Positions 1 through 63,913 of a stretch of 63,913 nucleotides of DNA are shown piece by piece. Positions within the stretch are counted from its first letter, which is position 1. The number at the start of each line of letters is the position of its first letter. The stretch is from Oscillospiraceae bacterium (GTDB lineage Bacteria; Bacillota; Clostridia; Oscillospirales; CAG-272): positions 1 through 63,913 of the forward strand of contig SVQT01000005.1 of the NCBI GenBank assembly GCA_015065215.1, given 5' to 3'. The notes under the pieces were generated by a model, which was not told where the DNA came from, ran no database searches, and saw nothing but the letters and a program-made list of their open reading frames with translations. Made by a program: the position numbers and the translations under genes.

Positions 1-78
1 GGTGCAAACCGCATTGAATGCGAGAGCGCATGACTGTTAATCATGATGTCGCTGGTTCAAGCCCAGCAGGGGGAGCCA
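1..78 (+). tRNA. tRNA-Asn (GTT), 5' end cut by the window, D-loop insertion
   Basis: The anticodon arm (CATGA / loop CTGTTAA / TCATG) gives anticodon GTT, and the T-arm GCTGG-TTCAAGC-CCAGC, acceptor strand AGGGGGA and encoded GCCA end are intact. The 5' acceptor strand lies outside the window. After GGT, where AGAGC should follow at once, there are about 19 extra bases (4-22) that hold the small hairpin CGCAT-TGA-ATGCG. The D-arm is therefore abnormal and the gene may not be functional. The same D-loop position is interrupted in the tRNA-Lys relic downstream. Confidence 0.7.
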
Positions 79-79
79 A

Positions 80-200
80 CAAAAAGAAAAAATATCGCTT
101 ATGCACCTTTAGCTCAGTTGGTAGAGCAACTGACTCTTAATCAGTGGGTCCCGGGTTCGAATCCCTGAAGGTGCACCATAAGCGATATTTTTTCTTTTTG
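80..200. repeat. Perfect 23-bp inverted repeat flanking tRNA-Lys
   Basis: Bases 80-102 are the exact reverse complement of 178-200 (right arm starts ATAAGCGATATTTTTTC). The arms directly abut the tRNA-Lys gene, so in RNA or cruciform DNA they would extend its acceptor stem by 23 bp. The right arm ends in two T runs and could act as a terminator. The left arm also fills the whole spacer between tRNA-Asn and tRNA-Lys. Confidence 0.9.
103..178 (+). tRNA. tRNA-Lys (CTT)
   Basis: A 76-base gene with acceptor stem GCACCTT/AAGGTGC, D-arm GCTC...GAGC, anticodon stem ACTGA/TCAGT around CTCTTAA (anticodon CTT), T-loop TTCGAAT and encoded CCA. The T-stem CCGGG/CCCTG has one C-T mismatch. It sits inside the 23-bp inverted repeat and is the intact template against which the relic at 352-497 can be aligned. 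Antisense ORFs ending in SNPGPTD are artefacts of this gene. Confidence 0.93.
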
Positions 201-300
201 CTCTCTTTGCTTCGGGCTTGAACCACAGGAAGATTCCCTCTGACTGACAGATCAGCACTTGCTTTAGAGAATCTTCCTCCAAACGCGAAGCGTTTGGGCA
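201..300. repeat. Hairpin-rich spacer between tRNA-Lys and the tRNA-Asn relic
   Basis: Two inverted repeats are visible. AGGAAGATTC (227-236) pairs perfectly with GAATCTTCCT (269-278) around a 32-base interior. Directly next to it lies the perfect 8-bp hairpin CCAAACGC-GAA-GCGTTTGG (279-297). There is no convincing coding potential; ORF-track entries here are antisense shadows of tRNA sequence. Confidence 0.8.
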
Positions 301-323
301 CAAGCATCCAGCAGGGGGAGCCA
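301..323 (+). pseudogene. tRNA-Asn 3'-end relic
   Basis: CCAGCAGGGGGAGCCA (308-323) is identical to the last 16 bases of the tRNA-Asn at 63-78, and CAAGC (301-305) matches the end of its T-loop. Nothing of the D or anticodon arms remains next to it. A perfect 8-bp hairpin lies just upstream at 279-297, at the place where the T-loop of the original gene would be. Confidence 0.75.
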
Positions 324-351
324 ATTACAACTGAAAATTGTCCTATTCCAT

Positions 352-520
352 GCACCTTTATGCCCACCCACCAGCCCGCACTGCGGTCTGGTATGAAGAA
401 TGCTAAAGCATTCTTCAAGTTGGTGCCAAGCAGAGCTTGGCCGAGCAACTAAGACTCACACCGTCGGCTTTGCCGACGGGCATCAGTGGGTCCCGGGGCA
501 AGCCGTATGCGGCTTGCGGA
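352..520 (+). pseudogene. tRNA-Lys relic interrupted by small hairpins
   Basis: Segments of the intact tRNA-Lys appear in order: GCACCTTTA (352-360), GTTGGT (419-424), GAGCAACT (443-450), GACTC (453-457) and CAGTGGGTCCCGGG (484-497). Between them lie perfect or near-perfect hairpins: ACCAG-C-CCGC/GCGG-T-CTGGT (370-392), GAAGAATGC-TAAA-GCATTCTTC (395-416), GCCAAGC-AGA-GCTTGGC (425-441), CCGTCGGC-TTT-GCCGACGG (461-479) and CAAGCCG-TATG-CGGCTTG (499-516). The last three sit in the D-loop, the anticodon loop and the start of the T-loop. The 3' half of the T-arm and the acceptor end are missing. Confidence 0.85.
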
Positions 521-674
521 TGAGCGGTTGACATGTCGGCGTTCGGGGGAGAGTGCCAATGAGGCAAAATGCCACAAAACGAGCATGCCGGTCGTGCCCT
601 TTTGATTTGCGTCCGCTTGCTTTGTTTTAAAAAGCATAAATTGCCGAAAAAATGAGAATAGCGAGCAAGAAATA
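521..674. other. Intergenic, no recognised gene
   Basis: This stretch lies between the tRNA-Lys relic and the promoter of the small CDS at 739. A short stem GGCA-AAA-TGCC is visible, but no tRNA, terminator or supported ORF. The 112-aa minus-strand ORF spanning it runs through tRNA-relic sequence and has no ribosome site that I can see. Confidence 0.5.
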
Positions 675-703
675 TTGTGTTTTTTTCGTTTATGTGCTAT
701 AAT
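675..703 (+). promoter_or_regulatory. Sigma-A promoter for the 739 CDS
   Basis: TTGTGT (675-680), a 17-base spacer and TATAAT (698-703), 35 bases before the ATG at 739. Confidence 0.75.
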
Positions 704-738
704 ATATAGGTAGTAAAAAAAGAAAGAGAGTGAATAAC

Positions 739-969
739 ATGAAAAAGACGATTTGTATGATTGACTACGACACCGAGACTGCAACATTGATCGCGAAGCG
801 CACCTCCGGCGAATTCGGCGATCCCGCCGGTTACGAGGAGAGCCTTTACAGGACCGAGGGAGGCAAGTTCTTTTTGTATACCAACGGTGGTGCTGAATCT
901 CCTTACACCAAAGAAAAGATCAAGCGCATGTCTGCTGCCAGGGCAAACGAGTGGCTTGGCAATGCCTAA
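739..969 (+). CDS. Small conserved protein of unknown function
   Basis: A 76-aa acidic/polar protein with no signal peptide or membrane segment. The pattern YDTETATLIA ... LYRTEGGKFFLYTNGG ... NEWLG resembles small uncharacterised proteins common in Clostridia, in which a short N-terminal strand region is followed by an LYRT..G.FFLY..GG core. No function is known to me. The ATG at 739 is preferred over the GTG at 730, because the AGAAAGAGAG ribosome site overlaps the GTG and is well spaced from the ATG. It has its own promoter and no obvious operon partner, and it stands alone between the tRNA zone and the acyltransferase. Confidence 0.7.
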   Translation: MKKTICMIDYDTETATLIAKRTSGEFGDPAGYEESLYRTEGGKFFLYTNGGAESPYTKEKIKRMSAARANEWLGNA

Positions 970-1035
970 AGCAAGCCTGTCGCCAAGCCGACAAGGTACA
1001 AGGTGGCGCAAAATGTCACTTTTTGCCCTTTTTTC

Positions 1036-1064
1036 TTGCGTTAAAATAGGTTTTGTGATATAAT
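1036..1064 (+). promoter_or_regulatory. Sigma-A promoter for the acyltransferase/symporter pair
   Basis: TTGCGT (1036-1041), a 17-base spacer and TATAAT (1059-1064), about 108 bases before the chosen start at 1173. This leaves a 5' leader of roughly 100 bases with no obvious riboswitch fold. Confidence 0.7.
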
Positions 1065-1172
1065 AAATCTGATTTAGGTCAAAAAGCTTCTATCTAATAC
1101 CCTTCATCTATTTTTAGTACAAGGTTATTATGAATTGTTGCGATTTCAATGCCGATATGCATGGAGGCAAAA

Positions 1173-2402
1173 ATGGAACCAAACAAGAAAAAAAAGAAGA
1201 AACCCGGCAAGTGGACAAAGTTTCGCCATCGTATTGTGCGAAATGTTCTGTTTTTTTTGCTGGTACCCTACATTAAATGGAAATATCACGTGAAGGTAGA
1301 GCGCTACAAAGCGAAAGGAAAACGCCCATATCTCATTCTGATGAACCATCAGACGGCGTTTGACCAATTTTTTGTTGGTATGGCGTTCAAGGGCCCCATT
1401 TATTATGTGGCCAGCGAAGATCTTTTCTCAAAAGGTTGGATCTCCTCTATTATTCGTTATCTGGTGGCGCCGATTCCGATTAAGAAGCAAACCACCGATG
1501 TGCGCGCCATCATGAACTGCCTGAAGGTGGCCAGAGAAGGCGGAACCATTGCCATGGCTCCTGAGGGGAACCGTACCTTTAGCGGTCGGTTGGAGCATAT
1601 GAATCCTGCTGTAGCGCCGCTTGCCCGCAAGCTGAATATGCCGATCGCTCTGTTTCGCATTGAGGGCGGTTACGGTGTGCAGCCCCGTTGGAGCAATGTG
1701 GTACGCAAAGGTAAGATGAGGGCCTATGTTTCCCGCGTGTTGGAGCCGGAAGAGTATAAAAATCTTTCTGATGAAGAGCTGTTTCAACTCATCCGCGAGG
1801 AGCTGAACGTAAACGAAGGCTGCGTTTGCGGTGAGTTTCATCACAAAAAGCTTGCGGAATACATGGAACGTTTGGTTTATGTTTGTCCCAAATGCGGTTT
1901 GTCGCACTTTGAAAGTCATTTGGATACAGTTACCTGTCAAAAATGCGGTCAGACGGTCCGCTATTTGCCCACCAAAGAGCTGGAGGGCGTTGCAACGGCG
2001 TTCCCCTTCCGTTTTATGACCGAATGGTATGCGTACCAAAACGATTTCATCAATCAACTGGATACCGCCGCGTATTACGATACCCCTATGTATGAGGATA
2101 CCGTCAAATTTTTTGAAGTGATTCCTTATAAAAATAAGGTGTTGCTTGAAAAATCGGCACGGGTTTTATTGTATGGCAATAAGATTGTGATCATAGAAAA
2201 AGAGGGCGAGCGCACTTTTTTGTTTGATGAAACCTCTGCTGTAACCATCTTGGGGCGTAATAAAATCAACATTTATTTTGACAAGCGCATCTATCAGCTC
2301 AAAGGACCGAAACCGATGAACGGTGTGAAATATGTAAATATTTTCAATCGTTATCTCAACCAGAAAAGAGGAGAAGAAAATGTCGAATTTTTGGGACTTT
2401 AA
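1173..2402 (+). CDS. 1-acyl-glycerol-3-phosphate acyltransferase (PlsC-like) with zinc-ribbon-like segment
   Basis: A 409-aa protein from the ATG at 1173, which has GGAGG five bases upstream; the ORF-track start at 1149 lacks a ribosome site. A lysine-rich N-terminus precedes one hydrophobic segment (VLFFLLVPYI) and then the acyltransferase signatures NHQTAFD (the HX4D catalytic motif) and PEGNRTFSG. Its likely role is acylation of lysophosphatidate at the membrane. The C-terminal half is unusual: two CPKCG/CQKCG pairs form a probable zinc ribbon, followed by a domain of about 150 residues that I do not recognise. Ordinary PlsC proteins are about 200-250 aa, so roughly 170 residues are extra. 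The gene overlaps the next by 23 bases, which implies coupled translation. Confidence 0.85.
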   Translation: MEPNKKKKKKPGKWTKFRHRIVRNVLFFLLVPYIKWKYHVKVERYKAKGKRPYLILMNHQTAFDQFFVGMAFKGPIYYVASEDLFSKGWISSIIRYLVAPIPIKKQTTDVRAIMNCLKVAREGGTIAMAPEGNRTFSGRLEHMNPAVAPLARKLNMPIALFRIEGGYGVQPRWSNVVRKGKMRAYVSRVLEPEEYKNLSDEELFQLIREELNVNEGCVCGEFHHKKLAEYMERLVYVCPKCGLSHFESHLDTVTCQKCGQTVRYLPTKELEGVATAFPFRFMTEWYAYQNDFINQLDTAAYYDTPMYEDTVKFFEVIPYKNKVLLEKSARVLLYGNKIVIIEKEGERTFLFDETSAVTILGRNKINIYFDKRIYQLKGPKPMNGVKYVNIFNRYLNQKRGEENVEFLGL

Positions 2403-3831
2403 TGTATGGGGCAGCATTTTAATATTTGCCGCGCTGTTTGGAGCCCTTTTGGTTGCAAACATCATCAAAAAAATGATACCGTTTATGCGGAAATCCTTAA
2501 TTCCCACGTCGGTTCTGGCTGGCTTGCTGTTGCTCGCTACTTCCGCGATTTATCAAAGCGTTAGCGGTGGTCGTATCATGTTTGACGAGCCTGCCTTTAA
2601 CGGTAGCGGTATGGCTTTTTTAGAAGTGATTACATATCATTGCCTGGCGCTTGGCTTTATCGCCTCCGCTTTTAAAACCTCGAAAAACAAAATGAGCAAA
2701 AAGCGTACTGTTGAAATTTTCAATTCGGGTGTGACGACGGTTTCTACCTATCTCATTCAGGCAGTTTTTGGTCTTGGTATTACCTTGATCGTAGCACTGG
2801 TCATTCCCAGCTTTTTTGGGACCGCGGGTGTGCTGTTACCCTTTGGCTTTGGACAGGGAAGCGGTCAGGCACTGAACTACGGTACCATTTATCAAAACGA
2901 TTACGGATTTACCGGAGGCAGCTCTTTTGGCCTTGCCATTGCGGCGCTCGGTTTCCTCAGTGCCAGCATTGGCGGCGTCATTCACCTGAACATCAGCAAG
3001 CATCGTGGCAGATTGAAGGCCTCGGACAGTGAGGAGTGCGCTATTAGCTCAGAGGAGGTACAGGCCGCAAACGAGATCCCCATGCAGGAGAGCGTTGACA
3101 AGCTGACCATTCAGATTGCTTTGATTGCCTTTGCCTACTTTATCACTTATCTGATGATGTGGGGGTTGGGGTCTTTGTTGCCCGGCATGAAATCCACCAT
3201 CTATGGCTTTAACTTTTTACTGGGCGTGATCTCGGCTACCCTGATCAAGCTCACACTGAAATTTTTGCGCAAGAAGAATGTGGTGAAAAAGGAGTACACC
3301 AACAACTTTTTGCTAACCCGCACCAGCAATTTCTTCTTTGACATTATGGTTGTGGCAGGCATTGCCGCCATTCAGATTGAAACGCTCAAGACCTATTGGG
3401 GTGTTCTGTTGATTCTGGGTGCCGTGGGTATGGCCGTTACCTTTATCTATACCCGTTTGGTGTCGAAAGCGCTCTTTAAGGACTACGCCGAGGAGCAGTT
3501 CCTGGCCACCTACGGCATGCTGACCGGTACCGCAAGCACAGGTATCATCCTGCTGCGCGAGGTGGATCGCGATTTTAAGACCCCTGCCGCTGATAATCTG
3601 GTCTATCAGAATTTTCCGGCAATTGTGTTTGGCTTTCCGCTGATGTTGCTTGCTAACTGGGCGCCGAAGCAACCCTATTGGTGCTTGTTGGTGTTTGTGG
3701 TCTTTTTTGCGGTAATGAATATCATTTTGTTCCGTGGTAAAATTTTCCGCCTGGACAAAAATAGAACCACGAGCGAGCATGATGAAGATGCGGAGGAGAC
3801 AACTCCTGTCGAGCAAGATCATAAAGAGTAG
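2380..3831 (+). CDS. Sodium:glutamate symporter family protein (GltS-like)
   Basis: A 483-aa integral membrane protein with about 10-12 hydrophobic segments. The glycine-rich stretch FGFGQGSGQALNYG and a later TGTASTGIILLREVD segment resemble the two inverted-repeat pore regions of GltS-type carriers, which take up glutamate with sodium. A hydrophilic loop near residues 205-235 and a charged, acidic C-terminal tail (EHDEDAEETT) extend it beyond the about 400 aa of E. coli GltS. The start lies inside the acyltransferase gene, with AGAGGAGAAG upstream. The substrate is inferred from the family only. A strong terminator follows at once. Confidence 0.8.
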   Translation: MSNFWDFNVWGSILIFAALFGALLVANIIKKMIPFMRKSLIPTSVLAGLLLLATSAIYQSVSGGRIMFDEPAFNGSGMAFLEVITYHCLALGFIASAFKTSKNKMSKKRTVEIFNSGVTTVSTYLIQAVFGLGITLIVALVIPSFFGTAGVLLPFGFGQGSGQALNYGTIYQNDYGFTGGSSFGLAIAALGFLSASIGGVIHLNISKHRGRLKASDSEECAISSEEVQAANEIPMQESVDKLTIQIALIAFAYFITYLMMWGLGSLLPGMKSTIYGFNFLLGVISATLIKLTLKFLRKKNVVKKEYTNNFLLTRTSNFFFDIMVVAGIAAIQIETLKTYWGVLLILGAVGMAVTFIYTRLVSKALFKDYAEEQFLATYGMLTGTASTGIILLREVDRDFKTPAADNLVYQNFPAIVFGFPLMLLANWAPKQPYWCLLVFVVFFAVMNIILFRGKIFRLDKNRTTSEHDEDAEETTPVEQDHKE

Positions 3832-3832
3832 C

Positions 3833-3867
3833 AAAAAAACGCAGGGCGCAGCCCTGCGTTTTTTTGG
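3833..3867 (+). terminator. Rho-independent terminator
   Basis: A perfect stem ACGCAGGGC/GCCCTGCGT preceded by seven A and followed by seven T, just after the symporter stop codon. It closes the acyltransferase/symporter operon. Confidence 0.93.
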
Positions 3868-3874
3868 TTTTCTC

Positions 3875-3903
3875 TTGCATTTTAGATCGAAATTTGATAC
3901 AAT
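3875..3903 (+). promoter_or_regulatory. Sigma-A promoter for the AEC transporter
   Basis: TTGCAT (3875-3880), a 17-base spacer and TACAAT (3898-3903), starting only eight bases after the preceding terminator. Confidence 0.75.
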
Positions 3904-3937
3904 GTCTTTTGTAGTTTAAATTTGAGGTTTTGCTTAT

Positions 3938-4924
3938 ATGGAATCCTTTTTGTTTGCGATCAATGCTGTTTTACCCATCATTTTATTGGTGGCAATCGGC
4001 TATTTTTTAAAGCGGGTCGGCCTGATGAAGGCTGATTTTGCCAAGGCTGCCAACAAAGTGGTTTTTCGTGTTTTTTTGCCGGCCACGCTTTTTTTAAATG
4101 TTTATAAGATTACCGATTTTGGCGCGACCGACTTTGGCTATGCCGCCTATGCGCTGATCATGATTCTGGTGCTGTTCGCCATCGCCGTTCCGGTGGCTAT
4201 GCTCGTTACCAAGCATGGAGAACGGCGGGGGCCTTTGGTCCAGGTTGCCTTTCGCTCTAACTACGCGCTGGTGGGTATTCCCTTGGCGCAATCCCTGTTC
4301 GGAGATGAAGGTGCCATACTTGCCACGCTACTGTCAGCCGTTTCCATTCCGCTTTTTAATGTGTTAGCGGTGATCAGTCTTTCGGTTTTCCGACGGGAAG
4401 GGGAAGGGCCGAGTGTAAAAAAGATCCTGCTGGGCATTCTGAAAAACCCATTGATTTTGAGCATTGCCGCGGGCCTTGTGGCACTTGCTATCCGGGCGCT
4501 TTTTGTGCGCTGGAATGTTGCCTTCCGTCTGACCGATTTGTCTCCCATTTATCGGGTTTTGGAATATCTCTCGGCGCTCTCCACCCCCTTGGCGTTGCTG
4601 GCCTTGGGTGCGCAGTTTGAATTTTCCGCTATCAAATATTTACGTCGGGAAATTGTCACGGGTACAGCGGCTCGCATTGTGGTGGCACCGCTTTTGGGTG
4701 TGGGCATTGCCTATCTTTTCTTCCGCGGCAGATTTAGCGGCGCGCATTTCGCAACCTTTGTGGCATTGTTCGCTACGCCGGTTGCCGTCTCCAGTTTGCC
4801 GATGTCGCAGGAAATGGGAAACGATGCCGCGCTTGCGGGGCAGTATGTTGTCTGGACCACCATTCTATCAGCGATCACGATTTTCCTTTGCTCTTTCCTT
4901 TTAAAGCAAGCGGGCATATTTTGA
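3938..4924 (+). CDS. AEC-family transporter (auxin efflux carrier / malate permease type)
   Basis: A 328-aa protein with about 10 predicted transmembrane helices split into two halves by a charged loop (KHGERRGP). The N-terminal LPIILLVAIGYFLKRVGL and the RSNYALVGIPLAQ motif are typical of the AEC family, which exports or takes up organic acids such as malate. Length matches the family. GAGG lies 14 bases upstream of the ATG, which is slightly distant. It is a single-gene unit with its own promoter and terminator. The substrate cannot be told from sequence. Confidence 0.85.
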   Translation: MESFLFAINAVLPIILLVAIGYFLKRVGLMKADFAKAANKVVFRVFLPATLFLNVYKITDFGATDFGYAAYALIMILVLFAIAVPVAMLVTKHGERRGPLVQVAFRSNYALVGIPLAQSLFGDEGAILATLLSAVSIPLFNVLAVISLSVFRREGEGPSVKKILLGILKNPLILSIAAGLVALAIRALFVRWNVAFRLTDLSPIYRVLEYLSALSTPLALLALGAQFEFSAIKYLRREIVTGTAARIVVAPLLGVGIAYLFFRGRFSGAHFATFVALFATPVAVSSLPMSQEMGNDAALAGQYVVWTTILSAITIFLCSFLLKQAGIF

Positions 4925-4956
4925 AGAAAGCGGCCGGATGGCCGCTTTCTTCTTTT
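4923..4956 (+). terminator. Rho-independent terminator after the AEC gene
   Basis: GAAGAAAGCGGCC-GGAT-GGCCGCTTTCTTC followed by TTTT, beginning at the AEC stop codon. Confidence 0.92.
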
Positions 4957-4962
4957 ACAAAA

Positions 4963-5014
4963 AGGGGCGCCCGTAGCGACCTGCCCTGTGGCAGGTACGC
5001 TACGGGCGCCCCTT
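4963..5014. repeat. Long GC-rich palindrome between convergent genes
   Basis: AGGGGCGCCCGTAGCG + ACCTGCC form the left arm, CTGT the loop, and the right arm is the exact complement apart from one bulged A: a 23-bp stem. It sits only a few bases from the AEC terminator and between convergent genes. It could serve as the terminator for the minus-strand DUF1294 gene (TTTTTGTAAAAGAAG follows on that strand). Its size and GC content also resemble dispersed intergenic palindromes (REP-like). Confidence 0.85.
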
Positions 5015-5021
5015 GGCGTTT

Positions 5022-5291
5022 TTAGATCAAAAGAAGGATGAGCAAGGCCGCTTGCCACGCAAGTCCGATGATGTTGACCGCCCAGAAGTACCAATGCTTG
5101 GTCTTGTGGCGGAACAGTGACATGGCCACGGTACCGCCGATGGCACCGCCAAGAAAAGAGCAGCCAAGCAGCACCTTTTCAGGGATGCGCCACAGCTTTC
5201 GCTTGGCTTTGTATTTATCCAAGCCGTAGAGGGTGAAATTGATGAGCGAGAGCAAAGTGAAGATCATTGCCGCGATGATAACAGGGAGCAT
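5022..5291 (-). CDS. DUF1294 family small membrane protein
   Basis: An 89-aa protein from the ATG at 5291, which has AAGGAGG upstream; the longer ORF-track start lacks support. Four hydrophobic segments are visible, with the conserved family stretch YGLDKYKAKRKLWRIPE and SFLGGAIGGTVAM. DUF1294 proteins are small inner-membrane proteins of unknown function. This version has no N-terminal cold-shock domain, unlike some fusions in the family. It is the last gene of a minus-strand run behind the RNase III-like gene, 64 bases downstream of it. Confidence 0.85.
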   Translation of the reverse strand: MLPVIIAAMIFTLLSLINFTLYGLDKYKAKRKLWRIPEKVLLGCSFLGGAIGGTVAMSLFRHKTKHWYFWAVNIIGLAWQAALLILLLI

Positions 5292-5355
5292 AGGGATACC
5301 TCCTTTTTGTTCTGATAACAGTATAACGTATTTTCGCAAAAAAAGCAAGAGGGGA

Positions 5356-5832
5356 TTAACGCGAGAGCGCAAAGCCGTTTTGAGGCCAAAAATCAAGAAT
5401 CCAGCGTCTTGTGTATGCCAACCCCCGATCCCGATAAATAGCGGCGATAATCGCCTCTAAATAGATGTCATGATTGCCATAGGGTAGCCGACTACCCGAT
5501 GGTGCCTCATTTGCAAAATAGCGGTCGTTGTAGGCATAGAGATATAGCCCCGTCCTGTCCGAAATGGCTTTCAACGTTGCATTTTTTTCCATATGGGCTT
5601 TGCGCTCTGAAATGGCATCCTTGTCTAAGCCCCGGTCAAAGAAATACTCTGCAAAAACCAGCTTTAATACCGCATCGCCCAAGGTGGCCATGGCGTCATT
5701 GGTGTAGTCGTTATAGCCCGCCTCCTTTTTACAATACATGGCGGCACTAAGATGAGAAATGTCGCGGTAGTCATAATTCAATCGTTTTGCCAGCTCCTGC
5801 ATGCGCACGTGTATTTTTTCTTTACTGGGCAT
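5356..5832 (-). CDS. RNase III-fold protein without dsRNA-binding domain
   Basis: A 158-aa protein from the ATG at 5832 (AGAAAGGA upstream), with its start overlapping the end of the AraC gene region so that the two are translationally linked. Two helices characteristic of RNase III are recognisable: NDAMATLGDAVLKL, compared with the usual NERLEFLGDAVL, and YLEAIIAAIYRDRGL. The last aspartate of the signature motif is kept, but the two glutamates are replaced by D and A, and the later D-x-x-E pair is shifted (D-x-x-x-E). There is no C-terminal dsRNA-binding domain. It may be a divergent or weakly active nuclease, or a non-catalytic relative. Confidence 0.7.
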   Translation of the reverse strand: MPSKEKIHVRMQELAKRLNYDYRDISHLSAAMYCKKEAGYNDYTNDAMATLGDAVLKLVFAEYFFDRGLDKDAISERKAHMEKNATLKAISDRTGLYLYAYNDRYFANEAPSGSRLPYGNHDIYLEAIIAAIYRDRGLAYTRRWILDFWPQNGFALSR

Positions 5833-5836
5833 AAGT

Positions 5837-6709
5837 TTATCCTTTCTGTGAATGGGTCGCGCGATAAATTTCAGGTGGCGCTCCCACGATTTTTTTAAAC
5901 ACCCGTGAAAAGTAGTTGGCATCATCAAATCCTACATTCAAAGCGATACTCTCGATGGGTAGCTTAGAGGAAGTCAGCAGACGGGTGGCGTTTTGCACAC
6001 GGATCTGATGGATGTAGGCGGTCAGGGTAAACCCTGTATGTTTTTTGAATTCACGCGCTACATAAGAGGGATTTAAGTGATATTTTTCGCAGATGCCTCT
6101 TGGCGTGATCGGTGACATGTATTTTGTGCGGATATACTCCGCGATTCGCTCCATGGGGATGCCGCTTGCCTCGGTGGCGATCTGTCTGATCCAATCCTTG
6201 CCCTCCAGCTCAATCAGATTGGCAAAGTATTGCATCAGTATCGTGCCCACATCCAGTAGCTCGTCACGGTCAAAAAGGGGCAGGGCGTGATAAAGATCAA
6301 CAAACCGCTCCGGCGCGCCTCCCAGGCGCTCTGCGCGCCGCGCGATTTCTGTATCGGCATCCTCGCCTTTAATGCGGCATTGACCGATAAAGATAAGGCC
6401 TATCAGCTCTTTTTCACTAAGCAACGGTAAGATCAGCTCACAGGTACCCATATGACATTTAAAAAAGAAGGGCTTTTGATAGTTTTTCGCAAGCGTAATG
6501 GCTTCCGTGCGGTCACTGCGGTCACATGCGGCTCTGCCACCCTCCAAAAGGCGGACATGACGGCAAAATTCGCAATAATGGCCACGGTTGTTTTGCTCGC
6601 CCAGCTTGCTGTAATGAAAAAAGGTATTCAGGTCATAAAAGCAGATACCGACGCCGCTGAGCGAGCGAATGGCATTGATGACCTGCGTGATTTTTTCGGC
6701 TGTTGCCAT
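5837..6709 (-). CDS. AraC-family regulator with PocR sensory domain
   Basis: A 290-aa protein. Residues about 1-165 form a PocR-type ligand-binding domain with the cysteine/histidine pattern YCEFCRHVR ... ACDRSD ... FKCHMGTCELILPL. Residues about 185-285 are two AraC helix-turn-helix motifs (RGICEKYHLNPSYVAREFKKHTG; ESIALNVGFDDANYFSRVFKK). PocR domains sense small organic molecules in propanediol/cobalamin regulators, and the four or more cysteines could bind metal. GGGAGGTG precedes the ATG. It is divergent from the ferredoxin/FAD-oxidoreductase pair, which is its most likely target. Confidence 0.88.
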   Translation of the reverse strand: MATAEKITQVINAIRSLSGVGICFYDLNTFFHYSKLGEQNNRGHYCEFCRHVRLLEGGRAACDRSDRTEAITLAKNYQKPFFFKCHMGTCELILPLLSEKELIGLIFIGQCRIKGEDADTEIARRAERLGGAPERFVDLYHALPLFDRDELLDVGTILMQYFANLIELEGKDWIRQIATEASGIPMERIAEYIRTKYMSPITPRGICEKYHLNPSYVAREFKKHTGFTLTAYIHQIRVQNATRLLTSSKLPIESIALNVGFDDANYFSRVFKKIVGAPPEIYRATHSQKG

Positions 6710-6730
6710 ATGCGCACCTCCCTTATGTTT

Positions 6731-6759
6731 AGATTATCACATTTTGATCTCAAATGCAA
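6731..6759 (-). promoter_or_regulatory. Promoter of the PocR-AraC gene
   Basis: On the minus strand TTGCAT (6754-6759), 17 bases, TAATCT (6731-6736). It lies about 40 bases from the divergent promoter. Confidence 0.6.
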
Positions 6760-6801
6760 TAGGAAAGTCAAAATTGTGCTAATAAAAGCAAAATCCGTTT
6801 C

Positions 6802-6830
6802 TTTACTGCAAACGGCGGGTGGTCTATAAT
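6802..6830 (+). promoter_or_regulatory. Promoter of the ferredoxin/FAD-oxidoreductase pair
   Basis: TTTACT (6802-6807), 17 bases, TATAAT (6825-6830). The weak -35 box fits activation by the adjacent AraC protein. Confidence 0.65.
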
Positions 6831-6860
6831 GAAAACGATGAAAAGCGAAAGGAGACCGTG

Positions 6861-7037
6861 ATGGCAACCTATCAAGTAACCGATGGATGCTGCTTTTGTA
6901 CAGAGTGCCAATTTGTTTGCCCTGTAGGGGCAATCACAATGGATAGCGGCGGCGCCCATATTGACGGGGGAAAATGCATTGGCTGTGGCAAATGCGCTCA
7001 AAATTGCGCCTCAGAGGCGATAGAGAGAAAGGAGTAA
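6861..7037 (+). CDS. 2[4Fe-4S] ferredoxin
   Basis: A 58-aa protein from the ATG at 6861 (AAAGGAG upstream). Two cluster motifs are present: CCFCTECQFVCPVGAI and CIGCGKCAQNCASEAI, as in clostridial ferredoxins of about 55-60 aa. It ends three bases before the FAD-dependent oxidoreductase gene, so it is very likely the dedicated electron carrier or small subunit for that enzyme. Confidence 0.93.
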   Translation: MATYQVTDGCCFCTECQFVCPVGAITMDSGGAHIDGGKCIGCGKCAQNCASEAIERKE

Positions 7038-7040
7038 GAG

Positions 7041-8594
7041 ATGATTTATTATACTGGAAAAACGGTAAAAGAATTGGAAAGGGAATTGCCCGTTTACGGG
7101 GCATATGATGTGATCGTGGTCGGTGGCGGCGTTGCCGGTGTCGGCGCGGCTATGGCGGCAGGTAAGCGTGGCTGTAAAACCCTTTTGCTGGAGGCGACCT
7201 CAGCATTGGGCGGTCTTGTTACCATGGGTCTTGTCAATATCCCGTTGGATTTTGTGTCCGGCCTTGGCAAAGAGATGATGAACGAATTGGATGCCATTGA
7301 GGGCCACTGGCACCGCAATACAGACCCTGAAAAACATAAGCTGGTGCTGGATCGCATGATCAGAAAGTATCATGTTGAGGTGCTGTTTGTCACCTCTGTG
7401 GTAGATGCCATCATGGATGGCGATACCGTGAAGGGTGTGGTCATTCAGACCAAAACCGGCCGCCGCGCCGTATTTGGCAAGCGTTTTGTGGATGCCAGCG
7501 GCGATTCTGATCTGGCCTACTATGCCGGTGCCGAGACTGTTTCGGGCAGACCCGGGGACGGTATGAGCCAGGCCTGCTCGCTGGAATTTACTTTGGGTGG
7601 CGTGAATTGGGAGACCTATCGGAATTCAGATCTGAAAAAGAACGATCCCCGTTGGGTCAAGCGTATCCGCGAGGATCTGGCAAGCGGACTACTGCCTTAC
7701 GAATCGGATAATCACCTGAATTGGATCACCCACCTGCCCGGCAGGCCGCAGCATTGCGGTATGGACGAGGTGAGCATCTGCTTTGTGCATTCCCGTCGTT
7801 GCTTCCCGTTGGATCCAAGTGATCTGACCCGTATGTATTTTGAAGGCAGAGAGCAGTCGCATATGCTGGCGGCATATATTAAGAAGGCTATCCCGGGCTT
7901 TGAGAATTCTTACCTGACCGCCACAGCCTCCTTGCTTGGCGTGCGAGAGAGCCGCCGTATCGTCGGCGAGTACACGCTGACTGCTGAGGATATTGCCTTT
8001 ACACGTAAGCACGATGATGTGATCGCCATTTCCAATCACGGCTATGATATTCACAATTTTGAAGAAACCGGTAACATCAAGTGGGCGCCCATTGAATTGA
8101 ATGGAGAAACGCAGTATGTCATCAGCAATTCGGGTGGCTTCGGCACCACGACGCCGCCCCCCGACGGCAAGCCGGTGGTGAATTGCAAGGGGCAGACTGC
8201 CGAATTTGCCGAATTTGAGCCGGGACTGTACTATGACATTCCTTATCGTTGTTTAGTGCCCGAACGGGTAGAGAATTTGCTTGCCGCAGGCAGAAATCTT
8301 TCCTCTGACGTTTACGCGCAATCTGGCGCGCGCCTGATCATGTGTTGCCTTTCTATGGGTGAGGCGGCAGGGACCGCCGCCGCGCTATCCTTGGCAAAGG
8401 ACATCACGCCAAGACAGGTGGATCGCCGTGAGCTACAGCGTGAGTTGATCGCCAACGGTTGCAATCTGGGGCAGAATATGCGCGAGATCCCCGGTATTGG
8501 TAGTGGTGATTTCGAGGAGAACTATCAGAATCCCGAATTCCGTGCGGATGCCCGTGTGATTCAAAATGCTGCCAATGAATTTACAAGAAAATAA
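7041..8594 (+). CDS. FAD-dependent oxidoreductase (FAD_oxidored type)
   Basis: A 517-aa flavoprotein with the dinucleotide-binding motif VIVVGGGVAGVGAAMAA near residues 25-41 and the continuation LLLEATSALGGLVTMG. The C-terminal part LLAAGRNLSSDVYAQSGARLIMCCLSMGEAAGTAAALS is the second FAD-contact region seen in this family. The reaction is unknown; relatives occur beside sugar and aromatic catabolic genes. Pairing with a ferredoxin points to ferredoxin-linked oxidation or reduction of a small molecule, probably the ligand sensed by the PocR regulator. A terminator follows at once. Confidence 0.85.
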   Translation: MIYYTGKTVKELERELPVYGAYDVIVVGGGVAGVGAAMAAGKRGCKTLLLEATSALGGLVTMGLVNIPLDFVSGLGKEMMNELDAIEGHWHRNTDPEKHKLVLDRMIRKYHVEVLFVTSVVDAIMDGDTVKGVVIQTKTGRRAVFGKRFVDASGDSDLAYYAGAETVSGRPGDGMSQACSLEFTLGGVNWETYRNSDLKKNDPRWVKRIREDLASGLLPYESDNHLNWITHLPGRPQHCGMDEVSICFVHSRRCFPLDPSDLTRMYFEGREQSHMLAAYIKKAIPGFENSYLTATASLLGVRESRRIVGEYTLTAEDIAFTRKHDDVIAISNHGYDIHNFEETGNIKWAPIELNGETQYVISNSGGFGTTTPPPDGKPVVNCKGQTAEFAEFEPGLYYDIPYRCLVPERVENLLAAGRNLSSDVYAQSGARLIMCCLSMGEAAGTAAALSLAKDITPRQVDRRELQRELIANGCNLGQNMREIPGIGSGDFEENYQNPEFRADARVIQNAANEFTRK

Positions 8595-8640
8595 GCAAAG
8601 CCCGTCCGCAAAATGCTTGCGGGCGGGCTTTGCTTATTTG
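8595..8640 (+). terminator. Rho-independent terminator
   Basis: GCAAAGCCCG(T)CCGCAA pairs with TTGCGGGCGGGCTTTGC around a short loop, followed by TTATTT. It can serve both convergent transcripts (7041 gene and 8648 gene). Confidence 0.88.
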
Positions 8641-8647
8641 GCTCATA

Positions 8648-9385
8648 TTACAGTCTTTTGCGGCAGCCGTCGATCTGAATATTCTGCCCCGAAATATAGC
8701 CTGCCCCCTCGCTTGCAAGGAAGCAGATGAGGTTGGCGTTCTCGCGGTCACTGCCCGTCCTGCCCATATAGGAAAGAGAGGAGGAGGTCACGGCATCCAC
8801 GTTCTCGTCCGAGGAGTCGGAAACGCTGCCGGGGGAGATGGCGTTCACCGTCACGCCCTTATCGGCAACCTCCTTGGCAAGTGCCTTGGTGAGGGAGATG
8901 ACCGCACCCTTGGTGGCGGAGTAGGCGGTCATGGTGCCGTTGCCGTAAACGCCTGCCACCGATGCCACGTTGATCACGCGACCAAAGCCCTGTGTCAGCA
9001 TGGCGGGCAGTACCGCACGGGTCACGTATACAGTGCCGAACACGTTGATGTTAAAAAACAGATGCCATTTCTCGGCGGAAAGCTCGGTGAAGGGGGTAAA
9101 CTCTCGCCAGAGCGCCGCGTTGTTCACCAGAATGTCGATCTTGCCGAAGTGCGCCATGACGGTGGCGATCACATCGTTTACCTTGGCCTCGTCGCTGATG
9201 TCGCAGACAAAGCTCTGCGCGTCACGCCCGAGGGCGGCACACTCCGCCTTGACGGCATTCAGCTTTTCCTCATTGATATCCAGCAATATCATGTCCGCGC
9301 CCCGCTCTGCCAGCTGCAGCGCCGTGGCTCTGCCAATGCCTACGGCAGCACCGGTCACCAGGGCGACCTTGTTACTAAAATCCAT
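8648..9385 (-). CDS. SDR-family oxidoreductase
   Basis: A 245-aa short-chain dehydrogenase: NAD(P)-binding motif TGAAVGIG, NNAALW, catalytic Ser in NVASVAG and YSATK (catalytic Tyr and Lys), and a C-terminal YISGQNIQIDGC typical of the 3-oxoacyl-ACP reductase-like classical SDRs. The acidic DINEEKL after the second strand favours NAD over NADP. It is the last gene of an SDR / dehydroquinase-like / SDR operon and is therefore more likely a polyol or sugar-acid dehydrogenase than a fatty acid enzyme. The substrate is unknown. Confidence 0.88.
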   Translation of the reverse strand: MDFSNKVALVTGAAVGIGRATALQLAERGADMILLDINEEKLNAVKAECAALGRDAQSFVCDISDEAKVNDVIATVMAHFGKIDILVNNAALWREFTPFTELSAEKWHLFFNINVFGTVYVTRAVLPAMLTQGFGRVINVASVAGVYGNGTMTAYSATKGAVISLTKALAKEVADKGVTVNAISPGSVSDSSDENVDAVTSSSLSYMGRTGSDRENANLICFLASEGAGYISGQNIQIDGCRKRL

Positions 9386-9400
9386 GCACGTGTCTCCTTT

Positions 9401-10186
9401 TTAAAGTCTTTCCTTCGGCAGATAGTCAAAATTATCCAGTACCGCACGGGCGGCGCGGAGCAGGGGCTGATCCTTGGAGGAGCGCGCATCGTACTGCTGC
9501 ACGCACAGTCCCATCACGCAGCCCAGCGCCGGGCCGATCATACGGTGGAAGCGGCAATGGGTGCCCCCCGAGAGAAAGAGGAAGGGGATATCCAGCTCTT
9601 TTTTCAGCAGCGTTGTGATGCGCAGATTTTCCATTTCCTCCTCTGCCGAGTTGCCCGCAGTGACGATTTTCACAATATCCGCGCCGCGCTTTTGTTGCTC
9701 GAAGGCGATACGCAGCACCTCCTCGGCAGGGGTGTATTTCAGCACGTGCGAGGACATCAGCACCTCACCTCCCGCCTCGTGGATGCGGTCGATGAGGCGT
9801 CGCTGCTTGTCAATGGCGGCGGCATCCATAGTGAGCTCGTTTTCCTCGCGGTGATAATAGTCGCCCATCACGTCGCAAAGGGTAGCGCCCCATTTGGCAA
9901 GGTCGACCAGCTCATCGCCGATCTCGTCGTCGCTTTTACCCTTGTTAAAGCCGTGGCGATAGTTGGTTATATAAACGGGGCGGTTGCCCATATAGCGTAG
10001 CACGCGCTTGATCTCTTCCTCGGTGCGCTGGGTGGGATCCATGCGGCAGATCTGATAGCCGTAGGCATCTGCTCCCTCAAAGGCGGCGTTGCGGGCGGTG
10101 ATGATCGCCTGATCTGCCGTCTCGGTGATCACCATGCAGCACAGCAGCGGCTTGTTTTGCCCAAGAAATGTCGGCTTTTGTTGCAT
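9401..10186 (-). CDS. Type I 3-dehydroquinate dehydratase-like protein
   Basis: A 261-aa protein from the ATG at 10186, chosen because GTGAGG lies six bases upstream while the GTG at 10198 overlaps that ribosome site. The TIM-barrel pattern of class I dehydroquinases is visible: EGADAYGYQICRMD, YITNYRHG, and GADIVKIVTAGNSAEE with the lysine that would form the Schiff base. The surrounding motifs differ from true AroD. Its place between two SDR genes and away from aromatic biosynthesis genes points to a catabolic role, for example dehydration or cleavage of a cyclic polyol or sugar-acid intermediate. Confidence 0.72.
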   Translation of the reverse strand: MQQKPTFLGQNKPLLCCMVITETADQAIITARNAAFEGADAYGYQICRMDPTQRTEEEIKRVLRYMGNRPVYITNYRHGFNKGKSDDEIGDELVDLAKWGATLCDVMGDYYHREENELTMDAAAIDKQRRLIDRIHEAGGEVLMSSHVLKYTPAEEVLRIAFEQQKRGADIVKIVTAGNSAEEEMENLRITTLLKKELDIPFLFLSGGTHCRFHRMIGPALGCVMGLCVQQYDARSSKDQPLLRAARAVLDNFDYLPKERL

Positions 10187-10194
10187 ACGTAACC

Positions 10195-10965
10195 TCACTT
10201 TTCGTATTTCAGACGTTGCATCGCGTCACGTCCGCCGTCGATTAAAAGATTGGTGCCGTTGACGAACTGTCCCTTGTCGGAGGCGACAAACAGCACCAGA
10301 TCAATGATCTCCTGCGGGTCGGCGGCGCGGTTTAGCATGGTGCGCATATTGGCCATGGCGGCGCGGGTCAGAACGGGGCCGGGGGAGATGCACACGCAGC
10401 GCACGCCGTAGCGAGCACCCGCCTGCGCCACCGACTTGGTAAAGCCGTTCATCAAGGCGGATTTGGCGGTGGGATAGTCCACACCGATGCGATCCCCCTC
10501 AATACCCGAGATCGAGCCGATGTTGATGATCAGACCGCTTTTCTGTTCTCGCATCTGCGACAGCACGGCGTGGGCAAAGTAAAAGGGCCCTTTGAGATTG
10601 ACGTCCAGTCCCCATTCGTACACGTCGATGGGCACGTCGCAAAAATCCTTGCCCTTGGTGTCGGCCTTCAGCATACGGACGGCTGTTCCGCCTGCAAAAT
10701 TGGCCATAACGTCGATGCGGCCGAACTCGCTGACCGCTCTGTCGCGGGCGGCGCAGACCTGTGCGTAGTCCCGTACGTCACAAAGCGCGCCTACGGCCCG
10801 TCCAACACCCTTTTGGTTAATCTCGTTGACTTTTTCGTTTAAAACGGCTTCGTTCACGTCGCACATCAATACATTGCCGCCTTCGGCGGCAAAGCATTGT
10901 GCAAACAGCAGCCCCATGCCCGAGGCGGCACCGGTGGAAATGGCGACTTGGTTTTGAAATCTCAT
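10195..10965 (-). CDS. SDR-family oxidoreductase
   Basis: A 256-aa short-chain dehydrogenase from the ATG at 10965 (GGAGAA upstream); the upstream ORF extension has no start signal. Motifs: TGAASGMG, DVNEAVLN (acidic, NAD-type), the active-site serine in NIGSISG, and YPTAK. It is the first gene of a three-gene operon and only eight bases before the dehydroquinase-like gene. Two SDRs of different sequence flanking one dehydratase-like enzyme suggest successive oxidation and dehydration steps on one substrate. It is divergent from the AraC regulator at 11132, which probably controls it. Confidence 0.88.
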   Translation of the reverse strand: MRFQNQVAISTGAASGMGLLFAQCFAAEGGNVLMCDVNEAVLNEKVNEINQKGVGRAVGALCDVRDYAQVCAARDRAVSEFGRIDVMANFAGGTAVRMLKADTKGKDFCDVPIDVYEWGLDVNLKGPFYFAHAVLSQMREQKSGLIINIGSISGIEGDRIGVDYPTAKSALMNGFTKSVAQAGARYGVRCVCISPGPVLTRAAMANMRTMLNRAADPQEIIDLVLFVASDKGQFVNGTNLLIDGGRDAMQRLKYEK

Positions 10966-11083
10966 AGCGGTTCTCCTGTGGATACAATCATACTTCTTTT
11001 TCACTTTACTATAACACGACGGCAAAGTCAATAATCAAAAATGATATTTTTTGCGTTTTTCGATGCTAATGCCATGAAAACGA

Positions 11084-11112
11084 TTGTTTTTCTTGCCTTT
11101 TTGCGTTATAAT
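11084..11112 (+). promoter_or_regulatory. Promoter of the AraC regulator at 11132
   Basis: TTGTTT (11084-11089), 17 bases, TATAAT (11107-11112). Confidence 0.7.
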
Positions 11113-11131
11113 GAATCAAAGAGGTGAGGAT

Positions 11132-11896
11132 ATGACAGATTTGCGCGCACTGACTCCAACCGAGGTTGTGGAGGCGATAACCGTCCACTCAGAAAAGGGA
11201 CGGTACCTGAAAATGGAGTGCCGAGCGTGGTACGGACTTTCCTTTTGCCGCGAGGGGGAGATCATCTATACGCAAAACGGCAAACAGACCCGCTCAGATA
11301 AAAGCTGTGCGGTGATATTGCCCATGGGCGGCTACTATGAGTTGGAGGGTAGCAGGACTGGGGATTTCCCCCTGATCAATTTTTTGTGTACCGAGGATTG
11401 CGCAATACGCGAATTTGTGCGTATCCCCTTGCGCAGTCCCGAAACCTATTGGCGTGATTTTGAAAGCCTGCGCGAGCTGACACTATTGGGGCGCAACCGC
11501 TTGAAGGTGCTCGCTCAGCTTTACGCTATGCTACACCGATTGGCACAGGAAAATGAAATGCAAAACGATGCCTTGGGGCCAATCGTGGCATATTTGGAGG
11601 AGCATTATGCCGATCCCCAGCTCTCCAATACCGTACTGGCGGCCCAGGGAAATATCAGCGAAGTTTATATGCGTCAGCTCTTTCGGGAAAAATACGGCAC
11701 CTCTCCAAAGCAGTATGTTTTGGAGCTTCGAATGCAAAAGGCAAGGCAGCTGTTGGGAGAGGGGAGCGCCTCAATCGGAGAAGTTGCCGCCTCCTGCGGT
11801 TTTACCGCAATCTATCATTTTTGCCGCGCTTTCAAGAGCGCGATTGGCCAAACACCTACTGAGTACCGCCGCCATAACCGAAAAACACTGCTGTGA
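11132..11896 (+). CDS. AraC-family transcriptional regulator
   Basis: A 254-aa protein from the ATG at 11132 (GAGGTGAGGA upstream). The N-terminal about 110 residues look like a cupin-type sensor (GLSFCREGEIIYTQNGKQ ... VILPMGGYYELEG), and the C-terminal 100 residues are the paired AraC helix-turn-helix (LSNTVLAAQGNISEVYMRQLFREKYGTSP; IGEVAASCGFTAIYHFCRAFK). It is divergent from the SDR/dehydroquinase-like operon and likely regulates it. A very long terminator follows. Confidence 0.9.
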   Translation: MTDLRALTPTEVVEAITVHSEKGRYLKMECRAWYGLSFCREGEIIYTQNGKQTRSDKSCAVILPMGGYYELEGSRTGDFPLINFLCTEDCAIREFVRIPLRSPETYWRDFESLRELTLLGRNRLKVLAQLYAMLHRLAQENEMQNDALGPIVAYLEEHYADPQLSNTVLAAQGNISEVYMRQLFREKYGTSPKQYVLELRMQKARQLLGEGSASIGEVAASCGFTAIYHFCRAFKSAIGQTPTEYRRHNRKTLL

Positions 11897-11914
11897 TCCG
11901 TTTGACGGCAGTAG

Positions 11915-11978
11915 CAAAAAGGCATCAGCCATAGCGTTGCGCGCACACGCGCGCAACGCTATGGCTGATGCCTTTTTG
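11915..11978. terminator. Bidirectional terminator with a perfect 30-bp stem
   Basis: CAAAAAGGCATCAGCCATAG... and its exact complement ending ...GCCTTTTTG enclose the loop ACAC: a mismatch-free 30-bp stem with A and T runs at its ends. It lies between convergent genes (AraC and antiporter). The stem is far longer than needed for termination. Confidence 0.92.
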
Positions 11979-11987
11979 TTTGGTCTG

Positions 11988-13349
11988 TTATTTGCCGGCG
12001 CCCACTTTGGTTTCTTTCTTAGAAGGCGTTTTTTGGCTTATGTTGGTTGCTGCGTTTGGTGCGGCGGCAAGCATTTCCGCATCGGTCTTTCTCGCGCTGG
12101 TCTTGCCCTCAGGCTTAATTTCTCCCGCCCGCATCAGCGAGATCTTGGTGAGGGTGGGGCCGACAATCTCGTAGATCAGCACCGCAAACAGGGTGATTTG
12201 CGCTACAATGGCACCGCCATCGGCCAGATTTTGCGCCTTCATTGCCATACCAAGGGCAACGCCCGCCTGTGGGAAGAGGGTGATACCCAAGTATTTTACA
12301 ATGTTATCGTCGCAATGCATCATTTTAGCACTGCCAAAGGCACCGCCGTATTTGCCGGCGCACCGTGCCAAGATGTATAGCAAGCCAATGACCACGATCG
12401 CCCAATCGGTAAAGACCGAAAGCTCCAGCTCGGCACCGCTGAGTACGAAAAACAGAATGAATAAGGGGCCGGTCCAGCGGTCCAGACGGTCCATGAGCTC
12501 CTCCGAGAAGTCGCACACGTTACAGAAAATGGTGCCCAGCATCATGCAGGAAAGCAGGGGGGAGAAGGCCACGTGAACTTGGCCGATATGAAAACTCATG
12601 TTGGAAAGCGCGACGGTCAGCAGAACAAAGGCCACCGACATCGAAAGACGCTTGGAGCGGGAGTGGAAGAAGCGCTCGCAGAAAGTGAAGATAAAGCCCA
12701 TGACGGTGCCCAAAATCAGCGAGAGCACTACCTCCAGGATCGGTTCCAGCACAATAGAAAGTATGCTGACCTTGCCCGCGGAAATGGCATTGGCAACGCC
12801 AAAGGAAACGGCAAAGAGAACAAGGCCAACCGCATCGTCCAAGGCGACCACGGGCAGTAGCGTGGAGGTAAGGGGACCTTTCGCCTTATATTGTCGTACC
12901 ACCATCAACGTGGCGGCAGGGGCGGTGGCAGATGCCACGGCGCCCAGAACGATGGCAGCGGAAAGACTCAACTTATCCGGCATCATAAAGTGCAGAGCAA
13001 TCAGTACACCATCCACCAAAAGAGTGGTGACGACCGCCTGCAAAATGCCGATCACGGTGGCTTGCTTGCCGGTATGCTTTAGCTCAGAAAGGCGAAACTC
13101 ATTGCCGATGGAGAAGGCGATAAAGCCAAGTGCGATGTCGCACAGGATCGAGAATGCCTCCACTTGCCCCATGTTGTTAAAGCCAAGACCGGGAACGCCG
13201 ATCAGGCCAAGGCAGTAGGGACCTACCAAAATACCGGCCACCAGATAGGCCGTCACGGCAGGGAGCTTTAATATTTTCGCAAGGCGGGACAGCATTAAGC
13301 CCGCAAAAAGCGCAATGGAAAGAGAGAGCAGGATTTGCGTGAGTGACAT
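11988..13349 (-). CDS. Cation:proton antiporter (CPA2 / KefB-type membrane domain)
   Basis: A 453-aa protein from the ATG at 13349 (AGGAGA upstream) with about 12 hydrophobic segments. N-terminal LAKILKLPAVTAYLVAGILVGP and VALDDAVGLVLFAVSFG (the paired acidic residues of the ion site) are typical of CPA2 sodium or potassium:proton antiporters. There is no C-terminal TrkA-N regulatory domain; instead a short basic tail (KTSARKTDAE...KKETKVGAGK). It is monocistronic with its own promoter and presumably maintains cytoplasmic pH or sodium balance. Confidence 0.88.
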   Translation of the reverse strand: MSLTQILLSLSIALFAGLMLSRLAKILKLPAVTAYLVAGILVGPYCLGLIGVPGLGFNNMGQVEAFSILCDIALGFIAFSIGNEFRLSELKHTGKQATVIGILQAVVTTLLVDGVLIALHFMMPDKLSLSAAIVLGAVASATAPAATLMVVRQYKAKGPLTSTLLPVVALDDAVGLVLFAVSFGVANAISAGKVSILSIVLEPILEVVLSLILGTVMGFIFTFCERFFHSRSKRLSMSVAFVLLTVALSNMSFHIGQVHVAFSPLLSCMMLGTIFCNVCDFSEELMDRLDRWTGPLFILFFVLSGAELELSVFTDWAIVVIGLLYILARCAGKYGGAFGSAKMMHCDDNIVKYLGITLFPQAGVALGMAMKAQNLADGGAIVAQITLFAVLIYEIVGPTLTKISLMRAGEIKPEGKTSARKTDAEMLAAAPNAATNISQKTPSKKETKVGAGK

Positions 13350-13386
13350 ATGATCATCTCCTATTATATCGTAAAGTCCGAATAGC

Positions 13387-13415
13387 ATCATACCACCTTT
13401 TGGTGATAAAGTCAA
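13387..13415 (-). promoter_or_regulatory. Sigma-A promoter of the antiporter gene
   Basis: On the minus strand TTGACT (13410-13415), 17 bases, TATGAT (13387-13392). The spacer carries the short palindrome CACCaaaaGGTG. Confidence 0.75.
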
Positions 13416-13442
13416 GGCGAAATCGAAATTTGCCGAAAAAGA

Positions 13443-14078
13443 TTAAAAATCTTTTGGGCAATGGCGTTCGCACGCATCAAGATAAGCGGTGATTTCTGCC
13501 TGACCGTGCGCAAAAGCGCCCAGTGGTACATAGTCGTGGGAGGCCAGAATGTGGCATAAAGGAAGGGTGCGCAGACGCCGGAGGCTTTCCCGGTAAAGAG
13601 AGGGATAACGTACGCCGTTTACGTACTTATCCACGCCGCGTTGCTGTAGGCAATCGCCGGAAATGAGCGTGCCTGTGGGCAGATGAAAATACCCAACCGA
13701 CTGCTTGGTGTGCCCTGGCAGGTGTAGCGCTTGCAAGCAATCAAAAAGCAGCTCACCGTCGGATAAGTGGCGATACGGTAGCGATTTTACCGCTTCACTG
13801 GCGTAGATCTCCATTTCGGGAAAGTGCTCCCGCAAGCGTGACGCGCCGCCGGCGTGATCACCGTGCGAGTGGGTAAGAAGTAAGGCTTGCGGCGGATCGG
13901 TCAGATCAAGCGCGCGCAGAGCCGGAAGAATGCGCTGATCCACGTCGCGATCGGTGGTAGCACAGTCGATCAGCAGATAGCCCTCACGCAAGCATATGAC
14001 AAAAACAGCTGTATAGATGCGCTCAAAGGGCACCTCGATTTTAAAAATGCCGTCAATCGGCTCGGTGATCTTCATCAT
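13443..14078 (-). CDS. MBL-fold metallo-hydrolase
   Basis: A 211-aa protein with the zinc-binding signature LTHSHGDHAGG (residues about 67-77), a later LPGHTKQSVGY histidine, SGDCLQQ (bridging aspartate) and a final ASHD. The overall size matches small glyoxalase II-like hydrolases. Its ATG overlaps the stop codon of the upstream AraC gene (ATGA), so the two are co-translated, an unusual pairing of regulator and hydrolase. The substrate is unknown; a thioester or lactone from the sugar pathway next door is possible. Confidence 0.88.
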   Translation of the reverse strand: MMKITEPIDGIFKIEVPFERIYTAVFVICLREGYLLIDCATTDRDVDQRILPALRALDLTDPPQALLLTHSHGDHAGGASRLREHFPEMEIYASEAVKSLPYRHLSDGELLFDCLQALHLPGHTKQSVGYFHLPTGTLISGDCLQQRGVDKYVNGVRYPSLYRESLRRLRTLPLCHILASHDYVPLGAFAHGQAEITAYLDACERHCPKDF

Positions 14079-14887
14079 ATCCCCCTATACGTGTCGCTTT
14101 TTTGCCGCAATTTGATGGGCGAAAAGCCGTACACTCTTTTGAATTTTTCTGAAAAATAATTGCTGTCGTTAAAGCCGCAGGCAAAGGCCACGGCAGAGAT
14201 CTTCAGGTGCGGCTCGCTTTTCAGCATTGCCTCGGCCCGTTGCAGGCGGAGCATGGTGAGATATTCCGAAAAGCCGAAGCCGGTCTCTTTTTTGAAAAGG
14301 CGCGAGAGATGCTCGGGGCTTATCGAAATGATCCTTGCCGTGTCGGAAAGGGTCACGGTCTCAGCATAGTGCGCTTTAATATGCGCCACCGCTTGCTCAA
14401 TGTAGGGTGGGAGGGGAGAGATGGAAAGGCAGCTCGCGGCATTCCGCACCAGCGTGTAAAAAAGCAGATGGAGATGTGTGGTCAGCACGCTTTCGGAGAG
14501 GGCATCGGGGTGCTGATACTCCTCACGGATCTGCCCGAGCAGTGCGCGCAGCTGCGGTACCAGCGCGGGGTTGCGGTAAAGATGCAGCAACGGCGGCAGC
14601 TTATCCATCACGTCGGCAGGAATGTAATGGCGCGAGCAGTTGATCAACGTGCGCGCCCGCCTTTTTTCGGGATAGAACGTCTTGTGCAGGGTGCCCTCAG
14701 GGATCAGCACCAGGTCTCCCGCCTCGACGTGATAGAGCTTGTTGTCTATGAAGTAGTGGCATTCGCCTTCCTCTAAAAAATACAGCTCAAAGGTGTTGTG
14801 ATAGTGCTTGGAGCCCGCCATGCTCTTGGCGTTGATCAGGTCCTCAAAGAAAAAATATCTGCCCTCGGTAGCAAGTGCCTTCGTCAT
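14075..14887 (-). CDS. AraC-family transcriptional regulator
   Basis: A 270-aa protein from the ATG at 14887 (AAAGGGAGG upstream). The N-terminal cupin domain is clear (HYHNTFELYFLEEGECHYFIDNK ... GDLVLIPEGTLHKTF), followed by the C-terminal paired helix-turn-helix (LSDTARIISISPEHLSRLFKKETGFG; ISAVAFACGFNDSNYFSEKFKR). It is divergent from the GH4 glycosidase and very likely activates it in response to a sugar. It overlaps the MBL-hydrolase gene by four bases. Confidence 0.92.
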   Translation of the reverse strand: MTKALATEGRYFFFEDLINAKSMAGSKHYHNTFELYFLEEGECHYFIDNKLYHVEAGDLVLIPEGTLHKTFYPEKRRARTLINCSRHYIPADVMDKLPPLLHLYRNPALVPQLRALLGQIREEYQHPDALSESVLTTHLHLLFYTLVRNAASCLSISPLPPYIEQAVAHIKAHYAETVTLSDTARIISISPEHLSRLFKKETGFGFSEYLTMLRLQRAEAMLKSEPHLKISAVAFACGFNDSNYFSEKFKRVYGFSPIKLRQKSDTYRGI

Positions 14888-14909
14888 GACTACACCTCCC
14901 TTTGCGGTC

Positions 14910-14938
14910 ATTGTAGCATAGAATGTCAAAAAAATCAA
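14910..14938 (-). promoter_or_regulatory. Promoter of the AraC/MBL pair
   Basis: On the minus strand TTGATT (14933-14938), 17 bases, TACAAT (14910-14915). Confidence 0.65.
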
Positions 14939-14955
14939 GATTTTTGCGGTGAAAA

Positions 14956-14997
14956 GTCAAATTGATAGAGGAAACATAAATAAATTTGACTTATAAT
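14956..14997 (+). promoter_or_regulatory. Candidate operator and -10 box upstream of the GH4 gene
   Basis: GTCAAATT (14956-14963) and its reverse complement AATTTGAC (14983-14990) are placed 19 bases apart and end just before TATAAT (14992-14997). No good -35 box sits at 17 bases, which fits activator dependence. The two arms could bind the divergent AraC protein or another dimer. Confidence 0.5.
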
Positions 14998-15030
14998 GAA
15001 AGTGAAAACAGCCAAAGGAGGCGTAAAAAT

Positions 15031-16428
15031 ATGAAGTATACACAAAACGGCGTAGAGGGCGTGAAGATCGCCTATGTGGGCGGTGGCTCGCGCGGATGGG
15101 CGTGGGGGCTGATGAGCGACCTTGTCTCCACTGCGGATATCAGCGGCGAAGTGCGCCTTTTTGATATTGATAAGCAGGCGGCAGAGCATAACGTGATCAT
15201 CGGCGAAAAATTCAATGCCGCCCCGGGGGCAAGGTCCCATTGGAGCTATCACGCCTTCGATACGCTCGGTGAGGCGCTGGACGGGGCGGACTTTGTGGTG
15301 ATCTCGATCCTGCCGGGCACTTTTGACGAAATGGAAAGTGACGTGCATACCCCCGAAAAATATGGCATTTATCAATCTGTGGGTGACACCTCCGGTCCTG
15401 GCGGTATCGTGCGGGCCCTTCGCGCGATCCCCATGTTCGAAGAGATCGCCGCAGGCATCCGCGACCATTGCCCCAAGGCGTGGGTTATCAACTACACCAA
15501 CCCCATGACGGTGCTGGTGCGTACCCTGTATCGCGTCTTCCCCGAGATCAAGGCGTTCGGCTGCTGCCACGAGGTGTTCGGCACCCAGAAGCTGCTTGCC
15601 ACCATGGTGACCGACAAGTACGGCATCGAGAATATTCCCCGTGACGAGATCAAGGTCACGGTAACGGGCGTGAACCATTTTACCTGGCTAACGAGTGCGA
15701 AATACCGCAATATGGATCTGATGCCCCTTTACGCGGAATACGCAAAACGGTATGCGGAAACAGGCTTTGCGCGCATCGGCAGCCATGACGATAACTGGAT
15801 GAACAACGTGTTTGCCTGCAACCATCGCGTCAAGTTTGATCTGTTCAACCGCTACGGTGCCATCGCTGCCGCAGGGGATCGCCATCTGGCGGAGTTCTGC
15901 CCCGGCAAGTGGTATCTTTCCTCTCCCGAGGCGGTCGTGGAATGGCATTTTGGTCTCACCCCTGTCTCCTGGCGCAAGGAGGATCTGGGCAAGCGCCTGC
16001 GCAAGAGCGCCCGTCGTCTTTCCGGTGAGGAGGCAGTCACTCTGCGCCCTACGGGAGAGGACGGGGTCAATCAGATCCGCGCCCTGCTGGGGCTGAACAC
16101 CATGGTCACCAACGTGAACCTGCCCAATGTGGGGCAGGTGCCGAACCTGCCCATGGGCGCTGTGGTAGAGACCAACGCGGTCTTTACCTCGGATAGCGTG
16201 ATCCCTGTGATGACGGGGGCTCTGCCGCAGACGATCTATCCGCTCATTGCCCGTATCGTTGGTGAGCAGGAAATGGTGGTTGAGGCAGCGCTCACGCGTA
16301 ATATCGAGCTGGCCTTCAACGCCTTTGTCAACGATCCGCTCGTTACCGTGGGGGGTGAGCAAGCGCGGGAGCTGTTTGACAAAATGCTGAAAAATACCCA
16401 AACGTACTTAAAAATGTATGCTATTTAA
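15031..16428 (+). CDS. Glycoside hydrolase family 4 (alpha-galacturonidase LplD-like)
   Basis: A 465-aa protein from the ATG at 15031 (AAAGGAGG upstream). The NAD-binding YVGGGSRGWAWG, the GDTSGPGGIVRALRAIP motif and NYTNPM are GH4 hallmarks; GH4 enzymes use NAD and a divalent metal and work by a redox-elimination mechanism. Cys in FGCCHEVFG and His in TGVNHFTW are the expected metal ligands. The CHEVFG variant recalls LplD-type alpha-galacturonidases rather than CHS-type alpha-glucosidases, but that subtype is from memory. There is no signal peptide, so it acts on imported oligosaccharides. It is divergent from its likely AraC regulator and 11 bases before the serine hydrolase. Confidence 0.85.
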   Translation: MKYTQNGVEGVKIAYVGGGSRGWAWGLMSDLVSTADISGEVRLFDIDKQAAEHNVIIGEKFNAAPGARSHWSYHAFDTLGEALDGADFVVISILPGTFDEMESDVHTPEKYGIYQSVGDTSGPGGIVRALRAIPMFEEIAAGIRDHCPKAWVINYTNPMTVLVRTLYRVFPEIKAFGCCHEVFGTQKLLATMVTDKYGIENIPRDEIKVTVTGVNHFTWLTSAKYRNMDLMPLYAEYAKRYAETGFARIGSHDDNWMNNVFACNHRVKFDLFNRYGAIAAAGDRHLAEFCPGKWYLSSPEAVVEWHFGLTPVSWRKEDLGKRLRKSARRLSGEEAVTLRPTGEDGVNQIRALLGLNTMVTNVNLPNVGQVPNLPMGAVVETNAVFTSDSVIPVMTGALPQTIYPLIARIVGEQEMVVEAALTRNIELAFNAFVNDPLVTVGGEQARELFDKMLKNTQTYLKMYAI

Positions 16429-16439
16429 AGGAGAACACT

Positions 16440-17900
16440 ATGAAGCACTGCACACCCGAGCAGGCGGGCATTTCCTCCGCTCATGTAGCCGCTTTTGTAA
16501 AAAAGCTGGAGGACTTTCATCTTTCCACCCACAGTATTTTGATGGCAAGAGGGGATGACATCTTTTTTGAGTGCTACTACGCTCCCTTTCACAAGGATTT
16601 TAAGCATCGTATGTATTCAGTTTCCAAAAGTTTTGTATCTGTTGCGATCGGTTTTTGCGAGCAGGAGGGGTTGCTCTCGCTTGACGATCCAATGCTGAAA
16701 TATTTCCCTGAATACGCCGTAGAGGGGGCACCGAATGCCACCCTGCGCGAAATGCTGATGATGGAGACGGCTGAGGAAACAATGGTGAAAAATTGGTTCC
16801 AGACAGTTGAAGATGACCGCGTGGCCTGCTATTTTAAGCCCTATGTCAAAAAATATCCTCATACGCTCTTTTCCTATGACAGTAGCGGCTCTTATATGCT
16901 GGGCGTCATCGTGGAGAGGGTCACGGGCAAGCCCTTCCTTGCCTATTTGCAGGAAAAGGTACTGAACGGTATCGGATTTTCAAAGGATGCCTACTGTTTG
17001 CAGGCACCGGGCGGCTACTCTTGGGGTGACTCTGGCGTGATGTGTACGGCAAGAGATCTGATGCTATTTGCCCGTTTCGTGCTCAATAAAGGTAGCTGGC
17101 AGGGTAAGCAATATTTGAACCGCGCCTATCTGGAGGCAGCGACCTCTATGCAAGTCAGCAACGGGGATTACGGTTTTGCGGCGCACGATGCAAACGGTTA
17201 TGGTTATCAGTTCTGGGGCGCACCGGAGGGGTGCTTCTCTATGCTCGGCATGGGCAACCAGGTGGCACTTTGCGATCCTACTCGCGATTTTATCTTTGTG
17301 ATCAACTCGGATAATCAAGGGAATGATCACGGCTATGAACAGATCTTTTTCGCGCTGTACGAGGAGATCATCCCGCATCTTGGCAAGCCGCTTTTGCCCG
17401 ATGCCAAGGCGGCAGAATGCCTGGCGGCGCTGAGCGCCGATCGCAAGCTGTTTTATCTTCCTGGTGCTGAGCACAGCAATTTCACCGAGTTAATTGACGG
17501 CAAGGTGTATTGGTGTGAGGAAAATCCCATGGGGATCGAATGGCTTCAGCTGACCTTTGAACGCGACGAGGGCGTATTGCACTACAAAAACGCCCAAGGG
17601 GAAAAGGCGATCTGCTTTGGCTTTGGCAAAAATGTCTTTGGCAAGTTCCCTGAGCAGGGATATGCCGATCTGGTTGGTACCGTCTTTGAAAAGGGACACT
17701 ATTACGACTGTGCCGCCAGCGCCGATTGGGTCGAGCCGCAAAAGCTACGTATCCGTGTGCAGATCATTGATAAGTATTTCGGTAATCTGGCTATCGTCAT
17801 TGGGTTTCGTGACGCGGAGCGCCTGTCGGTGCGCATGAGGAAGAAGGCAGAGGATTTTTTGGATAAATATAGCGGTATTTTAAACGCCACGCTTCAATAA
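16440..17900 (+). CDS. Serine hydrolase of the class C beta-lactamase family
   Basis: A 486-aa protein. The N-terminal 340 residues form a beta-lactamase/esterase domain with the catalytic SVSK (SxxK, near residue 61) and YDSSGSYMLG in the place of the YxN motif. The remaining about 140 residues (FYLPGAEHSNFTELIDG onward) look like a separate beta-rich domain. There is no signal peptide, so a cell-wall role is unlikely; cytoplasmic relatives act as esterases. Co-transcribed with the GH4 gene, it may remove ester groups (acetyl, methyl) from imported pectic fragments. That role is inference. Confidence 0.82.
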   Translation: MKHCTPEQAGISSAHVAAFVKKLEDFHLSTHSILMARGDDIFFECYYAPFHKDFKHRMYSVSKSFVSVAIGFCEQEGLLSLDDPMLKYFPEYAVEGAPNATLREMLMMETAEETMVKNWFQTVEDDRVACYFKPYVKKYPHTLFSYDSSGSYMLGVIVERVTGKPFLAYLQEKVLNGIGFSKDAYCLQAPGGYSWGDSGVMCTARDLMLFARFVLNKGSWQGKQYLNRAYLEAATSMQVSNGDYGFAAHDANGYGYQFWGAPEGCFSMLGMGNQVALCDPTRDFIFVINSDNQGNDHGYEQIFFALYEEIIPHLGKPLLPDAKAAECLAALSADRKLFYLPGAEHSNFTELIDGKVYWCEENPMGIEWLQLTFERDEGVLHYKNAQGEKAICFGFGKNVFGKFPEQGYADLVGTVFEKGHYYDCAASADWVEPQKLRIRVQIIDKYFGNLAIVIGFRDAERLSVRMRKKAEDFLDKYSGILNATLQ

Positions 17901-17916
17901 ATGGCATAACGGTATA

Positions 17917-17954
17917 AAAAAAGTCGGTTTGACGATCGTCAAACCGACTTTTTT
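17917..17954. terminator. Bidirectional terminator, perfect 38-base palindrome
   Basis: AAAAAGTCGGTTTGACGAT and its exact complement join without a loop (19 + 19 bases), with A and T runs at the ends. It lies between the convergent serine hydrolase and surface protein genes. Confidence 0.92.
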
Positions 17955-17957
17955 ATT

Positions 17958-20825
17958 TTACGCCTTTTTTGTTTTCTTCTTCTTGATCACAACAGCGGTC
18001 GCTACCGCGCCGCCCACTACCGCCACACCGGCAACGATCACAATGATGATGACCGTGCTATTGCCGCCTTCATCGGGCGTTTCGGTGCTTGCGTCACGGT
18101 AGGACAGGGTGTAAACGCTGTTGAAATCATCGGTTTCCAGCGAAAGCGTTTTGCTTGCCGCATCGTAAACGGCATCCACTACGGCGGCCTTGCCGTCGCG
18201 CAGGGCAATGACTTGATAGCTGCGCTCACCCTCGGTAGTCAGCAGATCGGCGGGGATCTGTAAGGTGACTGTCAAAGCTCCGCTGGTTTTGCCAACCTGC
18301 TGCGCGGCGTTGTTGCCGAGCTTTTTGTAAAGCGAAACAGTAAGATAAGAACCAACGGTATGGCCGTTTAGCAAAGCGTTGACCTCTGCCTTTTCCGCGT
18401 CGGTCAGCTCGGCAACAGCACTTTCCAGATAGATCTTTACATTCTCGCCCGCGGCAACCTCGGTGCGCTCCGCCTCGGTCAAGATGGTCTCTTTCCATTG
18501 GGCGTTATGACCGGAAAGCGATACGCTTTCGTTTTTGTCTGTGGTGTTGGTTAGGTTGCCGGCAGGATTTTTGGTGTAAATAGCGGTCACCGTCATATCC
18601 TTGGTTATAGTGCGCAAATCGGCATCCCAGCTGGGCGAAATCTTGTCATATCCCGCTTTGGTGGGAATTTCGGGGATGGCGGTGATAGCTGAACCGTGTG
18701 TGACTGTTTTTCGCTCAACCTCTGTGCCGTCAATTACAAAAACAATGGTGTAGCTGTTCAAGGTATAAACGGCATTGACCGTTATATCAGCGGTGATGTT
18801 GGTAAAAACGGTGCGATCCCAATAGGGAGCGACCTTATCGTAGCCGGCTCTATGGGGAACTGCGGGAATGTCGGTGAGTGTGGCATTCCAGGAAAGCTCT
18901 TTGACGATATTGGCGGTACCGGTCGCCTTGAAGGTGATCTTCAGCGCCCTACCCGCGGCAACCTCCAGCAAAACGGGGGAGGATGCGCTGTGGTTGTTGT
19001 CGGGGGCAGGATAGCGTACATAATAAACGCCTGCCGCGAGAGCGGTCAGCTCGCCGCTGACCGTCTCGTAATGCTCGCCGTCAGCGCTGATCTCCATCAC
19101 GGCGTTAAGACCCGTGATGGTGCCGTCCGCTTTGCCGCGGATGCTCTCATTGGTAATGGTAAAGAGCGTTCTTTCAGGCGCCGCAATGGGCGCTTTTTCA
19201 ATGGTAAAAGAAAGGGTTGCGGTCAGCTCGCCTAGGGTGGCGGTGGCGGTTGCGGTGCCGGCGTTGACGTTGTTGTGGTAGGTTACAACGCTGAGCGGTT
19301 CGCCGCACCAGCCTTCACTGTAGTCAACCGTTACGCCGGTGATCGCATTGCCGTTGTAAACGGCGGTTTCGGGGGCACGTAGGGTAGCGGATTCGCTGTG
19401 CGCGGCGTTGGCCACTGTGTCAGCGGAGGCATCCGCGCTGTGTCCCGCGCCGCTACAGCTTTGCAGGATCGAAGCGCCGCTTGCGACATAGGCGTAAGTG
19501 TGAATTTCATCCGCCACTGCGGTGACGCTGGACATGATGCTTTGCATCGTGTTGTCCTGCGCTCCGAGCTTGGCACTCTGATAGGTATTCAGGAAAAGGA
19601 TCTCGGTCTGCTCGTGCTCCGGTATGGCACCGGTGCTCCGGTAGGTGGAAAGGCGGCTGCCAGCGTACAGTGCTTTGTCTGCGGTAGTGAGTCCCTCACT
19701 ATAGGAATAGGAGATATTGCACTGATCGCTGATGATCATGGTGATGTCGCCGTAGACCTGATAGGTGGAGGTCCATTTGCCGAGATTGCCGAAAACAATT
19801 TCGAGGATGTTGCCGTTTTGAAACTCATTATAGCACCCACCGTAAATGCGTCGGGTGATCTCGCCGCCAAGCACGCGCACGTTGACGGTGACCGGGTTTT
19901 CAGTGCTGCCAAAAGAGGCACTTTCGCTCGCGCCAAAGATCTGCTGGATTTTGCCGCCGGTTACGGTGACCTCGGCGCCAAGACCGGTATTGACGCTTTT
20001 GTTGGCACCGTTCAGGTTCATCAGGTCGCCGCCGGTGACCAAAGCGTTGGTGTAGCCACCGATCTTACTGCTGCCGCCGTGCGAGCCACCTCTCGCGTGG
20101 ATCATTTTGGCATTGTCTTGGATGACCAGATAGGTGCTACCGCTGATCTGATCGTCCCAACCGCCGCCGTAGGCGTTGTAGTTGGAATCGTGATTGGAGG
20201 TTTTCGCGTTGCTGTTCACGCTACCGCCCACCGTCAGATGGGTATCACCGTTTACCTTGCCGCCGTGACCGCCGCCAAAGAGGTAGGTATAGGTACCCGC
20301 AAGCACGGTCAGGTTGGTATCGCCGTTGACCGTTTCGCCGTGACTGCCGCCGAACAGGCAGACGTTTGTGTTCGCGTAGCTGGTAAAGGTCACGTCCGCC
20401 GCCACGGTAAAGGGATGGCCGTTGGCGTAGATGTTGGTGCGGGGAAAGCTACCATCGCTCTTGGCGGTGGCGTCCTCGTTGTTGTCCGCATTCCAGTCAA
20501 TGGTGGCGAATTTCAGCTCGATGGACGAAAAGATAACGCCGGTGTTTACCTTCAAATGAGCGTTATTGCCCCAGTTGGAGAAATCCAATATGCCACCGGT
20601 GATTGTAACTGTTTTGCTGGCGGTGGGCCACACAAAATCCGAGGGGATCACATAGGTGCCGTCGATCACCACCGTGCCGTTATCCGGAGCCTGCTCCAGC
20701 GCGGCGGCAAGCGAGGTGGTATCGGTCACATGGAGCTCGTCGGACGCGGCACCGATCCAGATCGAAAGCGAAAGGGTCAAAGCCAGTACGGCGCAAAGTG
20801 CGCAAACAAGTAGGAGCTTCTTCAT
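17958..20825 (-). CDS. Large secreted, membrane-anchored surface protein with beta-helix-like and InlB/MBG-type repeats
   Basis: A 955-aa protein from the ATG at 20825 (AAAGGA upstream); the track start 18 bases earlier is a TTG. An N-terminal signal peptide (MKKLLLVCALCAVLALTLSL) comes first. Residues about 35-430 are glycine-rich repeats such as GGGHGGKVNGDTHLTVGG and GGSHGGSSKIGGYTNALVTGG, as in right-handed parallel beta-helices. Next come Ig-like/MBG-type strands (YNGNAITGVTVDYS), two InlB-like (Listeria-Bacteroides) repeats around AGYDKVAPYWD and AGYDKISPSWD, and a C-terminal transmembrane helix followed by KKKKTKKA. No LPxTG motif is present, so anchoring is through the membrane helix. 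It probably functions in adhesion or polysaccharide binding. Confidence 0.85.
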   Translation of the reverse strand: MKKLLLVCALCAVLALTLSLSIWIGAASDELHVTDTTSLAAALEQAPDNGTVVIDGTYVIPSDFVWPTASKTVTITGGILDFSNWGNNAHLKVNTGVIFSSIELKFATIDWNADNNEDATAKSDGSFPRTNIYANGHPFTVAADVTFTSYANTNVCLFGGSHGETVNGDTNLTVLAGTYTYLFGGGHGGKVNGDTHLTVGGSVNSNAKTSNHDSNYNAYGGGWDDQISGSTYLVIQDNAKMIHARGGSHGGSSKIGGYTNALVTGGDLMNLNGANKSVNTGLGAEVTVTGGKIQQIFGASESASFGSTENPVTVNVRVLGGEITRRIYGGCYNEFQNGNILEIVFGNLGKWTSTYQVYGDITMIISDQCNISYSYSEGLTTADKALYAGSRLSTYRSTGAIPEHEQTEILFLNTYQSAKLGAQDNTMQSIMSSVTAVADEIHTYAYVASGASILQSCSGAGHSADASADTVANAAHSESATLRAPETAVYNGNAITGVTVDYSEGWCGEPLSVVTYHNNVNAGTATATATLGELTATLSFTIEKAPIAAPERTLFTITNESIRGKADGTITGLNAVMEISADGEHYETVSGELTALAAGVYYVRYPAPDNNHSASSPVLLEVAAGRALKITFKATGTANIVKELSWNATLTDIPAVPHRAGYDKVAPYWDRTVFTNITADITVNAVYTLNSYTIVFVIDGTEVERKTVTHGSAITAIPEIPTKAGYDKISPSWDADLRTITKDMTVTAIYTKNPAGNLTNTTDKNESVSLSGHNAQWKETILTEAERTEVAAGENVKIYLESAVAELTDAEKAEVNALLNGHTVGSYLTVSLYKKLGNNAAQQVGKTSGALTVTLQIPADLLTTEGERSYQVIALRDGKAAVVDAVYDAASKTLSLETDDFNSVYTLSYRDASTETPDEGGNSTVIIIVIVAGVAVVGGAVATAVVIKKKKTKKA

Positions 20826-20879
20826 AGTCTTAGTTCCTTTCAAATCTTATTTAAGGAAATTTTATTTGAAGACATTATT

Positions 20880-20908
20880 ATCATATCACACAAAATGATA
20901 AAAAGCAA
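20880..20908 (-). promoter_or_regulatory. Promoter of the surface protein gene
   Basis: On the minus strand TTGCTT (20903-20908), 17 bases, TATGAT (20880-20885). It lies between the two minus-strand genes, so the surface protein is not simply read through from the AraC gene. Confidence 0.6.
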
Positions 20909-20915
20909 TAGGGGT

Positions 20916-21788
20916 TTAACGCTTTCCTGGTTCCCGCGCAAAAACGTAATCGCTCGGTCGCTTGCCGGTGACCTGAAAAAAGGATTTATAAAAGTTGGAG
21001 GAGCTGGAAAAGCCGCACCGCTCAGCGATCTCCAGCTTGGTAAGCTCTGTGGCTTTCAGCATTTCCACCGCTTTTTCCACCCGCTTGATGGTAATATATT
21101 CCCAAGGGGAGACGCCGTTGAATTTTTTGAATACCGCCGAAAAATAGGTGGGGGTCATGCAGGCCACCTCGGCGATCTCTTTCAGGGTCAGCCTGCCGTC
21201 CAGATGCTCATTGATATAATGGATCGCGCGGGAAAGGCTGCCCGTGGCGGCAGAGGGCGCGTTTACCGCCCGTTTGGTGTCGATATAATCGTATTGCCGC
21301 ATGATGTGGATCAACGCCGAAAAAAGCAGGTATTTGACCTGCACCGCGTAGCCGGTGGCCTTTTTCTCGATCTCACCCTCCAGAGAAAGCAAAATGCCGT
21401 TCAAGGAACGGTCATTCTGGGCGATGCGGTGCTGATAGTGCTTGTTGCGCGCGGTAAACAGGCTGAGCAGCTCCGCGTTTTCAGGATGCTCCCACAAAAT
21501 GCGTGGCTCAAACTGAAAATTAAGCAGATCCAGATCGCTTTGCACGCTGGTAATGCAGTGCGCCTCGTTGCTGCCGAACAAAAATACGTCACCGGCGGAA
21601 AATTCGTAGCGCTGCTCACCGACGGCATAAACGCCGTTGCCGGCCAAAAACAGCGAGAGCTCGCACTCGGTATGATGATGCTCCCGGTAGCCGCGGTCGC
21701 CGGGCTGTACACTGGAATGATACGCGCGGATGGTGACGTGGCCGTAATCATCGGAGATGTGTTTTTCGGAAAATCGCAGGGTACTCAC
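20916..21788 (-). CDS. AraC-family transcriptional regulator
   Basis: About 290 aa. The N-terminal cupin (HHHTECELSLFLAGNGVYAVGEQRY ... GDVFLFGSNEAH) and C-terminal paired helix-turn-helix (LTLKEIAEVACMTPTYFSAVFKKFNG; LEIAERCGFSSSSNFYKSFFQ) are clear. The start is uncertain: a GTG at 21788 behind GAAAGAG is used here, and an ATG at 21824 is the alternative. The longer 323-aa ORF begins upstream of the likely transcription start. It is divergent from the enolase/SDR/GH10/RraA operon, with overlapping promoters, and is probably its regulator. Confidence 0.85.
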   Translation of the reverse strand: MSTLRFSEKHISDDYGHVTIRAYHSSVQPGDRGYREHHHTECELSLFLAGNGVYAVGEQRYEFSAGDVFLFGSNEAHCITSVQSDLDLLNFQFEPRILWEHPENAELLSLFTARNKHYQHRIAQNDRSLNGILLSLEGEIEKKATGYAVQVKYLLFSALIHIMRQYDYIDTKRAVNAPSAATGSLSRAIHYINEHLDGRLTLKEIAEVACMTPTYFSAVFKKFNGVSPWEYITIKRVEKAVEMLKATELTKLEIAERCGFSSSSNFYKSFFQVTGKRPSDYVFAREPGKR

Positions 21789-21833
21789 CTCTTTCGTTTT
21801 CGTAAAATAGTGGAGAAAAAACATAAAATAGTG

Positions 21834-21903
21834 TTGGCATTGAAAATGTATCTGTGTTATACTGAACACAAAGAAATTATAGCACACCTCAGAAAAAAGT
21901 CAA
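21834..21903. promoter_or_regulatory. Overlapping divergent promoter region (AraC gene and sugar-acid operon)
   Basis: Plus strand: TTGGCA (21834-21839), 18 bases, TATACT (21858-21863), driving the operon at 21918. Minus strand: TTGACT (21898-21903), 16 bases, TATAAT (21876-21881), driving the AraC gene. The two elements lie within 70 bases, so one bound regulator could affect both. Confidence 0.65.
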
Positions 21904-21917
21904 GGAGAAAGCCGAAA

Positions 21918-23285
21918 ATGGATGAGATCAAAGCCAAAATTTCCGAGAACGTAAACATTTGCTCCAGCCCATCCGATTTAAAAATAACGGATATTCGTGT
22001 TGCCAATATTACCGGTGCCCCCAAGCACTGTCCGCTGATCAAGGTCTACACCAACCAGGGCCTCGTGGGCTACGGCGAAGTGCGCGATGCCTCCAGCGCC
22101 AGCTATGCGCTGATGCTGAAATCCAGACTCATCGGTGAAAATCCCTGTAATGTGGATAAGCTCTTCCGCCGTATTAAGCAGTTCGGTGGTCCCTCCCGTC
22201 AGGGCGGCGGTGTCAGCGGCTTGGAGATCGCCTTTTGGGATTTGGCAGGTAAGGCCTGGGGTGTGCCGCTTTGGCAGATGCTGGGCGGCAAATTCCGCGA
22301 TAAGGTGCGTGTTTACGGCGATACCGACGTGGATGGTAAGCACACTGGCACCGACATGGGCAAGGCGATCCAGAAGCGCATCGACATGGGCTTTTCTATT
22401 GTGAAGATGGATCTGGGCATCGAGCTGCTCTATGACGAGCCCGGCACCCTCAATGCGCCCCTTGGTATGCTGGAGGAGATGCAAAAGTATTCGATGAAGG
22501 CCATTCAGCACCAGAGCGGCTCCATTGATATGGATATGATGTTGGGTAAGAATTACGAGGTCTTTACCATTCCGCACTATGCCACCGGCATTCGCATCAC
22601 CGAAAAGGGAATGGATATGCTGGAGGATTATGTCAGGCAGGTTCGCGCGGTGGTGGGCTATGAGGTGCCCCTTGCCATTGACCATTTCGGACATGTGGCG
22701 ATCGAGGACTGTATCAAGTTCGCGCGTCGTCTTGCAAAATACAATATCGCTTGGTTAGAGGATATTCAGCCCTGGCACCTGACCGACCACTACGTGCGCA
22801 TTGCCGAGAGCTGCAATGTGCCGCTGGCCACCGGAGAGGATATTTACTTGGCTGAGAATTTCCGCCCCCTCATGGAAAAACACGGCGTTTCGCTGGTGCA
22901 TCCCGACCTGCTCACCATCGGCGGCGCGCTGGAGACCAAGAAGCTGGGCGATATGTGCGAGCAGTACGGCGTTGGCATGGCCATCCACATGGCCGAAAGC
23001 CCCATTGCCTGCATGGCGGCGATCCATACCGCCGCCGCGATACAGAATGTGATGGCGGTGGAGTTCCACTCGGTTGATATTCCTTGGTGGAATGACCTTG
23101 CTAACGGTATTGCCAACCCCCTCTTCAAAAACGGCTTTGTAGAGGTGCCCAACACCCCCGGTCTTGGTATCGAGTCCCTCAACGAGGAGCTGATCGCACA
23201 GCATATGCATCCCAAGTATCCCGGCAGGTGGGAGCCGACCACGGCGTGGGATAAGGAATGGGCCAACGACCGCGAGTGGAGTTGA
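21918..23285 (+). CDS. Enolase-superfamily sugar-acid dehydratase (mandelate racemase group)
   Basis: A 455-aa protein from the ATG at 21918 (AAGGAG upstream). The ORF-track protein of 796 aa includes 341 residues of non-coding upstream reading. The N-terminal capping domain (ITDIRVANITG ... GLVGYGEVRD) and barrel motifs GLEIAFWDLAGKAWG, VKMDLG, LAIDHFG, LEDIQP and ATGEDIY mark the mandelate racemase/muconate lactonising enzyme fold; the D, E and E ligands for magnesium are in place. Members typically dehydrate aldonic or uronic sugar acids to 2-keto-3-deoxy acids. As first gene of an operon with SDR, GH10 and RraA-like genes, an aldonate dehydratase is the best guess. Confidence 0.85.
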   Translation: MDEIKAKISENVNICSSPSDLKITDIRVANITGAPKHCPLIKVYTNQGLVGYGEVRDASSASYALMLKSRLIGENPCNVDKLFRRIKQFGGPSRQGGGVSGLEIAFWDLAGKAWGVPLWQMLGGKFRDKVRVYGDTDVDGKHTGTDMGKAIQKRIDMGFSIVKMDLGIELLYDEPGTLNAPLGMLEEMQKYSMKAIQHQSGSIDMDMMLGKNYEVFTIPHYATGIRITEKGMDMLEDYVRQVRAVVGYEVPLAIDHFGHVAIEDCIKFARRLAKYNIAWLEDIQPWHLTDHYVRIAESCNVPLATGEDIYLAENFRPLMEKHGVSLVHPDLLTIGGALETKKLGDMCEQYGVGMAIHMAESPIACMAAIHTAAAIQNVMAVEFHSVDIPWWNDLANGIANPLFKNGFVEVPNTPGLGIESLNEELIAQHMHPKYPGRWEPTTAWDKEWANDREWS

Positions 23286-23320
23286 TTGGCCCCGCAATGG
23301 TATGAAAAAGGAGGGTTTTT

Positions 23321-24055
23321 ATGTTTGATTTAACGGGCAGGACTGCCCTTGTGACAGGTGCCACGCAGGGCATTGGCTTTGAGATTGCCCGACTATTGGC
23401 AGCTCATGGGGCCAAGGTCTTTGTGAATGGCGCCAGCAGTGAAGAGAAGTGCAAGCGGGCCGTAGCGAAGATCCCGGGGGCGGTGCCGGTGAGAGCCGAT
23501 CTGACACAGATGGCGGAGCTCGAGCGCCTCTATGCGGTGACCGGAGACGTGGATATTCTGGTGCTGAATGCCTCTGTTCAGTACAAGCGCGCGTGGGATG
23601 AATTTTCTGAGGCGGATTTTGACGAGCAGGTGGATTGCAATCTGAAAAGCAGCTACTTTCTTATCAAAAAGTACGCGGACGGTATGAAAAAACGCGGTTG
23701 GGGCCGCATTGTCACCATCGGCAGCGTCAACCAGTATAACCAGCACCCCGAGCTGACGCTTTACGGCATTACCAAGGCGGCACAGCTCAAATTGGTGCAG
23801 AATATCGCGCCGGCTCTTGCTCCCTTTGGCATCACGATGAACAACGTGGCCCCGGGTGCCATCGAAACGCCCCGCAACGAGGCGGTGTTAAGCGACCCCG
23901 CCAACAGAAGTGCCGTGGAGGGGAAGATCCCCTGCGGCTACGTGGGCACGCCCGAGGACGTTGCCCCTGCCGTACTGCTGCTTTGCTCCGAGGAGGGGCG
24001 CTATATCACCGGTGCCGACCTTCGCGTTGACGGTGGCATGTCACTAAAATCATAA
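23321..24055 (+). CDS. SDR-family oxidoreductase (putative sugar dehydrogenase)
   Basis: A 244-aa classical short-chain dehydrogenase: TGATQGIG cofactor motif, NASVQ, the active-site serine in TIGSVNQ, and YGITK (Tyr/Lys). The residues after the second strand (NGASSEEKCKRA) lack the acidic NAD-selecting residue, so NADP is possible. AAGGAGGG precedes the ATG. It is second in the operon after the enolase-type dehydratase. A matching role would be oxidation of an aldose to the lactone or aldonate that the dehydratase then uses. Confidence 0.87.
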   Translation: MFDLTGRTALVTGATQGIGFEIARLLAAHGAKVFVNGASSEEKCKRAVAKIPGAVPVRADLTQMAELERLYAVTGDVDILVLNASVQYKRAWDEFSEADFDEQVDCNLKSSYFLIKKYADGMKKRGWGRIVTIGSVNQYNQHPELTLYGITKAAQLKLVQNIAPALAPFGITMNNVAPGAIETPRNEAVLSDPANRSAVEGKIPCGYVGTPEDVAPAVLLLCSEEGRYITGADLRVDGGMSLKS

Positions 24056-24069
24056 GGAGAGGTTTAAAA

Positions 24070-25425
24070 ATGTCGGAACGCAGACAGGTTTTAGAGTTGT
24101 TTGAGGAATACAAGGATTTTACCAAGGATCGTGTGGAGCACGGCATCGAGCTCTATCGCAAGGGCTATGCCTACCTCACCGTGAAGGACGAAAACGGCGA
24201 GCCGGTGCAGGATGCCAAGGTCACCGTGAAGCAAAAGAGCCACGAATTCCGCTTCGGTGCCAATCTTTTCATGCTGGATGAGCTGGAGACCGACGAGAAG
24301 AACGAAGCATATAAGAAGCATTTTGCCGAGACCTTCAATATGGCGACCCTGCCGTTTTATTGGGATGCCACCGAGCCCGAGGAGGGCAAGACCCGCTACC
24401 ACAAGGATGCACCTCCCATGTACCGCCGCCCGCCCATTGACCGTTGCATGGCATTTTGCGAGCAGAACGGTATCGAGCCCCGCGAGCACGGCCTTGCCTA
24501 TGATAATTTTTATCCCAGGTGGCTTTATAACGCGCCTGTTTCTAAAATCAAGCAGGCTCTCAACCGTCGTTGCCGCGAAATTGCGGAGCGGTATGCGGAC
24601 AAGATCAATACCATCGAGGTTACCAACGAGATGTGCTGGGATCGCGAACGGGCACGCACTGCTTTTTATGAGGAGCCGGATTACGTTGCCGAGTGCTTTA
24701 GACTGGCCGATCACCATTTTCCTGCCAATCAGCTGGTGATCAACGAGGTCACCAGGCTGTGCTGGGAGGATAAATGCCGTGCGAGTGACAGATATTACGG
24801 CAATATTCAAAATGCCATTGATGCGGGCGCGCGCATTGACGCCATCGGCATGCAGTATCACCAGTTTCACAAGCGTGAGGTGGAATATGAAAAGACCCGC
24901 GTGAGCTACGACCCCGTTCAGCTTTATCGCCACATGGATCTGTACGCGCAGTTCGGCAAGCCGTTGCAGGTCACCGAGGTGACCGTTCCCGCTTACTCAT
25001 GGGAGGCGGAGGACGAGGAGATCCAGGCCGAAATTTTGAGAAACCTTTATTCCATCTGGTTCTCGCACCCGAATATGGAGCAGATCGTCTATTGGAATCT
25101 GGTGGATGGCTACGCCCACGTATGGGATCCCGACCCCGAAAAGATCCGCGCCTCGCAGGGGAATATGACCCTTGGCGAGAACTACTACCACGGCGGCCTG
25201 CTCCGCTTTGATATGACCCCCAAGCCCGCATTCTTTGTCATCAAGGATCTGATCGAAAAGAGATGGCACACTGAAGCGGAAATGTCCACCAACGGTATGG
25301 GAAAAGCGCAATTCAAGGGCTTTTTTGGTAGGTACGAGGTCACAGTGGAGTATGGCGGCAAGACCGTTACCAAGGAAATAAATCTTGCCAAAAAGGGAAG
25401 AGATAAGTTTGAACTGATCGTATAA
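24070..25425 (+). CDS. Glycoside hydrolase family 10 protein, apparently cytoplasmic
   Basis: A 451-aa protein. A short N-terminal beta segment (YAYLTVKDENGEPVQDAKV) precedes the GH10 barrel: HEFRFGANLF, IEVTNEM with the likely acid/base glutamate (residue about 183), DAIGMQYHQFH, and LQVTEVTVPAY with the likely nucleophile glutamate (residue about 305), then YWNLVDGYAHVWD. GH10 enzymes cleave beta-1,4-xylan chains. No signal peptide is present, so it should act inside the cell on imported oligosaccharides. The C-terminal FEVTVEYGG-like tail is extra. It is tightly packed between the SDR and RraA-like genes (gaps of 14 and 11 bases). Confidence 0.85.
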   Translation: MSERRQVLELFEEYKDFTKDRVEHGIELYRKGYAYLTVKDENGEPVQDAKVTVKQKSHEFRFGANLFMLDELETDEKNEAYKKHFAETFNMATLPFYWDATEPEEGKTRYHKDAPPMYRRPPIDRCMAFCEQNGIEPREHGLAYDNFYPRWLYNAPVSKIKQALNRRCREIAERYADKINTIEVTNEMCWDRERARTAFYEEPDYVAECFRLADHHFPANQLVINEVTRLCWEDKCRASDRYYGNIQNAIDAGARIDAIGMQYHQFHKREVEYEKTRVSYDPVQLYRHMDLYAQFGKPLQVTEVTVPAYSWEAEDEEIQAEILRNLYSIWFSHPNMEQIVYWNLVDGYAHVWDPDPEKIRASQGNMTLGENYYHGGLLRFDMTPKPAFFVIKDLIEKRWHTEAEMSTNGMGKAQFKGFFGRYEVTVEYGGKTVTKEINLAKKGRDKFELIV

Positions 25426-25436
25426 GGAGAGACACT

Positions 25437-26345
25437 ATGCATTTCAATAACAGAGATGAGATTATCGCCCTGACCCCACAGTGGAAGGGGGAGAGATTGC
25501 CCGACGGTCGCCCCAAGGTGGAGGAAAAGTATCTGAAGGCGCTTCGCACCCTGACGCTGGAGGAGGTCTGGAAGCCCATCTTTGTCAAGGGCTATGAGAG
25601 CCAGTTTGAAGGGAGATTGCACACGTTGCACAGCGACGGCAGAAAGCTGATCGGCCGCGCCGTGACTGCCATTTATTGCCCCTACCGCCCCGATCTGGAC
25701 GAGGTTACCAAGGATGTGGGCAGAAGCGAGGGCAGAACCGGTACTTACAATCAGTGGGTCATCGACAATCTGATGGAATATGATGTCCCTGTGATTGATA
25801 TGTATGACAAGATCTATAAGGGCACATTCCTTGGCGGCAATCTGACCACCGCGCTGAAGAATAAGACCAAAAACGAGAATGGCGGTGCCGTGATCTGGGG
25901 CGGTATCCGGGATACCGAGCAAATGCTGAAGGTAGAGGATACACAAGTGTATTACCGTGGCATTGATCCCACTCCCATCCGTGATTTCATCATGACCGGC
26001 TACAATACCGTGACCCGTATTGGCAACGCGGTCTGCATGCCCGGTGACGTGGTGTTCGGTGCGGGCGGCGGCGTGCTGTTCATTCCCGCCCATCTTGTGG
26101 AGGAGGTTGTCGGCGGTGCGGCAAAGACCCAGGTGAAGGATATTTTCGGCTTTGAGATGATCAGCCAGAACAAGTTTACCACCGCCCAGATCGACCGCAA
26201 CACCTGGACCAAAGAGATGCTGGATCTCTTGCTGGATTTCATCCGGACCGATGATCGCGCCGCGGCTTATCGCGACCTGGATTGGTCTCACGAATACGAC
26301 CTCGCCATCAACGGCGACCCCAACGATACCCAGTCCTCGCTTTGA
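25437..26345 (+). CDS. RraA-like family protein (class II aldolase / HMG aldolase type)
   Basis: A 302-aa protein containing the RraA-fold motif GGIRDTEQM (about residues 160-168; the Arg-Asp pair binds substrate and metal) and a glycine-rich GDVVFGAGGGVLFIP segment. Members of this fold cleave pyruvate from hydroxy-oxo acids (HMG and CHA aldolases); others only inhibit RNase E. It is about 140 residues longer than minimal RraA, with extra sequence at both ends. In this operon a final retro-aldol step on a 2-keto-3-deoxy acid would fit. The gene ends at a terminator shared with the lct-like operon. Confidence 0.8.
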   Translation: MHFNNRDEIIALTPQWKGERLPDGRPKVEEKYLKALRTLTLEEVWKPIFVKGYESQFEGRLHTLHSDGRKLIGRAVTAIYCPYRPDLDEVTKDVGRSEGRTGTYNQWVIDNLMEYDVPVIDMYDKIYKGTFLGGNLTTALKNKTKNENGGAVIWGGIRDTEQMLKVEDTQVYYRGIDPTPIRDFIMTGYNTVTRIGNAVCMPGDVVFGAGGGVLFIPAHLVEEVVGGAAKTQVKDIFGFEMISQNKFTTAQIDRNTWTKEMLDLLLDFIRTDDRAAAYRDLDWSHEYDLAINGDPNDTQSSL

Positions 26346-26351
26346 TCCGAT

Positions 26352-26418
26352 AAAAAAGACAGAGAGCATTCACACGCTTTCCTTAACGTTAGGAACGCTG
26401 ACGCTCTCTGTCTTTTTT
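26352..26418. terminator. Bidirectional terminator
   Basis: AAAAAAGACAGAGAGC pairs with GCTCTCTGTCTTTTTT, and the interior carries a second inverted repeat around TTCCTTAACGTTAGGAA. It lies between convergent operons. Confidence 0.9.
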
Positions 26419-26422
26419 GGTT

Positions 26423-27814
26423 TTAGAAGCAGATCTTGCCGGGGTTGAGGATATTCTTCTCGTCAAACACCCGCTTGATGCCCTGCATCAGGGCAATGGG
26501 CGTTTCGCCGTACTGCTTTTTTAGATATTCCTTTTTTGCGTAGCCGATGCCGTGCTCGCCCGAGACAAGGCCGCCCAGCTCTTCCGCTTTTTGATACATC
26601 CGGTCAAAGCAAAGGGAGAGCGTCTTTTTCCAATCCGCATCGGAAAGGGCATCCCGACAGATGTAAACGTGCAGATTGCCGTCCCCCGCGTGGCCGAAGC
26701 TGGGGATACGTACCTTGTATTCGTCAGCCAGAGCGTGGGTGAACTTGATGAAGGCATCCACCTTGTTGACCGGTACGACAACGTCACATTCATCCATTTC
26801 GGTGGTAGAGGCCTTGATGGCTTCCAAAAAGGCGCCTCGCGCGGACCAGACCGATTTCTTGCGCTCCTCGGTATCCACGATATAGGCATCCAACGCGCCA
26901 ATTTCAAGGCAAAGATCGGCAACTGTTGCCATATCCTTTTCTACTTGCGCATCGCTATTGCCGTCAAAGGTTAGCAGAATGTAGGCATCGCTTTTGGTAT
27001 CGGGGAATTTTTTGCCCAGATAATCCTCAGAAAACAGAATGGTGTCCCGGGACATATACTCAATAGCGGTGGGGATTACCTTAGAACAGATGATCTTCGG
27101 TACCGCCTCAATGGCGCTTTTCATGTCAGGGAAGGGGACAAGCAGGCTGACCGAAACCTTGGGTAGCGGAACCAGCTTTAAAACCGCCTCGCAGATGATG
27201 CAAAGGGTGCCCTCGGAGCCGATGACCAAATCCTTTAAACTATAGCCGGAGCTGTTCTTAGCGACCGCTTGACCAAGGGTTAGGATCTCGCCGTTTGGCA
27301 TGACGACCGTCAGTGAGCGGACGTAATCTCTGGTCACGCCGTACTTCACCGCCCGCATGCCGCCGGCGTTGGTCGAGATGTTACCGCCGATGGTGGCCGA
27401 CTTCTCGCCGGGATCGGGGGGATAGAGGAAATCGTTTTCCTCGGCAAAAGCGGCAAGCTCCATGAGAAGCACACCGGGCTGAACCGTAACGGTTAAACGG
27501 TCCTTATCCAAAGAGAGAATTTTGTTCATCTTGGTGGTTTCCAGCAGTATGCCGCCTTTCACCGGCACTGCCGCGCCGACTAAGCCTGTGCCGCTGCCGC
27601 GTACCGTCACCGGAATATTGCGGGTAAAGGCGTGCTTCATCACCGCCGCCACCTGATCGGTGGTGCGCACCCGTACCAGCGCCTCAGGCATATGCGAGAT
27701 ACCGCCCAGCTCATCGTGGGCATAATCGGGATTGATGGCGTCGCCGCATAGGACCTCCAGGCCCTCAATTTGCCGCAATGCGGCAATATCCTGCGCTGTC
27801 ATCTTGTTATACAT
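26423..27814 (-). CDS. lctD: FAD-linked D-lactate dehydrogenase subunit (LctD/GlcD family)
   Basis: A 463-aa flavoprotein of the vanillyl alcohol oxidase fold: FAD-binding [22 protein letters not shown] near residues 50-70, [21 protein letters not shown], and the C-terminal [10 protein letters not shown] and SGEHGIG signatures of GlcD-type dehydrogenases. It follows etfB and etfA in the same order as the lctBCD genes of Acetobacterium woodii. The encoded complex there oxidises lactate to pyruvate with NAD by coupling to reduced ferredoxin (flavin-based electron confurcation). It overlaps etfA by eight bases. Confidence 0.87.
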
Positions 27815-29000
27815 GGCGACCCTCCTTTACCTTTTCGATCAGTCGGGGGAGAATTTCGTTCACGTCTCCTATCAAACAGTAGTGCGCAATATCAAAGATG
27901 GGGGCATTTCGATCCGTGTTGACTGCCACAATGCAATCCGAGGCCTTCATGCCTGCCGCAAACTGTACCGCCCCCGAAATACCGAGGCAGATGATCAGCT
28001 TGGGCTTGACGGTTCTGCCGGAAAGACCGATCTGACGCTTGGCGTCAAAAATATTGCTTTCCACCATGGGTCTTGTGCAGGCGACGACGCCGCCCAGCAG
28101 ATCGGCAAGCTCCTTGGCGCCCTGGCGCAAGCTTTCGGAAGAAGCGCCGCGGCCTACAGCTACGATCACATCCGCCTCAGCAATGTCAATATCCTTGGGT
28201 TTTTCGAAGGATGCCAAAACGTCAATCGCGGATTTTCTCATCTTGTCAGTGACCGTCATCCCGATCACCTGTCCGGTTGGACACGGGGTAGGCGCAGGCT
28301 CGGCAAACACCTTATAGCGCACGGTACAGAATTGCGGTCTGGTGTTGGGGGTAATGATTTGCGCCATGATATTGCCGCCGAAAGCGGGGCGAATCTGTAC
28401 CAGATCGGTGTTTTCTTTCATTTCCAGTACCGTACAGTCAGCGGTGAGGCCGGTACGACAGCGCGCTGCCACGCGAGGGGCAAGTTGCCGCCCCAGATTT
28501 GTGGCGCCCACCAGCACCGAGGAGGGCTTTTCTTTTTCGATAAAGTCGCAGAATGCTGCCGTATAAGGCTCAATGCGAAATTCGGCAAAGGCGGGATCGT
28601 CATACAAGAAGACCTTGTCTACGCCGTAAGCAAGTAGCTCCTGCGCCTGTTTTTTCATCCCGTTGCCGATCATAATGGCATAAACAGGGTGCCCTGTCAC
28701 GCCGGCCAGCTCCTTGGCCTTGCCGCAAAGCTCCAGGGTGACGCGGTGAAGCTTTCCGCTGGAGCAATCCGCGTAAACGCATATACCTCGCCAAAGAGAT
28801 TTGTCTATTTTTTGTACCGTTTCCTCTTCAAAGGTGACAAGCCCCTCGCCCTTGCGTACGCACATTTTGCACATTTTGCAAGCGGAGTTGATTTCTAATT
28901 TGCTGTCCTGATATGTAATGGCGTTAAAGGGGCAGAGCTTTACCAATGCCGCCGCCTTTTCAGGGGTAACTTTTTCATGATGTATGATCAATTTTCCCAT
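27807..29000 (-). CDS. lctC: Electron transfer flavoprotein alpha subunit with N-terminal ferredoxin-like domain (LctC-type)
   Basis: A 397-aa protein from the ATG at 29000 (AAGGAGGGGG upstream). The first about 70 residues carry a ferredoxin-like segment (LCPFNAI ... [15 protein letters not shown]). The rest is ETF alpha, ending in the FAD-binding region [23 protein letters not shown] and [17 protein letters not shown]. The Fe-S extension is a feature of the LctC proteins of bifurcating lactate dehydrogenases and is absent from ordinary ETF alpha. It is the partner of the adjacent EtfB and GlcD-type subunits. Confidence 0.9.
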
Positions 29001-29013
29001 TTTTACCCCCTCC

Positions 29014-29802
29014 TTATACCAGTTTTTTGTCACGAAGCAGCTGATACAGCGCTTCTGCCTGCTCGTCGGCGGTACCGGCTATGTCGTGTTTTTGATCGTT
29101 TTTCTCGGGAGGGAAAATGCGCTCCACTTGGGTTGCCGAGCCATTCAAGCCGTAATGGGTGGGATCCTGATCTTCAAAATCGGCAAAGGAGAGAAATTTG
29201 ACTGTGCCCTCGGTTAAGGTCTTTTTGATCTTATAAGAGGGCAGTCGGGGCGTGTTAATATCCCCGTCTACCGAAATAAGGCAGGGGAACGACACGCTCA
29301 TTTGCACATTTTTGTCGTCAAGCGAGGCGGTCAGATAGATCTTGCCATCTTGTATGTCTTCGACCGACAACACCCCCGAAACATTGGCAAGCCCCATATA
29401 TTCCGCTACCTCGGCACCCACCTGAGCGGTATCACCGTCGGTGGTCTGCTTGCCGCAGACGATCAGGTCATAGCTGCCGGATTTTTGTATCCCTTGAGAG
29501 AGAGTATAGGCGGTTGCCAATACATCGGCACCCGCAAATTTGCGGTCCGAAAGCACTGTGCCGCCGGCAGCACCCATGCAGACCGTCTCCTCAATGACCG
29601 CTCTCGCCTGTGGCGGGCCCATGGTGATGCTCTCTACCGTGCCGCCGTATTTTTCCGCCAGCGTGAGGGCGGTTTCAATGGCATAAAGATCATAAGGATT
29701 GATCTTGCTTTGCACACCGCTTCGCTTCAACACACCGGTAACCGGATCCACCTCGACATGATTGGAGCCGGGCACCTGCTTGACACAGACCAAAATCTTC
29801 AT
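29014..29802 (-). CDS. lctB: Electron transfer flavoprotein beta subunit (LctB-type)
   Basis: A 262-aa ETF beta: N-terminal MKILVCVKQVP, NPYDLYAIETAL, TMGPPQA, and the AMP/FAD loop ICGKQTTDGDTAQVGAEVAEYMG, which in bifurcating ETFs binds a second FAD (NGxxAxQ/DGDTAQ type). It is the first gene of the operon, with a good promoter, and 13 bases upstream of etfA. It forms the heterodimer that passes electrons between lactate dehydrogenase, NADH and ferredoxin. Confidence 0.92.
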   Translation of the reverse strand: MKILVCVKQVPGSNHVEVDPVTGVLKRSGVQSKINPYDLYAIETALTLAEKYGGTVESITMGPPQARAVIEETVCMGAAGGTVLSDRKFAGADVLATAYTLSQGIQKSGSYDLIVCGKQTTDGDTAQVGAEVAEYMGLANVSGVLSVEDIQDGKIYLTASLDDKNVQMSVSFPCLISVDGDINTPRLPSYKIKKTLTEGTVKFLSFADFEDQDPTHYGLNGSATQVERIFPPEKNDQKHDIAGTADEQAEALYQLLRDKKLV

Positions 29803-29837
29803 CGAATGCCTCCGTTTTAAGAATGATATACAATAAA

Positions 29838-29866
29838 ATTATATCATATTTTTCTTTGATGTTCAA
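29838..29866 (-). promoter_or_regulatory. Sigma-A promoter of the lct-like operon
   Basis: On the minus strand TTGAAC (29861-29866), 17 bases, TATAAT (29838-29843), about 35 bases before the etfB start. Confidence 0.78.
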
Positions 29867-29940
29867 TATATCCGGTAAATAAATGTATTCTCCGCTTATT
29901 TTGCGCAAGATCCTTCCCGAAAAGGCGAGCGCTAAGCAAG

Positions 29941-29975
29941 CGAAAGCCCCATTCGCGCGGCGAATGGGGCTTTCG
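29941..29975 (-). terminator. Terminator hairpin of the aromatic operon
   Basis: CGAAAGCCCCATTCGC pairs perfectly with GCGAATGGGGCTTTCG around a three-base loop, directly after the aminotransferase stop codon. The T run on the minus strand is poor, so termination may be partial. Confidence 0.7.
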
Positions 29976-29977
29976 TA

Positions 29978-31177
29978 TCATTTTTGCTGGTATTCCTCGG
30001 CCAGCGCCGCAAAAGCGGGCAGAGCGTTCTTTACACGCGCGTAATCGGTGCAGTAAGCAATGCGCACATAGCCGCTAACGCCGAAATCGTCGCAGGGAAC
30101 CACCAGGAGCTCATGCTTTTTTGCTGCCTCATAGAAGCGGTAGGCATCCTTCTCCAAAGCCCTCACAAAGAGGTAAAAGGCGCCGTCTGGCTTGACGCAC
30201 TCATAGCCGTAGGCGGTCAGACTATTGTAGAGCAGATCGCGATTCTTTTTATAGGCCTCCACGTTCACCTTGGCTTCCAGACAGTTGGCGATAACCTGTT
30301 GAAAAAGACTGGGAGCGCAGACATAGCCAAGCGATCTGCCGGCGCCGCAAACGGCAAGATAGATGCTTTTTGCATCCTCCATCTGAGGGCAAACCGCTAT
30401 GTAGCCGATACGCTCACCGGGCAAAGAGAGCGACTTGGAATAGGAGTAACAAACCAGTGTGTTAGGGTAATAATTCATGAGGTAGGGAACAGAAACATCG
30501 GCATAAACCAGCTCACGGTAAGGCTCGTCGGCGATCAGATAGATCACCTTGCCGTATTCCTTGGATTTACGCTCCAAAACCGCGCAAAGGGCACGGATGG
30601 TCTCCTCGGAGTAAACAACACCGCTGGGGTTGTTGGGGGAGTTGACAATGACCGCCTTGGTGTGCTCGTTGATCTTGCTTTCAAAATCTGCAATATCTAC
30701 CTGAAAGGTTTTTTCGGTCGGTTGGCTGATGACGATCTTACCGCCGGCGTTTTCAATGAACACACGATACTCGGTAAAGAAGGGGGCGAAAACGACGCAC
30801 TCGTCACCCTGTCCCTCCTCGATAACCGCCTTTAGTGAGATAGAAAGAGAAGCGGCGGCGCCGCAGGTCATATAAAGCAGGTCGGGGGACATCTCCACAC
30901 CAAAATCGCGGGTGATACGCTCTGCGATGGCGCGGCGCACATTGGCATCGCCTTGGGCGGAGGTATAACCGTGCAAAAGCACCGAATTTTGCGTATCCAA
31001 CAGATGGCGGATGGCGTCATTGACCTCGGTAGGGGCAGGAACACTGGGGTTGCCCAGACTGAAATCAAACACCTTGTCGGCGCCGATCTCGGCTGCTCTT
31101 TGCTTGCTATATTCAAAAATCTCACGGATGATCGAGCGCTTATTGCCAAGCGCAAACATTTTTTGATTGTAACCCAT
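29978..31177 (-). CDS. Class I/II pyridoxal-phosphate aminotransferase
   Basis: A 399-aa fold type I aminotransferase: SLGNPSVPAPTEV, the HGYTSAQGD segment, NSPNNPSGVVYS, DEPYREL and the PLP lysine in SYSKSLSLPGERIGY, with the C-terminal arginine region GYVRIAY. Length and motifs match aspartate/aromatic aminotransferases. As last gene of the operon with indolepyruvate:ferredoxin oxidoreductase and PaaK-type ligases, it most likely converts aromatic amino acids to arylpyruvates. Six bases separate it from the amidohydrolase gene. Confidence 0.9.
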   Translation of the reverse strand: MGYNQKMFALGNKRSIIREIFEYSKQRAAEIGADKVFDFSLGNPSVPAPTEVNDAIRHLLDTQNSVLLHGYTSAQGDANVRRAIAERITRDFGVEMSPDLLYMTCGAAASLSISLKAVIEEGQGDECVVFAPFFTEYRVFIENAGGKIVISQPTEKTFQVDIADFESKINEHTKAVIVNSPNNPSGVVYSEETIRALCAVLERKSKEYGKVIYLIADEPYRELVYADVSVPYLMNYYPNTLVCYSYSKSLSLPGERIGYIAVCPQMEDAKSIYLAVCGAGRSLGYVCAPSLFQQVIANCLEAKVNVEAYKKNRDLLYNSLTAYGYECVKPDGAFYLFVRALEKDAYRFYEAAKKHELLVVPCDDFGVSGYVRIAYCTDYARVKNALPAFAALAEEYQQK

Positions 31178-31183
31178 TCTAAA

Positions 31184-31996
31184 TTACCTCATTCCAAGGA
31201 GCCTCTTCGCGTTTTGAAAGAAGAGCTTGTCCTCTGTCTTTTTGCCCAGCGCGAAGGAGCGCAAAATTTCTACATCCCTCTCGATACTGCTCCAGGGTGA
31301 GTCGGTAGCGAACAGAACGCGATCTTCACCGTGCTTTTGCAGGATCTCACGGAACAGCTGGGGGGTGATAAAGCGCAAAATATACGCCGTATCAAAATAA
31401 ACGTCAAGGCCGCACAGGGTTTTTACTACCTCTTCAAGCATCTCGTTGGCACCATAGTGAGCCAACACCAGCTTGCTGTAGGGAACAGCCTCGATCAGCC
31501 GCTTGGCGCGGCTTGGGGGACAACGCACCGGCAGGCCGCGGTAGGCACCATCAACGCCGGCGTGTGTGACAACGATCAACCCATGCCGCTTGGCGGCTGT
31601 CAAAATCTGCACATAACCCGCGTCGTCGATAAAGGTTTCCTGATAATCGGGGTGGAGCTTAACGCCAAGAAAGCCGTTTGCGGCGATCCAAGCCATTTTT
31701 TCCTCGATCCGCTCGCATTTCGGGTGAATGCCCGCAAAAGAAATCAGCCGCCGCGGCTGATTTGCGAAGGTGCGGTTGATCTCGGTGGCAAAGCGGTTGA
31801 CGCTGTCAAACTGGGAAGGACTGGTTAAAACAGGCAAGGTGATAGCCAGATCCGCCGCGCCCTTTTTCATCTCAGACAGCAGTCCGTCGACAGAGCCGTT
31901 CGAAAAGGGCGGAATGCCGCCCTTTTTTGATAGCAGATCAATGGTTTTTTGCGCGATTTTGTCGGGGAAGATGTGCGTGTGAAAATCAATAATCAT
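31184..31996 (-). CDS. Amidohydrolase-superfamily protein (amidohydrolase 2 type)
   Basis: A 270-aa metal-dependent TIM-barrel protein: IDFHTHIFP (the HxH metal site), GVKLHPDYQ, VVTHAG and FATDSPWSS (the final aspartate). The amidohydrolase 2 subgroup includes decarboxylases (ACMSD, gamma-resorcylate) and lactonases or hydrolases. Its place in an aromatic amino acid operon makes a decarboxylase or hydrolase acting on an aryl acid thinkable, but the sequence does not prove the reaction. Confidence 0.82.
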   Translation of the reverse strand: MIIDFHTHIFPDKIAQKTIDLLSKKGGIPPFSNGSVDGLLSEMKKGAADLAITLPVLTSPSQFDSVNRFATEINRTFANQPRRLISFAGIHPKCERIEEKMAWIAANGFLGVKLHPDYQETFIDDAGYVQILTAAKRHGLIVVTHAGVDGAYRGLPVRCPPSRAKRLIEAVPYSKLVLAHYGANEMLEEVVKTLCGLDVYFDTAYILRFITPQLFREILQKHGEDRVLFATDSPWSSIERDVEILRSFALGKKTEDKLFFQNAKRLLGMR

Positions 31997-32012
31997 TTAA
32001 GAGCCTCTTTGA

Positions 32013-32441
32013 TTAAATGTTAGAAAGCTCCTCGCAGGAAATGGTATCAACGCCGTTGTCGGCAAGGATCTTATCTGTTTTTTGAATATCCGAAGCCTTT
32101 AACACCACATAGGCCTCGTCGGATTCGATGGAAAGGCCGTACATGTATTCAATGTTGATCTTGTTGTCGTCAATGATTTTTAAAAGGCTCTGTAAGCTGC
32201 CTACCTTGTGGGGGATTTTGATGATTGAAACATCAGAGAGCAGAGAAGAGAAGCCGCTTTCCGAAAGCTTTTCCTTTCCCTTGGCAGCGTTGTCCACAAT
32301 CAGGCGGAGCAAGCCGTACTCGGTGGTGTCGGCAAGGCTGAGAGAGAGAATATTGACATCATTCTCCTTGAGTACATTCAACACCTCAGAAAGTCTGCCG
32401 GATCTGTTTTCAATGAATACAGTCAACTGCTTTGCAAACAT
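32013..32441 (-). CDS. Tandem ACT-domain protein
   Basis: A 142-aa protein made of two ACT domains (QLTVFIENRSGRLSEVLNVLKENDVNI; SIIKIPHKVGSLQSLLKIIDDNKINIEYMY). ACT domains bind amino acids, and stand-alone pairs like this one regularly accompany PaaK-type ligases in anaerobes. It may sense an aromatic amino acid and control the ligase or transporter. AAAGGAGG precedes the ATG; 17 bases separate it from the upstream ligase. Confidence 0.9.
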   Translation of the reverse strand: MFAKQLTVFIENRSGRLSEVLNVLKENDVNILSLSLADTTEYGLLRLIVDNAAKGKEKLSESGFSSLLSDVSIIKIPHKVGSLQSLLKIIDDNKINIEYMYGLSIESDEAYVVLKASDIQKTDKILADNGVDTISCEELSNI

Positions 32442-32458
32442 AGTAGGATCCTCCTTTA

Positions 32459-33757
32459 TCAGTACAATTTGCGCTTATCAATGACGTGAACAGCCTTGCC
32501 CTCGCTACGCACCAGGGTTTGGGGCTCTACGATCTTGATTTTGGCGTTAATGCCAAGCGCTTGTTGAATTACGTGAGCAATCTTTTTGGTCATGGTTTCA
32601 ATGGCGCGGATCTCGTCAGTGTAGTACTTGGGGTCCAGCTCCACCTGAATTTCCAGTGTGTCCAGATTGTTTACACGGTCCACGACCATCATATAGTGAG
32701 GGGTAACCTCCTCTACCTCGATGAGCGCTGCCTCCACCTGGCTTGGGAATACATTGACACCGCGGATGATCAGCATATCGTCCACACGTCCCTTGAAGCG
32801 GGAGATGCGGGCACTGGTACGGCCGCATTCGCACTGGGCGTGGTCGATGCTGGTCAGATCCTTGGTCCTGTAACGGATCATGGGGATACCCTCCTTGGTA
32901 AGGGTGGTAAAGGCCAGCTCGCCGGTTTCGCCGTCCGCAACCGGAGAGAGGGTGGCGGTGTTCAGCACTTCGGGGTAAAAGTGATCCTCGCAAACATGAA
33001 GGCCCTTGTGGTAAGCACAGTCGCAGGCCACACCCGGACCCATGATCTCACTGAGACCATAAATATCGTAGGCTTTGATATGCAGTCTTGTTTCGATTTC
33101 GTGGCGCATCTTTTCGGTCCAGGGCTCCGCGCCGCAGATGGCTGCCTTCAGCTTGATCTGATCCAGCAGACCCTCGCTTGCCAGCACCTCGGAGATGTGC
33201 AACAGGTAAGAGGGGGTACAGGCAATAGCGGTGGCACCGAAGTCTACCATCATGGTCGTCAGCTTTTTGGAGTTGCCGGTGCTCATCGGTACAACGGTCG
33301 CGCCGATTTTCTCGGCACCGCCGTGGGCCCCAAGGCCGCCGGTAAAGAGGCCGTAGCCATAAGCGATCTGTACAATGTCGTCCTTGCCGACGCCCGCCAT
33401 GGTCAGGCATCGTGCCACGCACTCAGACCAAACATCCAGATCGTAGCGGGTATAGCCCACAACGGTGGCCTTTCCGGTGGTACCGCTGGAGGCGTGGATG
33501 CGAACGATTTCAGAGTTTGGAACGGCAAAAAGCCCAAACGGGTAGTTGTCGCGCAGGTCGTCCTTGGTGGTAAAGGGCAGCTTGGTAATATCCTCAATGC
33601 TCTTAATATCGCCGGGCATGAGGTCAATAGCTTGCATCTTTTTGCGGTAGAATTCTACATTGTGATAAACATAGTCTACCAATTTGACCAGTCGTTTGCT
33701 TTGCAGAGCGGTCATTTCGTCTCTGCTCATGCACTCTTTTGTTTCATTCCAAATCAT
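32459..33757 (-). CDS. Phenylacetate-CoA ligase family protein (PaaK-type)
   Basis: A 432-aa adenylate-forming enzyme: ASSGTTGKATVVGYT (P-loop-like AMP-binding motif), YGLFTGGLGAHGG, YDIYGLSEIMGPGVA, and YRTKDLT near the hinge, with the C-terminal EVNVFPSQVE-like segment GVNVFPSQVEAAL. In the family these form aryl-CoA from aryl acetates with ATP. In fermenters with IorAB the reaction may run toward the free acid with ATP gain. It is one of two paralogues in this operon (see 36090). Confidence 0.9.
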   Translation of the reverse strand: MIWNETKECMSRDEMTALQSKRLVKLVDYVYHNVEFYRKKMQAIDLMPGDIKSIEDITKLPFTTKDDLRDNYPFGLFAVPNSEIVRIHASSGTTGKATVVGYTRYDLDVWSECVARCLTMAGVGKDDIVQIAYGYGLFTGGLGAHGGAEKIGATVVPMSTGNSKKLTTMMVDFGATAIACTPSYLLHISEVLASEGLLDQIKLKAAICGAEPWTEKMRHEIETRLHIKAYDIYGLSEIMGPGVACDCAYHKGLHVCEDHFYPEVLNTATLSPVADGETGELAFTTLTKEGIPMIRYRTKDLTSIDHAQCECGRTSARISRFKGRVDDMLIIRGVNVFPSQVEAALIEVEEVTPHYMMVVDRVNNLDTLEIQVELDPKYYTDEIRAIETMTKKIAHVIQQALGINAKIKIVEPQTLVRSEGKAVHVIDKRKLY

Positions 33758-33769
33758 AGTTATTCCCCC

Positions 33770-34342
33770 TTAGCGCTTTGCCTCATACCCGCAAAGGAAA
33801 GCTTTTTTGTTGATTTCAATGGTTTTGGCGGGAACAGTGGTTTCTACCGTTTTCAGCCAGGTATCAAGGTCAAAGCCGATATAGCTTGCGGCATATCCCA
33901 GTACTACCGAGTTGAGCACCTTGCTGTTGCCCAGCTCTAAGGCGATCTTTTGACCGTCAATGGCACAGACCTGGTGGCGCTCGGAAAGTGTTTCCAAAAT
34001 GTCAGCGGGGTATTCCTTGGCGCCGATCACCACTGTCATCGGGTCAATACGGCAGTCGTTGACCACCAACACGCCGTCTTTTTTTAGAAAATGCGCGTAG
34101 CGGAGTGCCTCCAGGCGTTCAAAGGCGATGATCACGTCTGCCTGGCCCTCTTCCACGACCGGTTCGCTGACCTTTTCACCAAAGCGGACAAAGGTTACCA
34201 CGCTACCGCCGCGCTGTGCCATACCGTGTACCTCAGAAATCTTGACGTCAAGGCCCATCGAAAGGGCTGTTTTACCGATAATTCTACTGGTCAGCAGGGT
34301 ACCCTGGCCGCCCACACCTACGATCATAATATTTTTTGTCAT
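33770..34342 (-). CDS. iorB: Indolepyruvate:ferredoxin oxidoreductase beta subunit
   Basis: A 190-aa gamma-type pyruvate oxidoreductase domain: IMIVGVGGQGTLLTSRIIGK at the N-terminus, SEVHGMAQRGGSVVTFVRFG, and VLGYAASYIGF. Size and motifs match IorB. It lies three bases downstream of iorA and 12 before the ligase gene. Together the subunits oxidatively decarboxylate arylpyruvates (from Trp, Phe, Tyr) to aryl-acetyl-CoA and reduce ferredoxin. Confidence 0.93.
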   Translation of the reverse strand: MTKNIMIVGVGGQGTLLTSRIIGKTALSMGLDVKISEVHGMAQRGGSVVTFVRFGEKVSEPVVEEGQADVIIAFERLEALRYAHFLKKDGVLVVNDCRIDPMTVVIGAKEYPADILETLSERHQVCAIDGQKIALELGNSKVLNSVVLGYAASYIGFDLDTWLKTVETTVPAKTIEINKKAFLCGYEAKR

Positions 34343-34345
34343 GAC

Positions 34346-36085
34346 TTATCTCTCCACTACCTTAATGGCATTGAATTTGCAGTAGTTCTGGCAAAGACCG
34401 CAGCCGTTACACATGGTCGCGTCAATCCTTACCTTGCCGTCCTCACCCTTGGTCATAGCAGGGCATCCGATCCTCATGCAGGCACCGCATTTGCGGCACA
34501 GCTCGGCATCCACCACACACTTGTTCGGGAACTTTTGACCTTTCAGCAGTACGCAGGGGGATTTGGTGATGATTACGGTGAGGGTATCACTTGCCACACT
34601 CTCGCGGATCACCTGCTCCAAGCCCTTCACGTCAAAGGCGTTGATCTCGATCACGTTCGGCACGCCGACCGAGCGGCAGAGCGCGGCCAGATCAATGGCG
34701 TAGGTCTCCTCGCCCTTCAGGGTCTTACCGGTGGCGGCGTGATCCTGATGCCCGGTCATACCGGTGGTGCGGTTGTCCAGAATCATTACGGTGCCGGTGG
34801 ATTTGTTGTAGACCATATTGATCAGCGAGTTGATGCCGGTATGTAGGAAGGTGGAGTCACCGATCACGGCGACCCAGTTCTTGATATAATCCTTGCCCTT
34901 GGCCTTTTCCATGCCGTGCAGAGCGGAAATGCTGGCACCCATGCAGATGGTGGTATCAATGACGCCGAGGGGGGCGACAGCGCCAAGGGTATAGCAGCCA
35001 ATGTCGCCGGAGGCGTGGATTTTCAGTTTATTCAGTACCGAGAAGATGCTTCTGTGGGGGCAACCGGGGCAAAGGATAGGCGGGCGGTTGGGCGCTTCCT
35101 GTTTTTCAAACACGGCATCATCCTTGCCAAACAGCACACGGCGCAGCAGATTGGCGCTGTATTCGCCCTGACGGGTGAAGCACTCCTTGCCCTTGACATC
35201 AAGTCCCCAGGCGCGGATCTGCTCTTCGATGACCGGCTCCAGCTCCTCAAAAACGTAGACGGTTTCTACTTCCTTTACAAAATTTTCAATCATCTCACGG
35301 GAAAGGGGATTTACCAAGCCCAATTTTAATACGCTGGCATCAGGGCAAACCTCTTTTACGTACTGATAAGCGATACCGCAAGTGATAAAGCCGATCTTTT
35401 TGTCCCCCATTTCCACGCGGTTGACGGGGAAGGTAGCGGCGTCGGCTGCCATCCGTTTTTCTCTGTCCTCGACCACCAGATGTCTGCCGATGGCGGAGGC
35501 GGGCATCATCACGTATTTGGGAACGGTGCGCTCATAGGGCTTATCGGCTACCTCCACACGGTCGCACAGCTCGACGGTGCTTTGCGAGTGCGCCAGCTTG
35601 GTGGTGGTACGCAGGATGACGGGGGTGTCATATTTTTCGCTGAGCTCATAAGCGTATTTCATAAAGTCCTTGGCCTCTTGGCTGTCGGAGGGCTCCAGCA
35701 CTGGAACGTGAGCGGAGCGGCCGATCATGCGGGTGTCCTGCTCGTTTTGCGAGCTGGCAAGGCCGGGGTCGTCGGCGACCACCAGAACAGAACCGCCGTT
35801 TACACCGGTGTAAGCAAAGGTGTAAAGAGGATCGCTTGCCACGTTCAATCCCACGTGCTTCATGCACGCCATACTACGCACACCGGAAATCGAGGCGCCG
35901 ATGGCAACCTCAGCGGCAACCTTTTCGTTGGGTGCCCATTCGGTGTAGATTTCGTCGTATTTTGCCAGATATTCGCTGATTTCGGTGCTCGGCGTTCCGG
36001 GATAAGCACTGGAAAGCTTTACGCCTGCCTCAAAGGCGCCTCTCGCGATCGCCTCGTTACCGAGCATGATTGTTTTGTTTGCCAT
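34346..36085 (-). CDS. iorA: Indolepyruvate:ferredoxin oxidoreductase alpha subunit
   Basis: A 579-aa protein: N-terminal pyrimidine-binding domain (MLGNEAIARGAFEAGVKLSSAYPGTPSTEI), a thiamine diphosphate domain with GDSTFLHTGINSLINMVYN, and a C-terminal double [4Fe-4S] ferredoxin domain (CRKCGACMRIGCP; CNGCGLCQNYCKFNAI). CPGCPHRS marks the IorA group. The enzyme makes aryl-acetyl-CoA from arylpyruvate. AGAGGAG precedes the ATG, five bases after the upstream ligase. Confidence 0.95.
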   Translation of the reverse strand: MANKTIMLGNEAIARGAFEAGVKLSSAYPGTPSTEISEYLAKYDEIYTEWAPNEKVAAEVAIGASISGVRSMACMKHVGLNVASDPLYTFAYTGVNGGSVLVVADDPGLASSQNEQDTRMIGRSAHVPVLEPSDSQEAKDFMKYAYELSEKYDTPVILRTTTKLAHSQSTVELCDRVEVADKPYERTVPKYVMMPASAIGRHLVVEDREKRMAADAATFPVNRVEMGDKKIGFITCGIAYQYVKEVCPDASVLKLGLVNPLSREMIENFVKEVETVYVFEELEPVIEEQIRAWGLDVKGKECFTRQGEYSANLLRRVLFGKDDAVFEKQEAPNRPPILCPGCPHRSIFSVLNKLKIHASGDIGCYTLGAVAPLGVIDTTICMGASISALHGMEKAKGKDYIKNWVAVIGDSTFLHTGINSLINMVYNKSTGTVMILDNRTTGMTGHQDHAATGKTLKGEETYAIDLAALCRSVGVPNVIEINAFDVKGLEQVIRESVASDTLTVIITKSPCVLLKGQKFPNKCVVDAELCRKCGACMRIGCPAMTKGEDGKVRIDATMCNGCGLCQNYCKFNAIKVVER

Positions 36086-36089
36086 GATT

Positions 36090-37388
36090 TTATACTCCTC
36101 TTAAGTCCTTTACTCGTTTTGCTTTGCCTTCAAAGCGTTGCAACGTGTTGGGAGATTCCAGCATGATCTTGGCATCCAGTCCCAGCACGATCTTGATCTT
36201 TTCCCGAACAGCGCGGGTGATTCGCTCCAGCTCAGAGAAGGAATCGGTGCTTTGCGCCAACTCGACCTTAATGGTCAGTTTATCCAGATAGCCCTCGCGC
36301 TCCAGAATGATTTCATAGTGGGGGCCCAGCTCCGCAAAGGAGAGAACGACTTCCTCGATCTGGCTGGGGAAGACGTTGACCCCGCGGATTTTGAGCATGT
36401 CGTCGCTTCTGCCGGAGAGGTTCTCCATGCGGCAGAAGGTGCGGCCGCACTTGCAGGGCTCATAGTACAGGCGGGTAATATCTTTGGTTCTGTAGCGAAT
36501 GAGCGGGAGTCCCTCTTTTTTGATACAGGTAATGACCAGCTCTCCCTTCTCGCCCGCGGGCAATACCTCGCCGGTGATGGGATCAATAATTTCCGGGATG
36601 AAATAGTCCTCATTGATATGCATGCCGCAATGCTCCAAACACTCACCGGAAACGCCGGGGCCCATCAGCTCACTCATACCGTAGTTGGAGGTGATCAAAA
36701 TGTCCTTTCCCCAAAACTTATGCATTTCCTCACGCATGGCATCCGTCAAAAGCTCGCTGCCAACAAGGGCGATCTTTACCTTCAGATCCTTGACCGGATC
36801 CAGCCCCATCTCTCTTGCCACTTCAGCAAGGCGCAGAGCGTAAGAGGGGGTCGCTACCAGCAAAGAGGTCTCAAAATCCTGCATGTACATGATCTGCTTT
36901 TGCGAATTGCCGGTGGAGGAGGGCACAATGGCGGCGCCGATCTTTTCCAAGCCGTAGTGCAGACCAAGGGCACCGGTAAACATGCCGTAGCCAAAGCAGA
37001 TCTGCGCCGTGTCCTTCGCGCTGGCACCGCCCATGCAGGCAATGCGAGAGACACATTCGGTCCAGGTTTCAAGATCGCCTTGGGTATAACCTACTACGGT
37101 GGGCTTGCCGGTGGTGCCGCTGGAGGCGTGAATGCGCACCAGGCTGTCACGGTCAACGGCAAAGAGCCCAAAGGGATAATTGTCACGCATGTCTTGTTTT
37201 GTAACAAAGGGGAGCTTGGCGAGGTCCGCGAGGCACTTGATGTCCTCCGGCTTCACGCCCGCTTCGTCCATTTTCTTTCGGTAAGGGGCAACATGCTCAT
37301 ACACGCGATGTACGGTTTCCTGCAATCGCTCTAATTGTAATTTCTCAATTTGCTCTCTGGGGAGCGTTTCTTCTTTTGACCAGATCAT
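36090..37388 (-). CDS. Phenylacetate-CoA ligase family protein (PaaK-type), second paralogue
   Basis: A 432-aa protein from the ATG at 37388 (GAAAGGTG upstream). It keeps the same motifs as its paralogue at 32459: ASSGTTGKPTVVGYT, YGMFTGALGLHYG, YGMSELMGPGVSGE, YRTKDITR and GVNVFPSQIEEV. The two proteins are similar along their whole length but clearly diverged, so this is an old duplication. Two ligases may serve different aryl acids (for example phenylacetate and indoleacetate) or opposite directions. Confidence 0.9.
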   Translation of the reverse strand: MIWSKEETLPREQIEKLQLERLQETVHRVYEHVAPYRKKMDEAGVKPEDIKCLADLAKLPFVTKQDMRDNYPFGLFAVDRDSLVRIHASSGTTGKPTVVGYTQGDLETWTECVSRIACMGGASAKDTAQICFGYGMFTGALGLHYGLEKIGAAIVPSSTGNSQKQIMYMQDFETSLLVATPSYALRLAEVAREMGLDPVKDLKVKIALVGSELLTDAMREEMHKFWGKDILITSNYGMSELMGPGVSGECLEHCGMHINEDYFIPEIIDPITGEVLPAGEKGELVITCIKKEGLPLIRYRTKDITRLYYEPCKCGRTFCRMENLSGRSDDMLKIRGVNVFPSQIEEVVLSFAELGPHYEIILEREGYLDKLTIKVELAQSTDSFSELERITRAVREKIKIVLGLDAKIMLESPNTLQRFEGKAKRVKDLRGV

Positions 37389-37405
37389 GGGGAACACCTT
37401 TCACT

Positions 37406-38947
37406 TTATTTGATTTCATCTTCAATCGGTTTGTCAAATGCTTCATAAAGAACGGCATCGTCCGGCCTTTTGGTGCAAAGGCTGACGATAACGGTGATAG
37501 CCAGCGAGAAAAGCATACAGATCGCGCCGATCATGGGGGAGGTGGCGACGCCGGATTTCAGTGCCGCGCCCAAGGTGCAGTGCCAACCGTTCTTATCAAA
37601 GCCGAAAATAAAGATCAATGCCACGGTCAGCACAAGCGAGCTGATGATAGAAGTCCATACGGCAGGCTTGGTCACCCGTTTCCATACCACACCCAATACA
37701 TAGGGGCCGATGAAGCAGCCGGCAAGTGTGCCCCAACTGATGCCCATCATATAGGCAATGGCGGCAATGCCGAACTTTTCGTTCAGAATGGCAAGAACCA
37801 CCGAGATCACTACGAAGGCAAGGCAAAGCACACGCATGACGATATTGACGCGCTTGTCGTCAGCCTTTTCGTTGATCTTGCCCTTATAGAGGTTTACCGC
37901 GATGACCGATGCGCTTGCCAGCGACACAGAGGAGAGGGTAGACATACTGGCGGAGAGGATTAGCACCGCGATGACACCGGTCAGACCAACCGGAATGGCA
38001 AGATTGAGCATGGTAGGGATTACGTTGGCATCTGCCACACCCTGCGTTTCAGGGAAGAAGTGGCTGAGAGCACCGGTGAAATAGGCGACAAAGCCGATGA
38101 TCAAGGCAAAGGCGGTGCTGACGACAACGCCCTGATGAATGGCTTTTTTGTCGCGGATGGCGTAATATTTGTGGATGGTTTGGGGGAGTGCCCACACGCC
38201 CAGCGAGGTCAGCAGGATGAGCGAGATCAGCGACATCGTACTGCCGTACAGTCCCTTGCTCTCGGCGCCAAAGGTCACCCAAGCAAGATTGGGGTCGGTA
38301 GCGATCTTGGAAATATCCCAGTTGATGTTGTCATGATTCATAAAGCAGAGAATCATGCAAACCACGCCGATGATCATAATGATGCCCTGGATGAAGTCGG
38401 AGAGCGCGGTGGCAAAGTAGCCGCCGAAGAAGAGGTAAACAGCGGTCAGCGCGGCAAGGGCGATCATGACCACCCAGCCGGGGATGCCAAATACGATCTC
38501 AAACAGACTGCTCAGGCCGTTATAAACCGATGCGGAGTAGGGAATAAGAAATATAAAGATGATCACCGCGCAGACCAGTTTGAGATTTTTGCTGCCATAG
38601 CGCTTTTCAAAAAAGTCGGGCATGGTTTTGGAGCCAAGGCGCCGGGTCATGTTCTTGGTGCGCTTTGCCAGCACCAGCCAGGCGATCAGAGTGCCGATGA
38701 TGGCGTTGCCGATGCCGATCCAAACCGAGGCGAGACCGAAGGAGCGACCGAACTGCCCCGCGTACCCGATAAAGATAACGGCGGAAAAATAGGTGGTGCC
38801 GTAAGCAAAAGCGGTCATCCATCCGTTCAGCCCCTTTTTGCCGGCCAACAAAAAGTCATTGACAGAGCCGGAGCGGTTTTTGGTATAGATTGCAACCCCT
38901 ATCATGGAAAGGGCATATAAAATCAAAATCAAACAGTCCCAAAACAT
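37406..38947 (-). CDS. Sodium:solute symporter (SSS family)
   Basis: A 513-aa protein from the ATG at 38947 (AGGAG eight bases upstream); the track start lacks a ribosome site. About 13 hydrophobic segments and the SSS signatures FLLAGKKGLNGWMTAFAYGTTYFSA, GGYFATALSDFIQG and SASMSTLSSVSLASASV (sodium site serines) are present. Substrates in the family include sugars, proline, pantothenate and acetate. As the first gene of this operon it probably imports an aromatic amino acid or aryl acid with sodium. Confidence 0.9.
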   Translation of the reverse strand: MFWDCLILILYALSMIGVAIYTKNRSGSVNDFLLAGKKGLNGWMTAFAYGTTYFSAVIFIGYAGQFGRSFGLASVWIGIGNAIIGTLIAWLVLAKRTKNMTRRLGSKTMPDFFEKRYGSKNLKLVCAVIIFIFLIPYSASVYNGLSSLFEIVFGIPGWVVMIALAALTAVYLFFGGYFATALSDFIQGIIMIIGVVCMILCFMNHDNINWDISKIATDPNLAWVTFGAESKGLYGSTMSLISLILLTSLGVWALPQTIHKYYAIRDKKAIHQGVVVSTAFALIIGFVAYFTGALSHFFPETQGVADANVIPTMLNLAIPVGLTGVIAVLILSASMSTLSSVSLASASVIAVNLYKGKINEKADDKRVNIVMRVLCLAFVVISVVLAILNEKFGIAAIAYMMGISWGTLAGCFIGPYVLGVVWKRVTKPAVWTSIISSLVLTVALIFIFGFDKNGWHCTLGAALKSGVATSPMIGAICMLFSLAITVIVSLCTKRPDDAVLYEAFDKPIEDEIK

Positions 38948-39014
38948 AAGTAAAACTCCTGATGCGCAATAAGAATATATTTCCATAGACTAATATGAAA
39001 ACAAAGCATGTAAA

Positions 39015-39043
39015 ATTATAGCATGTTTTGCGCTTATTGTCAA
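39015..39043 (-). promoter_or_regulatory. Consensus sigma-A promoter of the aromatic operon
   Basis: On the minus strand TTGACA (39038-39043), 17 bases, TATAAT (39015-39020): both hexamers are perfect. It should drive the eight genes from the symporter to the aminotransferase, about 9 kb. Confidence 0.88.
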
Positions 39044-39288
39044 TATGACTTCTATCTTTTTCTCTATCATTTCGACTTCGCAAAACCGAGCATTTTTCGG
39101 TGTGAGACAAAAAGCGGAGTAGCCGCAAAACAATTGTAAAGAATGACAGCCTCCTTCCGGTTGTCAATATTGTTATGTTTGAACAATGTAAGGGCTTTTT
39201 TGAGGGAGGTGTGGTGATGTATGCACAAAAACAGCAGTCGAAAAGAGGGGGATTTTGCGTTTTAAATACCATTTGTCCATTTTCACTA
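39044..39288. other. Intergenic between divergent operons
   Basis: No supported ORF. The AT-rich sequence carries loose inverted repeats such as TTGTCAATATTG and TTGAACAATG, but no clear riboswitch or terminator. It separates the aromatic operon promoter from the rml promoter. Confidence 0.5.
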
Positions 39289-39317
39289 TTGCTTTTTTGC
39301 TTGAGCCGTGGTATAAT
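39289..39317 (+). promoter_or_regulatory. Sigma-A promoter of the surface polysaccharide locus
   Basis: TTGCTT (39289-39294), 17 bases, TATAAT (39312-39317), followed by a leader of roughly 85-90 bases before rmlA. Confidence 0.75.
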
Positions 39318-39410
39318 AAAAGCATAATGGGTTATTTGTGCGCTGTCACTGCGTATCCGCGCGGAAGATCTGCGCATGTGAGCAACGAAATTTATTCAGG
39401 AGGCATTTTT

Positions 39411-40310
39411 ATGAAAGGTATTATCCTTGCAGGCGGCTCCGGGACACGTCTGTATCCCTTGACCCGTGTGACCAGTAAGCAGCTACTGCCTGTTTATGAC
39501 AAGCCCATGATCTATTACCCTCTTTCGGTTTTGATGCATGCGGGCATTCGTGACATTCTGATTATTTCCACCCCCGACGATGTCCCGAGATTTGAAAATC
39601 TGTTCAGGGACGGTAGCGACTTCGGTATTCGCTTGCAGTACGCCGTGCAGGAAAAGCCGGAGGGGCTTGCTCAGGCTTTTTTGATCGGCGAGGAGTTCAT
39701 CGGCGATGATTGTGTCGCTATGGTTTTGGGTGATAATATTTTCGCGGGCTACGGTCTGCGCAACCGTGTGCGTAAGGCGGTACAGATGGCCAAGAGTGGT
39801 GAGTCTACCGTTTTTGGTTATTATGTGGATGATCCTCATCGTTTTGGTATCGTGGAATTTGACGCGGAGGGCAGGGCAGTCTCGATCGAGGAAAAGCCGG
39901 AGGCTCCCAAGAGCAACTATTGTGTGACCGGCCTGTACTTCTATAGCAACGATGTGGTGCGGTACGCCAAGGAGATCAAGCCCTCTCCCAGAGGAGAGCT
40001 GGAGATTACCGACATCAATCAGCGCTATCTCGCCGAGGGCAGATTGCAGGTGGAAGTGCTGGGCCCCGGGTTTACCTGGCTGGACACCGGTACGCACGAG
40101 AGCTTGGCAGAGGCCACCGATTTTATTAAAAACGTAGAGACTCACCAGCACCGTAAGATCGCGTGCTTGGAGGAGATCGCATATACCAGCGGTTGGATTT
40201 CAAAGGAGCAGGCGTTGGAGCTGTGCGATAAACTTAACAATCAATACGGTGAATACGTGAGAAACGTTGTCAACGGAAAATTTGTTGACGGCACCTATAA
40301 GACGGAGTAA
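39411..40310 (+). CDS. rmlA: Glucose-1-phosphate thymidylyltransferase
   Basis: A 299-aa protein from the ATG at 39411 (AGGAGG upstream); the 351-aa track version includes leader sequence. [16 protein letters not shown] is the nucleotidyltransferase motif, with [17 protein letters not shown] and LGDNIF following as in RmlA. It makes dTDP-glucose from dTTP and glucose-1-phosphate, step one of dTDP-L-rhamnose synthesis. It is first in the order rmlA-B-D-C. Confidence 0.95.
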
Positions 40311-40323
40311 GGAGCGATTTGCT

Positions 40324-41346
40324 ATGACGATCATTGTAACCGGCGGCGCCGGCTTTATCGGGGGAAATTTTGTTCACTATATGTTGAAAAAGTATCCGGA
40401 GGATCGGATTGTTTGTCTTGACAAGCTGACCTATGCCGGTAATATGTCTACACTCGCGTCCGTCATGGATGACCCAGGGTTTCGCTTTTGCAAGACTGAT
40501 ATTTGCGACCGTGAGGCGGTGTATGCAATTTTCGAAGAGGAAAAGCCGGACGTGGTGATCAATTTTGCCGCAGAAAGTCACGTGGATAGAAGCATCGAAA
40601 ATCCCGAGGTCTTTTTGCAGACCAACATTCTTGGTACCCAGGTGCTGATGGACGCTTGCCGGAAATACGGTATTAAGCGTTATCATCAGGTTTCTACCGA
40701 TGAGGTCTACGGCGATCTTCCCTTGGACAGACCTGATCTGTTCTTTACCGAGGAAACACCCATTCACACCAGCTCACCCTATTCCAGTTCTAAGGCGGGT
40801 GCTGATCTGCTGGTGTTGGCCTACCATAGAACCTATGGATTGCCGGTTACCATCAGCCGTTGCTCCAATAATTACGGCCCCTATCATTTTCCTGAAAAGC
40901 TGATTCCGTTGATGATCGCTAACGCACTCAACGATAAGGCGTTGCCCGTTTACGGCGAGGGGCTTAACGTGCGCGACTGGCTCTATGTAGAGGATCATTG
41001 TAAGGCCATTGATCTGATCGTTCGCAAGGGACGTGTGGGTGAGGTCTACAATGTGGGCGGTCATAATGAAAAGCGCAATATTGACATTGTCAAGATTATT
41101 TTGCGGGAGCTGGGCAAGCCCGAGAGCCTGATCACCTATGTGGCCGATCGCAAGGGCCATGACATGCGTTACGCTATTGATCCCACCAAGATTCACAGCG
41201 AGCTTGGCTGGCTTCCTGAAACAAAGTTCGAGGACGGTATCAAAAAAACCATCCAATGGTATTTGGATAACAGAAAATGGTGGGAGGATATTATCTCGGG
41301 CGAGTATCAGAGCTATTACGACAAAATGTACGGAGATCGCAAATGA
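40324..41346 (+). CDS. rmlB: dTDP-glucose 4,6-dehydratase
   Basis: A 340-aa extended SDR from the ATG at 40324. VTGGAGFIGGNFVHYML (NAD), NFAAESHVDRSIENP, STDEVYGDLP, YSSSKAGAD (Tyr/Lys) and RCSNNYGPYHFPEKLIP are the diagnostic RmlB motifs. It makes dTDP-4-keto-6-deoxyglucose. Its stop overlaps the rmlD start (ATGA). Confidence 0.96.
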   Translation: MTIIVTGGAGFIGGNFVHYMLKKYPEDRIVCLDKLTYAGNMSTLASVMDDPGFRFCKTDICDREAVYAIFEEEKPDVVINFAAESHVDRSIENPEVFLQTNILGTQVLMDACRKYGIKRYHQVSTDEVYGDLPLDRPDLFFTEETPIHTSSPYSSSKAGADLLVLAYHRTYGLPVTISRCSNNYGPYHFPEKLIPLMIANALNDKALPVYGEGLNVRDWLYVEDHCKAIDLIVRKGRVGEVYNVGGHNEKRNIDIVKIILRELGKPESLITYVADRKGHDMRYAIDPTKIHSELGWLPETKFEDGIKKTIQWYLDNRKWWEDIISGEYQSYYDKMYGDRK

Positions 41347-42236
41347 GAGTGTTTGTAACCGGCGTTGGCGGACAGCTTGGCCACGATGTTATCAACGAGC
41401 TGCAACAACGGGGCATTGAAGCGATTGGTAGCGATATTTCTGCCGATAACCCCATGAACGGTATGAGATATTTGCCGCTGGACATTACCGATCGTGCGGC
41501 CGTTGTGCGCACGCTGAACGAAGTTAAACCCGATGCCGTGATCCATTGCGCCGCCTGGACGGCAGTGGATCTTGCCGAGGATGAGGATAAGAAAGCGTTG
41601 GTGCGCGCCGTTAACGCAGACGGTACCCGTCATATTGCCGAGGCTTGCAGGGATTTGGATTGCAAGATGGTCTACATCAGCACCGACTATGTCTTTGATG
41701 GTCGGGGCGAAACCCCATGGGATCCCGATTGCAAGGATTATGCGCCCTTGAGTGTGTATGGCCAGACCAAGTTGGAGGGGGAGCTTGCTGTTTCCTCTCT
41801 GTTGGAAAAATATTTTATTGTTCGCATTGCTTGGGTTTTTGGTGTCAATGGTAAGAACTTTATCAAAACCATGCTGAACGTGGGAAAAAAATATGATACC
41901 GTTCGTGTGGTTTGCGATCAGGTAGGAACCCCTACCTATACCTTGGATCTTGCTGTTTTGCTGGCAGATATGATCGAAACCGAGCGGTACGGCTATTATC
42001 ATGCCACGAATGAGGGCGGCTTTATCAGCTGGTATGATTTTACCTGCGAAATTTTCCGTCAGGCGGGCTATACCACCAAGGTGGTGCCGGTCACTACGGC
42101 GGAATACGGCCTTTCCAAGGCCGCCAGACCCTTTAATAGCCGTCTGGATAAATCAAAGCTGATCAGGGAAGGTTTTACGCCTCTGCCCACTTGGCAGGAT
42201 GCGCTTTCCCGCTATCTCAAGGAAATGAAGGAGTGA
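41343..42236 (+). CDS. rmlD: dTDP-4-dehydrorhamnose reductase
   Basis: A 297-aa protein from the ATG at 41343, overlapping rmlB by four bases. MRVFVTGVGGQLGHDV (NADPH), HCAAWTAVDLAEDE, ISTDYVFDG, and YGQTKLEGE (Tyr/Lys) are typical of RmlD. It catalyses the final reduction to dTDP-L-rhamnose. It precedes rmlC by four bases, so the gene order differs from the pathway order, as is common in Firmicutes. Confidence 0.95.
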   Translation: MRVFVTGVGGQLGHDVINELQQRGIEAIGSDISADNPMNGMRYLPLDITDRAAVVRTLNEVKPDAVIHCAAWTAVDLAEDEDKKALVRAVNADGTRHIAEACRDLDCKMVYISTDYVFDGRGETPWDPDCKDYAPLSVYGQTKLEGELAVSSLLEKYFIVRIAWVFGVNGKNFIKTMLNVGKKYDTVRVVCDQVGTPTYTLDLAVLLADMIETERYGYYHATNEGGFISWYDFTCEIFRQAGYTTKVVPVTTAEYGLSKAARPFNSRLDKSKLIREGFTPLPTWQDALSRYLKEMKE

Positions 42237-42240
42237 GGTC

Positions 42241-42843
42241 ATGGGACAAATCAAGGTAACGCCGGCCCCTATTCGTGGGCTTTACATCATTGAGCCAACC
42301 GTTCACGGTGATAGCCGTGGCTATTTTATGGAGACTTACAGCCTGCGGGATATGACCGAGGCGGGACTTGATATGCATTTTGTGCAGGATAACCAGTCTA
42401 TGAGCGTGAAGGGCGTTTTGCGCGGCCTTCATTTTCAAAAGGAGTATCCGCAAGGGAAGCTTGTCCGTGTGATCAAGGGGCGCGTGTTTGACGTAGCGGT
42501 GGATCTGCGCCGTGATTCCGAGACTTATGGCAAATGGTACGGCGTGGAGTTGACCGAGGAAAACAAAAAGCAATTCTACATCTCCGAGGGTTTTGCCCAC
42601 GGCTTTTTGGTGCTCAGCGATACGGCGGAATTCTGCTACAAGGTCACCGATTTTTATCATCCGGGCGATGAGGGTGGCCTCGCGTGGAATGACCCCGCGA
42701 TCGGTATCGAATGGCCGGAGCTTGTAGGGAACTATAAGAATTCCGCGGATAGTGAGGGCTACGCTCTTGCTGACGGCACGCCTTTGAATTTGAGTGATAA
42801 GGACAAAAAGTGGTTTTGCTTGAAGGACACTTTTGCTTTTTGA
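42241..42843 (+). CDS. rmlC: dTDP-4-dehydrorhamnose 3,5-epimerase
   Basis: A 200-aa cupin epimerase: YFMETYSLRDM, FVQDNQSMS, VLRGLHFQKEYPQGKLVRV with the catalytic His, FAHGFLVLSD and YKVTDFYHP. Length is usual for the family. It completes the rhamnose set; the downstream glycosyltransferase starts three bases after its stop codon. Confidence 0.95.
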   Translation: MGQIKVTPAPIRGLYIIEPTVHGDSRGYFMETYSLRDMTEAGLDMHFVQDNQSMSVKGVLRGLHFQKEYPQGKLVRVIKGRVFDVAVDLRRDSETYGKWYGVELTEENKKQFYISEGFAHGFLVLSDTAEFCYKVTDFYHPGDEGGLAWNDPAIGIEWPELVGNYKNSADSEGYALADGTPLNLSDKDKKWFCLKDTFAF

Positions 42844-42846
42844 GAT

Positions 42847-43701
42847 ATGATGAAAATTGACGTTGTATGTCCCCTTTACTGCGCTGACGATGAGATTGAC
42901 GGCGTGATTGCGGGGTTGAAGTCGCAAAGCAATATACAATTGCATAAGGTTGTGTTCCCAATCACCGACGACGGCGATGTTTCGGCTGTTGTGCAGAAGA
43001 TCGAGAAGGCGGGCTTTGACTATTTTTGTGTGTCTTTGTCTGATTTTTCTCACAGCCTGACTCGGCAAAAAGCGATGATGGAGTACTGCGAGAGCGATGT
43101 GGTGCTGATGATGTCGCAGGATGTACATTTCGTGGATGAAAATGCTGTTTTCGCGTTGGTATCCGCCATAAATGAGATCACGGTGTACGCTTACGGCAGG
43201 CAAATATGCAAAAAAAAGACGATCGAAAAATATACCCGCGAGAAAAATTACGGTAAAGAAAGCCATACCGTGACTGCCGCCGATGTGGCATCAATGCAGC
43301 TCTCTGCTTTTTTTGCGTCGGATGCCTTTTCGGCCTATCATCGCCCCACGTTTGTGGCATTGAACGGCTACGACAATAGCCATATGATGATGAACGAGGA
43401 TATGTATTACGCAAAAAAAATCATAGACAGGGGCTATAGCAAGGCCTATGTTGCCCAGGCGGTCGTAGAGCACTCGCACAGCTATGGCTTTAAGGCACTG
43501 TACGAAAGGTACCGCGCAACCGGCCATTGGTTTGCGGAACATCCGGAATTTGACAATTATAAAACCACTGATTCTGGCATGAAGCTGGCAAAATACGTTT
43601 TAAAGCGCGCCTTGCGGGATTTCAACGTTCCTGTTCTGTTTCGCTTTTTGCCTGATATGACGTCGAGATATTTGGGCATGAAAAAAGGAAAGAAGGGCTG
43701 A
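42847..43701 (+). CDS. Glycosyltransferase family 2, probable rhamnosyltransferase
   Basis: A 284-aa GT-A protein. DVVCPLYCADDEIDGVIAGLKSQ at the N-terminus, LMMSQDVHFVDE in the place of the DxD region, and a C-terminal HSYGFKALYERYRATG stretch resemble rhamnosyltransferases of rhamnose-glucose polysaccharide loci. Start is at the first of two ATGs; the ribosome site is weak, which suggests coupling to rmlC. It likely transfers rhamnose to the lipid-linked oligosaccharide at the inner membrane face. Confidence 0.82.
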   Translation: MMKIDVVCPLYCADDEIDGVIAGLKSQSNIQLHKVVFPITDDGDVSAVVQKIEKAGFDYFCVSLSDFSHSLTRQKAMMEYCESDVVLMMSQDVHFVDENAVFALVSAINEITVYAYGRQICKKKTIEKYTREKNYGKESHTVTAADVASMQLSAFFASDAFSAYHRPTFVALNGYDNSHMMMNEDMYYAKKIIDRGYSKAYVAQAVVEHSHSYGFKALYERYRATGHWFAEHPEFDNYKTTDSGMKLAKYVLKRALRDFNVPVLFRFLPDMTSRYLGMKKGKKG

Positions 43702-43718
43702 CCCTTCAGGGTGATTTT

Positions 43719-44621
43719 ATGAAAGTTAATGTTTTGTTATCCACTTATAACGGCGAAAAGTATTTGAGAGAGCAATTGGATAGCATTTTGGCACAAAGAG
43801 ATGTTGATGTTTATCTCAATGTGGCGGATGACTGCTCGGTTGATTCTACTGCTGATATTCTTGCGGAATATAAGGAAAAGCACGAAAACTTTCATTATTG
43901 TGTCAACGAGAAAAATAAAAATTTTACATATAATTTTATTGATTTATTTTGGTCTGTTGCCGACTCAGACTTTGATTATTATGCGTTCAGCGACCAGGAT
44001 GATGTATGGTTGCCCGACAAGCTGATTAGAGCCATTGAACAAATATCCGGGGCACAGGATCTGCCAAACGGCACGCTTTACTGCTCTAATCTTTTTGTGG
44101 CAGATAGCCAGTTAACCCCCAAGGGGCTCCAAGAAAACGAGAGCATTTTTAAGGCAGGCCACCGCAACTTCATGTTTGAAAACATTGCAACCGGGTGCAC
44201 GATCGTATTTGACAAAAAATTCAAGGAGCACTGTTTAAAATATTACCCCAAAAACATTATTTTGCATGATTATTGGTTCTTTTTGATTGCCGCGTATACG
44301 GCGCAATATATATATGATTACAATGCGTATATTTTATACCGTCAGCACGAAAGCAACCAAATTGGAACAAACAAAAAATTAATGACAGCTGCAAATGTTA
44401 AAAAGTTCTTTTCCTATAGAGGACCTCAATCGCATCTGATCTCGGAATTGATCGAAGGCTTTCGGGATGATATTGATCCCGCGTATCAACAGAGCTTGAT
44501 ACAAGTCAGAGATTATAAACGCAAATTCAGATATAAGTTAAAGCTTCTATTTTCTGCTAAATGTCATTCCTTTGCTAAGACTTGCGTTTTGAAACTGAAA
44601 ATATTATTCAATAAGCTCTGA
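43719..44621 (+). CDS. Glycosyltransferase family 2
   Basis: A 300-aa protein with VNVLLSTYNGEKYLREQLDSILAQ at the N-terminus and YYAFSDQDDVWLPDKL carrying the DxD metal site near residues 90-95. C-terminal RQHESNQIG resembles alpha-1,3-rhamnosyltransferase-like GT2 proteins. The gene is more AT-rich than the rml genes. It resembles the GT2 at 45746 in its N-terminal half, so the two may be distant paralogues. Confidence 0.87.
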   Translation: MKVNVLLSTYNGEKYLREQLDSILAQRDVDVYLNVADDCSVDSTADILAEYKEKHENFHYCVNEKNKNFTYNFIDLFWSVADSDFDYYAFSDQDDVWLPDKLIRAIEQISGAQDLPNGTLYCSNLFVADSQLTPKGLQENESIFKAGHRNFMFENIATGCTIVFDKKFKEHCLKYYPKNIILHDYWFFLIAAYTAQYIYDYNAYILYRQHESNQIGTNKKLMTAANVKKFFSYRGPQSHLISELIEGFRDDIDPAYQQSLIQVRDYKRKFRYKLKLLFSAKCHSFAKTCVLKLKILFNKL

Positions 44622-44675
44622 CGATAGAACAAATCAGAACACCAATAAGAGAATTTTACCGAAAAGGGGATCATT

Positions 44676-45740
44676 ATGAAAGTTTTGGCAATTCATCTGC
44701 CCGCGTTTCATCAAATACCTGAAAATGATGAATGGTGGGGAGAGGGGTTTACCGAATGGGATAATGTCAAAAGCGGCACGCCGTTTTTTAAAGGACATTA
44801 TCAGCCCATAAAGCCCATAGATGATTATTATTATGATCTGTCTAAAATGGAAGATATAGAATCGCAGTTTCGCATTGCTAACGAATACGGCGTACACGGT
44901 TTTATATTTTACCATTACTGGTTCGGTGACGGAAGAATGCTGTTTGAACGCCCCGTTGAGATGATATTGAACAACAAAAACATCAAAGGTAATTTCTGCT
45001 TTTGTTGGGCAAATGCCACATGGATCACCACTTGGCATGGTATGGATCCCAAAACTCTTATCGAGCAAAAATACGGTCGAGAGGAAGAATGGGAAAAGCA
45101 TTTGAATTATTTTTTGCCTATTTTTTCAGATAATCGCTATATCAAAAAAGACGGCAAGCCGATGCTCTACATTTATAACCCTTCTCAAATCCCCCATTAT
45201 GACGAGATGCTGGAATATTGGAACGGCCGGTTAAAGGAGGAGGGCTTTAACGGAATTTATATTGTTGAATATATTTCCTCTCACAATCGTGTCCTGCATT
45301 CTGAAAAGAGCGATGCGGTGATGGAATTTGAACCCTTGTACACCACATTCTTTGACATCTCCAAGTTCAATCTGGCCAAGCGTTTTATTTGCAAAAAGCT
45401 CAAGCGCGTGGATTACCAAAGCTATGATAAGCTATGGCGCTATAAGCTCAAGCGCACGCGCACTTACGGCGGGAAAACCATTCAAAAAAGCTGCTTTGTC
45501 GGATGGGACAACTCCGCGCGCAAGGGTAGAAACTCGATGATCGTAAAAGGCAATACACCGGAAAAATTTGGAAAGTATTTCAAAGCTTTGATCGATAGTA
45601 GCCGTACCGATGCGGACGATGAATTTATTGTTATCAACGCATGGAACGAATGGAGCGAGGGCGCCTATCTGGAACCGGATAGCAAGCACGGATACCGATA
45701 TTTGGAGCAGATCAAAAACGCACTGAAAAAAGACGAGTGA
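44676..45740 (+). CDS. WbsX-like glycan biosynthesis protein (GH99-like fold)
   Basis: A 354-aa protein that begins with IHLPAFHQIPENDEWWGEGFTEWDNV, a hallmark of the WbsX/GH99-like family found in O-antigen and capsule loci. GFIFYHYWFGDGRML and the C-terminal NAWNEWSEGAYLEPDSKHGYRYL are also diagnostic. The family has a TIM barrel like endo-alpha-mannosidases, and its exact role in polysaccharide assembly is not settled. AAGGGG lies before the ATG. Confidence 0.87.
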   Translation: MKVLAIHLPAFHQIPENDEWWGEGFTEWDNVKSGTPFFKGHYQPIKPIDDYYYDLSKMEDIESQFRIANEYGVHGFIFYHYWFGDGRMLFERPVEMILNNKNIKGNFCFCWANATWITTWHGMDPKTLIEQKYGREEEWEKHLNYFLPIFSDNRYIKKDGKPMLYIYNPSQIPHYDEMLEYWNGRLKEEGFNGIYIVEYISSHNRVLHSEKSDAVMEFEPLYTTFFDISKFNLAKRFICKKLKRVDYQSYDKLWRYKLKRTRTYGGKTIQKSCFVGWDNSARKGRNSMIVKGNTPEKFGKYFKALIDSSRTDADDEFIVINAWNEWSEGAYLEPDSKHGYRYLEQIKNALKKDE

Positions 45741-45745
45741 CAGAA

Positions 45746-46633
45746 ATGAAAAAAGTTCTTGTAATGATGTCCACCTATAATGGACAATTCTATCTGAAGC
45801 AACAGCTGGACAGTCTCATTTCGCAAGAAGGTGTTGATCTCACTATTTATATTCGCGATGACGGTTCCGGCGATAACACCAAAGATATTATCAAGGAATA
45901 TGCTACGCTTTATCCCTGCATCCAATATGAATTCGGCGAAAATCTGGGCTACGCAAAAAGCTTTTGGCGTATTTTTGAAATACAAGAAGCATACGACTAC
46001 TACGCTTTTTGCGATCAAGACGATGTTTGGAAATCGGATAAGCTGATTCGCGCCATTACGAAGCTGGAAGAAATCGAAAAACATGATCAAATTCCCGCAC
46101 TGTATGCAAGTGACGCGGTTTCGGTCGACAACGATATGCAGGTCCTTTCCGAAAAAACTTTCAATCCCCCCGGGGTTTTAAGCTTTTACAGATCGTTGCA
46201 AATTTCCACGGTGCCGGGATGTACATTTGTTTTTAATCGATACGCTTTCGAATTGGCCTCTTTGTATAAAGGCTTTATGGAATCTCACGATTGGGCATTG
46301 TATAATATCGTATCATCCTTTGGAAAGATTGTTTTGGATGATGAGAGCCGTATCCTCTATCGCATACACGGCAACAACACCATTGGCAAAACATCGCGCT
46401 TTCAGGTGTTGATGACCAAAATAAAGCGCCTGTTCAAAAAGCCGCCGAGAACGCGATCGCGTTTCGCGAAGGATTTCTATGATTGTTACAAAGACGGGTT
46501 ATCTGCCGAATATGCTGATGCTGCCTATAAGCTTGGCTATTATCGGCTTTCTCGCAAAAAAGGCGCTTTGCTGTTTGACAGGCGTTTTAAAGGTTTAACA
46601 TTTAAATTTATGGTTCTACTGAATAGAGTATGA
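45746..46633 (+). CDS. Glycosyltransferase family 2
   Basis: A 295-aa protein from the ATG at 45746; the GTG at 45737 overlaps the upstream stop region and is less likely. VLVMMSTYNGQFYLKQQLDSLISQ and YYAFCDQDDVWKSDKLI match the same GT2 subgroup as 43719. The C-terminal half has no membrane segment. It probably adds one sugar of the repeat unit. Confidence 0.87.
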   Translation: MKKVLVMMSTYNGQFYLKQQLDSLISQEGVDLTIYIRDDGSGDNTKDIIKEYATLYPCIQYEFGENLGYAKSFWRIFEIQEAYDYYAFCDQDDVWKSDKLIRAITKLEEIEKHDQIPALYASDAVSVDNDMQVLSEKTFNPPGVLSFYRSLQISTVPGCTFVFNRYAFELASLYKGFMESHDWALYNIVSSFGKIVLDDESRILYRIHGNNTIGKTSRFQVLMTKIKRLFKKPPRTRSRFAKDFYDCYKDGLSAEYADAAYKLGYYRLSRKKGALLFDRRFKGLTFKFMVLLNRV

Positions 46634-46640
46634 GGAGCCT

Positions 46641-47951
46641 ATGTTGCTAAATATTTTTTATTTATATGCTGTTGTATGGAGCGTGATATTGCTCTTATAT
46701 GGCCTGGGATGGTCGGATCTATGCATTCGGTTAAGCGCGCCGATCGTGCTTTTCGTTTTGTTTATGATCTTGTCCTCTTTGGCGCTTGGATACCTGATGA
46801 GGAAAAAGTTTAAATTTCATAAATTGAGCGAAAACCCTCATAAAAAGCCGTTCGTTACCATTGCGTTAGTCCTTTTCTATATCATTGAATTTATTTGCGC
46901 AAAACATGTCCCTTTAATCTCGGTTATGACCGGAAACTCGTACAACGCGCAAGGCTTTTTTGGCATTCCGGTGGTGCATTCCTGGGTAACAGGCTTTTCC
47001 ATTCTCTATGCCTTCTATTTGGCCTATTTGTTTTTTTGCTTCAAGAAAAAAGGTTTGATTTTTGAATATCTTGGCATTTTTAGTTACTTTTTGCTGCTGT
47101 TCCAACGCCAAAACATGTTGGTTGTGCTGCTTGGCGGGCTGTGGATTGGCGTCGCAAGTCTGGATTTCAAGCGTTTGAGCAGACGGAATAAGATTTTGCT
47201 TTGCGCCGGGGGCGTCGTTGCCATCATTGTACTTGCACTTCTTTTCGGCGTGGTCGGAAATGTGCGATACGGCTTATGGCAATGGTTTGATTCCTCTATG
47301 ATCTGCGAGGTCGGCGCTATCAATGACAGGTGGCCGCCGTTTGTTCCCAAGCTAATGGCATGGGCATATGTGTATATGATCTCGCCGCTGGCAAACCTGC
47401 AATGCAACTATCTGGCGGGAATACAGGCGGGACTTACCTTTGCGGATTATATGTGGCAGCTTGTTCCCAGCTGTTTTGCAAACTATATACCGCACGTTTC
47501 AGCGGTCGATGTAAAGCTATTGCATCCCGCCTTGATCGTTTCTACGGCTTTTGTGGCTGTCTATCGCATTGGCGGAATAGGCGGCATGTTCGCGTTTTAT
47601 TTTATCGAGATCGCACTGATTGTAGCGGTTGTATTTGCCACGCAAAAGCGCATAGAGCATTCTTGCGCATACTATATGGGGTTGTTCTATTTTTTCATGA
47701 TGAACTTCTTTGATAATCCTGTTGCGTATGAAATTACCGCTTTCATGATCATGTATCCGCTCCTATACGAATTGTTTGCTTTGATCGTAAAAGAGGTTAG
47801 AAAATTGATCAGCAAGCACAAAAAGCCTGTTGCGGTTACCGCCGAAACCGACGCACCGACCGTGATACAAGAGGGAGCTGAAAACGACGCGCCGAGCATG
47901 GTACAAGAAGCCGCCTCGAATGATGAACAGCCGCCAGCAGAAGATGACTGA
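46641..47951 (+). CDS. O-antigen/capsule polymerase-like membrane protein (Wzy-type)
   Basis: A 436-aa protein with about 10-12 hydrophobic segments and a large extracytoplasmic loop around residues 205-285, the topology of Wzy polymerases. No sequence signature is strong, which is usual for Wzy. The C-terminus is a hydrophilic acidic tail with two imperfect copies of a motif (DAPTVIQEGAEN; DAPSMVQEAASN). The start follows the GT2 stop by seven bases, with GAGGAG upstream. Confidence 0.75.
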   Translation: MLLNIFYLYAVVWSVILLLYGLGWSDLCIRLSAPIVLFVLFMILSSLALGYLMRKKFKFHKLSENPHKKPFVTIALVLFYIIEFICAKHVPLISVMTGNSYNAQGFFGIPVVHSWVTGFSILYAFYLAYLFFCFKKKGLIFEYLGIFSYFLLLFQRQNMLVVLLGGLWIGVASLDFKRLSRRNKILLCAGGVVAIIVLALLFGVVGNVRYGLWQWFDSSMICEVGAINDRWPPFVPKLMAWAYVYMISPLANLQCNYLAGIQAGLTFADYMWQLVPSCFANYIPHVSAVDVKLLHPALIVSTAFVAVYRIGGIGGMFAFYFIEIALIVAVVFATQKRIEHSCAYYMGLFYFFMMNFFDNPVAYEITAFMIMYPLLYELFALIVKEVRKLISKHKKPVAVTAETDAPTVIQEGAENDAPSMVQEAASNDEQPPAEDD

Positions 47952-47986
47952 CAACACGCATAGGATCCATGTGAAAAGGAATAAAT

Positions 47987-49447
47987 ATGGAGCGTTCTGT
48001 TAATTTAAAAACAATATTGAAAAATTGTTTTTTATCGATTGGCGTTCAATGCGTTTCGCTATTTACAAGCTTTGTTTTGGGCTTTATCGTTCCGAAATTC
48101 ATTGACGAATTGAACTATGCCTATTGGCAAATCTATACCATGTATGCGACCTACACTGGGGTATTGCATTTCGGACTTTTGGATGGCTTGATCCTGCGGT
48201 ATTCTGGTACCGACTTTGAGGATCTGGACAAAAAGAAAATGCGCTCTCAGTGCATGGTGGTATCCGGGTTCAACGTCCTTTTCGCAATTGCCATGAGCCT
48301 GTTTGCTTATTGCGTATGGGATCAGAATTACTTTATTATCGCTTCTTTGTTCGGGGTGGCTGTTGTTACGAAAAATATTGTACTGTATTTTTCGTATCTG
48401 CTTCAGATCGCCAATCGCATCAAGCAATACGCTAAGATTATCTTAGTTCAAAGGGTCGCTTATCTTATTACAGTTGTCATACTGATGATCTCTGGCGTGC
48501 GCGATTTTTATTGGTATTGCATTGCCGATATTATTGGGGATCTGTTCGGTATCGTTGTCGGCGCCTTGCTCAATAGAGGGATGTCTATTGGCAAATTATC
48601 GGCGCCCAAGGATGCTTTTTCTGAGGCGTGGCGCAACCTGAGCGTAGGCTTTTTTCTGCTCATTGCCAATTTTTCCTCCATGTTCATCGTGGGGGGCGCC
48701 AAGTTTATCATTCAAATCAGATGGGACGAGCTGACCTTTGGAAAGGCTTCTTTTAGCTTTAGTGTTGTTAATATCTTTATTGCCTTTATATCCGCCATCA
48801 GCGTTGTTTTGTTTCCTTCTTTAAAAAGGATCGGAACAGAAGAACTGGCACCGCTATACAGCAAAATCCGGAACGTGATTTCGCCGCTGATGTTTGTTGC
48901 CATGCTTTGCTATTTCCCGCTTGCTAAAATCTTGTATTGGTGGTTGCCGCAATATGCGGTAAGCATTCAATATTTAGGCGTTTTGTTGCCTATGATGGTA
49001 TTTACCTCAAAGGTGGGGATCTTGACAGACAATTATCTCAAAGCATATCGCAAAGAACGTTTGATGCTGCTCATCAATGTTGTCGCTATGGCTATTGGGA
49101 TGACCGCATTTTGCCTAAGCGCATATGCCTTTAACAGCCTTGACGCCATCATGTTTTCTGTGGTGCTTACTGTCATGCTCCGATCAGTCATATCCGAGAT
49201 TGCCGTGACCAAAATTGTGGGCAAAACGCCATATGTGGATTTTTTGTTAGAGTTGGCAATGTCGTCCCTGTTTATTGTGGTGGCACGGTACTGCGGTCTG
49301 TTGCAAGGCTTTTTGATTTTCTTAGCGGTGGTTGCTGTTTATATGTTCTTGAAAAGAAAAGCCATCTGCGCTGTTTTGTTGCCGATTTTGCGCAAGGCCT
49401 TTAAAAAAAGCAGAGGGCTTGAAAACGGCAAAGACGACTGCGAATGA
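47987..49447 (+). CDS. Polysaccharide flippase (Wzx-type, MOP superfamily)
   Basis: A 486-aa protein with about 12-14 hydrophobic segments. The N-terminal LKTILKNCFLSIGVQCVSLFTSFVLGFIVPKFI pattern and a mid-protein stretch VVNIFIAFISAISVVLFPSLKRIG are typical of Wzx flippases, which move lipid-linked repeat units across the membrane. AAAGGA precedes the ATG. It lies between two polymerase/ligase-like genes. Confidence 0.87.
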   Translation: MERSVNLKTILKNCFLSIGVQCVSLFTSFVLGFIVPKFIDELNYAYWQIYTMYATYTGVLHFGLLDGLILRYSGTDFEDLDKKKMRSQCMVVSGFNVLFAIAMSLFAYCVWDQNYFIIASLFGVAVVTKNIVLYFSYLLQIANRIKQYAKIILVQRVAYLITVVILMISGVRDFYWYCIADIIGDLFGIVVGALLNRGMSIGKLSAPKDAFSEAWRNLSVGFFLLIANFSSMFIVGGAKFIIQIRWDELTFGKASFSFSVVNIFIAFISAISVVLFPSLKRIGTEELAPLYSKIRNVISPLMFVAMLCYFPLAKILYWWLPQYAVSIQYLGVLLPMMVFTSKVGILTDNYLKAYRKERLMLLINVVAMAIGMTAFCLSAYAFNSLDAIMFSVVLTVMLRSVISEIAVTKIVGKTPYVDFLLELAMSSLFIVVARYCGLLQGFLIFLAVVAVYMFLKRKAICAVLLPILRKAFKKSRGLENGKDDCE

Positions 49448-49479
49448 ACTATGAAATAAACCGAAGATGAGGTATGTGT

Positions 49480-50190
49480 ATGTCAGAAGAAAATATAAAT
49501 GATAGCACGGTTCTGGCGTGTGAAGAACCGCAAGCTAAGAAAAACACCTGCCGCCGCAAAAGGGGAGGGCGATATATTTGCTATTTGTTTATCAAGCGCA
49601 CGTTTGACATCGTTTCTTCCGCTCTTTTTATACTTCTTTTTTCATGGCTGTACATTATTCTGGCGCTTTTGGTTAAATGTGGCGACGGAGGCAGGGTGTT
49701 TTACAAGCATAAACGGGTTGGAAAAAATGGAAAAGACATTTATTTGCGTAAATTTCGCAGTATGGTAAAGGATGCTGACAAAATACAGCTTCAGCTTACC
49801 CCTGAACAGCAAGAGCAATATGCGCGAGAGTATAAGGTAGATGACGACCCCCGCATTACAAAGTTGGGTAAGTTTTTGCGCAAGACAAGTCTTGACGAGT
49901 TGCCGAATATATTTGCTGTTTTTGTAGGGCATATATCGATGATTGGTCCCCGTCCGATCATGCGTGAGGAGGCGGAAGCCAAATACGGAGAAGATGTAGA
50001 AAAGTTGCTTTCGGTTAAGCCCGGCATGATAGGCTGGTGGGTTGCGAATGGACGAAGCAACTGTACATATGAGAGTGGTCAACGTCAAAAGCTGGAGCTT
50101 TATTATGTAGATCACTGCTCTGTTTGGTTGGATATTAAAATCCTTTTTAAAACTGTGATTAAGGTGATTAAGCGGGATGGTGCCAAGTGA
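49480..50190 (+). CDS. Undecaprenyl-phosphate sugar-1-phosphate transferase
   Basis: A 236-aa protein from the ATG at 49480 (GATGAGG upstream). After a basic N-terminus comes one membrane-reentrant helix (IKRTFDIVSSALFILLFSWLYIILALLVK), then the catalytic region FYKHKRVGKNGKDIYLRKFRSMVKDAD, LGKFLRKTSLDELPNIF and MIGPRPIM, all diagnostic of the WcaJ/PglC-type enzymes. It starts repeat-unit synthesis by loading the first sugar phosphate onto the lipid carrier. Confidence 0.93.
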   Translation: MSEENINDSTVLACEEPQAKKNTCRRKRGGRYICYLFIKRTFDIVSSALFILLFSWLYIILALLVKCGDGGRVFYKHKRVGKNGKDIYLRKFRSMVKDADKIQLQLTPEQQEQYAREYKVDDDPRITKLGKFLRKTSLDELPNIFAVFVGHISMIGPRPIMREEAEAKYGEDVEKLLSVKPGMIGWWVANGRSNCTYESGQRQKLELYYVDHCSVWLDIKILFKTVIKVIKRDGAK

Positions 50191-50217
50191 CCGACCCAAA
50201 AGAGAAGGAGGAGGCAG

Positions 50218-51525
50218 ATGGAAACTGTATCGCTCAATCAGCGGCCGGTTCCCTTAAAAGGTGCCAAAACGGCATGCGTTTTCCGCCATATTTTTGATTA
50301 TATTATCGCTGCGGTTCTGTTGATCCAATGCAATACGGTTTGGATGACCATTGCGTCGGTCAGACAGCAGATGAGCACCGCTTTGCCAATTGTGCTGTTT
50401 GTTTGCGTTGTTGGGCGCATGGCGCTCTCGATGCGGCGCTTCTCTCTTGCGGAGCTAAAGCGCGACGCGATCTTGCTGGGTGCGCTATGTGCGTATTTGG
50501 CTATACTGTATGCTGTTATCAAGACAAACAAGAATGTTTATTTGTCTTTTGCGTGCATGTTCCTACTTTTGTTGGTCTATTGCCTGATATGTCAGCGTGA
50601 CGGTGTTTCGCAAATCTTACTAAAGTACAGAACGCTTGTTTGCGCAGTGGCTGCGATTTCAATTGTGATGTGGCTTCTTTGTTCGGTCTTTCGGCTGATT
50701 CCGCCGTCCGGTGTCGAGATGACCTCATGGAACGATACCTCTAACAGCGATACGCCGATTGTCAGTTGGTTCGGTCTTTACTTCGAGGCGCAGTCTGGCC
50801 GTAACACCTCGATCTTTACAGAGGGACCTATGGCGGCGTTGCAATATTCGCTGGCACTGCTGATTGAAACGTTTTTGGCCAAAAAGCCACATCCGGTTCT
50901 TTCCGGAATTTTAGTAGCGGCGCTTTGCACCACAATGACCACCACCGGTTTTTTGGTGTTGTTGCTTGTGGCTTTGACCTACATATTGCGATGGCTTTAC
51001 CGAAAAGGATGGTTGCAGAAAAAGGCAGGGAAGATCACGATCGCGACTGTTGGTTCTATAGGGCTTGTGACGGTGATCGTCATTTTGATATGGAAGATTG
51101 ATACCCTTTCGGGTTCGATCCGCTTTGACGATTTGCGTGCCGGTTGGTTAGCGTTTCTGGATGCGCCGCTATTCGGTAACGGCTGTAATAATTTGCCTGC
51201 CATTCAACACTATATGTCGGAATGGCGCCATTTTAATATGGGCTATAGCAGCGGCTTACTTTGGATACTTTCTGACGGGGGACTTTGGCTGGGAGCTGTA
51301 TATCTGTGCCCGATCGTTTTGGCAACGGTCAAGGGTATTCGAAGCCGACATTGGGGCGTTGTTGTCTTTGCGCTCTGTTTGTTCGCGATCTTTTTGATCA
51401 CTGTATTTCAATATTCCTATCTGCTTAGCTTTCTGACGGTTTTTCTGTTGCTTTGGCAACCGCCATTCAACGCAACCCAAAAGGAACCTGTGAGACAGGA
51501 ACTGTCCAAGCAAACAAGCGAATAA
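50218..51525 (+). CDS. O-antigen ligase/polymerase-like membrane protein
   Basis: A 435-aa protein with about 11 hydrophobic segments and a periplasmic-type loop (PPSGVEMTSWNDTSNSDTP ... GRNTSIFTEGPMAALQYSL), as in O-antigen ligase (WaaL/Wzy) superfamily proteins. LDAPLFGNGCNN late in the protein resembles the conserved G-x-G region of that superfamily. It is the second such protein in the locus, so one may polymerise and the other attach the glycan. GGAGGAGG lies before the ATG. It is the last gene of the locus. Confidence 0.78.
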   Translation: METVSLNQRPVPLKGAKTACVFRHIFDYIIAAVLLIQCNTVWMTIASVRQQMSTALPIVLFVCVVGRMALSMRRFSLAELKRDAILLGALCAYLAILYAVIKTNKNVYLSFACMFLLLLVYCLICQRDGVSQILLKYRTLVCAVAAISIVMWLLCSVFRLIPPSGVEMTSWNDTSNSDTPIVSWFGLYFEAQSGRNTSIFTEGPMAALQYSLALLIETFLAKKPHPVLSGILVAALCTTMTTTGFLVLLLVALTYILRWLYRKGWLQKKAGKITIATVGSIGLVTVIVILIWKIDTLSGSIRFDDLRAGWLAFLDAPLFGNGCNNLPAIQHYMSEWRHFNMGYSSGLLWILSDGGLWLGAVYLCPIVLATVKGIRSRHWGVVVFALCLFAIFLITVFQYSYLLSFLTVFLLLWQPPFNATQKEPVRQELSKQTSE

Positions 51526-51527
51526 CA

Positions 51528-51573
51528 ATCAAAATCAGGCTTTGGGTGCTAGCTCCCAAGGCCTGATTTTGAT
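51528..51573. repeat. Hairpin after the polysaccharide locus
   Basis: ATCAAAATCAGGCTTTGGG pairs with CCCAAGGCCTGATTTTGAT over 19 positions with a single G-T wobble, around an eight-base loop (TGCTAGCT). It is placed right after the last gene and probably ends the transcript, although no T run follows. Confidence 0.8.
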
Positions 51574-51836
51574 GAAAGCTGACCAACGAGGGGCGGAGAG
51601 GAGGCTTTTTTAGCCGGATTCCCGGCGGCAGTGCGTGTGGTGTGTTGAAAAATCCCCGCCAACGGTACAAGAAAAAGCCAAAAACGCCGTGTCGCCGCCA
51701 TGCGCCAATGAACCGCACAAGCAAGAGGGAAACCGCACTCGTTTGGGCACGTCATTTTCTTGCGATAGATCGTTGCGCAAATTTCTGTCAATCTGCGTTG
51801 GGAGCTAAAATGAAAGGTTTTGTATCCAAATCGAGA
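51574..51836. other. Intergenic stretch, no supported gene
   Basis: More than 250 bases with GC-rich patches and no ribosome-site-led ORF. The minus-strand 100-aa and plus-strand 111-aa ORFs in the track are mutually overlapping and compositionally odd (runs of His/Arg/Trp or Lys). The sequence could be a degraded dispersed element. Confidence 0.45.
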
Positions 51837-51865
51837 TTGACAAGCAACCAAACGTGCTGTAAAAT
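51837..51865 (+). promoter_or_regulatory. Sigma-A promoter of the 51943 operon
   Basis: TTGACA (51837-51842), 17 bases, TAAAAT (51860-51865). Confidence 0.72.
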
Positions 51866-51942
51866 GAAATACAAGAAGTATTTTTTAAAACTGGCATCGA
51901 CAGTTCTATTTACGAAAAGCCTGATACGGAAAGGAAACTATC

Positions 51943-54129
51943 ATGAAATATTCATTACCGGAAGTAAGAAAAGATAAAAAATTGAATTTTGAATGGTTTC
52001 CCACCAGGGCTCAGTGCTTTATCTACCGCAATTGGGGCACTGTAACTCCGTTAAAAATGTCGGAAATCCTCAAGTGTACCGAAAAAGAGGTTCTTTTGGC
52101 GGCATCGGATATGGGGCTTGACTTGTCGGTGCGCGTATCAGCCGATTGGGTTGACCGCGGATACATTACGCTAATCAGGAATAATTGGCACTTACTCGAC
52201 TATGACGGGCTTTGCGCTCTTTTGAATTGGGACAAAGAATATCTTGCGTTTATTTTGCAGGAAGATGATTTTTTGTCCGTTAAGCTTGGCGGCTTCAAGC
52301 CTTATACCGAAAATCCAAAACTGGAAGCGTTAAGTGAAGCGCAAAGGCGCCAGACGCAAAAAATCAAGTCGGTGACACAGGAGATATACGCGAGGGTAAA
52401 AGCTTTTACCGTGGCTCCCTTTGACTTTTTTGCAAACACGCATTGCGAAAGGAATTCTTGTGATGCTGAAAATCAGCGTTTTAAGCGTAAAATCATATAC
52501 TCCTATTGCGCGCTGTATGGCGATACCTTTGCTGACAGGCGACTGATCGATCTGTCCTTTCCCGAGAAAATGCTTGATGCTTACAGTAAGCTTGGGATCA
52601 CGGGAATATGGACGCAGGGGGTGTTGTCCAAGCTCGCGCCGTATCCCTTTGTCAAGGGTGAGGACAAGGGCTATAAAACCCGCCTTGACGGTATGAATTA
52701 TCTTGCCCAAAAGCTTGCCCGTCACGGCATGAAGCTGTATCTGTATTTCAACGAGCCGAGAGCTGTGTCAGAAGGGGTGTTGGCCCATCGCGACGACATC
52801 CGTGGACACGTTACGGGAAAAGGCCTTGCCTGTCTTTGCGTGCGCACCGAGCAGGTTCAGCAATATCTCAAGGAAGCAGTAGCTTACGTGGTACGCTCGG
52901 TTCCTGGGCTTGGAGGCATATACACCATCACCGCTTCGGAAAACCAGACCAACTGCCTCAGTAAGATCAAGCCGAAAAATACTCATATGCTCAATTGCCC
53001 GCATTGCAAGGGGCATACCCGCGCTGAAAATTTTGCTCTTGTCAACCAGCTTATTTGCGAGGGGGCGAAATCCGCTGATCCTAACATAGATTGTATCGCG
53101 TTTGGTTGGGAATGGGGCGACGTTGACACATCCTGCGAGGTTGTTGACCGACTCGATCGCGATATTTCGGTGATGAATGTCAGTGAAACAAGAAAAACCA
53201 AGCGGATCGGCGGGGTAGAGACCACCGTGGTGGACTATTCCATGTCGGTAGAAGGCCCCGGCGAGTTCTCGAAAACTCTTTGGAAATATGCCTTTGACCG
53301 TGGGCACAGCACACTCGCGAAAATTCAGGTGAACAATACGTGGGAGCTGTCTACTGTGCCGTATATTCCCGTGTTCGATAAGATATACAATCACATAAAG
53401 GGACTTGTCGAGACGGGGCATGTGGATGGGCTGATGCTGAGCTGGACGCTGGGGGGCTATCCCTCTCCCGTGCTTCAGATGGTGGATATGATGTCAGCTG
53501 AAGCTGACGCTTTGCGCACCCCCCGACAGGTATACGACAGGATTTTTAAGGGAGCGGATATACAGACACTTACACAAGTGTTCGGCATTTTCTCAGACGC
53601 GTTTGACGAATATCCGTTCCATGTGCAGTGCGCTTACAACGGCCCGCAGCAGAGCGCGCCCGCAAATCTTCTCTACAAGACACCAACCGATTTTTCTGCG
53701 ACAATGGTATGCAATCCTTACGATGACCTTAAGGGCTGGAGCGGCATTTTCCCCGTGGACGTATACGTTGGGCAGATTGAAAAGATGGTGAGCAAATGGC
53801 AGAAAGGCTTTGATTTGCTCTCCACCGTCAGTCTTGAGGCCAACCCTTACCTTGGCGAGCTTTACGATGTATCGCTGGCGTGTTTGATCCATTTTCGTTG
53901 CATGCTCAATCAGTGCAAATTTGTGCTGAAAAGAGAAAATATGGCGTCCTGCAAGGATATTATAGAAAATGAGGCAGAGCTTGCCTTTGCCGCGTTGGAA
54001 CTGATTGGAAGAAACGCCACCGTGGGCTATGAGTCCTCAAACCATTATTTCTATACCGCGGGGAACCTTATGGAAAAGATCATCAACTGTCAATATCTGC
54101 TTGACGCTTTAAGTGACAAGGATATATAA
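51943..54129 (+). CDS. Putative glycosidase-like protein of unassigned family
   Basis: A 728-aa protein with no signal peptide. The first about 120 residues (FIYRNWGTVTPLKMSEILKCTEKEV ... TLIRNNWHLLDYDGLCALLNWDKEYLAF) contain two copies of a helical motif, RNWxxxxxxxxxxLL, found in uncharacterised proteins beside sugar genes. The centre looks like a TIM barrel (LGITGIWTQGVLSKL; MKLYLYFNEPRA; ITASENQTNC, then CPHCK, then CIAFGWEWGD), reminiscent of GH20-like or DUF4838-like enzymes. Catalytic residues cannot be assigned with certainty. It is first in an operon with an oxidoreductase and two isomerases, so a cytoplasmic glycosidase is likely. Confidence 0.65.
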   Translation: MKYSLPEVRKDKKLNFEWFPTRAQCFIYRNWGTVTPLKMSEILKCTEKEVLLAASDMGLDLSVRVSADWVDRGYITLIRNNWHLLDYDGLCALLNWDKEYLAFILQEDDFLSVKLGGFKPYTENPKLEALSEAQRRQTQKIKSVTQEIYARVKAFTVAPFDFFANTHCERNSCDAENQRFKRKIIYSYCALYGDTFADRRLIDLSFPEKMLDAYSKLGITGIWTQGVLSKLAPYPFVKGEDKGYKTRLDGMNYLAQKLARHGMKLYLYFNEPRAVSEGVLAHRDDIRGHVTGKGLACLCVRTEQVQQYLKEAVAYVVRSVPGLGGIYTITASENQTNCLSKIKPKNTHMLNCPHCKGHTRAENFALVNQLICEGAKSADPNIDCIAFGWEWGDVDTSCEVVDRLDRDISVMNVSETRKTKRIGGVETTVVDYSMSVEGPGEFSKTLWKYAFDRGHSTLAKIQVNNTWELSTVPYIPVFDKIYNHIKGLVETGHVDGLMLSWTLGGYPSPVLQMVDMMSAEADALRTPRQVYDRIFKGADIQTLTQVFGIFSDAFDEYPFHVQCAYNGPQQSAPANLLYKTPTDFSATMVCNPYDDLKGWSGIFPVDVYVGQIEKMVSKWQKGFDLLSTVSLEANPYLGELYDVSLACLIHFRCMLNQCKFVLKRENMASCKDIIENEAELAFAALELIGRNATVGYESSNHYFYTAGNLMEKIINCQYLLDALSDKDI

Positions 54130-54147
54130 AGAAAAGAGGAAAAACGC

Positions 54148-55167
54148 ATGAAGAACGTAAAGGTTGCCGTCATCGGATACGGCGGAATCGCAAGAGCGCA
54201 CAGCGCTGGGTATAATGCATTGAAAGCCGAGGGTGAACCGATAAGACTTGTTGCGGTATGTGACATTGACCCTGATCAGCTTGCCCGCAAGGTTGCCATC
54301 AACACGGGTGCGGATAAAAGTCGCCTCCCCGCAGACATTCGAACCTACACAAGCGTGGATGCTCTTATCGCAAACGAGGATTTTGATATGGCGGATATTT
54401 GTCTGCCCTCCTATTTGCACAGTGAATATGCGATCAAACTACTAAGAGCCGGGAAACACGTTTTGTCCGAGAAGCCGATGGCGCTGAATGTGCGGCAATG
54501 TGATGCCATGATAGAGGCGGCAAGGGAAGCGGGGCGCAAGCTCATGATCGGCCAGTGTCTACGCTTCAACGCGTGTTACCTGTATCTCAAGGATTGCGTT
54601 GACAGCGGCAGATATGGCAAGCTGCGGCATCTGTTTATGGATCGGCTCAGCGCCCAGCCTCGCTGGGGTTTTGAGCATTGGTTTGAGCAGACCGAGAAGA
54701 GCGGCGGATGCATCCTGGATATGCACATCCATGACGTTGATATGGTACGCTTTTTGCTTGGTGAGCCCGAGGCGGTAAGCACGGTTGCGCTTGATAGGGA
54801 CGTTCGTTGGCAGATCGAAAACACCCGTATGTATTATGAAGGGAAGCTGGTTGTGATCAACGCGTCGTGGGATGAGGCGGCAAGCTGTAAGTTCAAGGCA
54901 AGCTACCGCGCGAGATTTGAGCGGGCAACCGTTTGCTATGATGGCGGCACGGTCACGGTTTATCCCGATGAGGGGGAGCCTTTCGCCCCGGCGCTCACGC
55001 ATCAAAGCCATCATATTACGCAAGAGATTCGCGCTTTCCTGCATGAGCTGCTGGAGGGTAGGCTGGTGAGCGATGTCAATCCCCCCGAGAGCGCGAGAGA
55101 GTCGGTAAGGGTGATCGAAAAGCTCCGTGAAAGCGCGGCGCGCGGCGGAGCAATCATAAAGCTTTAA
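54148..55167 (+). CDS. Gfo/Idh/MocA family oxidoreductase
   Basis: A 339-aa protein: N-terminal Rossmann motif VAVIGYGGIARAHSAGY, LPSYLHSEYAIKLLRAGKHVLSEKPMALN with the conserved EKP lysine, and GGCILDMHIHDVDMVRF with the catalytic histidine region of the C-terminal domain. The family oxidises sugars, inositols or glycosides at one carbon with NAD(P). AGAGGA precedes the ATG, 18 bases after the glycosidase-like gene. Confidence 0.93.
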   Translation: MKNVKVAVIGYGGIARAHSAGYNALKAEGEPIRLVAVCDIDPDQLARKVAINTGADKSRLPADIRTYTSVDALIANEDFDMADICLPSYLHSEYAIKLLRAGKHVLSEKPMALNVRQCDAMIEAAREAGRKLMIGQCLRFNACYLYLKDCVDSGRYGKLRHLFMDRLSAQPRWGFEHWFEQTEKSGGCILDMHIHDVDMVRFLLGEPEAVSTVALDRDVRWQIENTRMYYEGKLVVINASWDEAASCKFKASYRARFERATVCYDGGTVTVYPDEGEPFAPALTHQSHHITQEIRAFLHELLEGRLVSDVNPPESARESVRVIEKLRESAARGGAIIKL

Positions 55168-55182
55168 GGAGTGAGGTTGAAA

Positions 55183-56019
55183 ATGCAGAACAGTATCGGC
55201 GTTCAAATCGTTTATAAAACAACAACAGACCTTGATAAAGAATTGAAAAAGGCGATCGACATGGAGCTGGAATCCTGCCAGCTTTGCATCTGGGACGAGG
55301 CTATATTTAGTGATGAGTATGCCGCCAAGGTAAACGAAGCTGTTCAAAATAACAGCTTCAAAATCACGTCGGTGTGGGCCGGCTGGGGGGGACCTCGCGA
55401 GTGGAATTTTACCTACGGCCCCTCAACCATCGGTCTTGTCCCCGCGGCGTACAGAGATGCCAGAGTGCAAGCCTTGAAAAAGGCTGCCGATTTTGCTGAA
55501 AAAATAGGCGTTGACAGGATCGTGACCCACGTGGGCTTCATTCCCGAAAATCCGGACAGCCCGGATTTTGCGGGAACCGTGGCGGCCCTGCGCCATCTTT
55601 GCAAATACTTAAAGGCCAAAAATCAATATTTCCTGTTTGAAACCGGGCAGGAAACGCCGATTACGCTGTTGCGCACCATACAAGCCATCGGATATGAGAA
55701 TGTCGGCATCAACTTTGATACTGCTAATCTTCTTCTGTACGGCAAGGCCAATCCCCTGGATGCGCTGGACGTTTTCGGGCAATACGTGATGGAAACGCAT
55801 ATCAAGGACGGCTTTTATCCCACCGATGGCATGTTACTTGGCAAAGAGGCGCCTGTCGGAGAGGGGCGGGCAAACATTCGCGCCATTGTAAAAAAGCTCG
55901 GTGAACTCGGCTATACGGGTACGCTTACCATTGAAAGAGAAATCTCGGGCGAGCAGCAGATCAAGGATATTATCATGGCCAGAGACCTGCTGCGTGAATG
56001 GATGCGGGAACTTGGCTGA
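55183..56019 (+). CDS. Sugar phosphate isomerase/epimerase (AP endonuclease 2 fold)
   Basis: A 278-aa TIM-barrel protein from the ATG at 55183 (AAGGAGTGAGG upstream). GVQIVYKTTTDLDKELKKAIDMELESCQL at the N-terminus, IVTHVGFIPEN, LFETGQETP, GINFDTANLLLYG and ETHIKDGF give the E/D/H/E metal ligands of the xylose isomerase-like fold. Partners of Gfo/Idh/MocA enzymes in this fold isomerise or dehydrate keto-sugars. Confidence 0.9.
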   Translation: MQNSIGVQIVYKTTTDLDKELKKAIDMELESCQLCIWDEAIFSDEYAAKVNEAVQNNSFKITSVWAGWGGPREWNFTYGPSTIGLVPAAYRDARVQALKKAADFAEKIGVDRIVTHVGFIPENPDSPDFAGTVAALRHLCKYLKAKNQYFLFETGQETPITLLRTIQAIGYENVGINFDTANLLLYGKANPLDALDVFGQYVMETHIKDGFYPTDGMLLGKEAPVGEGRANIRAIVKKLGELGYTGTLTIEREISGEQQIKDIIMARDLLREWMRELG

Positions 56020-56020
56020 T

Positions 56021-56860
56021 ATGAGATTGACAAATTACAACCAGTTTTACCATGACCGCAAGCAATTCGGTATCGAATACGCAGCGGCACATACGGTGTC
56101 GTTGGGCTTTGACGCGGTTGAATATCTCGTGCTTTCTTTTACGGAACATGCCATAGATGCCCAAAAAGAGAAAGAAATATTGGATCGCCACGGTCTTTGC
56201 GTGACGTGTTATTCGGTGTATGTACAGCTGTTCACGCCTGACCGGGCTGACGTGGAAAGGCAAATGCTCCGGCAGGTTGAAACGGCGGCGGCGCTTGGCG
56301 CGAAGTATTTTCATCACACGCTTTTCCCGCCCTATAACAGGGAGCGGATCGCAAACACGTATGACGAGGTGTATGACGGCATTGTTGACATGGCCGAGCG
56401 TATCGCGAAAGCGTGTAACAAGCATGGGATCGTTTGCCTCTACGAGCCGCAGGGCGCCTATTTCAACGGCATCATCGGTCTTAAGACGTTTCTGAGCGAA
56501 ATGAAAAAAAGAAATTGTGAGGTCGGCGTTTGCGGTGACTTTGGAAATTCTGTATTCGTGGATGTTGACCCGCGTGACGTGTTCAAAGCATTCGCGGGGG
56601 AGATCCGCCACGTGCACGTAAAGGATTACCTTGTAACCGACACCGATATACCCGAAAAAAAGGCGCATCGTAGCATTGGCGGCAGACTGATTTACGAGTC
56701 GGAGCTGGGTGAGGGCTCGGTGGACTTTGCCTACGGCTTTCGGGAGCTGAAGCGGGCCGGCTATGACGGCGCGATCAGCTTTGAGATACAAAAAAGCGAT
56801 GGAGAATTCGCAAAAGCAATTTCGTATATCAAGGATGTTATGAAAAAGGCCGGTTTTTGA
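56021..56860 (+). CDS. Sugar phosphate isomerase/epimerase (AP endonuclease 2 fold), second copy
   Basis: A 279-aa TIM-barrel protein whose ATG (56021) follows the upstream stop codon after one base; the longer ORF-track version reads backward into the previous gene in another frame. YFHHTLFPPYNRERI, CLYEPQGAY, VGVCGDFGNSVFVDVDP, RHVHVKDYLV and ISFEIQKSDGEF carry the metal-ligand pattern. It is only distantly similar to the gene before it, so two different isomerase or epimerase steps are likely. Confidence 0.9.
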   Translation: MRLTNYNQFYHDRKQFGIEYAAAHTVSLGFDAVEYLVLSFTEHAIDAQKEKEILDRHGLCVTCYSVYVQLFTPDRADVERQMLRQVETAAALGAKYFHHTLFPPYNRERIANTYDEVYDGIVDMAERIAKACNKHGIVCLYEPQGAYFNGIIGLKTFLSEMKKRNCEVGVCGDFGNSVFVDVDPRDVFKAFAGEIRHVHVKDYLVTDTDIPEKKAHRSIGGRLIYESELGEGSVDFAYGFRELKRAGYDGAISFEIQKSDGEFAKAISYIKDVMKKAGF

Positions 56861-56925
56861 ACTGATACCGCGCCAAATGTGACAGTCCCGTTTTGATACC
56901 GCGCGGTTCCGGTAGATCAATCAAG

Positions 56926-57042
56926 GCATTGGCGGCGAAGGATTTGCAGGTCTTTCACATCCACGATAATGCTGGAAAAGATGATCGCCATTGGGAGCCC
57001 TGCACGGGTGTGATCGATTGGCGGGATTTTGCCAAAGCGCAG
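56926..57042 (+). pseudogene. Fragment of a third sugar isomerase gene
   Basis: The reading frame ALAAKDLQVFHIHDNAGKDDR...GVIDWRDFAKA has the HxHD-N-G-xxDxH and GxIDW signatures of the C-terminal third of xylose isomerase-like barrels. The N-terminal two thirds are missing and no ribosome site lies upstream. The frame then runs on into a long hairpin at 57073. It is a decayed remnant rather than a functional 74-aa protein. Confidence 0.72.
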
Positions 57043-57072
57043 AGGGGCGCTATTGTCAAATTCCGCACCCAA

Positions 57073-57144
57073 CGCCAAAAAGGCGTGCCAGGTCGCGTTG
57101 TGTCCTTACGGACATAAAACGCTGTTTGGCACGCCTTTTTGGCG
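57073..57144. repeat. Long hairpin downstream of the isomerase fragment
   Basis: CGCCAAAAAGGCGTGCCA (57073-57090) is the exact reverse complement of 57127-57144. Inside it GCGTT/AACGC and GTGTCC/GGACAT pair around TTAC. The 72-base structure could be a bidirectional terminator between convergent operons, or a small inserted palindromic element that truncated the isomerase gene. Bases 57145-57223 hold no gene. Confidence 0.85.
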
Positions 57145-57223
57145 AGAAGTTGAGTGCTTGTGTGGCTTTGCGGCGCACTGTAAGCACCTTGGCGCATGGC
57201 GCCAGGCGTGGAACGAAAGAAAG

Positions 57224-59206
57224 TTACTTGAGTTGCCCCTCAATATGCGTGAGCCCATGGTCAAAGAAGCTCCAATCCTTGTGCCAACGCAGGTTTTCGA
57301 GTCGGAAGGCGCAGGGCCAGGCAGGGAGCCACTGAGAAGGACTGAAGGGCTTTGTGGTATGACGTCCCCAACGGGTATGGAACACAGCCTCATCCTGCGC
57401 CCCCGCGGGGCGCAATCTCTTATTCAGGAAAAGCGTACCGTCTGAGATGCCTTGGCTGGTGTTACACCAAAAGGCGATGGCGCGTTCTTTCCACTGGCTG
57501 TAGCCTGTAATCTCATATAGCTTGAGGAAGGAAAGCACGTCGCGCAGCGCATATTGGTCAAGCGCCTGATGCGGGGTGGAAACACTGGTGGAGCCAAAGG
57601 TGTCATATCCAAGCTTGGCGATCAGACAATCCTCGGGATATTTCACGGTAAAGTGCATCATCCAAGTGCAAAGATACCATGCGATCTTCTCGGCCTTTGC
57701 CACATAATGCTTTTCTCCCGTTATCTCGTAAAGTGCCAAGGCGTCACGAAGCAACGGAGAGGACGATTCCTTGTCAATGCTATAGGTATCAAGCGCGCCC
57801 GCTGTCGTAAAGCCCTCACGCTCCAGCTCATCGTAGTAAAAATCAAAGGCACGTATCGCGGCGTCAAGGTATTTTTTATCATTGGATTTCTGATATGCGG
57901 TCAATATGGGCAGGATCAAAAAACATCCTATTGTTCCTTTTTTAGCAAGAACGTTTCCGTCATCATCCCAGGATTTGGCAAAGCAACCGTTTTCATCCTG
58001 ACTCTCAAGCGCAAAATCACAAGTATCAAAAGCCGCTTTCAGGTATGCGGGCTTGTCGATTCCGATCTCACGGAGCAGATCATAGGCCTCAAAATAGCAA
58101 TCCGCGCCGGTGCCCAGATTACAGGCATCGTGTGTAATGGCGATCTTGCCCGCGGCGTTACGCCGCTGGGGCTTGCCTACCTTATTGAGCAGGGATTCAA
58201 ACTGATCCTCTCCCCATTCCCAACGGTCAAGGTCGGCAGCGGTCATCGTCTCCAGCGGTAGCTCACGGAAGCGGTGATATTCCATCTTGGCGGAAAGGAA
58301 CTTACCTCTTGCCTCTCCGTATTTCAGCCAGGCGTCATGTGCCTCTAAGGCAAGCTCGAGATTGTCATTGTCGCCATGTTTGAGGTAATCGTAAAGAAAG
58401 GCATTTGCCATAGAAGCGCTCTGGCCCACCCAGCCCAGCTCATAGCGGTGCTCCTTTTTCTTGTATGCGTTCACGTCTGGATGCCACTGCGAGCCGGTCA
58501 CAAAGCCCGCAAAGCCGTCGGGCTCACGCATAAAGAGCGAGCGTGTATAGGCGATGGAAAGGCGATAGAGCTCCTCCGCTGTTCTGGGCGCCTTGATGGC
58601 GTGACCGTAATAGCGCCACGCAAAATCAAGCAATCCCTTATAGCGATGGCGAGTGCCGTCCGAGGGGATGGCCAAAACAATCCCCTCGAAATGGTCACGG
58701 GGCTCCATGGTTCCCTGAAAGGCCTCTCCCCAAAAGTGACGTTGGAGCGTTTTTGGCTTTTCTTCCTCGGGGAATATCAGAACATGCTTTTCGCCCTCGT
58801 CGACCCGGTAGAGAGAACAAGCGGAATTGCTGTTGGGCTCGGCCATCAGTGCCACGCTGATGTCGGCATTTTCGCTATACGTACACGCCGGAATGGTGAC
58901 GCGGTGAGAGGCAAAGCTCCAAGGCGTTCCGTCTTCCGCTCGGTCACCCACATACTCGGGGATGTTACCCCACCCATTTCCGTTGTAGCTGACGGCAGGG
59001 ATCATGGTAAAGTCGGGGGCGCCAAGGAGGATCATCTCCATGCGCATATGATCGGTAGGCGCGTCGGTGTGGCGATGCCACCTCCAGGCACCGTCCTCGA
59101 TCGGCTCAAAGGTATCGGTGGCCCCTGCCATTGCAGGGATGCAAACGAGGCTCTTGCCGTTCACGGCAATTAGATGACCGCTCTCTGTTTTGATGATTTC
59201 AGGCAT
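57224..59206 (-). CDS. Putative (alpha/alpha)-barrel glycosidase-like protein, copy 1 of a tandem pair
   Basis: A 660-aa protein without signal peptide or membrane segment. The first about 190 residues are beta-rich (MAGATDTFEPIEDGAWRWHRHTD ... TYSENADISVALMAEPNSN); the rest is helical with repeated W/Y/D patterns (HDACNLGTGADCYFEAYDLLRE; GALDTYSIDKESSSPLLRDALALYE; HFTVKYPEDCLIAKLGYDTFGSTSVSTPHQALDQYA) as in six-hairpin glycosidases or lyases. I cannot name a family or catalytic residues. It is about three quarters or more identical by eye to copy 2, from which it is separated by two bases. Confidence 0.72.
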   Translation of the reverse strand: MPEIIKTESGHLIAVNGKSLVCIPAMAGATDTFEPIEDGAWRWHRHTDAPTDHMRMEMILLGAPDFTMIPAVSYNGNGWGNIPEYVGDRAEDGTPWSFASHRVTIPACTYSENADISVALMAEPNSNSACSLYRVDEGEKHVLIFPEEEKPKTLQRHFWGEAFQGTMEPRDHFEGIVLAIPSDGTRHRYKGLLDFAWRYYGHAIKAPRTAEELYRLSIAYTRSLFMREPDGFAGFVTGSQWHPDVNAYKKKEHRYELGWVGQSASMANAFLYDYLKHGDNDNLELALEAHDAWLKYGEARGKFLSAKMEYHRFRELPLETMTAADLDRWEWGEDQFESLLNKVGKPQRRNAAGKIAITHDACNLGTGADCYFEAYDLLREIGIDKPAYLKAAFDTCDFALESQDENGCFAKSWDDDGNVLAKKGTIGCFLILPILTAYQKSNDKKYLDAAIRAFDFYYDELEREGFTTAGALDTYSIDKESSSPLLRDALALYEITGEKHYVAKAEKIAWYLCTWMMHFTVKYPEDCLIAKLGYDTFGSTSVSTPHQALDQYALRDVLSFLKLYEITGYSQWKERAIAFWCNTSQGISDGTLFLNKRLRPAGAQDEAVFHTRWGRHTTKPFSPSQWLPAWPCAFRLENLRWHKDWSFFDHGLTHIEGQLK

Positions 59207-59208
59207 GA

Positions 59209-61233
59209 TTATTGCTCCTGTTTTTCAGAATTTGAGGTCGACGCAGTATGCTTGATCGCGTTTTCGATGTGCGCAAGCCCCTGGTCAAAAAGGTTCCAGT
59301 CCTTCTGCCAACGAAGCGTCTCCAGGCGGAAGCCGCAGGGCCAAGCAGGGAGCCACTGGGAGATGCTGAAGGGCTTGCCCGTATGACGCGCCCAACGGGT
59401 GTGGAACACCGCCTCGTCCTGTGCGCCTGCGGGACGCAAACGATTGTTGATGAACAGCGTACCGTCCGAAATGCCTTGGCTGGTATTGCACCAGAAGGCG
59501 ATGGCGCGCTCCTTCCACTGAATATATCCCGTCAGCTCGTAGAGCTTAAGGAATGAGATGACGTCTCGCAACGCGTACTGATCCAGCGCCTGGTGAGGAG
59601 TCGAAACACTGGTGGAGCCGAAGGTATCGTAGCCGAGCTGCGTGATCAGGCAATCCTCGGGGTAATTCACGGTAAAATGCATCATCCAGGTGCACAGATA
59701 CCAGCCGATCTTTTCTGCTTTTGTGACATACGCGCGATCCCCCGTGATCTCGTAAAGCGCCAACGCGATGCGGAGCAGGGGAGAGGAGGATTCCTTATCG
59801 ATGCTGTAGGTGTCAAGGGCACCTGCGGTGGTAAAGCCCTCGCGCTCCAGCTCTTCATAGTAGAAATCAAAGGCGCGAACGGCGGAATTCAAATACTTTT
59901 CATTCTTGGTATGCTGATACGCCGCGATCATGGGAAGCGCGAGGAAGCAGCCTACCGTTCCTTTTTTTGCGATGACGTTGCCATCGTTATCCCAGGATTT
60001 GGCAAAGCAGCCCTCCTGGTCCTGATGCTTCAATGCGAAATCGCAGGTGTCCAGCGCCGCCTTGAGATATTCGGGCTTGTCGATACCAATCTCACGCGTC
60101 AGATCGTAAGCCTCGAAATAGCCGTGCGCGCCGGTACCTACGTTGCAGGCATCGTGCTTTAAGACGGGCTTACCGTTGGCATCGCGCTTTTTGGGCTTGC
60201 CCACTTGATTGAGCAGAGATTCATACTGATCCTCGCCCCATTCCCAGCGGTCAAGATCAGCGGCGGTCATATTTTCTACGCGCAGCGTAGAGACCCAAGG
60301 GCGGTATTCCATTCTGCAGCAAAGAAAATCGCCGTTTGCTTGCGTGTATTTGAGCCAGGCATCGTTGGCCTCAAGTGCCATATCAAGGCTGGCCTTGTCG
60401 CCGCTTTTAATGTAATCGTGGAGGAATGCGTTGGCCATCGACACATTTTGTCCCACCCAGCCAAGGCCGTATTGATGCTCGTATTTTTTATAGCCGTTCA
60501 GCGAGGGGTGCCATTGCGAGCCGGTGGTAAAGCCCGCAAAGCCGTCGCGCTCCTTCATATACAGCGAGCGGGCGTAGGCAAGGGAAAGTCGATGAAGCTC
60601 GGCAGCACTTCTGGCAGGCTTGATGGCGTGGCCGTAATAGCGCCAGGCAAAGTCCAAAAGATACTTGTAGCGGTGGCGGCTGCCATCCGAGGGAGTGGCA
60701 AGGATGATGCCCTCAAAATCCTGCGCGGGCTCCATGGTGCCCTGGAAGGGATCCCCCCAGAAGTGGCGCTGCAACGTTCTCGGTTTCTCCTCCTCGGGGA
60801 AGATCAGCACGTGCTTTTCACCCTCCTCCACGCGGTAGAGAGAACAAGCGGAATTGCTGTTGGGCTCGGCCATCAGCGCCACACTGATGGCGGCATTTTC
60901 GCTATACGTACACGAAGGGATCGTCACACGGTGGGAGGCCCAGCTCCAAGGAGTGCCGTCCTCATCGCGATCACCCACGTATTCCGGCATCGTTCCCCAT
61001 CCGTTGCCGTTATAGCTGATCGCTGGGACCATCGTAAAGGTGGGTGCCCCAAGCAAGATCATTTCCATACGCATATGATCGGTAGGCGCGTCGGTGTGGC
61101 GATGCCATTTCCAGGCACCGTCCTCGATCGGCTCAAAGGTATCGGTGGCCCCCGCCATTGTGGGCAGCAGCGCGTAAGGCTTTTTGTCAATGGTAATGAC
61201 GTGTCCCGTTCCCTGCTTTAAGATCTCGATCAT
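59209..61233 (-). CDS. Putative (alpha/alpha)-barrel glycosidase-like protein, copy 2 of a tandem pair
   Basis: A 674-aa protein, aligned without gaps to copy 1 over nearly its whole length, plus a hydrophilic 13-residue C-terminal tail (HTASTSNSEKQEQ). Long stretches such as GALDTYSIDKESSSPLLR and FGSTSVSTPHQALDQYALRDV are identical in both, while the first about 20 residues and the segment near residue 300 differ most. AAAAGGAGA precedes the ATG, 18 bases after the Fe-S protein gene. The duplication is recent enough to keep near-identical DNA blocks. Confidence 0.72.
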   Translation of the reverse strand: MIEILKQGTGHVITIDKKPYALLPTMAGATDTFEPIEDGAWKWHRHTDAPTDHMRMEMILLGAPTFTMVPAISYNGNGWGTMPEYVGDRDEDGTPWSWASHRVTIPSCTYSENAAISVALMAEPNSNSACSLYRVEEGEKHVLIFPEEEKPRTLQRHFWGDPFQGTMEPAQDFEGIILATPSDGSRHRYKYLLDFAWRYYGHAIKPARSAAELHRLSLAYARSLYMKERDGFAGFTTGSQWHPSLNGYKKYEHQYGLGWVGQNVSMANAFLHDYIKSGDKASLDMALEANDAWLKYTQANGDFLCCRMEYRPWVSTLRVENMTAADLDRWEWGEDQYESLLNQVGKPKKRDANGKPVLKHDACNVGTGAHGYFEAYDLTREIGIDKPEYLKAALDTCDFALKHQDQEGCFAKSWDNDGNVIAKKGTVGCFLALPMIAAYQHTKNEKYLNSAVRAFDFYYEELEREGFTTAGALDTYSIDKESSSPLLRIALALYEITGDRAYVTKAEKIGWYLCTWMMHFTVNYPEDCLITQLGYDTFGSTSVSTPHQALDQYALRDVISFLKLYELTGYIQWKERAIAFWCNTSQGISDGTLFINNRLRPAGAQDEAVFHTRWARHTGKPFSISQWLPAWPCGFRLETLRWQKDWNLFDQGLAHIENAIKHTASTSNSEKQEQ

Positions 61234-61251
61234 CTCGCTTCTCCTTTTCGC

Positions 61252-62193
61252 TTATTTCTTTTCAAAATCGGCGATGTCAAAGCTCCAGGGCTCGCGCTTG
61301 CGGAAGGGGGTCTTGAAGCTCTTTGTCAGGGCGCCCTTTTTTTCAAGATGGATGTAGCAATTTATATCACAAGCTCTGCCGCAAATAGAGCACTGATACG
61401 CGTGCTGAGCGGGAGGATAAAAATATATATTGCGAAGGATTTTTCTCGCTGTTTCGGGAGTAACCTTTGCCTCTCCGCTGATAATAGAGACTCTGTCCTC
61501 AAAGTCTTTAAACGCATCGGGGGGCATAAAAGGGTTTTTCAAGCCATTCGCGCCATTATAGTAAACAGCGCACTGCCAAGCGTCAACCGTGCCGTCCTCG
61601 GCAATCGCCCCTCCGGGGCAGCCCTTTACACATTCACCGCACTTGTCGCAAAGATGGGGCTCCTTGATAGGTGTTCCTTCTATCTCGGCGTCGGTCAATA
61701 CAAAGCAGGTGCGTACAAAGGGGCCAAATTCATCTGTGAGAAGAGCGCCGTGAAAGCCGATCTCGCCAAGGCCGCAAAGCACCGCGGCTCTTGAAAAATC
61801 CATTTGCGTTTCCTGGGGACGGTTTCTGTAGATCGCGTCAAACGCAACCTCTGGATTGGTTGAATTTTCCTCGGCCATGATCTGCTGATGACGGCGCTGG
61901 GGAAGGGCAGAGTAACCCTGCTCCTCCAGCATCATCGAAAGACGAACCGAAACCATCGGCATGACCGTCTCTTCCATATTCTCAACGCCCATTGTTGTAT
62001 ACTGATAGTAGGTGCTTCCTTCCTCAATTCCGCGATAGGCGCCGCGAAGAACACGAAAGCCAAGGCCGATGACTGTTTTTGCCTCGGGCATCAGCTTGTG
62101 AACCGCGGAATCCTTGGGGAAACGGTTGATTGGCGCAAAGCCGATCAGATCCGCTCCGCATTTTTTGCACAGCTCAATGATCCGTTCTTTCAT
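61252..62193 (-). CDS. QueG-like double-cluster Fe-S protein, copy C
   Basis: A 313-aa cytoplasmic protein. The N-terminal half (IELCKKCGADLIGFAPINRF ... YYQYTTMGVENMEETVMPMVSVRLSMMLEEQGY) resembles the nitroreductase-like core shared by epoxyqueuosine reductase and reductive dehalogenases. The C-terminal half has CDKCGECVKGCPGGAI, then DAWQCAVYYNGANGLKNPF, then CSICGRACDINCYIHLEKKG: two [4Fe-4S] sites. True QueG is about 360-380 aa, so it is shorter. Its start overlaps copy B's stop by four bases. Function unknown; cobalamin binding is possible but not shown. Confidence 0.78.
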   Translation of the reverse strand: MKERIIELCKKCGADLIGFAPINRFPKDSAVHKLMPEAKTVIGLGFRVLRGAYRGIEEGSTYYQYTTMGVENMEETVMPMVSVRLSMMLEEQGYSALPQRRHQQIMAEENSTNPEVAFDAIYRNRPQETQMDFSRAAVLCGLGEIGFHGALLTDEFGPFVRTCFVLTDAEIEGTPIKEPHLCDKCGECVKGCPGGAIAEDGTVDAWQCAVYYNGANGLKNPFMPPDAFKDFEDRVSIISGEAKVTPETARKILRNIYFYPPAQHAYQCSICGRACDINCYIHLEKKGALTKSFKTPFRKREPWSFDIADFEKK

Positions 62194-63089
62194 TTCTTCT
62201 TACCTCCAATCAAATGATTGTAGCAGGCGTAATCGCAAGCTCTTCCGCAAAGGCAAGCCGAATAGCCCCATTGTGTATCGGGCAAAAAGTTCATCTTGGG
62301 ATATAGCGCGCGCGCGCTGCTCGCGTCAAAGCGCATTTCTCCGTTGATAATGGCCTCGCGGTTGGGGTCGCCCTTCAGAAAATCCTCGGTCATAAAGGGG
62401 TTGGACCTGTGAGCACCCTTGTAGTAAACGGAGCATTGCCAGGTGTTCAGTCCGTTTTCATCTATCGCTTTACCCGGGCAAGCCTTCATACATTCACCGC
62501 AACCGTCACAAACAGGGGTATCCAACGGCTCATCTACCTCAAGGGGGGCATCGGTAATGATAAAGCAATAACGGATATACGGACCGTATTTCGGGCTGAG
62601 GATCTTGCCGCTAAGACCTCTCTCGCCGATGCCGCAGGCCTTGGCGGCCTTACCGAAATCAATGATGACGTCGGGTACGGGCTTTCCGGGGGCTACGGCC
62701 GTTGCGTGCACCAGCTCATAGGTATCCATGACCTCGGGATTGGTCGTTTTATCGCCTTTCGCGCGAAGATTGGGCACGGATTTTTGCAGACAGGCGTCAT
62801 AGCCCTCATCCTCGATCATGCCGCCGATCTTCAAGAGAAAGATCTCAGCCAGCTCCTCGTCGGGATATTTTACACCCAAGGTGGTATATGTATAATATTG
62901 AACGTCCCTGTTCATGGTGTTGAAAAGGGTTTTAGGTACGACAAAGCCAAATCCTATGATGCATTTCGCGCCCGGCAGGATCTGTCTTGGGTCTCTTTGC
63001 GCGTCAGGCTCATCGTAAACCCTGCCTATTCCGCAAACGCTGGCGCCAAGCTCTTTTGCCTTTTGCTTTATCATTTCGCTTGTAAGCAT
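62190..63089 (-). CDS. QueG-like double-cluster Fe-S protein, copy B
   Basis: A 299-aa protein with the same plan as copy C: ELGASVCGIGRVYDEPDA, QYYTYTTLGVKYPDEELAEIFLLKIGGMIEDEGYDA, CGIGERGLSGKILSPKYGPYIR, CDGCGECMKACPGKAI, NTWQCSVYYKGAHRSNPF and CLCGRACDYACYNHL. The W-x-C-x-x-x-Y-x-x-A...NPF motif between the clusters is shared by all three copies. AAAGGAGAA precedes the ATG, which directly follows the cupin stop codon. Confidence 0.78.
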   Translation of the reverse strand: MLTSEMIKQKAKELGASVCGIGRVYDEPDAQRDPRQILPGAKCIIGFGFVVPKTLFNTMNRDVQYYTYTTLGVKYPDEELAEIFLLKIGGMIEDEGYDACLQKSVPNLRAKGDKTTNPEVMDTYELVHATAVAPGKPVPDVIIDFGKAAKACGIGERGLSGKILSPKYGPYIRYCFIITDAPLEVDEPLDTPVCDGCGECMKACPGKAIDENGLNTWQCSVYYKGAHRSNPFMTEDFLKGDPNREAIINGEMRFDASSARALYPKMNFLPDTQWGYSACLCGRACDYACYNHLIGGKKK

Positions 63090-63449
63090 TTATTTGTTCT
63101 CCTTTTCGTCGATGTATTTCTTCTCGGTATTTTCGCGTGAAGTGTTTCGGTTTTCAACCACCAGTACATTGGCGTCGTTGCTGACTACAATATGGTGCCA
63201 CACTCCCACAGGAACGGTATACACGCATCCGCGTGCCATCTCCATGGCTTCCTTGTCGGTGTAAAGTGTAGCTTTTCCGGATAGGAGAACGAATACCTCG
63301 TCAGTGAGTAAATGCCGCTCCAATTCAGCCAAGCGAGAAAAACGCTCGCTGTAACCGAGCAGGCCGACCTTCCATTCCCCGTATTCGGTCATGACCTGAA
63401 AGCCTTCGGCTTTGCGGGTGCTGACTTCTATCATCTGTCGAGCTTCCAT
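63090..63449 (-). CDS. Small cupin protein
   Basis: A 119-aa single cupin domain: LERHLLTDEVFVLLSGKATLYTD (motif 1 with H and E) and GCVYTVPVGVWHHIVVS (motif 2 with H). The family covers isomerases, dioxygenases and sugar-binding proteins. Its ATG lies inside the end of the upstream Fe-S gene, and a second ATG at 63434 is possible. It is embedded between two Fe-S protein genes and so is probably part of the same pathway, possibly a sugar-acid epimerase or isomerase. Confidence 0.8.
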   Translation of the reverse strand: MEARQMIEVSTRKAEGFQVMTEYGEWKVGLLGYSERFSRLAELERHLLTDEVFVLLSGKATLYTDKEAMEMARGCVYTVPVGVWHHIVVSNDANVLVVENRNTSRENTEKKYIDEKENK

Positions 63450-63913
63450 GGCTTTCCCTTTCTGAGCGGCTCCTTAAAGCGAGCTTCCATGCAACCGCCC
63501 TTCTTTTCAAGCATAGATACACAGCCTCTGATACAGCCGCCGCACTTTGCCATGTTGTATCCGACCCAGCTCGGGAAATATTTCTGAAGCGCTCCGTAAA
63601 CCTTCATGATCTCCTTTTCGTCCGCGACGTCGGTTTTTCCCTCCAGAAGATTAAGGTCGCCGTTTTCGTTGGCGTCAAAAACCTCCTTGGGCACAAAAGG
63701 ATTATAATATCTTCCGGCGTGGGTATAGAAAGCGTAACAACGCCACATATCAATGTCGCCCCACTCGCAGATCTTGCCGTCCAGGTCCACGCGTACCGTC
63801 TTGCCGGAATTGATGGCGGGAATGCAGCCGCCGGGGCACTCGCGCACGCAAGCGCCGCATTTGCGGCAAAGGGGCTCGCCGTGATACATCTCGTCGTATT
63901 CCAGCTCGGCAGA
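63431..63913 (-). CDS. QueG-like double-cluster Fe-S protein, copy A (5' end outside the window)
   Basis: The C-terminal about 160 residues of a third family member; the frame stays open to the window edge (SAELEYDE before the track's first Met), so the ORF-track ATG is internal. CRKCGACVRECPGGCIPAI, DMWRCYAFYTHAGRYYNPF, and CGGCIRGCVSMLEKKGG correspond to the three blocks of copies B and C. The last block has one cysteine fewer than copy C. It overlaps the cupin gene by 19 bases. Confidence 0.78.
   Translation of the reverse strand, partial: SAELEYDEMYHGEPLCRKCGACVRECPGGCIPAINSGKTVRVDLDGKICEWGDIDMWRCYAFYTHAGRYYNPFVPKEVFDANENGDLNLLEGKTDVADEKEIMKVYGALQKYFPSWVGYNMAKCGGCIRGCVSMLEKKGGCMEARFKEPLRKGKPWKLDR

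Follow-up and report, generated by a model that had tools for sequence, protein, structure and literature searches.

A conserved cassette of QueG-like proteins and a U32-superfamily protein, with recurrent sugar-type neighbours, in gut bacteria

The stretch of DNA analysed here (the window) is the whole of a 63,913-nucleotide contig, C33, from the genome of an Oscillospiraceae bacterium that is 84.6% complete and comprises 2.14 Mb in 85 contigs. At one end of the window lie three related genes, here called Q1, Q2 and Q3, together with a cupin gene and two copies of a barrel-type enzyme (FAM3). The features concerned are as follows:

63431..63913, minus strand: Q1, QueG/dehalogenase-like, a 160-aa C-terminal piece open at the contig end
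63090..63449, minus strand: cupin, 119 aa (PF07883, E=2e-7), with conserved H46, E51 and H85
62190..63089, minus strand: Q2, 299 aa, QueG/dehalogenase-like two-cluster protein, with a 4-bp overlap with Q3
61252..62193, minus strand: Q3, 313 aa, QueG/dehalogenase-like two-cluster protein (model pLDDT 90.3)
59209..61233, minus strand: FAM3 copy 1, (alpha/alpha)6-barrel glycosidase/epimerase-like, in the same operon, a variable partner
57224..59206, minus strand: FAM3 copy 2, 78% identical to copy 1
54148..56860, plus strand: a Gfo/Idh/MocA dehydrogenase and two xylose-isomerase-like TIM barrels, a separate converging group

Q3, Q2, the cupin gene and Q1 abut or overlap by a few bases on the minus strand (61252-63913), and the ORF coordinates confirm the overlapping set with a cupin that an earlier note on this DNA had described; the run continues with gaps of 19 bp between Q3 and FAM3 copy 1 and 3 bp between the two FAM3 copies. 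The Q proteins, read in the same note as three diverged copies with common Fe-S sites, are true paralogues, since the likeness of Q3 to Q2 (38% identity, E=1e-59) and to the C-terminal piece of Q1 (34% identity, E=4e-15) is not due to chance, and the cysteine sites and W-x-C-x-x-x-Y/F-Y ... NPF block noticed there are conserved across orthologues. The description of all three proteins as short failed for Q1, complete orthologues of which have about 359 aa, the set being truncated in the window. The converging group at 54148-56860 is possibly a pathway neighbour of the cassette and lies outside its conserved core. Elsewhere in the window, two long ORFs have no Pfam match (17958-20825, 955 aa, and 51943-54129, 728 aa, the latter having no PDB match either), and a 796-aa protein (20895-23285) has an enolase-superfamily (MR_MLE) C-terminal half and no Pfam match over its first ~360 residues.

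The operon appears to continue on a second contig of the same genome, C81, whose end matches the reverse-complemented window at 126 of the 129 bp that they share, with mismatches at the outermost bases. C81 carries the N-terminal part of a Q1 gene (L091:10189-10899; 237 codons as called), and upstream of it are F1, which encodes a U32-superfamily protein, and a divergent AraC-type regulator. The two contigs can be joined on the strength of the 129-bp overlap and of the same order in relatives, rather than of reads, and the full order would then be AraC / F1-Q1-cupin-Q2-Q3-FAM3-FAM3. Extension to the right, which had been proposed as a check, has therefore supplied the N-terminal part of Q1, F1 and the AraC regulator; the operon recognised in the earlier note is real, but its most constant partner, F1, lies off the window and so was missed. 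A second, minimal system consisting of one Q, F1 and AraC is found on C44 of this genome, which also encodes other B12-binding proteins.

Q1, Q2 and Q3 are most likely old, specialised paralogues within the class III cobalamin superfamily, which includes QueG and the reductive dehalogenases, a kinship already suspected and now supported by NCBIfam, profile and fold matches. The NCBIfam matches are to these two groups and are partial and far below cut-off, with Q3 and Q2 scoring 40-43 bits against TIGR00276 (QueG; cut-off 200 bits) and 39 and 57 bits, respectively, against TIGR02486 (reductive dehalogenase; cut-off 160 bits). When a Q-family profile is compared with PDB sequences, the best match is to the dehalogenase 8q4h (5e-20), with QueG 5d08 at 7e-19, and the matches include short collinear stretches in the N-terminal domain. 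For the AlphaFold model of the window's Q3 (mean pLDDT 90.3), the 46 fold matches with E<=0.001 consist entirely of QueG and dehalogenase structures, with modest TM-scores of 0.41-0.52, and are followed by the B12 proteins CblC and CblD. Fold prediction and profile together give the class III domain order, in which a cobalamin-type nitroreductase domain is followed by a two-cluster ferredoxin domain. In QueG, eight cysteines have been assigned to two [4Fe-4S] clusters (PMC4646009), and the eight for two such clusters in Q are conserved at a level of at least 97% in Q1, Q2 and Q3 orthologues. Binding of a cobamide, for which there is no sequence signature, is putative; no cobalamin riboswitch was found near the operon in the window or in eight related loci.

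The DYH motif of the QueG active site (PMC4646009) occurs in none of the 156 sequences of Q1, Q2, Q3 and further Q proteins, and Q has no C-terminal HEAT-repeat domain, the proteins ending soon after the last Cys motif. The region corresponding to the catalytic tyrosine of the known enzymes (QueG Tyr101 / PceA Tyr246) lies outside the profile-search alignment, and no tyrosine common to all Q types is seen there. A separate queG, which the earlier note had advised looking for, is present on contig C75; it is short, has the DYH motif and the double Fe-S site, and scores 117 bits, below the 200-bit TIGR00276 cut-off, in a genome where queA is present and queH absent. This gene rules out a Q copy as the sole genomic queG. 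All Q proteins do match TIGR00276 weakly, as a reading in which one Q is the queG of the genome and the others are decaying copies would have it, but this is hardly credible in view of the C75 gene, the queA and queH findings, and the conservation of the Q copies as orthologues under purifying selection.

The partner F1, of about 340 aa, is probably a diverged TIM-barrel protein of the U32 superfamily with an Fe-S cluster on four invariant cysteines. Direct sequence searches for U32 membership gave weak matches or nothing, hhalign of F1 with UbiU, UbiV and two canonical U32 proteins of the genome gave no significant match, and F1 reaches up to 20.8 bits against PF01136 (Peptidase_U32), where the Pfam cut-off is 22.4. 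Membership is instead drawn from the fold and from bridging relatives: the best PDB fold match of the F1 model (pLDDT 89.8) is the U32 protein Mk0906 (E=1.7e-9), with the next more than four orders behind (4e-5), and three relatives matched by the F1 profile (L156, L158 and L159) exceed the PF01136 cut-off with up to 56.7 bits. Relatives of this kind also touch the TrhP and UbiU models. C79, C188, C192 and C221 are invariant across 56 sequences and would suit one [4Fe-4S] cluster, while a further four-Cys tail is present in 16 of 30 F1 sequences among those listed. This arrangement differs from the CX6CX15CX3/4C pattern typical of U32 oxidases, from which UbiV also departs (PMC6747719).

A scan of 196 genomes of the family gave a Q match in 22 and an F1 match in 16, all 16 of which also have Q, and among named genomes 29 loci were detected, most of them in Clostridia and some in Verrucomicrobiota; the record names of the Clostridia refer to the guts of goat, roe deer, sheep, water deer, water buffalo and rabbit. 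The core AraC / F1-Q1-(cupin)-Q2-Q3 is constant across both groups, with many of the genomes coming from herbivore guts. F1 stands in the same gene run at 41 of 49 Q3 loci (a few of the 49 being one contig present in two collections, e.g. L057 and L139), contig ends truncate many of the others, and the cupin is found between Q1 and Q2 at 15 of the 49. Because the Q3 loci had been found partly through Q, sampling was also carried out through F1 alone, which was detected in 29 of 391 genomes of the class and 72 of 289 genomes of the Verrucomicrobiota phylum. When regions seeded by F1 genes of at least 330 bits were fetched from the two phyla, a Q gene lay within 1 kb on the same strand in 36 of 39, one of the three exceptions (L154) being at a contig end. 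The triplicated set, proposed earlier as a unit, does recur in many genomes.

Three architectures are seen, namely type A (F1, Q1, Q2 and Q3), type B (one Q and F1) and type C (two Q and no F1); the type C loci (L093:7423-9455, L165, L166 and L167), one of them in a genome of the same genus, have an adjacent Q pair and a divergent AraC. In a tree, Q1, Q2 and Q3 each form one fully supported clade, and sequences from Verrucomicrobiota fall inside each, which places the triplication before the spread between phyla. With dN/dS of about 0.01-0.05 where computable, and synonymous sites near-saturated, each of Q1, Q2 and Q3 represents an ancient group of orthologues that is subject to strong purifying selection; Q1 is the most conserved of the Q paralogues and is more conserved than F1. 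Tandem F1-like arrays with no Q nearby are found in Verrucomicrobiota at L192:6316-12223 (five genes) and L193:6200-9579 (three genes). At L145:4783-5709, a radical SAM/SPASM gene lies between F1 and Q1, its nearest model being a tungsten-cofactor maturase, below cut-off. In a plasmid collection, only distant relatives of the queG and SCP2 types were found, one of which, a 447-aa protein of a Priestia megaterium plasmid (L212:6890-8233), matches the QueG model and is annotated with an SCP2 sterol-binding domain. The SCP2 protein UbiT is a partner of the U32 proteins UbiU and UbiV.

Since tRNA modifiers are known among QueG-like as well as U32 proteins, Q and F1 could be a pair that modifies RNA. 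QueG and TrhP act on tRNA position 34 (PMC4646009, PMC6599085), and F1 relatives touch the TrhP model. However, Q has neither the HEAT domain nor the DYH motif, the cassette is patchily distributed (F1 in 16 of 196 family genomes), and AraC regulators and sugar genes lie nearby, which together make RNA modification very improbable.

The gene directly behind Q3 is FAM5 in 10 of the 49 loci, FAM3 in 6 loci and that of a solute-binding-type lipoprotein in 3 loci, and nine loci have Gfo/Idh/MocA oxidoreductases of one cluster at a distance of one to three genes. A FAM5 profile matches alpha-N-acetylgalactosaminidase (1e-31), while FAM3 matches GH76 mannanases (1e-7) and is akin to (alpha/alpha)6 barrels including GH88 and cellobiose epimerase. 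Other sugar-type genes near the cassette are those for tagaturonate reductase and altronate dehydratase (L065), for a sugar kinase and KDPG aldolase (L069), and for an arabinose-isomerase-like protein and an FGGY kinase (L155); at several loci, no sugar gene lies beside the cassette and the neighbours are unrelated. FAM3 barrels as an obligate part are ruled out by their presence directly behind Q3 in only 6 of 49 loci. Thus the tie to sugar enzymes drawn in the earlier note stands in so far as sugar-type neighbours recur, but not for these barrels in particular, which are one of several interchangeable sugar-type partners. The occurrence of unrelated glycosidase-like folds in one slot suggests that the cassette handles a chemical group common to several glycosides.

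These neighbours also bear on whether the cassette could handle cobamides or another cofactor, by CblC-like dealkylation, remodelling or maturation, rather than serve a sugar pathway. The fold likeness to CblC and CblD, which comes after that to QueG and dehalogenases, would fit such a role, as would the maturase-like radical SAM/SPASM gene between F1 and Q1 at one locus. It is nevertheless improbable, as the AraC-type regulators near the cassette carry a cupin domain, glycosidase-like proteins and sugar dehydrogenases are among the neighbours, none of the neighbours scanned was recognised as a cobamide gene, and the distribution is patchy.

We regard it as an even chance that the cassette is a module for anaerobic redox chemistry linked to sugars, with cobalamin-type reductases and the U32 protein F1 working together. 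In its favour are the linkage of F1 with Q over two phyla, the constant core order, the superfamily kinship, the conserved cysteines, the purifying selection, the recurrent sugar-type neighbours and the other B12-binding proteins of the genome, whereas the modest TM-scores, the missing DYH motif, the lack of a cobalamin riboswitch at the loci scanned and the several loci with no adjacent sugar gene weigh against it. In such a module, electrons would probably travel through the two [4Fe-4S] clusters of each Q to a cobamide in the base-off state, which would be reduced to Co(I), and Q1-Q3 with F1 would most likely perform a reduction or remove a group in a step that needs no O2. Dehydroxylation, deoxygenation and ether demethylation are candidate reactions, and either Q or F1 may be the catalyst, sequence being unable to tell between them in either respect. 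The substrate would be a modified sugar, sugar acid or glycoside that the partner enzymes process intracellularly. Roles may be divided among the three Q paralogues, with Q1, as the most conserved, being the best candidate for the common core. The more specific proposal, in which a sugar C-O bond is cleaved or moved by the joint action of cobamide-dependent class III reductases and a U32 Fe-S protein, is put forward tentatively.

Alternatively, Q may have lost cobalamin and serve as two-cluster electron carriers or scaffolds, with F1 as the catalyst on a sugar-type substrate, possibly as a hydroxylase or oxidative demethylase that, in the manner of UbiU/V and TrhP, does not depend on O2. F1 is nearly always found with Q and belongs to a superfamily whose oxidases hydroxylate without O2 (PMC11574389), some of its relatives stand in arrays without Q, and the known QueG active-site residues are missing in Q. 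Against this, F1 is missing beside the Q pairs of type C loci, conservation is stronger in Q1 than in F1, and Q finds its best fold matches among cobamide enzymes or B12 chaperones, so that this alternative is considered rather unlikely.

When the structure of QueG was described in 2015, the third class of cobalamin enzymes comprised only dehalogenases and QueG, and it was noted that further class III families might exist and be hard to recognise by sequence (PMC4646009). Few U32 proteins have been characterised, and the question of their chemistry is still open (PMC11574389). A conserved QueG-like/U32 gene pair, common in herbivore-gut bacteria and often beside sugar genes, brings both questions within reach of tests on a few defined proteins. 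The cassette suggests that sugar breakdown includes a chemical step, so far undescribed, that needs no oxygen; the joint action of cobamide-dependent reductases and a U32 protein, if true, would mean that gut bacteria of two phyla degrade carbohydrates by a B12-dependent route. No description of the pairing of Q with F1 was found in the open-access literature, subscription journals lying outside the search; the parts come from known superfamilies, while the module and its context appear to be undescribed.

Among known systems, QueG (TIGR00276; PDB 5d08, 5d6s) resembles Q in its N-terminal cobalamin-type domain, GLG/GIG loop and eight cysteines, whereas Q lacks DYH and HEAT, scores far below the family cut-off and sits in a catabolic-type operon, and Q3 has about 37 extra residues separating its fifth Cys from the sixth, in a stretch that contains the NPF block. 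Reductive dehalogenases (TIGR02486; PDB 4uqu, 4ras, 8q4h) have the same fold class and Fe-S domain, but Q is shorter, with no N-terminal twin-arginine signal seen and no membrane anchor gene recognised. The U32 oxidases UbiU/UbiV and TrhP (PF01136; PDB 5d88) are like F1 in the TIM-barrel fold and in its four invariant cysteines; F1 differs in falling below the Pfam cut-off, in its pairing with QueG-like proteins and in a cysteine spacing not described for UbiU or UbiV (PMC6747719). Finally, the partners resemble glycosidases of the GH129/GH101 type (FAM5) and GH76/GH88 type (FAM3) by profile matches, as opposed to which FAM5 and FAM3 stand directly behind a redox cassette and swap between loci.
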